Positions 1 to 31,111 of a stretch of 31,111 nucleotides of DNA are shown piece by piece (the stretch's first letter is position 1; each line of letters opens with the position of its first letter). This stretch comes from a virus. The notes under the pieces were generated by a model. That model did not search any database. It saw only the letters and a program-made list of their open reading frames with translations, and was not told where the DNA came from. The stretch spans positions 1 to 31,111 of the IMG/VR virus record IMGVR_UViG_3300020202_000184, one strand, 5' to 3'. The translations under genes were made by a program, and so were the position numbers.

Positions 1-124
1 GCTCGCTACCCACCATGATTTCTGATTTAAGTAAAGTAGTGCTAGCGGGTTCCCCCTCCTACCAATAAACCATTACAATGCCTAAGCCTCGTCCGTTGTG
101 TGTTATATACCAAATATACCAATT
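1..124. other. Left-edge stretch without a supported gene
   Basis: No convincing reading frame starts and ends here. The first ~100 bases look less AT-rich than the phage genes and contain a C-run (CCCCCTCC) and CGTCCGTTGTGTGTTATA. A minus-strand ATG at about position 15 reads off the window edge for only a few codons, so it cannot be judged. On the minus strand 118-111 reads TATATTTG, a match to the Bacteroidota TAnnTTTG -7 box, but no TTG-type -33 element lies at the usual spacing. It could be flanking host DNA or a phage control region. Confidence 0.3.
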
Positions 125-370
125 CTACAGGGATATTACTACTAATTCTTTTCTATGCACAAAACAATCCTGAGTATGCAAAAGACAAATATTAGCTATC
201 TCTCCTACTTCTTTGTTGAACTTCTCGCAATGTCCGTAATGAATTTTACAGGCAACAATAAGTTCGTTATTATTTCTTGCCCTCGTCTTTTCTATATCTC
301 TTTTAAAGAATCCACAGTCATTACAATTGCAATCCAGTTTTTGCCTATCTATTGTTCCTTCGTTTGCCAA
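125..370 (-). CDS. Small Cys/His-rich phage protein (putative zinc-binding)
   Basis: 81 residues with CNCNDC near residue 14-19, then CKIHYGHC, then a C-terminal CLLHTQDCFVHRK. The spacing of Cys and His suggests a structural zinc site. Small proteins ending in a QDCF-HRK motif recur in Bacteroidota phages in my recollection; none has a role I can name. The only in-frame start is TTG; the frame is open a few codons further upstream but offers no ATG. It lies 11 nt downstream of the HTH gene in the same direction, so it may be translated by coupling. A 13-bp sequence (CCAATTCTACAGG on the plus strand) occurs at its start and again across its stop codon. Confidence 0.6.
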   Translation of the reverse strand: MANEGTIDRQKLDCNCNDCGFFKRDIEKTRARNNNELIVACKIHYGHCEKFNKEVGEIANICLLHTQDCFVHRKELVVISL

Positions 371-381
371 TTCTACAGGTA

Positions 382-576
382 TTATTTTAACTTAACTTTA
401 GACAATTCTTTCCCCATTTGATTAAGATACTTTTCTACTTTCTGAAGTTCTCCGGGTTGCCATTTTCTGTACCCGGTAAGTCTCTGGTGCAGCCATACTC
501 TGTCATATCCTATAGCTTCCGCTAGTGCGGATTGATTAATAGGGTACTTTTCTAACAGCTCTTTTAGATTATCCAT
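382..576 (-). CDS. Small helix-turn-helix protein (Cro/XRE-like)
   Basis: 64 residues. Residues ~14-50 (NQSALAEAIGYDRVWLHQRL followed by TGYRKWQPGELQKVEKYL) follow the XRE/Cro pattern: a first helix, ALAEAIGY turn, recognition helix, then a helix ending in LQKVEKYLNQ. There is no C-terminal cleavage or oligomerisation domain, so it is Cro-like in size. Its start codon lies inside the end of the upstream membrane-protein gene (13-nt overlap, different frame), suggesting co-translation. A likely target is the tandem dyad at 881-918, but that is inference. Confidence 0.65.
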   Translation of the reverse strand: MDNLKELLEKYPINQSALAEAIGYDRVWLHQRLTGYRKWQPGELQKVEKYLNQMGKELSKVKLK

Positions 577-701
577 ATTATCAAAGCTATAAGTAAAACA
601 ATAAACACCACGTCAATTAATTGGATGTGGATCTCAAGGGTTTCGTCGTAATCCTCGCCTTTTAAATGCGCCCGGATTACCTTGTACAGAAATTTAAGCA
701 T
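564..701 (-). CDS. Small membrane protein
   Basis: 45 residues starting MLKFLYKVIRAHLKGEDYDE and ending in a strongly hydrophobic segment (LIDVVFIVLLIALIIWII). It would be a single C-terminal membrane span with a short, charged N-terminal domain. The stop lies 13 nt inside the next gene (the HTH protein). The tight overlap, clean ATG and biased composition support a real gene. Function unknown; a role in immunity or superinfection exclusion is possible only by position. Confidence 0.5.
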   Translation of the reverse strand: MLKFLYKVIRAHLKGEDYDETLEIHIQLIDVVFIVLLIALIIWII

Positions 702-723
702 GGCTGCACATTTTTTAGTATCT

Positions 724-867
724 TTACGTTAGTAAAAAACAAGGGGAGGACTCACTCCCCCTGTTCAAGCCGTCAGGTCTTTAACTCGAACCTGAACCCG
801 AAGAAGGCAAACTTAACGTTCCACCGTATTTTGCCTTTCTTCCTTTTGGCTCTGACTACTAACGTAA
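724..867. repeat. 11-bp inverted repeat bracketing a small gene
   Basis: TTACGTTAGTA at 724-734 is the exact reverse complement of TACTAACGTAA at 857-867. The two copies flank the 773-871 ORF and its terminator. They could be operator half-sites for one regulator or a chance match in AT-rich DNA. Confidence 0.4.
733..760 (-). terminator. Rho-independent terminator (minus strand)
   Basis: On the plus strand GGGGAG (743-748), a six-base loop and CTCCCC (755-760). On the minus strand the perfect 6-bp G/C stem is followed by TTGTTTTTTAC, a run of U in RNA. It lies 12 nt downstream of the 773-871 ORF and would end a short transcript carrying it, separating it from the 701-125 genes. Confidence 0.65.
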
Positions 868-871
868 TCAT
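773..871 (-). CDS. Very small basic protein
   Basis: 32 residues, MITLVVRAKRKKGKIRWNVK followed by FAFFGFRFELKT: highly basic, alternating aromatic and charged residues. A terminator follows 12 nt after the stop and operator-like dyads and a TAnnTTTG box lie just upstream. This gives it the look of a self-contained one-gene unit. No family recognised; short length keeps confidence moderate. Confidence 0.4.
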   Translation of the reverse strand: MITLVVRAKRKKGKIRWNVKFAFFGFRFELKT

Positions 872-880
872 GGTATAAAG

Positions 881-918
881 GTATACATTTGTATGCACAC
901 TTGCAAACATTTGTATAC
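881..918. promoter_or_regulatory. Tandem operator-like dyads with an embedded -7-like box
   Basis: Two 16-bp sites, GTATACATTTGTATGC (881-896) and GCAAACATTTGTATAC (903-918), start 22 bp apart, about two helical turns. Each is an imperfect palindrome (GTATACA-N2-TGTATGC form) and the pair together is a larger dyad with 13 of 16 matching arm positions. TACATTTG at 884-891 fits the TAnnTTTG -7 consensus for plus-strand transcription towards the 948 gene, though no clear -33 TTG is present. The arrangement resembles paired repressor-dimer sites between divergent genes. Confidence 0.5.
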
Positions 919-940
919 TTTTTTTATTAGAAGTTTTCCA

Positions 941-948
941 CAAACGTA
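941..948 (-). promoter_or_regulatory. TAnnTTTG -7-like box, minus strand
   Basis: The minus strand reads TACGTTTG (948-941), a match to the Bacteroidota -7 consensus. Transcription would start near 935 and run through the 881-918 dyads into the 773-871 gene. No convincing -33 TTG is seen at the usual distance, so this is only a candidate. Confidence 0.3.
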
Positions 949-1115
949 TGAAAAAAAGAATAAGGAAAAGGGTAAAAATGATGCAGGACGTGGTTTATGT
1001 TGATCCGGATATATTTACAAGACCAGTTGACCCCGAAGAACATAAAGCAGATTTGATAAGGGCATCCAAGGGGATTCCTAAAGGTTATAAAGGTTTAATT
1101 TTAAGGTTAGTGTAA
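948..1115 (+). CDS. Small basic-N-terminus protein, plus strand
   Basis: 55 residues: MKKRIRKRVKMMQDVVYVDP, then DIFTRPVDPEEHKADLIRAS, then KGIPKGYKGLILRLV. A Lys/Arg-rich start is followed by a mixed acidic/hydrophobic body. It is divergent from the 773-871 gene and shares the operator-like region with it, and is convergent with the aspartyl protease gene. No family recognised. A divergent pair around paired operators is the usual form of a phage switch, which is inference here. Confidence 0.4.
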   Translation: MKKRIRKRVKMMQDVVYVDPDIFTRPVDPEEHKADLIRASKGIPKGYKGLILRLV

Positions 1116-1167
1116 ACTCTACCCTCCATGCCAATTCTCTGGGGAATAATAAAAGGGGCGTTGTACT

Positions 1168-1683
1168 CTATTTCTTGTACAGTTTATTTCTTGCGTCTTT
1201 CAGTTGTTGGGTCTTCTGTTGTTTGTTTAATTCTTGCTGATGTTGAACATAGTCTATCTCATGCTGTGAGGGTATACGAAAAGTCATGCAAGTATTGCCG
1301 TTAAAATTAGTGATAGAGAAGTCGCCCAAGGTGATAATATCCATTCCTATCAAACACCCTATTCCAGGGGCTATTTTCCCTAATGTGACTTTTACTGTGT
1401 GTATTCTTAAATCGTGTTTTAAGTATAGATCAATTAAAAAGGTATGAGTTAGGACTCCCGTTTCGCTGGCAGTGTTCACCTTTTCCATCCCAGTAGGTAA
1501 AAGTTTCAATGCGTCTACAACCTCTTGAGTTATCACAGTGCCAGTTGCTCCTGTATCCCAAATTGCTTTAGTACTAAACTTTTGGACTTGGTCGGGAACA
1601 GCGATATTAACTGGCATCAATAATGTGTTAGCAAATCCTTTATGCTTTAGCGTAAAGGAATGACTTATTTGCTGAGGTTGCAT
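1168..1683 (-). CDS. Retropepsin-like aspartyl protease
   Basis: 171 residues. The catalytic loop IWDTGATGTVIT is at ~41-52 with DTGA at 43-46, followed by a second hydrophobic-glycine element LIGMDIITLGDF (111-122), typical of single-domain, retroviral-type aspartic proteases that act as dimers. The last ~30 residues are Gln/Lys-rich and probably a helical tail. It starts 1 nt after the stop of the upstream small gene. Such proteases are unusual in a phage; possible roles are processing of a phage or host protein. It is more than 10 kb from the capsid genes and a separate ClpP-like prohead protease exists, so capsid maturation is unlikely to be its job. Confidence 0.75.
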   Translation of the reverse strand: MQPQQISHSFTLKHKGFANTLLMPVNIAVPDQVQKFSTKAIWDTGATGTVITQEVVDALKLLPTGMEKVNTASETGVLTHTFLIDLYLKHDLRIHTVKVTLGKIAPGIGCLIGMDIITLGDFSITNFNGNTCMTFRIPSQHEIDYVQHQQELNKQQKTQQLKDARNKLYKK

Positions 1684-1684
1684 T

Positions 1685-1924
1685 TTAGAAAGTTACTCTA
1701 GAATGGAAAGTTTGGGTATAAGCCTCTGTGCCGGGAGTCACAAGTTGAATTAAAAAGGTTCCCAACTCAAATTGAGCAGTTGCTTTTTCGTAAGCTTCTG
1801 TTTGGGTATCGTATGCCCCTTGAACTTTTTGATCTTTTATAACTATATATTTCCCATCATAATCTTTAACTAGACCTGCTTGGTTTTTTATATAGAAATC
1901 AAATTCTTCTTTTAGCATATTCAT
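1685..1924 (-). CDS. Small partner of aspartyl protease (DUF5678-like)
   Basis: About 79 residues from MNMLKEEFDFYIKNQAGLVK. The pattern GKYIVIKDQKVQGAYDT..EAYEKA..FELGTFLIQLV.PG and a final SRVTF fits small proteins I remember as gene neighbours of bacterial retropepsin-like proteases (DUF5678-type). The frame extends to 1981, but that adds a very hydrophobic stretch; ATGs at 1936, 1924 and 1918 are alternatives. Adjacent to the protease start, so almost surely co-translated. It may act as cofactor, inhibitor or substrate; this is inference. Confidence 0.6.
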   Translation of the reverse strand: MNMLKEEFDFYIKNQAGLVKDYDGKYIVIKDQKVQGAYDTQTEAYEKATAQFELGTFLIQLVTPGTEAYTQTFHSRVTF

Positions 1925-2012
1925 TATTTCAACCATAAGAATTAAAAAATAGTTTATGTAAATATACCGAAATATAAACACATGTGAAATAAACTTCTAT
2001 TAATCTACACAA

Positions 2013-2029
2013 ATCGTTATTTAAACGAT
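2013..2029. repeat. Short inverted repeat between lysis and protease genes
   Basis: ATCGTT (2013-2018) and AACGAT (2024-2029) form a 6-bp arm dyad with a 5-base spacer. It lies in the 92-94 bp gap between the lysis cluster and the protease pair. No U-run follows, so an operator is as likely as a terminator. Confidence 0.25.
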
Positions 2030-2072
2030 AATTTCCAGCATTTATTATGTGCTAAAATGGCACAAATACTAT

Positions 2073-2144
2073 CTAGTTTTTCCTTTCCTTCCACCAGTTT
2101 CTAAAGGTGAGGATAACAAGAGCTATGAAGAGAACAAGCATCAT
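2073..2144 (-). CDS. Tiny membrane peptide overlapping the holin-like gene
   Basis: 23 codons, MMLVLFIALVILTFRNWWKE then RKN: one hydrophobic segment followed by WW and a basic tail. Its ATG overlaps the TGA stop of the upstream holin-like gene (ATGA), the same coupling used elsewhere in the cluster. This looks like a membrane-active lysis accessory peptide, but so short an ORF can arise by chance. Confidence 0.35.
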   Translation of the reverse strand: MMLVLFIALVILTFRNWWKERKN

Positions 2145-2602
2145 TTGGACCTTTCTCCTTTTGATGATCCGTAGTAATAACTAAAAATAGCAACTGAAAT
2201 CCCTTCAACGATTCCCAAGCCATGAATAAACAACTCCCGGTTTCCTATCGGGACTTCAAAGAATGCCAGTATGATTATATTGAAAATAAAAGCCGACAAT
2301 CCTACCAGTCCGGCAACGCTCATCATCCAATCTTTTCCCCCGGCCTTTTTTAGTTCTACCTCTCTGCTGCGGGCGCTTTCCCGGTCCTGTACTTCCAATC
2401 TGTAAATCTCCAGTTCAAAATCGTGAAGTTCTTTTTGTAACGCTGCCTTTTCTTCTGCTGAAAGACTTGATCCTGAGATGATGTTTTTAACCACTCCCAG
2501 GACTCCGTTTTCCGGGAGCGCCTCTCCTATGATCTCTCCTACCTGTGGAAGTTTCTCGGTTATTAACTTTCCTACCTTGGTTTCCTTGAATGGTTTTTTC
2601 AT
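2141..2602 (-). CDS. Putative holin (3TM-holin-like membrane protein)
   Basis: 153 residues. The first ~60 residues (MKKPFKETKVGKLI..LPENGVLGVVKNIISG) are amphipathic. A charged helix (LHDFELEIYRLEVQDRESAR) follows, then two hydrophobic segments at ~95-120 (MMSVAGLVGLSAFIFNIIIL) and ~128-145 (LGIVEGISVAIFSYYYG). This matches the architecture of the 3TM-holin family used in gene-transfer agents and phages. It lies two genes from the endolysin, and the ATGA overlap with the preceding small ORF supports the start. It would permeabilise the inner membrane to release the M15 enzyme. The family call is from pattern, not search. Confidence 0.6.
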   Translation of the reverse strand: MKKPFKETKVGKLITEKLPQVGEIIGEALPENGVLGVVKNIISGSSLSAEEKAALQKELHDFELEIYRLEVQDRESARSREVELKKAGGKDWMMSVAGLVGLSAFIFNIIILAFFEVPIGNRELFIHGLGIVEGISVAIFSYYYGSSKGERSK

Positions 2603-2709
2603 AAGAAAATATATACCGTTCCCTCTCTTACCTCTACTGTTCCATTTGTAGCAGTCACATTGAAAAGTGTGTAATTGGTTTCTGATCCTGTTTGATTTTC
2701 GTTTTTCAT
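2599..2709 (-). CDS. Small protein in the lysis cluster
   Basis: 36 residues, MKNENQTGSETNYTLFNVTA followed by TNGTVEVREGTVYIFL. Polar, Asn/Thr-rich, predicted beta. Its stop codon overlaps the ATG of the holin-like gene by ATGA and it follows the endolysin gene by 18 nt, which argues for real translation. Function unknown. Confidence 0.5.
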   Translation of the reverse strand: MKNENQTGSETNYTLFNVTATNGTVEVREGTVYIFL

Positions 2710-2727
2710 AGTTTTATAGTTTTTAGT

Positions 2728-3138
2728 TTAAATTTCAAAATGTGGATTATCTTTTCGTTTCCAATCACCACCCCATTTAACACCTCGTTTCTTGATTATA
2801 TCAGCGAACTTTTTAAACAAGTCTACCGACCAATCCAATTTTCCCTGAGCGTTTTTAAAAGCTACATCAAGTGCCTGAGAAGGGAATAAATTATGTTTGC
2901 TCTGTCCTGGTTTTGCGTTGCTTCTCCACTCGTCGGACTCGTCAACCTTTCCGTCCCCGTCATCGTCCACTCCGTTCTTGTCCATCATATAGAGAATCTC
3001 CTGTTCTTCGTTGTCTCTGTGGGTACAGGTTAAGAACGGTTCCGGGAGAGTAGGATAAGTTTCTTTCCACTCTCTAAAGGATTCAATCCAGGCTTTCTGT
3101 AAGACAGGATCGAGGTCTTCAATTTTTCGTGATGCCAT
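2728..3138 (-). CDS. Endolysin: M15-type peptidoglycan L,D-/D,D-endopeptidase with Ca-loop-like insert
   Basis: 136 residues. The zinc-site motif is SKHNLFPSQALD (H82 and D91) with the second motif GGDWKRKDNPHFE (H133 ligand, acidic D130 nearby), as in VanY/CwlK-type peptidases that cut the peptide stems of peptidoglycan. The EEQEILY helix at ~44-50 matches the family. Between it and the H82 motif, where relatives carry a short GRT-PG loop, this protein has DKNGVDDDGDGKVDESDEW. Residues 58-69 of that fit an EF-hand loop (D58, D60, D62, G63, V65, D66, D69). No signal peptide, so holin-dependent release is expected. Confidence 0.85.
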   Translation of the reverse strand: MASRKIEDLDPVLQKAWIESFREWKETYPTLPEPFLTCTHRDNEEQEILYMMDKNGVDDDGDGKVDESDEWRSNAKPGQSKHNLFPSQALDVAFKNAQGKLDWSVDLFKKFADIIKKRGVKWGGDWKRKDNPHFEI

Positions 3139-3139
3139 A

Positions 3140-3322
3140 TTATTTAAACCTCCTTTTCAAATATCTATTCAAAAAGAACAAAGTCACCGCTACTACCGCA
3201 CCGGAAAGTAAAGCTCCTATAGTGTGAATAGTCCAGGGTAATACTTCGTTTAAAAAGAAGGATACAGCAAGCCCGATTACCGAACTCTCTGTAGCATTTG
3301 AAATATCATTGTGTTGTGCCAT
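3140..3322 (-). CDS. Small membrane protein, holin candidate
   Basis: 60 residues with hydrophobic stretches at ~15-30 (VIGLAVSFFLNEVL) and ~34-52 (IGALLSGAVVAVTLFFL), ending in a basic tail NRYLKRRFK. The size, hydrophobicity and charged C-terminus fit a class II-like holin or antiholin. It starts directly before the endolysin gene (1-nt gap) and overlaps the upstream gene by 17 nt. With the 153-residue protein it gives two holin-type proteins around one endolysin. Confidence 0.5.
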   Translation of the reverse strand: MAQHNDISNATESSVIGLAVSFFLNEVLPWTIHTIGALLSGAVVAVTLFFLNRYLKRRFK

Positions 3323-3491
3323 TGGGACTTGTGTTTTTTTCTTCTACTGTTAATATTCCGTTTTCGATTTTATAAGAATTAATCTCTTTACCTACTATCA
3401 AGCAGATAGCCTGAAGTAATGCCTGATCTGCATTGTTCTTATTTGCAATTAACGGGGTTAAAATTTTAGCCTGTGTTTCTGTCAGTTTCAT
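3306..3491 (-). CDS. Hypothetical protein
   Basis: 61 residues: MKLTETQAKILTPLIANKNN then an alpha-helical ADQALLQAICLIVG and a polar tail. No membrane span long enough to be sure of, no known motif. Overlaps the holin-like gene by 17 nt in another frame, so it is translated with the lysis genes. Confidence 0.55.
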   Translation of the reverse strand: MKLTETQAKILTPLIANKNNADQALLQAICLIVGKEINSYKIENGILTVEEKNTSPNGTTQ

Positions 3492-3513
3492 AGTATGAAT
3501 AGTTATTACGATC

Positions 3514-3885
3514 TTATATAATTTCAGCTACAAATCCCGGTCTGTCACGTCTTATTAAACCCACCATTTCAGGAAATATTGCCGGGACAATGTCAGGTAT
3601 CTTGCTTATCAGGTTTCCTGAAATAGTAGTTAATTCTGAATCATTGGCATATCTGCTTACAAATGACTCCAGGTAATAATCAGGATCAAGTATTATCTTT
3701 CTTGCAAAATCTACCAATGCCTTCCTGTTAGCAGGTAAAGCGTCATAAGTTTCTGTATCTTCCTCATATAATATAGTGCTTGCGTGTGCGATCATTCCAA
3801 GTTGAAGTAATTCCCTGAATCCAAGGCTGCTTACATCTTCGTGGTTGTTCACCACTTTTATTTTTTCTTCATTTGTTAATGCCAT
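3514..3885 (-). CDS. Hypothetical phage protein downstream of tail fibre
   Basis: 123 residues, helical and acidic (TNEEKIKVVNNHEDVSSLGF; YEEDTETYDALPANRKALVD; FPEMVGLIRRDRPGFVAEII). No recognised domain. It follows the tail-fibre gene by 16 nt, a position often used for a fibre-assembly chaperone or a structural accessory protein, but nothing in the sequence proves this. Confidence 0.6.
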   Translation of the reverse strand: MALTNEEKIKVVNNHEDVSSLGFRELLQLGMIAHASTILYEEDTETYDALPANRKALVDFARKIILDPDYYLESFVSRYANDSELTTISGNLISKIPDIVPAIFPEMVGLIRRDRPGFVAEII

Positions 3886-3901
3886 AGCTGTTTATTTCTC
3901 T

Positions 3902-5893
3902 TTAAGCTGTTGTCATGAATTTATATGTAGTACCATTTATTGTTAATTCAACATATCCATCATTAGCATAGGGAGCGCCTGCTGTTGTTTTTGTTGATGA
4001 GGCAGCCTGGACAATGTATCTATCAGCATCTTCATAAATCATTGCTTTCCCGGATGATGCATGTAACTGAAATGCATTAGATACAGAAGCTCCCGGAGCC
4101 GTTCCGTTATGCATTGTTAGTGTTTTAGTAGCCGTGGAATCGCTCGTTGTTCCTCCTATTAAAACAGAATGATTAAAATGGCTTAGCGCTGTCCCATCTG
4201 CAAAAATATTCCAAGTAGTGCCGCCTCCTGTAGGTGCAGCACCTAATCCCAGCCTAATCCCATACATAGTACCTTGAACTCTTGTGAGTGTTGGGATTAC
4301 ATCAATCATGGTAATGGTCTGATTGGATGTGCCAGTTTGATTAATGGTGAAATTGGATAAATTTATTCCCTTATATGTTCCAACTCCGGAAGCGGTTGGC
4401 GCATAAGTCCCAAATACATTTAACCCAATGAAATTAGTAGCAGCCGAAGTAGAATTATTTCTATTAATTGCAAAGGCAGTCGATATAGACCCTGTAATAC
4501 TCCAACTAACTGGACCATCGGAAGAAAATGCCGTAGTAGAACTGTTTAAAACCAGAGAAAGATTACTACTTCCAGAACCGAAAATTAATGTGGTAAATCC
4601 ATTACCCAATCTTACTACGTTAGAGGAACTTACATCAAGTGCGGTTTTATAAGTTGTATCTAACAGATTTATTGAAGTGGCAGAAGCAACTCCCAGTATA
4701 GGAGTTACCAATGTGGGAGATGTTGCAAATACCAAAGCCCCCGTTCCTGTCTCATCTGAAATAACTCCGGCTAATTGCGCTGAAGTAGTGGAGGCAAATT
4801 GACTAAGTGGGTTAGCTAACTGACCATATCTTGAATCTCCATATCCTCTGTCAATAAGGGAACGATTGCCAAACCCTGCGCCATAATCCCCAAGATATTC
4901 AAGGCCTTTTGTAATAGTTCTTAGGTCTAGTATGGAAAGAGTAAGAACACTACTGCTTGTCCTAGTAGCAATTAATCCTACAGTTTCGTTAAGATCAACT
5001 ACTCCTATCGCTGCTGTCTGAACTGTTGAATCATATAGTAAATCAATGTAAGCAAAGTCATCATCACTATTGTGAGTTTTAAAACTTAATGCTCCGCTGG
5101 GCTGTGTCCGATCAAGATATACCAAGTCATCCCCGCTGATAACTTTATTTAATTTTCCATCCAGCTGAGTTTGAATTGCTGAAGTTACTCCGGATAAATA
5201 CCCAAGTTCAGTTGAGGTTACTGATGAAGTAATTATTTTATTATCTGCGTCAATATATGGTACTCTGTCAGGTGTGATACTAACGCTTGAAACTATAATA
5301 TCTGTAGTAGCCTGAAGGAAAATATCCGTACCAGATATAAGCCCTACAGACGAATCTCCATTTATATTTACATTAGCTGAAGTATTTATCAGCATGTCGG
5401 AATCAGCTTGGATAGATAATACTGATGCAGCTATCTGAATATAGTTGTTGGGGTTAAGAGAATTTTTTATTTGAGTGCCTAATCCACTTATAGAAATATC
5501 CGCACTGAAAGTTTTTTCTCCGGTTATGGTTTCGGCGCCAGCTTTGTGAACTACTAGGGAATCCAACAATTCTATTTTATCATAGACTGCATTTTTAGAG
5601 GGAGCGATAGTAGTTACTCCGTCCCATCCAGCTCCATAAACTGCATCTGATACCGAGGCTGTAACGCTGGCCTTCACCAATTCTATTTCATCATAAATTG
5701 CATTTTTAGAGGGCGCAACGTCCGTAACTCCATTCCAGGAAGACGCATAAGCAGTATCTGATACGATACCTGCCGTTATACTGCTGCGGGCTTCTTTCTT
5801 GGTAACTCCCGAAGCAGCCTCAACAACGACAAAATAATCTGTTCCTGATCTGGCGCCTAATGTTGTTAAATCACTTATTCTCTGATCTGGCAT
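3902..5893 (-). CDS. Tail fibre protein
   Basis: 663 residues, Ser/Thr/Ala/Gly-rich with beta-type short repeats, the typical composition of a trimeric fibre. N-terminal residues ~1-25 (ISDLTTLGARSGTDYFVVVE) look like a baseplate-attachment segment. Two copies of a repeat with core W(N/D)GVT-(V/I)APSKNA(I/V)YD(E/K)IE follow at ~53-71 and ~90-108, then a coiled-coil-like VVHKAGAETITGEKTFS element. The C-terminus (GAPYANDGYVELTINGTTYK) is a compact tip. No chaperone (DUF4376/Tfa) follows. The start overlaps the preceding baseplate gene's stop by one base. It probably determines host receptor binding. Confidence 0.8.
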   Translation of the reverse strand: MPDQRISDLTTLGARSGTDYFVVVEAASGVTKKEARSSITAGIVSDTAYASSWNGVTDVAPSKNAIYDEIELVKASVTASVSDAVYGAGWDGVTTIAPSKNAVYDKIELLDSLVVHKAGAETITGEKTFSADISISGLGTQIKNSLNPNNYIQIAASVLSIQADSDMLINTSANVNINGDSSVGLISGTDIFLQATTDIIVSSVSITPDRVPYIDADNKIITSSVTSTELGYLSGVTSAIQTQLDGKLNKVISGDDLVYLDRTQPSGALSFKTHNSDDDFAYIDLLYDSTVQTAAIGVVDLNETVGLIATRTSSSVLTLSILDLRTITKGLEYLGDYGAGFGNRSLIDRGYGDSRYGQLANPLSQFASTTSAQLAGVISDETGTGALVFATSPTLVTPILGVASATSINLLDTTYKTALDVSSSNVVRLGNGFTTLIFGSGSSNLSLVLNSSTTAFSSDGPVSWSITGSISTAFAINRNNSTSAATNFIGLNVFGTYAPTASGVGTYKGINLSNFTINQTGTSNQTITMIDVIPTLTRVQGTMYGIRLGLGAAPTGGGTTWNIFADGTALSHFNHSVLIGGTTSDSTATKTLTMHNGTAPGASVSNAFQLHASSGKAMIYEDADRYIVQAASSTKTTAGAPYANDGYVELTINGTTYKFMTTA

Positions 5894-6411
5894 TATAGTA
5901 AAATTTGGAAACCGTCCTCCTGTAGTAAATCAAAATAATCCTCCTGAAGTAGTACGCCGGTTAAAACTGGCTCTTCTACTATTCCGGTGGTTATATTAAT
6001 ATTTGATCTTTTTAAAGCGAGCTTAAACCCGCTGTCTGTAATGTCTGAATTATTGTAATTTACTTCTATTACTCCGTCCGGGTAATCGTTTATGTTATCA
6101 AAATCATTAGAGCGGATCAAAGAAATAATTTTATTCAAATCCCCAACTGTCATTAAGCATACGTCAAATAAGTTTTGTGCTGAATTAGTTAGGTAGGTTG
6201 AAGTAGTCGGGGTTTCTACTATTGCAACCTGGCCGCCTTTTGGTATTGAAACCTGTGCCTCTTCATAAGTTAGAGTTTCCCCGGATAAATCAGAGTCAAA
6301 ATCTAAATCCGATTCTTTTAATACTGATACAATACTTTCCAATGGCACTTCTATAGTTACAAGAGCGTCAAATATTGATTGATAGGACGGTATTTTATAA
6401 CTCAGGGCCAT
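5893..6411 (-). CDS. Baseplate/tail structural protein, LysM-like segment
   Basis: 172 residues. Residues ~78-125 (NSAQNLFDVCLMTVGDLNKI then ISLIRSNDFDNINDYPDGVIEVNY) resemble a LysM-type fold as found in tail proteins that link baseplate wedges. C-terminal residues contain a doubled LLQEDYFDLLQEDGFQILL. It lies between the gp25/W-like protein (17-nt overlap) and the tail fibre, so a baseplate-to-fibre adaptor is the best guess. No strong family match is recognised. Confidence 0.6.
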   Translation of the reverse strand: MALSYKIPSYQSIFDALVTIEVPLESIVSVLKESDLDFDSDLSGETLTYEEAQVSIPKGGQVAIVETPTTSTYLTNSAQNLFDVCLMTVGDLNKIISLIRSNDFDNINDYPDGVIEVNYNNSDITDSGFKLALKRSNINITTGIVEEPVLTGVLLQEDYFDLLQEDGFQILL

Positions 6412-6718
6412 CGGCGTACACTTCTAAATCCTGAAGGTTTTCTAAATTTTCCGGTATTACTATTTTCGTTACCCGGTATCCATCGGCTGAAATCTGGGTT
6501 CTTATTTCCTTTTCCAGTTTTTGTTGTTGGCCGGTAGAGTTTTGGTATTGAAACAGATTAAGTCCAATCAAGGGGAACTCTTTATAATCCCCGGAAACAG
6601 CTTCCAAAATATCACCTACGTGCTGGGCGTCGCTTTCCACTATCTCAAAATCCCCCGTAGTGGTATTGATATACAGATCTCCGGTTTCGTCTTGTCTTAT
6701 GTCTTGTCGTTTAGCCAT
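6395..6718 (-). CDS. Baseplate wedge protein, gp25/gpW-like
   Basis: 107 residues. GDLYINTTTGDFEIVESDAQ followed by HVGDILEAVSGDYKEFPLIG and a KLEKEIRTQISADGYRVTKI segment follow the pattern of short baseplate proteins of the gp25/W group in contractile tails: N-terminal beta hairpin, DAQ helix, EFP loop, final strand. It sits after the spike gene and before the other baseplate genes, as in many myoviruses, and overlaps the spike gene by 8 nt. Confidence 0.65.
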   Translation of the reverse strand: MAKRQDIRQDETGDLYINTTTGDFEIVESDAQHVGDILEAVSGDYKEFPLIGLNLFQYQNSTGQQQKLEKEIRTQISADGYRVTKIVIPENLENLQDLEVYADGPEL

Positions 6719-7229
6719 GATTTACGTTTGTGTTTTCTATGTCTCCCCTCACTGTCGGGGTTAAGGTTCCGCTTACCGGGGTCGCTGTGGTTCCTGAACT
6801 TCCGCCACCGGTTGTTACTCCTGTATGTACATGAGTATTGAATTTTGAAATAATATCGTTTACCTTATTCTCAAGATTATTCAGTTTTTCAACTGTTGGA
6901 ATAACTTTAACAAGTCCTCCGTATTGATTACCATGCAACCAAATATCCTCTACTTCGGAAACCATCGAAACAAAAAAAGTAACTTCATCCTGCGGGGAAA
7001 TCATTACTATTGACCCAATGGCAGGTTTAAAGAAAATGCCCTTACTCGTGTCGTTGTTATCTGCCATTAACCGAACATCAGTAAAATTAGCCCCTCCGTC
7101 AATTGGCGTAACCTCGCAGGTCATTTCTGTTTCATCTACAGAAACCACAGTACAGAGCTGGGAATAGGGTAAATTCTCTATTCCTACTATCGCCTTTAAA
7201 TAGGCTGCTATTTCTGTAGAAGTACTCAT
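6711..7229 (-). CDS. Baseplate spike protein (gpV-like)
   Basis: 172 residues. An N-terminal OB-type domain (~20-95: LCTVVSVDETEMTCEVTPID, GIFFKPAIGSIVMISPQDEV) is followed by a short coiled segment (KLNNLENKVNDIISKFN) and a Gly/Thr-rich C-terminal repeat region after THVHTGVTTGGGSSGTTATP. The H-x-H motif is the kind that binds iron at the tip of gpV-type membrane-puncturing spikes. The gene overlaps the hub gene by ATGA. It is predicted to pierce the outer membrane during tail contraction. Confidence 0.75.
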   Translation of the reverse strand: MSTSTEIAAYLKAIVGIENLPYSQLCTVVSVDETEMTCEVTPIDGGANFTDVRLMADNNDTSKGIFFKPAIGSIVMISPQDEVTFFVSMVSEVEDIWLHGNQYGGLVKVIPTVEKLNNLENKVNDIISKFNTHVHTGVTTGGGSSGTTATPVSGTLTPTVRGDIENTNVNHG

Positions 7230-8218
7230 TCGAATTTCTTATGTAAGTCAATCGTGTTCCTGAATCCGTTTACTCCAAACCTGGTAGTTACTTTCTTTAC
7301 AAAAAACTTCCCGTTCCTGTCCTTAATTACTTTGTCTGTTAAATTAATTACGTCGCCATGCTTTATAAATTCATCTCCAAAGGTTGTGAACGATCCATGC
7401 CAGCCGTCAAACTTATACTTTGGTAGCTCTGCTTCGCCTCGTTCTCTCATTTGTGCCTGGGTCGTTACCCCTGAAACCAAATAAGTAATAGAATCCCCTT
7501 CCGGGTCGCCTACTTCTACTGGTGCGAGGTTTTTATTATCTATCGCTTTTACTACGAGTTTAATCCTTGCGTCTTCGGCTTTCTTCTGTTCCATTGAATC
7601 GTCAATGATATTGTAATTAAACTGCCGGTTAATCTCGTTTCGTTGATCGTCGTAATAAGCCAGCCCGGAATAAAGGGTATTGTTTCTCATAAAAGAAACT
7701 ATGCCCATTTTCTTCTGAAGTGTGGAAAGCACAAACGCCATACTTACATTATTGGCTCTTACTGTTCCTACCTGCGTGTCTTTAAAAGGTGCGAAGTTTA
7801 TCGTGGCCCCGTACTTTTCAAATACCGGGGAGTTTAAATAAGTCTCTTCCACTTTTTCTAACACGTCTGCTATCGTTGAACCTTTTCCTAATGTCCACTT
7901 TCCACTACATTGCTTAAGGAACCAGAAAGCGTCCTGACATTCTATCGTTACCGGTGTTTTCGCTCCAATCCCTGTTATAAATCCTTCAAAGTAGGTTGAA
8001 TAATTAAAATCGTATCCTAACTCAACTTTTACCGAATCCCCTACGCTTAGAGCGGATTCTGTACCTGCTGCCAGGTCTTTATCCAACCACCTTACCTTAC
8101 GGGGTATAGTGATTGTACACCTGTCCGTCATATCCTCCCAGGACGAGTGTATTTCTACCTCAACACAATTATTAAAGCTCCATTCCCCTATAGTTATCCT
8201 GCTGGTTAGTCTAAGCAT
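7226..8218 (-). CDS. Baseplate hub protein (gpD / gp27-like)
   Basis: 330 residues. An N-terminal beta-rich domain (RITIGEWSFNNCVEVEIHSS; CTITIPRKVRW; VGDSVKVELGYD; YFEGFITGIGAKTPVTIECQD) is the mark of late-control gpD/gp27-type hub proteins. The middle has ADVLEKVEETYL and a C-terminal FDGWHGSFTTFGDEFIKHGD leading to the last barrel (FVKKVTTRFGVNGFRNTIDL). It should form the trimeric hub that connects tail tube and spike. Gene order, tape measure - DUF6046-like - hub - spike, fits. Confidence 0.8.
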   Translation of the reverse strand: MLRLTSRITIGEWSFNNCVEVEIHSSWEDMTDRCTITIPRKVRWLDKDLAAGTESALSVGDSVKVELGYDFNYSTYFEGFITGIGAKTPVTIECQDAFWFLKQCSGKWTLGKGSTIADVLEKVEETYLNSPVFEKYGATINFAPFKDTQVGTVRANNVSMAFVLSTLQKKMGIVSFMRNNTLYSGLAYYDDQRNEINRQFNYNIIDDSMEQKKAEDARIKLVVKAIDNKNLAPVEVGDPEGDSITYLVSGVTTQAQMRERGEAELPKYKFDGWHGSFTTFGDEFIKHGDVINLTDKVIKDRNGKFFVKKVTTRFGVNGFRNTIDLHKKFE

Positions 8219-8849
8219 TTTTCAAGAGTATTAATGGATAATCAGAAACACAGTTCAAAGTAAATGGCTGGCAGTTTCTCATGCCCTCCTGTTGATCGAT
8301 AGTGTAAGACTTGATTACAATGTCTTCGACGTTGAACATCTTTAAAAAGGTACTGGTAACGTTAATCGCTTGTGGCGCCAGACAGATAGAGAGTAGTTTT
8401 TGCACATCCTCCTGCGGGTAGTTATTAGCCCCTCTTCCGAATAGTTTACCTTCAATCTTTATCTGGTAATCTCCATCTGAGATATATTCTTTTACTGTTC
8501 CGTTCCTTCCTTGTAAAGTTGTCTCAATAATATTTTTTGTGTTCATTACGGAAAGCAAAACCAGCTCAATGTTTAATGACTGATAGGTTTGAGTAAGTCC
8601 GTTTTGGTCTACATAGGATCCTGAATTAAAAGTTATATCGGAATATATCGGAGTGTTCAGCAATCTGGACCTTCCTACTTCCTGGTCTTCTACTTCCTCC
8701 CCTACGCTTATAAAGGCTTTCTTAAATGCCCGTGCCGCTACTTCGCCAATTATTACTGTTGGCTTAGTTTGAAAAATAGGAACCGGCGGGGTAAACTTCC
8801 CCTTCGGTTTTATCTGTTCAGTTCTTAATATCGAAAACTTTTTAGCCAT
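8211..8849 (-). CDS. Tail protein, DUF6046-like (tube-to-baseplate adaptor)
   Basis: 212 residues. The stretch LVLLSVMNTKNIIETTLQGR then NGTVKEYISDGDYQIKIEGK is characteristic of a Bacteroidota phage tail family I know as DUF6046. TNIIET-QGRNGTVKEYI-DGDY-I-I is the diagnostic part. It sits between tape measure and hub, where other myoviruses encode the LysM-type tail initiator. Overlaps the hub gene by 8 nt. The family assignment is from memory. Confidence 0.65.
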   Translation of the reverse strand: MAKKFSILRTEQIKPKGKFTPPVPIFQTKPTVIIGEVAARAFKKAFISVGEEVEDQEVGRSRLLNTPIYSDITFNSGSYVDQNGLTQTYQSLNIELVLLSVMNTKNIIETTLQGRNGTVKEYISDGDYQIKIEGKLFGRGANNYPQEDVQKLLSICLAPQAINVTSTFLKMFNVEDIVIKSYTIDQQEGMRNCQPFTLNCVSDYPLILLKNA

Positions 8850-10306
8850 TAGTATTTAGCCACTATAGCAGCGTCATTTAAAACTGTTTGTAAAGCGAGT
8901 GCCATTTTGTTGGCAAAATCATCTATCACTGATCCGTTATTCAATCCGTCTGTTTTATGAATCACGTTCTTTTGAAAAGTATCTATATTAAAAGTCACGG
9001 TTACGGAACCGTTTCTACTTTCGTTGAGGGTAAGGCCGTCTAGCCCTTGTTTTTTAGTTTTAGTTTTCTCTGGCGCAACATTAGCTGGCATGTAAAGAGA
9101 GGATATAAGCTTATCAGCTACCCCCTGAAGTGAATCAAGGGAAGTCTGAGAGCCTTTAAGATTCTCCTGTAAAATTTTATAGGTCTCATCACCTTCATAT
9201 AGATCCCTCCTGGTAGTTTTACCAGATTCTCCTAAAAACACATCATACCAATCATCAGTTTTACCTAACTTCATTGCCTCTATTTCGGCTATGCTGCTTT
9301 CCTTCGATTTTATTCCCTTGGTTAATCTTGCCTTGCCTGCTGCTACTTCATCGTTTAAAAATTTCTCAATTTCCTCTCTTGACTTCCCTTCCTTTTTCAT
9401 TTGGTCAATCTGGTCCTGCCATCTGGATTCTATTCTGGAAAGAGACTGTATAGACCCTCCCGCTGAACGTTCTTTAATAAGTTCGTCCATAGATTTTAAC
9501 TTGCTGGATATGTCATCTAGGATCATTGACCAACCCATCATAGACTTAGAAATAAGTCCGTCGCTATCACTTCCGATAGTCTCTACTAAGTTTTTCCAAG
9601 AATTGGTTAATCTGTTTATGTTAGCATTCAGGGCGTCCGCATTTGCTATAGCTCCTTCTCCGAAAGTCTTTTCCATTTCTGCAGCGAATTTTGGAAGGAA
9701 GTCTTCGGCTAAAAGTTTTCCATCTGACATAAATTTATCTAACTGAGCGGAAGTCATGCCCATTGAGCGAGCAGCTATTGCGAAGGCGCTTGGCACTCGT
9801 TCTCCTATTTGTCCCCTTAATTCTTCCGCCTGAACTTTACCTTTACCCATTATCTGTCCCAGTGCCAGGAACACTCCTTTTGCATCATCGGCGCTTAACC
9901 CCATTGCCACTACTCCGGTAGAAACCTGCCTGAACATATTCCTTACTTCTCCTGAAGTAAATTTGGTGTTCATCATAGCACCTTGGAAAGTCTTAAACCC
10001 TTCAGTCATTTCCTGTAAAGGAAGGCCGTAAGTTTTGGATATATCTTTTAACCAGAACAGGGATAGTTCACCCTGTCCTGCTGTATCTGAAGCAAATTTT
10101 ATTGAGTTTGATAAGGATTGAAAATGCGCAGTAGTTTGAATTATCTCCCTTCCAAGTGCGGCCATAGAAAGACCAGCGCCTATCCCTACTATAGAATTTT
10201 TAAGCTCCTTGAAAGCATTATCTGTTTTCCTTGCTTCTGCCTGGACGCCTTTAAGCTTCCCGGAAACTCGGTCGTTAAGATCAATTATATAGAGGGTTCT
10301 TTCCAT
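8849..10306 (-). CDS. Tail tape measure protein
   Basis: 485 residues. N-terminal coiled start (VSGKLKGVQAEARKTDNAFK) leads into the conserved tape-measure domain (~55-240): FQSLSNSIKFASDTAGQGEL, TYGLPLQEMTEGFKTFQGAM, MGLSADDAKGVFLALGQIMG, QAEELRGQIGERVPSAFAIA, LNANINRLTNSWKNLVETIG. The C-terminal half is charged coiled coil. At ~0.15 nm per residue, the usual ratio, it would specify a short tail of ~70 nm; the family often exceeds 700 residues. Its ATG overlaps the stop of the frameshifted chaperone product (TAATG). Confidence 0.85.
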   Translation of the reverse strand: MERTLYIIDLNDRVSGKLKGVQAEARKTDNAFKELKNSIVGIGAGLSMAALGREIIQTTAHFQSLSNSIKFASDTAGQGELSLFWLKDISKTYGLPLQEMTEGFKTFQGAMMNTKFTSGEVRNMFRQVSTGVVAMGLSADDAKGVFLALGQIMGKGKVQAEELRGQIGERVPSAFAIAARSMGMTSAQLDKFMSDGKLLAEDFLPKFAAEMEKTFGEGAIANADALNANINRLTNSWKNLVETIGSDSDGLISKSMMGWSMILDDISSKLKSMDELIKERSAGGSIQSLSRIESRWQDQIDQMKKEGKSREEIEKFLNDEVAAGKARLTKGIKSKESSIAEIEAMKLGKTDDWYDVFLGESGKTTRRDLYEGDETYKILQENLKGSQTSLDSLQGVADKLISSLYMPANVAPEKTKTKKQGLDGLTLNESRNGSVTVTFNIDTFQKNVIHKTDGLNNGSVIDDFANKMALALQTVLNDAAIVAKY

Positions 10307-10518
10307 TACTTAATAAAGGTTATTATGTCTCCTTCCTTTTTCATATTACCAGTAGCCTGAATTACCCACCACATTTGAGCCGCTACGTCGATATATTTTT
10401 TATCGTCCATCTTGGATGGGTCGTCCTTAAAAAAAAATCGGATTAACGCATCTGTCTGAGATACATAATCCGACTCAATTTCTTCGGTGCGCTTTTTTAT
10501 AGAATCTCTAAGGTGCTT
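10306..10518 (-). CDS. Frameshift extension of the tail assembly chaperone (gpGT-like T part)
   Basis: An open -1 frame of 70 codons with no start of its own. It runs from the A-run at 10518 to a TAA that overlaps the tape measure ATG. The product begins KHLRDSIKKRTEEIESDYVS and ends WWVIQATGNMKKEGDIITFI-K. Joined to the first 95 codons of the upstream gene it gives a ~165-residue fusion. Tail assembly chaperones in many long-tailed phages have exactly this G/GT layout: two overlapping frames just before the tape measure gene. Without this frame, 10307-10496 would be an unexplained gap in a densely coded region. Confidence 0.75.
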   Translation of the reverse strand, partial: KHLRDSIKKRTEEIESDYVSQTDALIRFFFKDDPSKMDDKKYIDVAAQMWWVIQATGNMKKEGDIITFIK

Positions 10519-10802
10519 TTTTTTAGCGCCATAATATCTGTCAGCCTGTCAACAGCTGTCAGATAAACTTTGTGATCTTTCAAAGCTTCCATGTCGCTTA
10601 CTTCGGCTATCAACAAGGTGTTTAAAATAGTCTCTTTAGTTTTTCTCGGATTAACATCGTATGTGTCTTCAAACATTTCATAGACTGTCTTATCCGGTTC
10701 TTTTAAATACAAAGTATAACCTTCTGGCTGTATCACTACCTGATACTTGGCGCCTAATTTTTTTGCTTTTGATTTTCTTTCTTCCGGTGTCATAATTACC
10801 AA
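10497..10802 (-). CDS. Tail assembly chaperone, short form (gpG-like)
   Basis: 101 residues, MTPEERKSKAKKLGAKYQVV then PEGYTLYLKEPDKTVYEMFE, ILNTLLIAEVSDMEALKDHK. Position, size and helix pattern fit the G-type chaperone that coats the tape measure during tail assembly. The last codons (CTA AAA AAA AGC) contain an in-frame slippery heptamer. Overlaps the tail-tube gene by 7 nt. The ratio of short and long form is normally set by the frameshift rate. Confidence 0.75.
   Translation of the reverse strand: MVIMTPEERKSKAKKLGAKYQVVIQPEGYTLYLKEPDKTVYEMFEDTYDVNPRKTKETILNTLLIAEVSDMEALKDHKVYLTAVDRLTDIMALKKSTLEIL
10518..10524 (-). promoter_or_regulatory. Slippery heptamer A_AAA_AAA for -1 ribosomal frameshift
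   Basis: On the minus strand positions 10524-10517 are eight A bases, read in the chaperone frame as CTA-AAA-AAA-AGC. This is the canonical X_XXY_YYZ phase for a -1 shift, with G following (A AAA AAA G). The new frame stays open to the tape measure start. I see no obvious stable downstream hairpin by eye. Confidence 0.75.
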
Positions 10803-11215
10803 TCTATATGGGATGCAATGAATGTAATTTCTGAACTTACTTTAGTGTCTCCTGAACTCATGTCTCTCTTATTGACCATGAATCTGCAATTACGAATGGT
10901 ATGCGTCACGAGTGCTTGTCCTATTTCGGGAACAAACGTTACGGTAATATCGAAATTAGGAATTGCTTGCAATCTCCGTCCAGGGGCCGCAGCCGACAGG
11001 GCTTCCAGTTCTTCCTGGTACAGGGTAATGCTTCCTTTAGGGTCAATCTGTCCAAAGCCTTGTCCAATAGGATAATTTCCTGCTCCGAAATTATTTTTAA
11101 TATCCTGCGGTTCCTCATAAGAAATTTTTTCTACTCCTATGAATATGTTTCCTAAAGCCCGTATAGCTACTTGCCCCCAATGATATTGTACTCCGTTGAT
11201 AAATGGTAGTGCCAT
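10796..11215 (-). CDS. Tail tube protein (myovirus type)
   Basis: 139 residues, MALPFINGVQYHWGQVAIRA, with GSITLYQEELEALSAAAPGR and ITVTFVPEIG..VTHTIRNCRFMVNKRDMSSGDTKVSSEITFIASHI. The beta-sandwich pattern and size (~140) fit tube proteins of contractile tails, and it comes 1 nt after the sheath gene. It forms the inner hexameric tube through which DNA passes. Confidence 0.75.
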   Translation of the reverse strand: MALPFINGVQYHWGQVAIRALGNIFIGVEKISYEEPQDIKNNFGAGNYPIGQGFGQIDPKGSITLYQEELEALSAAAPGRRLQAIPNFDITVTFVPEIGQALVTHTIRNCRFMVNKRDMSSGDTKVSSEITFIASHIDW

Positions 11216-11216
11216 G

Positions 11217-12728
11217 TTATAATGCTGTTGTAAATCCTATGTTTACTTCAATTGTTTCTGCTGATCCTAGCGGAATTATCTTAACGCTTATGGTTAAAGT
11301 GTTAGTTGATAAAATATCCTGTGTAGGGTCTATACTTACCTGTCTTTGTGAAATCTCCCCCGCTGATCTCATTTGATCTAAAGACCTTTCACAAACTGCT
11401 TTAAACTGCTGGATAACATCCTGCGTTAGCGTTCCGTCTTCATTTACCTCAATAGGCGAGTTCAGATAAGGCAACATTGCTATCCTGATCTGACGGGTTG
11501 CCTTTTGCATCGTTCTGTTATTTCTGATTCTTGCGAAGTCAGAAGTAGAGGCCGTACAGGTCAGGTCATTGTTAAAGAACGATCCGGGGTAATCAGCTCC
11601 GAATTTTTTCAGGAAATTATATTTGAAAGTATTTAAAGTATTCAGGGCGGATGTTGAAGTCCCAATATATGCTACACCGTTAGCGAATTGAAGTTTATCA
11701 AACTCATCTCCCTCCATTACATTAAACTGTCCGGTCCATGCGATATTCTCAGATACTAATGCTCTTGAAAGAAGTCCTAATTCTGTTCCTCCGCTGTTAA
11801 CTGCTCCTCCTACAGTCTGATATAAGAAATTTCCATTACCGGTTAAATCCATTCCGATATTAACTGATACCATTTCACTATCAAGTCCGTTCAGGTTAAC
11901 AAAATCCGCTACTGTTGTTACACTGGTTACATCAGGGTTATATACTACTACTAGTGGTTGATCTTCTGTATAAAGAGTATCACACACTCCCTGGATTGCA
12001 GTTACCTGTGCCGTTGCAAAAGCGTTACCGGTTTGGTAAACCATCATTTGCCTAATCTGCCCATCAGCGAAATTCTGAATTGTCTTGATCTCAGTAAATG
12101 CACTATTATAAGTGTAGATACCTACCCACAAAACACCTTGTGGATTCATCCTGAAAAACTCCTGGATATGATAATGGTAAACAGCAAATCTTGAACCTGC
12201 TCCGGTTGACCAGTTGGTAGGAGAGCCTACTGTTATTGTACCTACTATTACCGTAGAAACAGTTGCCCCATTCAGATACTTACCCATTCGCTTAGGAGCT
12301 GTAATCGTGATTGCTCCGGCTACGTTTGAAGCTGAGTAACCATGCTCAGAAGTTCCGGCGTTAATAGCCGCACAAATTCCAACAGCTACCAGGGTAACTG
12401 TAGTGTCGCCCGCTACTTTAGTATAAGTCCCCAGTGAAACAGTTTCATAAACTTCTGCTACCTTCACTTCGATAGTGTTTCCGTCTGCTCCTATCGCTGT
12501 GACAGTAAATCCCGCTCCGGTTGCTGCTGTTCCATCGGAATAATCATCATCTATTCCCAGATCTATCGCTTCCTGAAGGGATTGAATTTTTTTAATTCTG
12601 TCACTAGAGCTAAACCCGGAAGGAAGGGAAGATCCATAAAAAAGCATCCCGCTTAAATGGTCGTTCCCGTCCGCCGGTTGTCCTAAACCTGAAGTACCTA
12701 TGTTAAATGATATTGTCGGCAGAGCCAT
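11217..12728 (-). CDS. Tail sheath protein
   Basis: 503 residues. N-terminal SFNIGTSGLGQPADGNDHLS and the SSDRIKKIQSLQEAIDLGID segment, and C-terminal FARIRNNRTMQKATRQIRIA / DPTQDILSTNTLTISVKIIPL, follow sheath proteins of the DUF2586 type. The C-terminal NRTM..KA.R.IR.A.LP.LNSPIEV region is the conserved sheath core that contracts; the inserted Ala/Gly/Thr-rich region (~60-190) would be an outer domain. It is the largest tail gene next to the tube, as expected. This gene is the best evidence for a contractile tail. Confidence 0.85.
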   Translation of the reverse strand: MALPTISFNIGTSGLGQPADGNDHLSGMLFYGSSLPSGFSSSDRIKKIQSLQEAIDLGIDDDYSDGTAATGAGFTVTAIGADGNTIEVKVAEVYETVSLGTYTKVAGDTTVTLVAVGICAAINAGTSEHGYSASNVAGAITITAPKRMGKYLNGATVSTVIVGTITVGSPTNWSTGAGSRFAVYHYHIQEFFRMNPQGVLWVGIYTYNSAFTEIKTIQNFADGQIRQMMVYQTGNAFATAQVTAIQGVCDTLYTEDQPLVVVYNPDVTSVTTVADFVNLNGLDSEMVSVNIGMDLTGNGNFLYQTVGGAVNSGGTELGLLSRALVSENIAWTGQFNVMEGDEFDKLQFANGVAYIGTSTSALNTLNTFKYNFLKKFGADYPGSFFNNDLTCTASTSDFARIRNNRTMQKATRQIRIAMLPYLNSPIEVNEDGTLTQDVIQQFKAVCERSLDQMRSAGEISQRQVSIDPTQDILSTNTLTISVKIIPLGSAETIEVNIGFTTAL

Positions 12729-12936
12729 CTTTTACCTTTTTAGATTTTTTAACTTCTTCTTTTTTGTCAGTTTTGTTGTCTTCACCCTTTAAAACAAATA
12801 CCTCAGAATTGTTTTCACTTACCTGACTGTCTAAGTAAATACTATAGTCACTAGTAACTATTACTGACTTATGATTAGAAAGCTTTACGTTATTCTTTTT
12901 CAAGAATTCCAGTGCTTCCTCTTTGCTTTTTATCAT
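12703..12936 (-). CDS. Hypothetical protein, Lys/Glu-rich tail
   Basis: 77 residues: MIKSKEEALEFLKKNNVKLS fits a small alpha/beta N-terminal domain; the C-terminus is highly charged (KGEDNKTDKKEEVKKSKKVK). It overlaps the sheath gene by 26 nt and the upstream gene by 47 nt. A disordered, charged tail and position between capsid and sheath could indicate a head-tail joining or assembly role, not demonstrated. Confidence 0.5.
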   Translation of the reverse strand: MIKSKEEALEFLKKNNVKLSNHKSVIVTSDYSIYLDSQVSENNSEVFVLKGEDNKTDKKEEVKKSKKVKDGSADNII

Positions 12937-13108
12937 TTTTCTTTTTTGTTTCCGGATTTTCTTCCTTCTTTTCTTCTCCTAGGATTTCCTCCCTAGTCAT
13001 CATTGTAGGAAATTTTGGCCTTGGGTGAAACAACCATTCACCGTTATCATTAAAGTAAACCTCTTTTATGTGAGGCTTACTTATCAATACATTCTTTAGC
13101 TCTTCCAT
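12890..13108 (-). CDS. Hypothetical protein of head-tail region
   Basis: 72 residues. IKEVYFNDNGEWLFHPRPKF then PTMMTREEIL is a compact folded segment of a kind I have seen in Bacteroidota phages. A low-complexity charged tail follows (GEEKKEENPETKKKNDKKQR). It overlaps the next gene by 47 nt, which is unusually long and would constrain both sequences. The A-rich tail also makes a frameshift into the next gene conceivable. Role unknown. Confidence 0.5.
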   Translation of the reverse strand: MEELKNVLISKPHIKEVYFNDNGEWLFHPRPKFPTMMTREEILGEEKKEENPETKKKNDKKQRGSTGILEKE

Positions 13109-13479
13109 TATGCTTCAATTGCTCTTCCCGATTCCACATAAGTGGTTCCGTTGAAAATGAATGACGCTGTTGCTTTCTTACTGGCTGTTACAGTTAGTGT
13201 GCCTGTAGATGCCATATTGGTTCCAAAAGTTACAACCCTATTGGTTCCGTCTGCTATAAACAAAAACTTAAGAATATCCCCTGCATAAGCATTGGTTGTG
13301 GTTGCGTTAATTGTTACCGCTCCTGTTAGTTCCGCAAGTTTTACAGTGGTATCGAAGTACTTCGGAGCGACTGCAAGCGTTGCTGCATGAGCAGGTGTTT
13401 GAAAATCATAAGTGATTACCCTGCCTGTATTATCTTTATTCTCTGGTGTTGTTGCGAATCTTGGTGTTGTTGATGCCAT
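13108..13479 (-). CDS. Putative capsid decoration/head-fibre-like protein
   Basis: 123 residues, Thr/Ala/Asn-rich and beta-predicted: MASTTPRFATTPENKDNTGR, TVKLAELTGAVTINATTTNA, YAGDILKFLFIADGTNRVVT, ATASFIFNGTTYVESGRAIE. It follows the major capsid gene by 11 nt. Similar TG-rich sandwiches decorate capsids or form head fibres; the composition also fits a small structural beta-protein elsewhere in the virion. Assigned by position and composition only. Confidence 0.45.
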   Translation of the reverse strand: MASTTPRFATTPENKDNTGRVITYDFQTPAHAATLAVAPKYFDTTVKLAELTGAVTINATTTNAYAGDILKFLFIADGTNRVVTFGTNMASTGTLTVTASKKATASFIFNGTTYVESGRAIEA

Positions 13480-13490
13480 ATCTTTATTTA

Positions 13491-14603
13491 TTAAGCTTTA
13501 TACAATACTACTTCTGAACCCCAGCCTATTTGAACATCAGCCTTCATATTCATTTTAATGAACCATAGTTCAGAATTGGCCTGAAGTGGAGCTAACTTTA
13601 ATCCTTCATCAGAGAAGGAGTTAATGCCTACCCAGAGGTTGGATTCTGGCGTGGACATACCTTTTGCAATCATATATGTATCATTTGGGAAGTCGGCTAT
13701 CTTTACTACTGATAACCCTTTGTATGTATCCCTGCCCATTGAAGTGAAGTCTACTCCCTTGAACTCTTGGGCTATTTGAGCCTGCATGTATAAATCGTAA
13801 GTTTTGTAACTTACAAAAATCTTCATGCTAAGATTATATTTCAGTGCATCCGGGATAAGGACATATCCCTTTTCAAGTTCCGCCACAATATTAGAAGATG
13901 TTAGTGTAGTAGGCGATGCTACATCAATTACATCAGAATCATCTTGGGCATTCTTGATAAATCCATTCCAGTATTTATAGATAGTTGAAAGCGATTTATC
14001 GTTATTCCAGATAGCTTTATTGAAATATTTTGCGTGTCTTGCAAGCACACCTTGCACTACTACAGATTCTGCCGAATAAGGCAGGCTCCTGTCTATAATA
14101 GCAGGATTAAGTTGTGTTGCATACCAATGGTCTTCAAAATCTCTTGGGTTAAACTCCATATAGATCATGTAGTCTTCCGGCTGCAATACCTTGCCGTCAA
14201 CTGTCATTGATCCCTTAGATATAGGAGTGGCCTTTCTATCCTGGATTAAATCCTCATAATTAGCATCCCATCTTGGAATAGTATATTTCTTCTTAATCCC
14301 ATCCTTTACATAGACGTGTCCACCATTTACCGTGTCAGCTCCAGTTATCGCCTTTACAATAAACTGAGAGGCAACTTCACCTGCATAGGTTGTGTCGTTG
14401 ATAACAAAGCCATCGACATAAACCACGCCTATAGGTAGCTGGACGTTTACAAGTCCTTTAACAAATCCAGCAACAAATAAAATTGATGCCGTCTCCTTAA
14501 ATATAGCTCCTGCATCTCCAGTGGCTACGAATGAAAATGTTGCCGATACAAAAGCAATCAATGCAATTGAGAACAACAGTTTTAAAATACTTACCTTTTT
14601 CAT
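13491..14603 (-). CDS. Major capsid protein
   Basis: 370 residues, after the prohead protease/scaffold gene. The body (~70-370) has HK97-type features: long central region (YMIYMEFNPRDFEDHWYATQ), VLIPDALKYNLSMKIFVSYK, KGVDFTSMGRDTYKGLSVVK, and a C-terminal MNMKADVQIGWGSEVVLYKA. The first ~55 residues are unusual: MKKVSILKLLFSIALIAFVS followed by a second hydrophobic stretch (ASILFVAGFVKGLVNVQL), resembling a signal peptide or membrane anchor. This part may be a delta domain removed by the phage protease. Confidence 0.75.
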   Translation of the reverse strand: MKKVSILKLLFSIALIAFVSATFSFVATGDAGAIFKETASILFVAGFVKGLVNVQLPIGVVYVDGFVINDTTYAGEVASQFIVKAITGADTVNGGHVYVKDGIKKKYTIPRWDANYEDLIQDRKATPISKGSMTVDGKVLQPEDYMIYMEFNPRDFEDHWYATQLNPAIIDRSLPYSAESVVVQGVLARHAKYFNKAIWNNDKSLSTIYKYWNGFIKNAQDDSDVIDVASPTTLTSSNIVAELEKGYVLIPDALKYNLSMKIFVSYKTYDLYMQAQIAQEFKGVDFTSMGRDTYKGLSVVKIADFPNDTYMIAKGMSTPESNLWVGINSFSDEGLKLAPLQANSELWFIKMNMKADVQIGWGSEVVLYKA

Positions 14604-14611
14604 CTTACTTT

Positions 14612-15721
14612 TTATTTGTTGTTAGTTTTAGATTTATTTGTTATTTCTGCCATTACTGCTGCCATATTATAGGGCTTTGTTTCTGAGTCAGTTTGATTAA
14701 TTATTTTTACACCTGTCTTATTGATAGGCAAGCCTTCTATTAGTTCCTTCGTGCCATCAAGGTCTGCTATTGCTTTGTTTGTCCACTTATCGATTGTTTC
14801 TTTGTCGTTTTTAATTCTGCCTTCCTTTGCAAATCTTTCAATCATGGTTTTTGCCTGGTTTTTAATTGCTTCTTCTTTTGCAATCTTGGCAGCATCTTCC
14901 GCATCCTGTTTTTCCTTCTTTAATGCGGTTAGTTCGGCTTCCTTTTTTGAAAGATCTTCTTTAGCAGAATCCAGATCATTTTTTAATCCATCTGCTTCTT
15001 TGGTTTTAGCAGTTAGTTTATTTTCTATGGCCTCAATCCCAGCCAAGATTGATTCTTCATTGGCATTATCAAGTAGGCCTAGTTTATTTGTTACTTTTTT
15101 CATTTGTATTTCTTTTTTTGGTTGCTCAACCAGTTTGTTGACTACTAATTTTAATTTGTTGTAAGCCGCTATTGGTGTTTTATTGTCAAACCTCTCTTTC
15201 ACCTCTACCCCACATTCTGTATCTATCTCATCGTAGAATCCATAACTCAATGCATCGTCTGGGCTTATCCATGTTTCCTCTGCCATTCTCTGCTTCACCC
15301 AATTTTCTGATTTGTTGCACCTGCTTGCAAGAATTGAAATAATAGATTCATTTATTGCATTTAGTGCCTTATCATCTCCGCCGCTTGAATTGTGCATCAT
15401 AGTGGGAGCATAGTAGTTGCATATTCTATATTTGCCTCCTTGTATAATCCACCCTGCTGCACTTGCTGCCATTCCAACATTCCGGGTTGTTACTTTTATA
15501 GTGCTTTTCACTATTGCATTGTAAATTCCCCAAGCATCTATGACTGACCCACCTATTGAGTTTACCCACACTTCACATTCCTTCTCCCCGCTGTTCTCTA
15601 GGAAATTTAGCTCTCGTACAAAGTCTCCTTCTGTTATTCCTTTTCCATAGAGGGGATCTTCTCCTATATGTTTGTCAATAAGTATTACAGGTTTATTGTC
15701 TCTGTAAATTGTCATGCCCAT
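14612..15721 (-). CDS. Prohead protease (ClpP-like) fused to scaffold
   Basis: 369 residues. Residues ~1-175 are ClpP-like: GGSVIDAWGIYNAI, catalytic Ser87 in GMAASAAG, His110 in MMHNSSGG. The third position falls in RMAEETWISPDDALSYGF, where Glu148/149 replaces the usual Asp. Residues ~225-290 are a charged coiled coil (KLTAKTKEADGLKNDL..SKKEAELTALKKEKQDAEDAAK) typical of scaffolds. Met207 (ATG at 15103-15101) sits just at the linker and could be an internal start giving scaffold alone, as in lambda C/Nu3. It is first gene of the capsid-tail operon, 46 nt downstream of the ATAGCATA motif. Confidence 0.8.
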   Translation of the reverse strand: MGMTIYRDNKPVILIDKHIGEDPLYGKGITEGDFVRELNFLENSGEKECEVWVNSIGGSVIDAWGIYNAIVKSTIKVTTRNVGMAASAAGWIIQGGKYRICNYYAPTMMHNSSGGDDKALNAINESIISILASRCNKSENWVKQRMAEETWISPDDALSYGFYDEIDTECGVEVKERFDNKTPIAAYNKLKLVVNKLVEQPKKEIQMKKVTNKLGLLDNANEESILAGIEAIENKLTAKTKEADGLKNDLDSAKEDLSKKEAELTALKKEKQDAEDAAKIAKEEAIKNQAKTMIERFAKEGRIKNDKETIDKWTNKAIADLDGTKELIEGLPINKTGVKIINQTDSETKPYNMAAVMAEITNKSKTNNK

Positions 15722-15765
15722 GATGCAATCTTACGAAGCGATAAGAGCGAATTGAGGAATTTATG

Positions 15766-15774
15766 TTATGCTAT
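15766..15774 (-). promoter_or_regulatory. ATAGCATA motif upstream of protease/capsid operon
   Basis: Plus-strand TTATGCTAT at 15766-15774; on the minus strand it reads ATAGCATAA. Its near edge is 46 nt from the protease ATG, close to the 42 and 48 nt found for the same motif before the connector and XRE genes. An A-rich tract precedes it on the minus strand. Likely a phage promoter element. Confidence 0.5.
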
Positions 15775-15787
15775 ATTTTTTTTGTGT

Positions 15788-15866
15788 TAGTGTATTTTAC
15801 TAGGTAACACTTTTGTATATTTATATATCGGTTTATTGCTTTATAACGATTAAACAAAATACACTA
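15788..15866. promoter_or_regulatory. 11-bp inverted repeat in the divergent promoter region
   Basis: TAGTGTATTTT (15788-15798) is the exact reverse complement of AAAATACACTA (15856-15866), which ends on the A of the ATG of the plus-strand regulator gene. A second, smaller dyad GTGTTA...TAACAC lies within it (15784-15810 region). These may be operator sites for the adjacent DNA-binding-like protein or fold as an mRNA hairpin over the start codon. Confidence 0.45.
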
Positions 15867-16432
15867 TGGGCGAACTACTAACTATCGACGAGAACACCAG
15901 GCTAAGACACTGTGAGGCAGTGATCGAAAAGTCAATGAATAGTTTTTATGAAATGGGGGTTGCGTTGAGAGAGATTAAGGATAGTAAATTATATAAGGAA
16001 GGTTTTAATACTTTTGAGGAATACTGTAGTTCAAAATGGGGAATAACTAGGCAAACAGGACACCAGTATATTGAAGCATCAATAGTTTATGAAAATGTAA
16101 GCCATGGCTTACAAATATTGCCCTCTAATGAAAGACAAGTTCGCCCCCTTACTAAACTCAAAGACCCCGAACTTCAGCAAAAAGTATGGCAAGAAGTAGT
16201 TTTAGAATCCAATCAGTCTAACGAACCTATTACCGCTAAGAAAGTAGAGCAAGTAGTAATGAAGTACTGCGAACCCTGCGTGAATACTTCAATAGAATTT
16301 AGAGTAGTAGCTTACCTAAATGCCTTTTACAGGAAAAAGCTGGACGAAAAAATGAATGGTGAAAAGGAATCAACTTTCATCCGGGATATGATAGAGAAGG
16401 TTCTTGATGGAAAATATGTATTAAAAGCCTGA
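15866..16432 (+). CDS. ParB/KilA-like DNA-binding regulator of plus-strand island
   Basis: 188 residues. The region RLRHCEAVIEKSMNSFYEMG, ALREIKDSKLYK.GFNTFEEYC, SKWGITRQTGHQYIEASIVY and ERQVRPLTKLKDPELQQKVW matches a well-spread family of plasmid/phage proteins of the type CEAVIE.G...F.EVG.AL.EIRD..LY...TFE.YC...WG. It is probably a DNA-binding partition/regulatory protein; the KWGITRQTGHQYIEA section is helix-turn-helix-like. It is the first of three co-directional genes against the prevailing strand and may control them. Confidence 0.6.
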   Translation: MGELLTIDENTRLRHCEAVIEKSMNSFYEMGVALREIKDSKLYKEGFNTFEEYCSSKWGITRQTGHQYIEASIVYENVSHGLQILPSNERQVRPLTKLKDPELQQKVWQEVVLESNQSNEPITAKKVEQVVMKYCEPCVNTSIEFRVVAYLNAFYRKKLDEKMNGEKESTFIRDMIEKVLDGKYVLKA

Positions 16433-16502
16433 AATTAGCCTTAGATAAGGGGTATTTGCTTTGAGTTATAGAATTGGGTATTTTTGTGAAAACCAGATAC
16501 CT

Positions 16503-16817
16503 ATGGGACAATTAATACTTTTTATCTTAGGCGTTATATTTTATTTTTTGCCTTCTATGCTAGCCAGTAATAAAAAAAATTATTGGTCTATCTTTCTCTT
16601 GAATTTACTTCTTGGGTGGACATTATTAGGTTGGGTGATCTCGTTGATTTGGGCGGTTATGGATGATTCTACAGCACCAAAACAAACCCCTCAACAAATT
16701 ATAATTAATAACCCTTCCAATGTTACCAATGAGTTATCCAAGTTGGTGGATTTAAAAGAAAAAGGCATTCTTTCAGAGGAAGATTTTAATAAGGCCAAAG
16801 CCAAAATATTAGGGTGA
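16503..16817 (+). CDS. Superinfection immunity protein with SHOCT tail
   Basis: 104 residues from the ATG at 16503; the frame also allows a TTG start at 16461. Two membrane spans (~3-20 LILFILGVIFYFLPSML and ~28-50 SIFLLNLLLGWTLLGWVISLIW) carry the LLGWT-LGW-IsLIWA signature of the T4 Imm-type superinfection-immunity family, which blocks DNA entry of incoming phages. The C-terminal residues 76-104 (ELSKLVDLKEKGILSEEDFN KAKAKIL) are a SHOCT domain. The stop TGA abuts the next ATG. Probably expressed from the prophage or early. Confidence 0.75.
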   Translation: MGQLILFILGVIFYFLPSMLASNKKNYWSIFLLNLLLGWTLLGWVISLIWAVMDDSTAPKQTPQQIIINNPSNVTNELSKLVDLKEKGILSEEDFNKAKAKILG

Positions 16818-17288
16818 ATGAAATATCTTTTCACTATTTTAATTTTCTGCTCCTGTCAAAAGGATCCTTACTGCCCTCCAATAGGCATTGTTCCTAATGA
16901 AGTAAAAACTTACTATGATTATTTTATTAATGAAGCTGAGAAAAGAAACATTCTTCTAAAAGAAAACAAGGTAGAAATAGTGTTGTCGGGCAAATTTTAT
17001 GTTAACGGTATTCCATATATAGGATATGCAGATAACGCCAACAATAGAATTACAATTGATACCTCGGAAGGTTCTTATAAAATTTATAAAGAACACGTGA
17101 TACTTCATGAACTCGGTCATTACTTCCTCCACAGAGACCACCGAAACGATAACCTTCCTAATAATAACCCTACCTCTATTATGAATTGCTGTAATTACAC
17201 TAATTTTAATTACTATCCTTATAAGAGAGAATATTATTTAAATGAGTTATTCTGTCCTCATACTGAATCACCTGATTGGGGTAATTAG
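16818..17288 (+). CDS. Lipoprotein zinc metalloprotease
   Basis: 156 residues. N-terminal MKYLFTILIFCSCQKD has a signal peptide with lipobox-like cysteines at 11 or 13, so a lipid-anchored product on the outer face is expected. HELGH at 97-101 with further His at 105 and 108 and a downstream SIMN at 120-123 resembles an HExxH(x)nH zinc site with a Met-turn. Many Bacteroidota lipoproteins share the HELGH-L-R-H..P.SIMN arrangement. Cys at 18, 124, 125, 146 could bond. It follows the immunity gene directly. Likely a lysogenic-conversion gene acting on the cell surface; target unknown. Its stop overlaps the stop of the converging minus-strand gene. Confidence 0.75.
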   Translation: MKYLFTILIFCSCQKDPYCPPIGIVPNEVKTYYDYFINEAEKRNILLKENKVEIVLSGKFYVNGIPYIGYADNANNRITIDTSEGSYKIYKEHVILHELGHYFLHRDHRNDNLPNNNPTSIMNCCNYTNFNYYPYKREYYLNELFCPHTESPDWGN

Positions 17289-18085
17289 TATTCTATTGTT
17301 ACCCATCCCCTATTAAATGAAGTCGAATCGAAAGAGGTGCTATCATAAGATCCTCCTGTCACTCTAAATAACCTTATTTTAGTTGAGTCTATAAATACAA
17401 CCCCTCCGTCCATGCCGCCTAGCGTATCTGTTAAATAAAGAGTAGATATAGAGTTGGACGCATCATTTATTATTACAACAGACGTGACTCTTATTTTAAT
17501 AAAATCTGCCCCTATACCATGATTAACATCTACCTGACTTGTAGCGTCCATATTCCAATCTCCAATCTCAATAATTTTAGTTTTTAATCTTGGAATAACT
17601 GACTCGACGCCTGCGGAGGTTCTATATATTGGTGCTCCCTCTAACATATATTTAACTGTAGCCCCATTATAATTAGCTAGCCCCGATCCTGAAGCCCCGG
17701 CAGACAATGCCAACTTATCCACTCTATGTAAATCTCTGTCTACCCCGTCGCTCCATGTTACCGGGTCGCCGGACCTGTAGTCAGTTACTACACCCCATAC
17801 CAATGTGTCTGATCCAGTGGTAATCAATGAGGCGTTTGCATCCACTTCATAAATCTCTCCATTGTAATAAATGGCTCCGGCTGTAATACTTGATGTTCCG
17901 GGAATATTCGCAGTAACCACGCAGCCGTAAAGTACAATCAAATCTCCGGTAGTGTATGATCCCAGCAATCCCTTAATGATATTGCCGGTAGTATCTTGTA
18001 TGGATTCTTTAATGTGGTCATGGGTAGCCTTTATATATGGCGCCTTCTGATTTCCTGTAATATTGGTGGTGTCTATTTTTTTCAT
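17285..18085 (-). CDS. Tail fibre / baseplate tip protein
   Basis: 266 residues. N-terminal MKKIDTTNITGNQKAPYIKA, then beta-rich segments with GLLGSYTTGDLIVLYGCVVT, AGAIYYNGEIYEVDANASLI. The C-terminus has IIEIGDWNMDATSQVDVNHG IGADFIKIRVTSVVI, a typical fibre tip module. Adjacent to the baseplate J operon, so it is probably a second, short fibre or baseplate-attached spike. Two adjacent Ser/Asp/Thr/Phe short repeats (DSTSFDSTSF) near residue 250 are repetitive. Confidence 0.65.
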   Translation of the reverse strand: MKKIDTTNITGNQKAPYIKATHDHIKESIQDTTGNIIKGLLGSYTTGDLIVLYGCVVTANIPGTSSITAGAIYYNGEIYEVDANASLITTGSDTLVWGVVTDYRSGDPVTWSDGVDRDLHRVDKLALSAGASGSGLANYNGATVKYMLEGAPIYRTSAGVESVIPRLKTKIIEIGDWNMDATSQVDVNHGIGADFIKIRVTSVVIINDASNSISTLYLTDTLGGMDGGVVFIDSTKIRLFRVTGGSYDSTSFDSTSFNRGWVTIEY

Positions 18086-18086
18086 A

Positions 18087-18779
18087 TTAGTAACTTGTAT
18101 ATTCTGCTGTTGATCCGTAAATCTTATATCTATTAATTAAGGAAGTCATTTGAAAATACTTATCGTCGCTTGTACTTGGTATCGTTGCTGCTGGATAAAA
18201 TACTGTAAAATTAGCTCCCGACGTATTTATTGAAGTTTCTCCTATATAGTCTTCTGATAAAGAAGCGAACTCCGGCACGCTGCTGGTTGAATATACTGCG
18301 CTAATCAGAGAGGTTTCAGCGGTATAAAAGGTGTTACTGTCCCTGTCGTTGCTGACTATATAAAAATCCGAAGTGAGTCCTGTTGAAGGTTGGCGGAATG
18401 TAGCAGCGAACCACTTATTTAATATCCACTCTAGCATTATCTTCTGACAGTTATATTTTATTCTTTCTCTTGCTCCCCTGAAATCAGCTACTACTTGTAC
18501 CCAATATTCTGTATTTGTTGGGATCTTGTTCGTGTTGTCTTCTATCGCCTCGTAAATCCGGTTTTGATAATTAACTCTGTCGTATCTTAAATAAGCCGTT
18601 ACGCTTGACCATGTAGTTGCTGAATCTCCCTCTATATAAGAATTGAAGAAATTATCCCGGTTCCATTGAATAGGTTCTACGATAGATTGAAGCATACCTA
18701 ACCTTACTGCCTGTCTTTTCGTGATAGGCGTAAGCCGTTGGGCCTGTAAATTAAAATCACATTCGTAAGAAAAACTCAT
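18087..18779 (-). CDS. Baseplate/tail protein with carbohydrate-binding-like module
   Basis: 230 residues. N-terminal part (TPITKRQAVRLGMLQSIVEP) and C-terminal part (EWILNKWFAATFRQP) frame a module at ~55-95: W-SSVTAYLRYDRVNYQNRIYEA then NKIPTNTEYW, like CBM5/12 chitin-binding repeats (W..Y..gD.V...g.iY.a...n...P....W). It lies just after gpJ-like and before the fibre gene, the place of tail protein I in Mu- and P2-like phages. Overlap with gpJ is ATGA. Confidence 0.55.
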   Translation of the reverse strand: MSFSYECDFNLQAQRLTPITKRQAVRLGMLQSIVEPIQWNRDNFFNSYIEGDSATTWSSVTAYLRYDRVNYQNRIYEAIEDNTNKIPTNTEYWVQVVADFRGARERIKYNCQKIMLEWILNKWFAATFRQPSTGLTSDFYIVSNDRDSNTFYTAETSLISAVYSTSSVPEFASLSEDYIGETSINTSGANFTVFYPAATIPSTSDDKYFQMTSLINRYKIYGSTAEYTSY

Positions 18780-19627
18780 ACTGCGGTATAGGTTAAAGTA
18801 TCTGAGAAGGTTTGCCCGGAAGTAGTTTCTTCCACTATGTACCCTGCAGCCGTGCTGTACTCTCTTAGATTTACCCCTGTTGAAAGTTTGTATACTACTG
18901 TTCTACTGGCAAAGGCTGTTGTATTTGCCCTGGCGCCGACTTCAGTTATATTAACATCTTCCACTCCTTCTACTGATTGGATTGCGTCAATTATTCCCAG
19001 GACTGTTACTGTTCCGTCGAAGTTCTCAGCGCTTGAAAGGTTTTCCATGTAGTCTTCCAAGGCTGCTTCTACGTTAGTTTGAATTACTGAGGAATACTGA
19101 CCACTATAATATATAGTGCCTACGATATATAGTTTGTCTGAGGTAAGAGATACCACATTTATTTGTGTACCTGCGGGTTTAATGATAGCCAGATAATCTT
19201 CCAGGGCCGTCTGTTCTGCTCCTGAAAGTGCTACCGGCGGATCTGACTTAGCTACTTTTGCCTGAACTACTAAATTGCCGGTTTCTTTTACTGAACATCT
19301 GGTGATAATCTTGAGCGCCTCATTAACTTCCGGGTATGCTATTTCAAATGTCGTAGTGTCGAGTTCTACAAAATCCCCAAACTGAAATTCCAAAATCTTA
19401 GCTCTTAACCATGCTGCGGAACCTATTGCCTGAGCGTTAATTATAGTTTCAATGTCTTCAATATAAGAGTCTATTAATTGCTCCAGAACGGAGATATTCG
19501 TAGCTGTCACAAAAAATATCTGTCCAAATATTGACACCTGGGAATTACTTGTAAGCCCAGACAAAGCCGGAAGGCTCGCCTTGGTATCTAACATCTGTTG
19601 TTTAATTACTTCTATTGATCTTGCCAT
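18776..19627 (-). CDS. Baseplate J-like protein
   Basis: 283 residues. The central PPVALSGAEQTALEDYLAII-KPAGTQINVVSLTSDKLYI and VEGVEDVNITEVGARANTTA regions are typical of gpJ/gp47-type baseplate wedge proteins: repeated alpha/beta units with ..T..E...L..YL..I.P.G..v.V.... It is needed for baseplate assembly in contractile tails. It lies apart from the other baseplate genes (gp25/W-like at 6.4 kb), with capsid and tail genes between. TAATG-type overlap with the next upstream gene at 19627. Confidence 0.8.
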   Translation of the reverse strand: MARSIEVIKQQMLDTKASLPALSGLTSNSQVSIFGQIFFVTATNISVLEQLIDSYIEDIETIINAQAIGSAAWLRAKILEFQFGDFVELDTTTFEIAYPEVNEALKIITRCSVKETGNLVVQAKVAKSDPPVALSGAEQTALEDYLAIIKPAGTQINVVSLTSDKLYIVGTIYYSGQYSSVIQTNVEAALEDYMENLSSAENFDGTVTVLGIIDAIQSVEGVEDVNITEVGARANTTAFASRTVVYKLSTGVNLREYSTAAGYIVEETTSGQTFSDTLTYTAV

Positions 19628-20160
19628 TAGTCAAATTCTTTATCTGTTCTTACTCCGTCCACTGTATTAGGGTCTATCTGTAAATCGGTAGTTAATGTTA
19701 AAGTTTCAATTGTAGCCTCCTGTGAGTTTCTTGGATTCTCTGCTACCCTGTCCTGATAGTTGGTTATAAAATCCATTACCCAAACATATATATTAGTGTG
19801 CTTGGGATCGGTTTGCTCTGCTACTCTTTGAAGTTTTCCTGCGTCCGTTGGTTTTAAATCCTGAACTGAATAAAACACGTTTTCCCTTAAATCAAATATT
19901 TCCAGGTCTTCCTCATTCTCACTAGTATTATAACTTTGGCTACATATATAAAGCCTCACCACTAATCTATCGGCGTTCTGAATTCCTTTCCCCATTTGCC
20001 CCCATTCGATTACAGGAAAATCTATAAATACCGCAGGAAAATTAAAAGGAATCTGCTGTCCTTCATCGGAATACAAAATCTGATTATTCCACAGCCTCAC
20101 GTGAATCCCAGAAATATCTGTCTCTAATTTATTTCGTATGTCCTGGTATAAACTTTTCAC
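19627..20160 (-). CDS. Tail terminator / conserved head-tail protein
   Basis: 177 residues. MKSLYQDIRNKLETDISGIH; WNNQILYSDEGQQIPFNFPA; VFIDFPVIEWGQMGKGIQN; TNIYVWVMDFITNYQDRV. The alpha/beta pattern with strands VRLYICSQSYN and LQRVAEQTDPKHTNIYVWVM resembles the small tail-terminator (gpU-like) fold, and its place after the virion morphogenesis protein supports this. No sequence family is recognised with certainty. Confidence 0.5.
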   Translation of the reverse strand: MKSLYQDIRNKLETDISGIHVRLWNNQILYSDEGQQIPFNFPAVFIDFPVIEWGQMGKGIQNADRLVVRLYICSQSYNTSENEEDLEIFDLRENVFYSVQDLKPTDAGKLQRVAEQTDPKHTNIYVWVMDFITNYQDRVAENPRNSQEATIETLTLTTDLQIDPNTVDGVRTDKEFD

Positions 20161-20555
20161 TTTAATGCTCCTTTTATCATTCCATTAATTATTCTACTAT
20201 TCTTCTTATTTAAATTTTCAGACTCGCCCATAAATTTCCTTTGTGGTAGTCTTTTAGTTCCTTCATTATGATAAAAACCATATGGCGCATCGTTAATAAT
20301 TGTTATCCTTGTTTGAGTATGCACATAACTGAAACTCCTTCTTAGTCTTCCACTCTTCACTAATATTGCCCTTCCTGAATCTCTATTTTTCCTTGGTTCC
20401 CATGGATGCACTGTTGCATCGTCAAAGCCTTGTTTCCTCCAGTTGTCTTTAAAATGATTAACTGAAGTATTGGCAATTAATCTAGGTAACCCAGCACGAC
20501 TTCGTGCATAATTCCTTATGCCTTCTTTTATTGCGTCTTCAAACTTCTGGCTCAT
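20157..20555 (-). CDS. Phage virion morphogenesis protein (gpG/HK97 gp10-like)
   Basis: 132 residues. VNHFKDNWRKQGFDDATVHP, ILVKSGRLRRSFSY, IINDAPYGFYHNEGTKRLPQ, RKFMGESENL. The S-GRL-SF, Y..-HN-GT and P-RKF-G motifs are classic for phage virion morphogenesis / head closure proteins of Mu and relatives. Overlaps both neighbours by ATGA. Acts in head-tail joining. Confidence 0.8.
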   Translation of the reverse strand: MSQKFEDAIKEGIRNYARSRAGLPRLIANTSVNHFKDNWRKQGFDDATVHPWEPRKNRDSGRAILVKSGRLRRSFSYVHTQTRITIINDAPYGFYHNEGTKRLPQRKFMGESENLNKKNSRIINGMIKGALK

Positions 20556-21343
20556 GCATACTTTACAAATGGTAGCCCAAAATTAAGTTTAGCCCACTCC
20601 TTATATCTTTCAGGTATCTGCTTAAAATAAGGATGAAATCCGTTAAAGATTTTTCCTGTCTTGCCCACATTGTTCTGAAAGAACTTATCTATTGGCGGAA
20701 GTTCAACCGTTCTATTTACTATATCCGTAATCTTACCTTCTTCCAAACTTTTTGTGGTACATCTGCACCGCCAGGACCAAGGAGGATAATACTTATTCCA
20801 GAAGTTGTCATTAACCGGTCTAATCACTCCATCCAACTTTTTATGTTCCGGTCTTACCCGGTCGTCACCTACTGTCACATATTCAAGTAAAGGCAAAATC
20901 TCTCTGTCCTGCCAAATCCTTATCCACCGTTTCCCGGCTCTTGCACTTTCTACTACAAATTCATATTCAGTTCTCAGCCAACTTTTATTATACTGCTTGT
21001 AAACCTCCAAAGCTCTTTTCCTGAATACCTCCCACTCTACTGGTTTTCCTTCTTCTATTAAAAAACTTTCAAAATCCTTAATCTGTTGAAAGGTTTTAGC
21101 CCCTGAGAATAATTGAATATTTTCGTACAATAACGCTCTTAACGTTTGCGCTTCCTGTGATTCAATGCTTTCAAAGACCTCATCAATAGCCTTCATGTAT
21201 TCCTGTACATAGTAAAAGTAAAGGTTTACCGGCAACTCAAATACGTCTATACTTCCTTCATATACACCTCTTATTATCCGCTCTGCTTCGCTGTTTGGAA
21301 TAAAATCATCCTTCTCGTTCTTAATGGTCGTGATCGCACCCAT
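20552..21343 (-). CDS. Mu gpF-like head morphogenesis protein
   Basis: 263 residues. The diagnostic C-terminal core YVTVGDDRVRPEHKKLDGVI then RPVNDNFWNKYYPPWSWRCR matches the Mu F-like minor head protein family: ..T..D.R.RpeHk.LdG......D.fW....PP..w.CRC. Likely a minor capsid protein packaged with the head. Its start lies in the portal gene end (23-nt overlap). Confidence 0.85.
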   Translation of the reverse strand: MGAITTIKNEKDDFIPNSEAERIIRGVYEGSIDVFELPVNLYFYYVQEYMKAIDEVFESIESQEAQTLRALLYENIQLFSGAKTFQQIKDFESFLIEEGKPVEWEVFRKRALEVYKQYNKSWLRTEYEFVVESARAGKRWIRIWQDREILPLLEYVTVGDDRVRPEHKKLDGVIRPVNDNFWNKYYPPWSWRCRCTTKSLEEGKITDIVNRTVELPPIDKFFQNNVGKTGKIFNGFHPYFKQIPERYKEWAKLNFGLPFVKYA

Positions 21344-22601
21344 ACAATGATTCTATCTGGTTTTTCATGTACTGAAAACTTTCTCCGTTCCCTTTGTTTT
21401 CTTTTATTGCTGTCTTCTTTTTAATTTTATACCCTGTTCTTTCCTCGACTACTTTGGGATCCACCTCGTAACCTGATTCCGATAATGATTTGACTATACC
21501 GGCAAATCTTTCATTGCTTTCGTCTTTCTCCTTCTCAGCTTCTTGTATCTCTTTATCGTTGCTGAATTTAAAATAATATCCATCTGGTATTACAAAACCT
21601 AAATTCTTAAGTTTTGGAATCAGGGAATTATTGACTACATTTTCTGCGAAAGTATTATCAATAGCCTCAACTTCTCGTAATGCCTTATCCACTGACTCGT
21701 TAGTGCCACCTAACTTACCTGGGGTTGAGTCCAGGGCATCAGCATGCCCTAATATTATTTTGGATATTTTCTTATGTAGCCTTTCCTCAAAATTATCATA
21801 ACTTTCATACCCTTTCCCTTTTGCTGCGGCATCCAATAACTCTATTTCGTCCATCGGGTCAATTATAGCATATCCGCTTGATCCCATATTCTGCAATGCT
21901 TCTTCTAATATTGTCCTATCTGGACTATCTTTGGAAGTTTTACCCACCCTGTAGGGTTGTCCAAACATATCTACATAATCAGCATTATTTCCTGCGAGTG
22001 CCCTTAAGTATATTTCCGAGATTCCAACTTTATACAATAGCCCATATCCACACTTACTTGCGCCTGTCTCAGTTGGGGTTGACACATATAAGCACCAATC
22101 CCTTAACTCAGGAGAATTAAAATCAATACCATAGAATACATATTCATATTGAGATACCACTAATCTATCTGGGCTTACTAGCTGTCTTTTTATTAACTCA
22201 ATATCCTTCAATTCTCCATTAGATATTTCACACCAATTAATAAGGCTATATCCAAAGAACTGCGCATCGAGTATGTAGTTAAGGAGAAGATTAAACCAGT
22301 TGGATTTAAATATCTTTGTTGCCTTCTCATCTATTGCTCCTTTCTCATTGCAAATAGAAAAATCTTTTAAAAGCGTTAAGTTTTTTCTTCTTGTCATTGC
22401 TGACGTAACCTGACTGTCTACAATTGTATCCATATACAGGTTTTGCATCTTTACCCTATATGGATTAAATGCTTGTTCAGCCTCTATTATAGCGGCTCGC
22501 CAAGACGCAGCATCCTGCTTAGATCTTCTGACCTGATGAAATCTCTTATTCTGGTCAATTTTCTTTCCCCTCTTAAAGATATTTTTAATGCTTGCTATCA
22601 T
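21321..22601 (-). CDS. Portal protein (DUF935 / Mu gp29-like)
   Basis: 426 residues. MIASIKNIFKRGKKIDQNKR; SQVTSAMTRRKNLTLLKDFS; LDAQFFGYSLINWCEISNGE; RLHKKISKIILGHADALDST; GGTNESVDKALREVEAIDNT. The pattern D-h-h..R...L...F.I and the GYS..E..W segment are those of DUF935 portals from Mu-like phages. The C-terminal ~80 residues are charged and helical (EEAEKEKDESNERFAGIVKS). It is a 12-mer ring at the head vertex in the family. It follows the connector gene without a gap. Confidence 0.8.
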   Translation of the reverse strand: MIASIKNIFKRGKKIDQNKRFHQVRRSKQDAASWRAAIIEAEQAFNPYRVKMQNLYMDTIVDSQVTSAMTRRKNLTLLKDFSICNEKGAIDEKATKIFKSNWFNLLLNYILDAQFFGYSLINWCEISNGELKDIELIKRQLVSPDRLVVSQYEYVFYGIDFNSPELRDWCLYVSTPTETGASKCGYGLLYKVGISEIYLRALAGNNADYVDMFGQPYRVGKTSKDSPDRTILEEALQNMGSSGYAIIDPMDEIELLDAAAKGKGYESYDNFEERLHKKISKIILGHADALDSTPGKLGGTNESVDKALREVEAIDNTFAENVVNNSLIPKLKNLGFVIPDGYYFKFSNDKEIQEAEKEKDESNERFAGIVKSLSESGYEVDPKVVEERTGYKIKKKTAIKENKGNGESFQYMKNQIESLYGCDHDH

Positions 22602-23489
22602 TTAATAATGATTTATGTTTTTGGTATTCCCACCATATCTTATTCTTGTTCCTACCGTGGGTTGCTTTAAGGGTAGATTGGGCGTCCCCTCTCCTTTTCT
22701 GGCTTCTTTTAACCACTCAATAGCCAGTGAAAACATTTCTTTTCTATGTTGAGGTATATTTCTTGGTGCTATTCTTGGAAGTGCTTTGTATAAGGCGATA
22801 TGAAGTACATTTTCAAGTATTAACTGACTTCTGTTGTCTCCTGCTGTCCACTTTGTTGTATCTGTTGGAACGGTTCCTGCCGCCACTGAATAAGATACAC
22901 CTACGCCCCAATAATCTTCACCATTAGTTTCATCATCGGGGAAAACATTCCTGATAGGAACATCTGCATAAGAATTATATTGGAGTATATCCTCGTGAGT
23001 GTAAATTGTAGAGGGAATTTTGCAGGTGTATACTTTGTCTTTCCACCAAACCTGATCGTCTTTAGCATAATTGCCTAAATAATCAAATTCGTCATGAGGG
23101 AGAGAGACATAATACAAATCGTATTGATTTCCTATTAAAGTCCAGTAAGCTGTTTGGGTTGCCGGATCCTGGTTAGTTCCTGCCTGGATAGCATAATAAA
23201 CCAACCCTCCTTTTGAAACTATATTATTTATTGAATAAGCGGTAGCGTTAGACCATGCAGCACCATTTAATTCTACTCTATTTTTCGCCTTGTAAGACGT
23301 AGACATAGAAAATGTAAGTGTGTCGGTAAATTCTTTTGAAAGGTCGTATTTGCTGCTTAAATAAAACTCAACTTCCTCTTTTGCTACTCTTTCAGCAAAC
23401 AAACGAATTGAAGTATCAGAACTGACAACCTGGGCTAGGTTATCAGGCATTATAATTAAATCAAAATCTTTGGATCTTAGATAAGCCAT
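22602..23489 (-). CDS. Mu gp36-like head-tail connector with CBM-like insertions
   Basis: 295 residues from the ATG at 23489 (a TTG at 23498 is an alternative). Ends (MAYLRSKDFDLIIMPDNLAQ; FAERVAKEEVEFYLSSKYDL; ILENVLHIALYKALPRIAPR; SLAIEWLKEARKGE) follow the gp36/DUF1320-type connector. The middle is inserted: W79 to W116 with AYSINNIVSKGGLVYYAIQA, and a second similar block (~134-216) ending with TTKWTAGD. These resemble CBM5/12 carbohydrate-binding repeats and are unusual in an internal connector. First gene after the tRNA-like element, 42 nt below the ATAGCATA motif. Confidence 0.65.
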   Translation of the reverse strand: MAYLRSKDFDLIIMPDNLAQVVSSDTSIRLFAERVAKEEVEFYLSSKYDLSKEFTDTLTFSMSTSYKAKNRVELNGAAWSNATAYSINNIVSKGGLVYYAIQAGTNQDPATQTAYWTLIGNQYDLYYVSLPHDEFDYLGNYAKDDQVWWKDKVYTCKIPSTIYTHEDILQYNSYADVPIRNVFPDDETNGEDYWGVGVSYSVAAGTVPTDTTKWTAGDNRSQLILENVLHIALYKALPRIAPRNIPQHRKEMFSLAIEWLKEARKGEGTPNLPLKQPTVGTRIRYGGNTKNINHY

Positions 23490-23511
23490 TGACAGCAATT
23501 TACGTCAATGG
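23486..23511. promoter_or_regulatory. 8-bp inverted repeat over the connector start codon
   Basis: CCATTGAC (23486-23493) and GTCAATGG (23504-23511) form an exact 8-bp dyad with a 10-base spacer. The ATG of the connector gene is inside one arm. In the mRNA this would fold into a hairpin that holds the start codon; as DNA it could be a repressor site. Confidence 0.5.
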
Positions 23512-23525
23512 TAAGAGGGTAAGGG

Positions 23526-23546
23526 TGGTTTATGCTATCGAAAAAA
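23526..23546. repeat. Direct repeat copy A carrying the ATAGCATA motif
   Basis: A 21-bp sequence starting TGGTTTATGCTATCG and ending in six A bases, identical to the copy at 26586-26606. On the minus strand it contains ATAGCATA (23538-23531). It lies between the end of the tRNA-like gene and the connector gene, 42 nt from that ATG. Probably a promoter for the head operon. Confidence 0.65.
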
Positions 23547-23548
23547 TA

Positions 23549-23658
23549 TGATGAGATCTGGATTTGAACCAGAGATACCGACATCCTCTCCCTGATTTTA
23601 CAGGTCATGTCGTTTGCCCATTTAGGACTTTCAGCGTCTACCGCTCCGCCATCTCATC
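23549..23658 (-). tRNA. tRNA-like gene, class II with very long variable arm, anticodon unresolved
   Basis: The minus-strand RNA has a perfect 7-bp acceptor stem (GATGAGA with TCTCATC), discriminator A, a normal T arm (TCTGG-TTCAAAT-CCAGA) and a D arm TGGCGGAGCGGTAGACGC like tRNA-Leu. The span is 110 nt, longer than usual class II tRNAs. A 6-bp stem CGACAT/ATGTCG with an inner hairpin forms a very long variable arm. The expected anticodon stem is poor: only GTCC-TAAAT-GGGC pairs. Alternatives (TAA-Leu, a CTGTAAA loop) need unpaired stems. No 3' CCA is encoded. It may be degenerate. Confidence 0.6.
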
Positions 23659-23660
23659 AC

Positions 23661-24086
23661 TTACTTAATTGTTAATTCTTCGCCTGTTAAAGCAAAGTAT
23701 AGGTTTTGGAGTTGGTGAACATGCTCTATCCAACACAATGTATAGTAAGCAGAATTTGAATTGCAGGTATATTTACCATCTTTATTTGCATAAAGAACAA
23801 TATCCCAATTGTCTAAATAATAGAAAGGATCCTCTTCGAAATCTCTAGGCTTCTTAAACCCAAATCTTCCCAACCATTCTGAGGTTAGAGAAAGTGATTT
23901 TATGTAAGGAGCCTTTGCTTCAAACATATTCCTATAAGAACATACAAATAGTTCTCTATCCCAATGCACTACACAATCCTGGGTATTTAAAGCATGTATA
24001 TAGCCATGATCACCTCCTTTAGGACGAAGAGTATGTGGATTTGCTATTTGTATTAAATTGCCTATTCTTAATTCTGAAGATTTCAT
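23661..24086 (-). CDS. Conserved Bacteroidota phage protein of unknown function
   Basis: 141 residues. MKSSELRIGNLIQIANPHTL; LTSEWLGRFGFKK; and the C-terminal HVHQLQNLYFALTGEELTIK. This start (ELRIGNL) and end (HVHQLQNLYFALTGEEL) are characteristic of a family common in Bacteroidota phages and mobile elements. No biochemical role known to me. It lies between terminase and tRNA. Confidence 0.65.
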   Translation of the reverse strand: MKSSELRIGNLIQIANPHTLRPKGGDHGYIHALNTQDCVVHWDRELFVCSYRNMFEAKAPYIKSLSLTSEWLGRFGFKKPRDFEEDPFYYLDNWDIVLYANKDGKYTCNSNSAYYTLCWIEHVHQLQNLYFALTGEELTIK

Positions 24087-24095
24087 ATTAATAAT

Positions 24096-24287
24096 TCAAA
24101 ATATTTTCTTAAACCAAGGTTTCTTATTTTCACTTATTATCTCATTATTGATTTTCTCTGCGTCTTCTTCTGTCACCCATCTAAGGTTTCCATAGCCTGT
24201 ATTTATTAGAACTCTTTTCTCCTTGTTTTCCAATGTTAAGATTAAACCCTTCTTTGAATCGAAATATAATTCTGTTACCCTCTGCAT
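24096..24287 (-). CDS. Hypothetical protein
   Basis: 63 residues, MQRVTELYFDSKKGLILTLE then NKEKRVLINTGYGNLRWVTE: beta-hairpin-rich with a Lys-rich, aromatic C-terminus (SENKKPWFKKIF). It is separated from the large terminase gene by 81 bp. That gap holds no further gene that I can see. Function unknown. Confidence 0.5.
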   Translation of the reverse strand: MQRVTELYFDSKKGLILTLENKEKRVLINTGYGNLRWVTEEDAEKINNEIISENKKPWFKKIF

Positions 24288-24368
24288 ATTAATAATTTGT
24301 TTTAACTGATCTTTGGTGAATAATAGATTTGTAGGAATTGCCTCCCTTTCCGGAAACTAAGATAATAA

Positions 24369-25844
24369 CTAATAACTATTCTTGCTAACATTTTTACCAA
24401 TAGTTACATTAAAAGTCTTTCCACCACGCTGATATTTTAAATATTCCTCGTGGAAAGTATTCGCTAAAAAATACCTGGTTAAATCTACAAAGTGCCCATA
24501 AGGTTGATAGGTCACTTTTGTAATGGGATCTGTTTCGGTCTTCTTATCTACCAGCCCGTTTTTATCTTCCTTGGTATTTTCGTAATCCAGAATAGCTGTT
24601 CGGCATTTCTTGTCCACACCAAAAGTCATCCCAGGTATTTCCCCATCAAGTATTGAGTTAAAAAAGTCTGCTGACATTCTTACCGAAGGATTTGATTTTG
24701 TCGTTCTCCTTTCCGGCTTGAATTCTTTTAATCCATTCATTATTAACCTGAACATATCATCTCCCGCCTCTAGTTTAACATCTTCTTTTTGAGAAGTAGC
24801 ATCACCGCCTATGTATAACTTTCCTTTGTGTCCCCATTCTGTTAATTTTCTTGAAATCTCTCTGCACATCCAGCTGGTTTTATTGTTAGGATTCTTAGCG
24901 GCTATGTGATAAATCATTCTTGGGCTTTTCTGATCTCTTCCTACCTGAAAGAATCCACACGGGAAATATGGATTAACGTTTTCATCAAAGAACAAATAAA
25001 TAGCTTGTTCCGGGTCGTAAGGATAATCCCCCGTATGAACTTCACTCTTCCAGCACTTAAGGAACTCACCCCCGAATACTACTTTCCCCCACTCTCCTAA
25101 TACGTTTACTTTGTAACTGTTATTGTTTTTAGTTCTCAGGCCTTCATATTCTGAAATCAGATTTTCGTCCCGGTATCCATACGTTCCGCAAGGACTGCCG
25201 ACTATCCAATAATTATCCAAGTACATAGTTCGGATTAAAACCACCTTCCCACAGGTTGATCTTTTGACAAATGACTCTTCTGAGGGTAACTTATACTCAG
25301 TATCTACAAACTCATATGTATCTACCAGTTCCTTTTTAACCCAACTGTTTTCGTCTACCGGATTCCAAGATGCGAATATCTTTTGGCCTTCTATCCCTCT
25401 TAAGGATAAATTAAACTGCTCATACTCCGCCTGCTCAAAATGGTTAAGTTCGTCCAGGTACACATATTTATAGGATTCTATACCTTTGGCCTTCTCTTCA
25501 TCATCTAATCCCTTTAACACTATTTCCCGCTCGTCTCCTGCTTGAGTATTGCACATATATTTCCTGTCCAGTTTTTTGAAAACAGGATTTAAATACATGC
25601 TATCTATTGCGAGATTAAAGGATTTTTTAAGCGTGGTAGGAATTATGGTAGACTCTTTTCTAAAAGCTATTGTATTGGCTTCTTTAATAAAACACTCCTT
25701 AACCAATATCTGACATATAGAAATAGTTTTTGAGGATGACTTACCGCCATACACTAGGATTATTCTAATAGAGTTATCCTTGATTAACGAGTTGAGAATA
25801 AAATAAAGTGGATTAAACCATTTTTTGTCGAACCTGACTGCCAT
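24369..25844 (-). CDS. terL: Terminase large subunit
   Basis: 491 residues. ATPase: Walker A GGKSSSKT (33-40), Walker B YVYLDE (127-132), coupling motif SWNP (159-162). Nuclease: D287 in LFFDENVNPY, D348 in YIGGDATS and D454 in GHFVDLTRYF give the three-acid RNase H-type site. The motor cuts concatemers and drives DNA into the head. Directly follows the small subunit gene, one base between. The C-terminus is Lys-rich, as usual for portal contact. Confidence 0.92.
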   Translation of the reverse strand: MAVRFDKKWFNPLYFILNSLIKDNSIRIILVYGGKSSSKTISICQILVKECFIKEANTIAFRKESTIIPTTLKKSFNLAIDSMYLNPVFKKLDRKYMCNTQAGDEREIVLKGLDDEEKAKGIESYKYVYLDELNHFEQAEYEQFNLSLRGIEGQKIFASWNPVDENSWVKKELVDTYEFVDTEYKLPSEESFVKRSTCGKVVLIRTMYLDNYWIVGSPCGTYGYRDENLISEYEGLRTKNNNSYKVNVLGEWGKVVFGGEFLKCWKSEVHTGDYPYDPEQAIYLFFDENVNPYFPCGFFQVGRDQKSPRMIYHIAAKNPNNKTSWMCREISRKLTEWGHKGKLYIGGDATSQKEDVKLEAGDDMFRLIMNGLKEFKPERRTTKSNPSVRMSADFFNSILDGEIPGMTFGVDKKCRTAILDYENTKEDKNGLVDKKTETDPITKVTYQPYGHFVDLTRYFLANTFHEEYLKYQRGGKTFNVTIGKNVSKNSY

Positions 25845-26300
25845 TTACTCATATGTTTCATCCGCAAGGTCTTTGCCTATTTTATTTACAGACATCTCCT
25901 TTTTATCCGCCAATCCTAGGTCACGAGATATAATATTGGCATTTAAAAATCCTGCTGCTGCGCCTGTAAATTTCTGATTGTATATAGTTTCCTCTATCAT
26001 GGTTATGACAGTATTAAAATCTTTTTCATCTTCTCTTAGTTGGTTCCTAAATATTTTAAAATACTGTGTATTACATCCTAGGTAAAGGCACAATCCATGC
26101 ATTGTAAAAGCCCTCATTTTAGGAATATGCACCTCATCTGCATCCTTTCCTTTAAAGTCTATTTCTATTAATGGGTTATTTTCACACCATTCAAAGTATT
26201 CGCAAGCTGCCTCCCATAGTAATTCAGGAGTAGTAAATAACTTATCCCTGCCGTGTTTACTTCTTAGTTTCCAGAATTGATTTCCGTGTGGAGCTGCCAT
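25845..26300 (-). CDS. terS: Terminase small subunit (GP3 DNA-packaging type)
   Basis: 151 residues. MAAPHGNQFWKLRSKHGRDK; TTPELLWEAACEYFEWCENN; AFTMHGLCLYLGCNTQYFKI; FTGAAAGFLNANIISRDLGL ADKKE. These are the hallmark segments of the GP3-package/small-terminase family. It recognises phage DNA for packaging. Starts 4 nt after the XRE gene, stops 1 nt before the large subunit gene. Confidence 0.88.
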   Translation of the reverse strand: MAAPHGNQFWKLRSKHGRDKLFTTPELLWEAACEYFEWCENNPLIEIDFKGKDADEVHIPKMRAFTMHGLCLYLGCNTQYFKIFRNQLREDEKDFNTVITMIEETIYNQKFTGAAAGFLNANIISRDLGLADKKEMSVNKIGKDLADETYE

Positions 26301-26304
26301 GTAT

Positions 26305-26520
26305 TCAGTAAATTAAAATTTTAAGTTCTTTCTTTATTAAATCATCAATTGGAACATTAAAATAATTAGAAACCTTTTCTACTGTTTTTAATGACGGTTC
26401 CGCCCTCCCTGCTTCATATGCCTGTAGCAGGCTTCTTTTAATTCCTATTGCTTCGGCTAAACTCTCCTGTGTCATTGCCTTTCTCATTCTAAGTATTCGT
26501 ATGTTTTGCCTTAGAAACAT
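26305..26520 (-). CDS. XRE-family helix-turn-helix regulator
   Basis: 71 residues: MTQESLAEAIGIKRSLLQAY EAGRAEPSLKTVEKVSNYFN is a textbook XRE HTH (~15-55), with a C-terminal VPIDDLIKKELKIL hook. There is no second domain. It is the first gene of the packaging operon and sits directly behind two palindromes (26524-26552), so self-regulation and control of terminase genes are likely. This is inference. Confidence 0.8.
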   Translation of the reverse strand: MFLRQNIRILRMRKAMTQESLAEAIGIKRSLLQAYEAGRAEPSLKTVEKVSNYFNVPIDDLIKKELKILIY

Positions 26521-26523
26521 AAT

Positions 26524-26552
26524 GTTAAAATTTTTAACGTTCCTTGTGGAAC
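26524..26552. promoter_or_regulatory. Two adjacent palindromes in front of the XRE gene
   Basis: GTTAAAATTTTTAAC (26524-26538) is a perfect 15-bp dyad (7-bp arms, one central base). It is followed directly by GTTCCTTGTGGAAC (26539-26552; 5-bp arms, 4-bp spacer). They begin 4 bp upstream of the XRE ATG at 26520. Likely operators for the XRE protein; the RNA could also fold here. Confidence 0.6.
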
Positions 26553-26567
26553 ACTTAATTTACGAAA

Positions 26568-26606
26568 TATGCTATTTAACTGAGTTGGTTTATGCTATCG
26601 AAAAAA
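26568..26606 (-). promoter_or_regulatory. Doubled ATAGCATA motif and direct-repeat copy B
   Basis: TATGCTAT occurs at 26568-26575 and 26591-26598 on the plus strand, 23 bp apart, reading ATAGCATA on the minus strand. The second lies inside the 21-bp repeat 26586-26606 identical to 23526-23546. The nearer copy is 48 nt from the XRE ATG. Probably promoter core or activator sites for the packaging operon. Confidence 0.55.
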
Positions 26607-26680
26607 ATCCTATTTCTCTATTCATTTACCTTTAATCTGGTATCGCCTAATTTCAATAATTTCGAATCTTTTCACTCAAA

Positions 26681-26716
26681 TTATAAGGTCAGTGTCTTAT
26701 AAGATGGGGTTATAAG
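26681..26716. repeat. Three TTATAAG repeats
   Basis: TTATAAG occurs at 26681-26687, 26697-26703 and 26710-26716; the middle one is part of the palindrome CTTATAAG. Spacing is 16 and 13 bp. They lie in the 213-bp gap between the XRE gene and the next upstream gene. Possible binding sites; chance cannot be excluded. Confidence 0.35.
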
Positions 26717-26733
26717 GATCGCTTTGTTAAGTC

Positions 26734-26949
26734 CTACTTTACCGAGTCGATTAACTTCATTAATTTACCTGCTTCATGTGGTCTTAAATCACCATTGGCA
26801 AAGCCTTCTGCGGTTTTAGTTTTTAGTTCCTCCTTATATGCGTTAAGGTATTCGTCCAAAACTTTTTCTATTTCGGGACCGTCCAGTGTTTTAGCTTGGG
26901 CCAGTCTCATTAATTTTAACTTTTTGTTTTTCTTAATTACTGATAGCAT
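26734..26949 (-). CDS. Hypothetical helical protein
   Basis: 71 residues: MLSVIKKNKKLKLMRLAQAK followed by GPEIEKVLDEYLNAYKEELK. Helical and Lys-rich, with the end DLRPHEAGKLMKLIDSVK. No family recognised. Last gene of the early block before a 213-bp regulatory gap. Confidence 0.5.
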   Translation of the reverse strand: MLSVIKKNKKLKLMRLAQAKTLDGPEIEKVLDEYLNAYKEELKTKTAEGFANGDLRPHEAGKLMKLIDSVK

Positions 26950-26952
26950 ACA

Positions 26953-27153
26953 TTAAAATGTTTCTGGTTTCTGAGGATTTGAAAGTCCTTCGTATGGAAT
27001 CGGGTTCCCTGTATTGATTGTTAAGGTGGCTTCTACTTTCTCATGCCCGCAAGATCTGCACCTGATTAAATATTCGTTAGCTCTCCAGACCTTCTCGTAT
27101 CTGGAAGACCTGCATTTACTGCATTCTTTTTCTTCATTAACTTGTATATACAT
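26953..27153 (-). CDS. Small zinc-ribbon protein
   Basis: 66 residues with two CxxC knuckles: CSKC (residues ~11-14) and CRSC (~32-35). A 17-residue linker (RSSRYEKVWRANEYLIR) separates them, the typical zinc-ribbon arrangement. The tail is Pro/Asn-rich. Could bind nucleic acid or a protein partner; no named family. Confidence 0.6.
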   Translation of the reverse strand: MYIQVNEEKECSKCRSSRYEKVWRANEYLIRCRSCGHEKVEATLTINTGNPIPYEGLSNPQKPETF

Positions 27154-27155
27154 CT

Positions 27156-27329
27156 TTACTTTTTGTTTTGGGTAAGAATTGCCATAAAGAAACCGCCTTT
27201 TGTTCTCCAGCGAGCTACTGGCCTTGAAGTTATAATATCTATTTTTTCATATTGCCAGATCATTCCATATTCTGGACGATAATCGAACCACCAATCCATC
27301 TCCCTGTTTCTTTGTTCTGTCTCTTTCAT
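27156..27329 (-). CDS. Small Trp-rich protein
   Basis: 57 residues: MKETEQRNREMDWWFDYRPE, YGMIWQYEKIDIITSRPVAR, WRTKGGFFMAILTQNKK. It has five Trp residues and fills a gap that would otherwise be empty between 27153 and 27334. Starts 4 nt after the upstream gene's stop and ends 2 nt before the next gene's start. Function unknown. Confidence 0.55.
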   Translation of the reverse strand: MKETEQRNREMDWWFDYRPEYGMIWQYEKIDIITSRPVARWRTKGGFFMAILTQNKK

Positions 27330-27333
27330 AAAA

Positions 27334-27534
27334 TTAGTTCTGGTAAAGTTTATATCTCACCTGGTTCATTTCTAGTTCTTTGATAACCTGTTTGTTTATC
27401 CTGCTTTGGTTTTCCCTCCATTCCAGATTGTTTTTATTGATTTTAATCTGTAAACTGATTTGAATAGTTAGAACTACTATTGAGAGATTGTTAATTACTG
27501 CCAGAATTATTAAGAGCGTTATTTCATCTATCAT
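27334..27534 (-). CDS. Small membrane protein with coiled tail
   Basis: 66 residues: N-terminal membrane span (~5-30, EITLLIILAVINNLSIVVLT) then a charged helical part (NKNNLEWRENQSRINKQVIK). Single span with cytoplasmic or periplasmic helix. It is compatible with an early accessory or Rz-like role but far from the lysis genes. Unknown. Confidence 0.5.
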   Translation of the reverse strand: MIDEITLLIILAVINNLSIVVLTIQISLQIKINKNNLEWRENQSRINKQVIKELEMNQVRYKLYQN

Positions 27535-27537
27535 TAC

Positions 27538-27963
27538 TTACTCCTTTCCTAGGTTTATTCCGAACTCTCCCATTGCTGGGTCCAGGGGTAATACTTCATC
27601 TAAAATACTTATTGCATTTGCTGGAATGTTGAAAGCGTCATTGTCGTGAACTTCCTTGCTGAGATTTTTCCACATCCAATTTAATGCACTCCTTACCTCT
27701 TCCAATTTCTCCTTATCCAGTACTACCAGATTGGTTTCTACAGGGTACGGAGCAGAAAGAATTGATTCCATGACCTTTTCAGGGCCACTATCATCATACG
27801 AATGATCTGCGTGGGCTTTACAAATCCTCTTCTGTTCTTCTAAAAGAGTTGTAATGAATTTTTCTAACTCGTCGATAAAATACTCCCTGTCGTGCCAGTT
27901 TGATCTTGGTTGCTGGTTTTCGTCAAATTCCCAGTGATCAGTTACAAATTGTCTTATCTTCAT
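27538..27963 (-). CDS. Hypothetical early protein
   Basis: 141 residues from ATG at 27963, preceded by AAGGAGGAATAG, a good Shine-Dalgarno match; the frame is open to 28014 but that start lies inside the upstream gene. Contains an acidic helix (FIDELEKFITTLLEEQKRIC), a CKAHADHSYDD motif and EEVRSALNWMWKNLSKEVHD. No known family. Confidence 0.5.
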   Translation of the reverse strand: MKIRQFVTDHWEFDENQQPRSNWHDREYFIDELEKFITTLLEEQKRICKAHADHSYDDSGPEKVMESILSAPYPVETNLVVLDKEKLEEVRSALNWMWKNLSKEVHDNDAFNIPANAISILDEVLPLDPAMGEFGINLGKE

Positions 27964-27989
27964 ATTTAAACTATTCCTCCTTTTCTTAA

Positions 27990-28376
27990 TTATAAATTGT
28001 TTTCTCGTTTCCAAGTTTCTAAGTCAGGGCAGTGTACGCCACATAAATCTGTAGTGAAGGGCTTCATGCGATTCTTTGCCCCTGCTTCAAAGGCTTTATC
28101 TATCAAACCTTTCAGTCTCGAAATTTCCTGATCCTTTCTATCTATAATATCATGTCCGTGTTCCTGAAGAATTTTGTAATATTCTTTATACTTATTTATC
28201 TCGGATTCTTTTTCGGAGAGTTGGGACAAACTATAATCATCCAGTAGTTCTACCAAATCCCTGAATTTATGCTCACCTATATAATCTTCCATCCATAATT
28301 GATCAGTTAAGTCAAGGCTATACCCTTGTTCTCTTACTAACCATTTTCCAATTTCTTGTAGTTTCTTTTCTTCCAT
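27990..28376 (-). CDS. Hypothetical coiled-coil protein
   Basis: 128 residues. MEEKKLQEIGKWLVREQGYS; a central charged helix (LSQLSEKESEINKYKEYYKI; IIDRKDQEISRLKGLIDKAF), then AKNRMKPFTTDLCGVHCPDL with Cys/His at the C-terminus. Overlaps no real gene if the next gene starts at 27963. Unknown function. Confidence 0.5.
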   Translation of the reverse strand: MEEKKLQEIGKWLVREQGYSLDLTDQLWMEDYIGEHKFRDLVELLDDYSLSQLSEKESEINKYKEYYKILQEHGHDIIDRKDQEISRLKGLIDKAFEAGAKNRMKPFTTDLCGVHCPDLETWKRENNL

Positions 28377-28379
28377 AAT

Positions 28380-28600
28380 GATTAACCTTTGATTAAAATT
28401 TTATAGAAAATGTTTGGTTTGTTAAATCCTTCACTTCATACCACCATTTCTTTTTGCACTTTTCGCATTGGATTACCTTTATCTGGGTATCTGCTGCCAT
28501 TTTATGATTACAGAATGTTTGTACTATCCATTTCATATTACTCTAACATTTTCTTTAATTGATCTAGGTAAGCGATTGCCTTTGATTAACCTTTGATTAA
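28380..28600. repeat. 17-bp direct repeat GATTAACCTTTGATTAA
   Basis: Exact copies at 28380-28396 and 28584-28600. Each overlaps the stop region of one of two tandem small genes. A matching 18-bp repeat (CCATTTCATATTACTCTA) marks both starts (~28529 and ~28749). The unit looks like a duplicated gene frame. Confidence 0.55.
28393..28536 (-). CDS. Small Cys/His protein, tandem unit 1
   Basis: 47 residues: MKWIVQTFCNHKMAADTQIK, VIQCEKCKKKWWYEVKDLTN, QTFSIKF. CNH and CEKC give a possible zinc knuckle. It shares its ATG context and stop-region repeat with the 28586-28756 gene. Unknown function; a small nucleic-acid-binding protein is possible. Confidence 0.45.
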   Translation of the reverse strand: MKWIVQTFCNHKMAADTQIKVIQCEKCKKKWWYEVKDLTNQTFSIKF

Positions 28601-28756
28601 TAATTCAGCTTGTTTCTTAGCCTCTTCAATAGACTCATAAGTTGCTATTTTCTTACCTTTTATATACAGGTAATAGTTCCCGGTTAAAAATCCTTCTTTT
28701 ATTTTGAAGTCTCCGGAAGAATAAATTCCCGATTTCTTATCATATAGCCATTTCAT
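28586..28756 (-). CDS. Small protein, tandem unit 2
   Basis: 56 residues: MKWLYDKKSGIYSSGDFKIK, EGFLTGNYYLYIKGKKIATY, ESIEEAKKQAELLIKG. An alpha+beta fold with a strand-strand-helix tail (KKIATYESIEEAKKQAELLI). The pattern W...SGIYSSGDFKI..G.....YLYI.GKKIATYESIEEAK is typical of small phage KTSC/DUF-like beta proteins; no name given. Same MKW start as unit 1. Confidence 0.5.
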   Translation of the reverse strand: MKWLYDKKSGIYSSGDFKIKEGFLTGNYYLYIKGKKIATYESIEEAKKQAELLIKG

Positions 28757-28783
28757 ATTACTCTACAGTGGTTAAAATTCTGA

Positions 28784-29035
28784 TTAAATACTCTTGCCTC
28801 CTGAGTAAGCAGCGAACAAATATTCTTTCCCTTTCTTGGTTAGGGTCCAGTTTTTTGTTACTAAGCCAAGTTCTTCCAGAATACATTTTGCGGTGTGTCC
28901 TGTCTTGTAACCAGTGGCACACTTTAGGAGTGAATTGCTCACCACTTCTCTTTTAGTGACTCCTTGCCCAAAGTTTGCATTTCCGAACACTTCGGTTAGT
29001 TCTTCTTCTTTTACAATTTCTTCTACTGAGTACAT
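28784..29035 (-). CDS. Hypothetical winged-helix-like protein
   Basis: 83 residues: MYSVEEIVKEEELTEVFGNA, NFGQGVTKREVVSNSLLKCA, TGYKTGHTAKCILEELGLVT, KNWTLTKKGKEYLFAAYSGG. TGHTAKCILEELGLV plus a wing (NWTLTKKGKEYLF) looks like a winged-helix fold. It resembles a small family of Bacteroidota phage proteins. Possibly a regulator. Confidence 0.55.
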   Translation of the reverse strand: MYSVEEIVKEEELTEVFGNANFGQGVTKREVVSNSLLKCATGYKTGHTAKCILEELGLVTKNWTLTKKGKEYLFAAYSGGKSI

Positions 29036-29077
29036 ATTAATTCTCCTGTATCTTTGTTTTAGCTTCGGATAGACTGA

Positions 29078-29359
29078 TTAACCTAAAATTGCCTCTTTAA
29101 TCCATATACAATTATTTTCACTATCAAACCGCAAGCTTACCGGCTGCTCCTGCAATATTTTTAGAAATGACCTCAGACTATTTATCTGGCTGATTGTCAT
29201 TTTAAATCTAAACTCTTCTACAAAATCTCTTTTAAAAGTTCCTATACTTATCACATTTCCATTCAGGGTTAATGTATTACCGTCTTTAATTATTATCTCC
29301 CCTTCGTTCTGGCCGTCCAATAAAGAGTACATTTTTTTACTACTTAATATTACCAGCAT
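29078..29359 (-). CDS. Hypothetical protein
   Basis: 93 residues, beta-rich: MLVILSSKKMYSLLDGQNEG, EIIIKDGNTLTLNGNVISIG, TFKRDFVEEFRFKMTISQIN, SLRSFLKILQEQPVSLRFDS. A repeated-strand N-terminus with a helical LRSFLKILQE. No motif recognised. It starts 1 nt after its upstream neighbour's stop. Confidence 0.45.
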   Translation of the reverse strand: MLVILSSKKMYSLLDGQNEGEIIIKDGNTLTLNGNVISIGTFKRDFVEEFRFKMTISQINSLRSFLKILQEQPVSLRFDSENNCIWIKEAILG

Positions 29360-29692
29360 CTATTTACCCTCCTTGTATTTGGTTAAAATTGAGATGCACC
29401 TATCTATTGTATTATTGCTCAGCTTTTCAGGAACTGACAATTCAAAATATTTTGTACGCTTGCTCTTTCCTTCCTCCATCTCCTTTATAGCCTCAGAGAG
29501 CTTTTCTTTTAATAGAAGGGAGGCGTATTCTTCCGAATAAATCTTTAAGTTTTCAATCAGATTATACCGAAACCATCTTCTTTCCATCGGGTCTGATATG
29601 GTAATGTGAGCCAGAAAATCATCGGCTATTTCTTCCGGGGTGAAATCTGTACATCTTTTGTGTAGGTCTTCTTTCTGTTGTTTGGGTTCCAT
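29360..29692 (-). CDS. Hypothetical helical protein
   Basis: 110 residues: MEPKQQKEDLHKRCTDFTPE; EIADDFLAHITISDPMERRW; FRYNLIENLKIYSEEYASLL. Charged and helical; DFTPEEIADDFL resembles a packing domain. The C-terminus contains IDRCISILTKYKEGK. It is preceded by GGAGAGTAATCT, a usable RBS. Unknown function. Confidence 0.45.
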   Translation of the reverse strand: MEPKQQKEDLHKRCTDFTPEEIADDFLAHITISDPMERRWFRYNLIENLKIYSEEYASLLLKEKLSEAIKEMEEGKSKRTKYFELSVPEKLSNNTIDRCISILTKYKEGK

Positions 29693-29695
29693 AGA

Positions 29696-29866
29696 TTACT
29701 CTCCTTTTAATTTTCTTAATTCAAGTTTCTTTAATTCTATCTCCAACTTCAGATTCTCTTTTTTAAGATTCTCTAAATGAATGTACTCATCACTTTTTTC
29801 TAGTGCCATTGCTATAACAAAGGACGTTGCTGCTACTCCTATAAAAAATCCTATTAGTAGTTTCAT
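29696..29866 (-). CDS. Small membrane-anchored coiled-coil protein
   Basis: 56 residues: MKLLIGFFIGVAATSFVIAM then ALEKSDEYIHLENLKKENLK, LEIELKKLELRKLKGE. An N-terminal membrane span (residues ~3-21) is followed by a coiled coil. The stop is 3 nt before the next gene's ATG. An SD-like AGGAGG lies ~12 nt upstream. Resembles Rz/i-spanin in shape, but far from the lysis genes. Unknown. Confidence 0.5.
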   Translation of the reverse strand: MKLLIGFFIGVAATSFVIAMALEKSDEYIHLENLKKENLKLEIELKKLELRKLKGE

Positions 29867-29896
29867 ATTCTGCCCCCCTCCTTTCTAAGGGGAGAT

Positions 29897-30058
29897 TTAT
29901 AATTTATCGTAGAATCCTCCGAAGTATAATAGAATGTGTGCTAATAAAAATCCTATTAAAGATGCCCATCCGTTGTATGTGTCCGGCTCTCCGTGCTTTG
30001 CTATGCTTATTCCTAATCCCATAGCAGTTATTATCATATAAAGTATTTGTGGTATCAT
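29897..30058 (-). CDS. Small two-span membrane protein
   Basis: 53 residues: MIPQILYMIITAMGLGISIA then KHGEPDTYNGWASLIGFLLA HILLYFGGFYDKL. Two hydrophobic segments separated by a polar KHGEPDTYNGW loop, a hairpin-like topology. Fills part of the 29.7-30.1 kb gap. Recurs in Bacteroidota phages in my recollection. Unknown. Confidence 0.5.
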   Translation of the reverse strand: MIPQILYMIITAMGLGISIAKHGEPDTYNGWASLIGFLLAHILLYFGGFYDKL

Positions 30059-30110
30059 ATCTCTTGTTTTGGTTCTAACTTTCTCTTTTGTGTTTTTACC
30101 TACCTATGAG

Positions 30111-30437
30111 TTAAATTTTAAATCCCCATTCTCTTAATTGATCAAATAATCTTAGCTGATCTATTTTCATGCTCCTTGCATCGTCAATACTCAGTTGGAA
30201 TTCTTTCCAGCCTTTTTCAAATGCCAGTGTAAAGCCTACCCGATCATCGAAGTGATGCCCTACTATCCCAAAGCCGGTATCACCTTCCCTATATACTTCA
30301 ATCATAGGGCTTAAATTTTCTGCTGTTCCGAAAATGTCCTCTAAAGCCATATCCAGTAATTCAACTAAAGGAACGAAGGTTTCACCGTCCACTTCAATCT
30401 TTTCGATTACCTGACTTATTTCAAATTCTGTTTTCAT
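30111..30437 (-). CDS. Hypothetical protein
   Basis: 108 residues, acidic: MKTEFEISQVIEKIEVDGET; FVPLVELLDMALEDIFGTAE; NLSPMIEVYREGDTGFGIVG; LSIDDARSMKIDQLRLFDQL. Alternating helix/strand, no known motif. The next upstream gene ends 75 nt away with possible extra coding between. Confidence 0.45.
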   Translation of the reverse strand: MKTEFEISQVIEKIEVDGETFVPLVELLDMALEDIFGTAENLSPMIEVYREGDTGFGIVGHHFDDRVGFTLAFEKGWKEFQLSIDDARSMKIDQLRLFDQLREWGFKI

Positions 30438-30512
30438 TACCTTACTTGTTTAGGGGGTTAAACTACAGTTATTCCAAACTTTTTCATTACCGCTTTTCTT
30501 ATTGCTTTTTCA

Positions 30513-30941
30513 TTAGTTGGATTGTTTTTTATCAATACTTGCTTTAATTCTTTCTTCCCTGGTAGGAACTTTCATTCCCATTTCAATAAACATCTGATCG
30601 GGTGCATTATCAGCCATAAGCCAACTTCTCATTTCTTCAACGTCTTCCGCATCTGCTGGCTCGTCATAGATGCCGTTCATTACCTCATTGGCTACATCTG
30701 CCAACTCAGGAAAATTTGAAAGATCCTGAACCAGTTGAACTTTAGGGCACACACACTCCCCGTATTCCGGGTGACCTAATACCTTTGTAAACTTATGATC
30801 GTGGTATCCATTAAGGGAAGCCCTTTCAATAATCCTATCATACTTACCGTCTGAGTTTCTTTCTTTAAGAACCTCAACCAAGTCTTTTGCTGTTGACTTT
30901 CCCATATTAATTAGCCTTATATTTTTCAAGATGCTTTTCAA
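30513..30941 (-). CDS. Hypothetical early protein
   Basis: 142 residues with CVCPKVQLVQDLSNFPELAD and DAEDVEEMRSWLMADNAPDQ motifs, helical and acidic. A short reading frame in -1 phase continues past the stop (30458-30535), which could reflect a frameshift or a separate small gene. No family recognised. The frame's start region overlaps the next gene's end. Confidence 0.45.
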   Translation of the reverse strand: MKSILKNIRLINMGKSTAKDLVEVLKERNSDGKYDRIIERASLNGYHDHKFTKVLGHPEYGECVCPKVQLVQDLSNFPELADVANEVMNGIYDEPADAEDVEEMRSWLMADNAPDQMFIEMGMKVPTREERIKASIDKKQSN

Positions 30942-31111
30942 TTTTCCAAACCAGGTCTTCTGTCATGCCTACTTGCTTTCTGGCTATATCGGTATGCAGC
31001 AGGGCCATAATACTGTCGAACATATCAAGTCTAGCGCCCATTACCTCGTTTTCTTTTCTGAGCCTCTTTATCTCAAATGAAGCCTCATTTAATAATCTGT
31101 TTTCTTCAGTC
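30907..31111 (-). CDS. Partial coiled-coil protein, start beyond window
   Basis: Reading to the right edge: ...TEENRLLNEASFEIKRLRKE, NEVMGARLDMFDSIMALLHT, DIARKQVGMTEDLVWKIEKH, LEKYKAN-stop. The heptad-like RLLNE..EIKRLRKENEVMGARLDMFD and the later W-IEKHL resemble a family of small phage coiled-coil proteins (..L.arl.MfD.imal....). The 5' part is cut off by the window edge, so start and full length are unknown. Confidence 0.55.
   Translation of the reverse strand, partial: TEENRLLNEASFEIKRLRKENEVMGARLDMFDSIMALLHTDIARKQVGMTEDLVWKIEKHLEKYKAN

Follow-up and report, generated by a model that had tools for sequence, protein, structure and literature searches.

A cargo slot between fibre and head protease genes in Bacteroidota-type phages, and a predicted ParB-fold protein with a candidate binding site inside its own gene

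Why do three genes run against all of their neighbours in the middle of a phage structural operon? The question is raised by an IMG/VR virus record, IMGVR_UViG_3300020202_000184, whose entire 31,111 bp were analysed here (the window). It is a 31-kb fragment of a contractile-tailed phage with the minus-strand order TerS, TerL, portal, Mu F, virion genes, baseplate J, probable fibre, the island, ClpP-type head protease, capsid, sheath, tube and tape measure, where several names are putative assignments made by reading the sequences. The capsid protein is ~30% identical to those of Bacteroides phage p00/BV01 and its relatives, and its neighbours are Mu-like; the host is probably of the Bacteroidota type. 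An earlier note on this DNA had described three plus-strand genes, opposed to all neighbours, between a fibre gene and the prohead protease, and a divergent control region of their own. Both descriptions hold: the three ORFs, I1 to I3, occupy 15866-17288, all flanking structural genes lie on the minus strand, and an AT-rich leader separates I1 from the protease gene (Table 1).

Table 1. Positions of the island, its candidate control elements and its borders in the window.
Feature	Position	Strand	Remarks
Divergent control region	15722..15865		Between I1 (+) and head protease (-); 144 bp, 27% GC, AT-rich
Left arm of 11-bp perfect inverted repeat, TAGTGTATTTT	15788..15798	+	Candidate operator half
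Right arm of 11-bp inverted repeat, AAAATACACTA	15856..15866	+	Reaches into I1 start codon
I1, predicted ParB/Noc-fold DNA-binding protein (ParT-like)	15866..16432	+	188 aa; without CTPase domain
Predicted recognition helix, I1 residues 62-79	16049..16102	+	Q63 and H66 covary with site
Perfect 18-bp palindrome TGTAAGCCATGGCTTACA, I1 codons 77-83	16096..16113		Candidate own-gene binding site (parS-like)
I1 C-terminus, residues 142-181	16289..16408	+	RHH-like by profile only
I2, two-TM Imm_superinfect + SHOCT protein	16461 (TTG) or 16503 (ATG) to 16817	+	118 or 104 aa
I3, putative lipoprotein metallopeptidase, metzincin-like	16818..17288	+	156 aa
Probable fibre gene	17285..18085	-	Slot border
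ClpP-type head maturation protease	14612..15721	-	Slot border; starts at 15721

Is the island a unit of its own? I2 and I3 abut, the TGA of the first being followed by the ATG of the second, and I1, I2 and I3 are therefore likely to form one operon. Because the first and third genes have full-length or domain-length homologues elsewhere, the island is more than a chance set of reading frames. At its far border, I3 and the fibre gene share a 4-bp stop-to-stop overlap (17285-17288); the label of this probable fibre gene rests on its position, and weak tail-fibre PHROG matches belong to its neighbour rather than to the gene itself. Independent expression is suggested by two signs, the divergent orientation and the separate leader. 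Scans for sigma-70 promoters and terminators gave no more matches than shuffled sequences, and a search of the divergent region for Bacteroidota-type promoters returned degenerate matches to a weak consensus, with no clear promoter or terminator. The 11-bp perfect inverted repeat of this region is modestly unusual, as 10 of 1000 shuffles (1%) attain 11 bp, and is a weak operator candidate.

Is the insertion site itself special? Relatives were gathered with TerL and capsid queries; in IMG/VR, neither the protease nor I3 gave a match as a single-sequence query, and alignments were needed. The gap between the fibre and protease genes is at least 200 bp in 47 of 47 mapped relatives (median 436, maximum 2704 bp), against a median of 21 bp for the neighbouring protease-capsid gap. 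The TerL-portal and Mu F-gpG gaps are long too, but these are mostly filled by extra sense genes; antisense genes are concentrated between fibre and protease. Small slot proteins of ribbon-helix-helix (RHH) type were made into a profile, which found a member in 53 loci, 33 in the sense and 20 in the antisense orientation, a strand count that replaces our first tally of antisense ORFs (27 of 47), which had included shadow ORFs. When half of the training set was withheld, each of three splits recovered 16 of 17 withheld members and 19 never-trained loci, with 62-65 matches among 7714 ORFs. Individual members have weak Pfam links (RHH_1, PSK_trans_fac) and PHROGs links to CopG-like and other repressors. 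The fibre-protease junction is a dedicated, exchangeable cargo slot in which a small RHH-type gene is nearly always resident, on either strand.

The cargo turns over even between close relatives. The closest, L004, is 80% identical to the window in TerL, 83% in sheath and 78% in capsid; it has no island gene in common and carries different antisense cargo, and identity drops to 49% in the fibre and protease genes. Protease identity is 37% close to the slot and reaches 78% farther off, a pattern that fits recombination centred on the slot. Homologues of the island genes were sought in all related loci of the set and none was found. In three relatives (L004, L095, L105) the antisense block consists of an RHH gene and a protein with a signal-peptide-like start, and in three others (L016, L029, L101) sense lipoproteins occupy the slot. 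T9SS sorting domains, suspected at the C-termini of the L004, L095 and L105 antisense cargo, were confirmed by neither Pfam nor NCBIfam. In further loci (L080, L085, L086) an antisense RHH gene shares the slot with additional sense-strand genes that resemble fibre or baseplate genes and encode 111 and ~560-590 aa, and in the p00/BV01-type Bacteroides phages (L002, L003) the TerS-portal block is divergent from protease-capsid, the strand break lying at TerS-protease instead.

Compared with related phages, the island is an insertion of accessory genes into an operon, and the proposal of a moron-like block, whose presence or absence was to be checked at this junction in relatives, is borne out by the variable cargo. 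The nearest analogue of the slot is the P22 ant moron/immI region, with its RHH repressors mnt and arc and its sieA gene (PMC2629481, PMC8022706, PMC10883804). Both are variable accessory cassettes of the late operon that adjoin a tail fibre or spike gene and combine small repressors with a membrane protein of exclusion or of an exclusion family. The island differs in its fibre-protease site, phage type, host phylum and genes and in its lipoprotein protease cargo. The slot would mark where envelope-directed cargo is located in a widespread phage group, a predictable place for exclusion or surface-modifying genes in Bacteroidota phages.

What does the first gene encode? It had been taken for a ParB/KilA-like regulator. 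The Pfam search of I1 matched neither the ParB nor the KilA family, KilA-N included, and what stands of the proposal is a predicted fold. The AF2 model (pLDDT 87, N-domain mostly >93) resembles the DNA-binding domains of Noc (6y93; Z 10.4, with 23% identity and an rmsd of 3.1 over 114 residues) and of Spo0J/ParB (4umk; Z 10.7); the Rubisco assembly factor Raf1 scores Z 12.5. The Noc and Spo0J matches point to a ParB/Noc-type DNA-binding fold spanning residues 4-138, with the CTPase domain absent. Residues 3-141 are 44% identical to cyanobacterial plasmid proteins, and further homologues lie on Streptomyces and Spirosoma plasmids. Neither I1 nor I3 matched annotated phages, PDB sequence searches gave nothing useful, and a search of more Bacteroidota genomes with the Spirosoma plasmid protein yielded no new homologue. 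Residues 142-181 of I1 match the slot RHH profile (E 3.2e-4, 16.7 bits; best shuffle 11.1 bits), the best match among 183 window ORFs; the AF2 model has a low-confidence helix and no RHH there. A mixed alignment of I1 and RHH sequences put the RHH rows in the wrong place and was excluded from folding.

Where would such a protein bind? The 18-bp sequence TGTAAGCCATGGCTTACA, within I1, is the sole perfect palindrome longer than 12 bp in the window, and no second copy occurs there at up to 3 mismatches. A simulated window is expected to contain about 0.14 palindromes of 18 bp, and taken alone this one is only suggestive. Homologous genes, however, have palindromes of other sequences in the corresponding loop, which lies between the HTH helix (VYENL) and an LPxNExQxRPL motif. 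In a first set of 28 genes, synonymous recoding gave p<0.01 for 14, and in the palindrome-bearing genes 3 of 294 other windows of the same size matched. A held-out scan followed, with region and score fixed beforehand; it gave 80 phage loci with 70 distinct genes, and one or two of the loci also belong to the first set (the L148 contig recurs as L218). A loop palindrome with a score of at least 14 was present in 53 of the 70, and these differ enough to make 48 sequences; among other windows of the same genes, 10 of 1500 scored as high. The remaining 17 homologues were without a palindrome of the set length. Synonymous recoding reached p<0.01 in only 21 of the 70, probably because the amino-acid sequence already favours symmetry, and the comparison with other windows carries more weight. 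Each of five plasmid records has its site once per replicon. Very probably, then, I1 binds its own gene. This putative DNA target and the conserved slot with its RHH-type gene, the strongest features of the locus, were absent from the earlier note.

There is a precedent for a site so placed. SCP2 ParT, the partition protein of a Streptomyces plasmid, is ParB-like and without a CTPase domain; ChIP-seq and BLI show that it loads at an 18-bp inverted repeat situated in the gene that encodes it, and it slides on DNA (PMC12260392). Because ParT binds its own coding sequence, the mechanism has experimental support in a likely relative of I1. The likeness of the two is one of features: a ParB-type domain, no CTPase domain and an 18-bp inverted repeat in the gene itself. 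I1 differs in being borne by a phage, of Bacteroidota type, with no ParA, and in heading a cargo operon. The ParT paper lists homologues from Actinomycetota and Cyanobacteriota, and the passages that term searches drew from it make no mention of Bacteroidota, phage-borne homologues, a conserved site position or a residue-base rule. Judged against those passages, the own-gene site is already known from ParT; what looks new is its occurrence in phages, its fixed position and the rule, described below, that links residue to base.

What might I1 do at its site? We favour, with moderate confidence, a reading in which the island is an antisense cargo moron in the slot, I1 binds the palindrome in its own gene and tunes the cassette, and the cargo acts on the envelope. 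The slot, the cargo turnover, the fold, the palindrome and its covariation with I1 are computed; binding, autoregulation, timing and exclusion are what we infer from them. The cassette would be transcribed from its own divergent leader. A dimer of I1 would bind the 18-bp palindrome and, by a roadblock or by spreading along DNA, block or tune transcription of I1-I2-I3 as a feedback. I2, at the membrane, and I3, as a surface-type lipoprotein, would go to the host envelope; made most plausibly from a prophage or early in infection, they would change the cell against competing phages. That autoregulation is the main role of I1 we regard as an even call.

Alternatively, I1 and its internal site could form a partition or DNA-marking device of the ParT-parS kind, with ParA borrowed from the host or a plasmid and regulation of I2 and I3 secondary. 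The SCP2 system itself is of this kind. On a Spirosoma plasmid (L176:1117-2687) ParA lies directly 5' of an I1-like gene with a 22-bp palindrome that has no second copy on that plasmid, and in phage contig L198 (238-1501) an ORF with the ParA motif adjoins an I1-like gene. Set against this, an ORF with the motif KGGxGK[ST] was sought across the window and none was found, such ORFs occur in just 2 of 92 phage and plasmid loci (short flanks read), and I1 heads a cargo operon. Since ParA is usually absent beside the phage and plasmid genes of these loci, we refrain from classing I1 as part of a partition system; both partition or marking as the role of I1 and the device as an account of the locus seem unlikely to us, if well worth keeping in mind.

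What of the other two genes? I2 had been called a membrane superinfection-immunity protein with a SHOCT tail, and as a label this stands: it resembles Imm_superinfect + SHOCT proteins, with both domains above the curated Pfam cut-offs (PF14373, E 7e-14, 51.9 bits against 27.9; SHOCT, E 8e-7, 29.1 bits against 27), and matches PHROG 1039, 'immunity to superinfection'. Exclusion comes here as a family label, and the family is not specific to phages, since PF14373 occurs in 18 of 148 sampled Bacteroidota genomes. Judged from these matches, superinfection exclusion by I2 is a tentative suggestion, on the doubtful side; an effect of this kind by the island is plausible. The earlier suggestion that the block alters the host surface and blocks other phages is borne out as far as the cargo is predicted to go to the envelope.

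I3 had been read as a secreted lipoprotein zinc protease. It has a lipoprotein-type N-terminus and conserves the lipoprotein Cys, HELGH-x2-L-x-R-x-H, S(I/L)M and a terminal ELF. Its predicted fold is metzincin-like, with MMP, karilysin and archaemetzincin heading the list at Z 7-8 (Foldseek E >0.01), and SIM resembles a Met-turn. The zinc motif HELGHYFLHRDH, however, departs from the canonical metzincin HExxHxxGxxH/D, having no Gly and its third conserved His one residue later, and we assign I3 to an unnamed lipoprotein family of Bacteroidota and phages. After the lipobox, its C-Q-K-D-P partially matches the Bacteroidota surface-export signal (LES), C-x-K-(D/E)2 (PMC5080379), with one acidic residue of two. 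Full-length homologues match in 8 of 345 sampled Bacteroidota genomes. Small lipoprotein metallopeptidases of this family are also accessory genes in phage contigs L134-L147, sometimes antisense to their neighbours (L137, L140).

Might these genes be late-expressed or decaying passengers without effect on infection? Of the 36 window genes, I2 and I3 are the two with the lowest GC, and, as noted, they are confined to the window among its relatives. All three frames are nevertheless intact, catalytic residues and lipobox are preserved, and homologues of I3 recur in 14 other phage contigs; we judge passengers improbable.

Does I1 read the palindrome in its gene? Most sites share the half-site TG-N4-C(A/C)A, with ends and centre constant and the middle variable, and the variable bases follow the recognition helix. 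Among 45 spacer-free cases, T at -7 accompanies Tyr or His at residue 66 in 28 of 28 and any other residue in 0 of 17 (p 9e-13), and G at -6 accompanies Arg or Asn at residue 63 in 20 of 20, against 0 of 25 (p 3e-13); the two columns were picked post hoc from a scan of ~100, in related sequences. Both associations remain perfect after thinning to <50% identity (n=11). The link is not a coding artefact, because the codons of residues 63 and 66 lie outside the palindrome; two residues of the loop, 79 and 83, associate with the site as well, and were discounted as encoded by the palindrome itself. I1 of the window, Q63/H66 with TAAG, obeys the rule, H going with T and Q with A or C. What the covariation supports is site recognition, and not DNA loading or diffusion.

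Could subfamilies simply have inherited helix and site together, leaving the covariation as a relic of shared ancestry? The relatedness of the sequences and the post hoc choice of columns would allow it. Yet the site is predicted by helix identity (rho 0.376; partial 0.389) and not by identity over the rest of the domain (rho 0.015). Moreover, nearest-neighbour pairs, of which 21 are independent, show residue 66 changing jointly with base -7 in 9 of 9 and both unchanged in 12 of 12, while residue 63 and base -6 changed jointly in 9 of 9 and stayed in 10 of 12, the other 2 being changes of the base only, with the R state fixed. We consider the ancestral explanation very unlikely. Least credible is an mRNA hairpin (attenuator or translational control) in place of a protein site: a perfect palindrome can fold as RNA, and the terminator scan flagged this one on the minus strand, but spacers of 0-2 nt, constant TG...CA ends and CAATTG or CCATGG centres are those expected of a dimer site, which moreover covaries with helix residues encoded elsewhere.

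Why write a target into the gene of its own reader? I1 is probably a member of a large, mobile, self-addressed family, in which each gene holds its own site at a fixed loop and the site is read by the helix of the protein that it encodes. Specificity and site would travel and change together, giving private, mutually non-interfering repressor or partition addresses under a simple residue-base code. A target so placed keeps regulator and operator matched through horizontal transfer, and because natural specificities are available by the dozen and seem to follow a two-residue code, recognition rules and phage or plasmid incompatibility can be tested directly. Palindromes embedded in coding sequence at the fixed position, with covarying helix and base, are seen in phage and plasmid loci L184-L263, L131-L133, L148-L155 and L168-L181. 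Elsewhere in IMG/VR, the I1 domain appears, as judged by eye, to be fused to regions like a ParB nuclease (L148) and a DNA adenine methyltransferase (L155).
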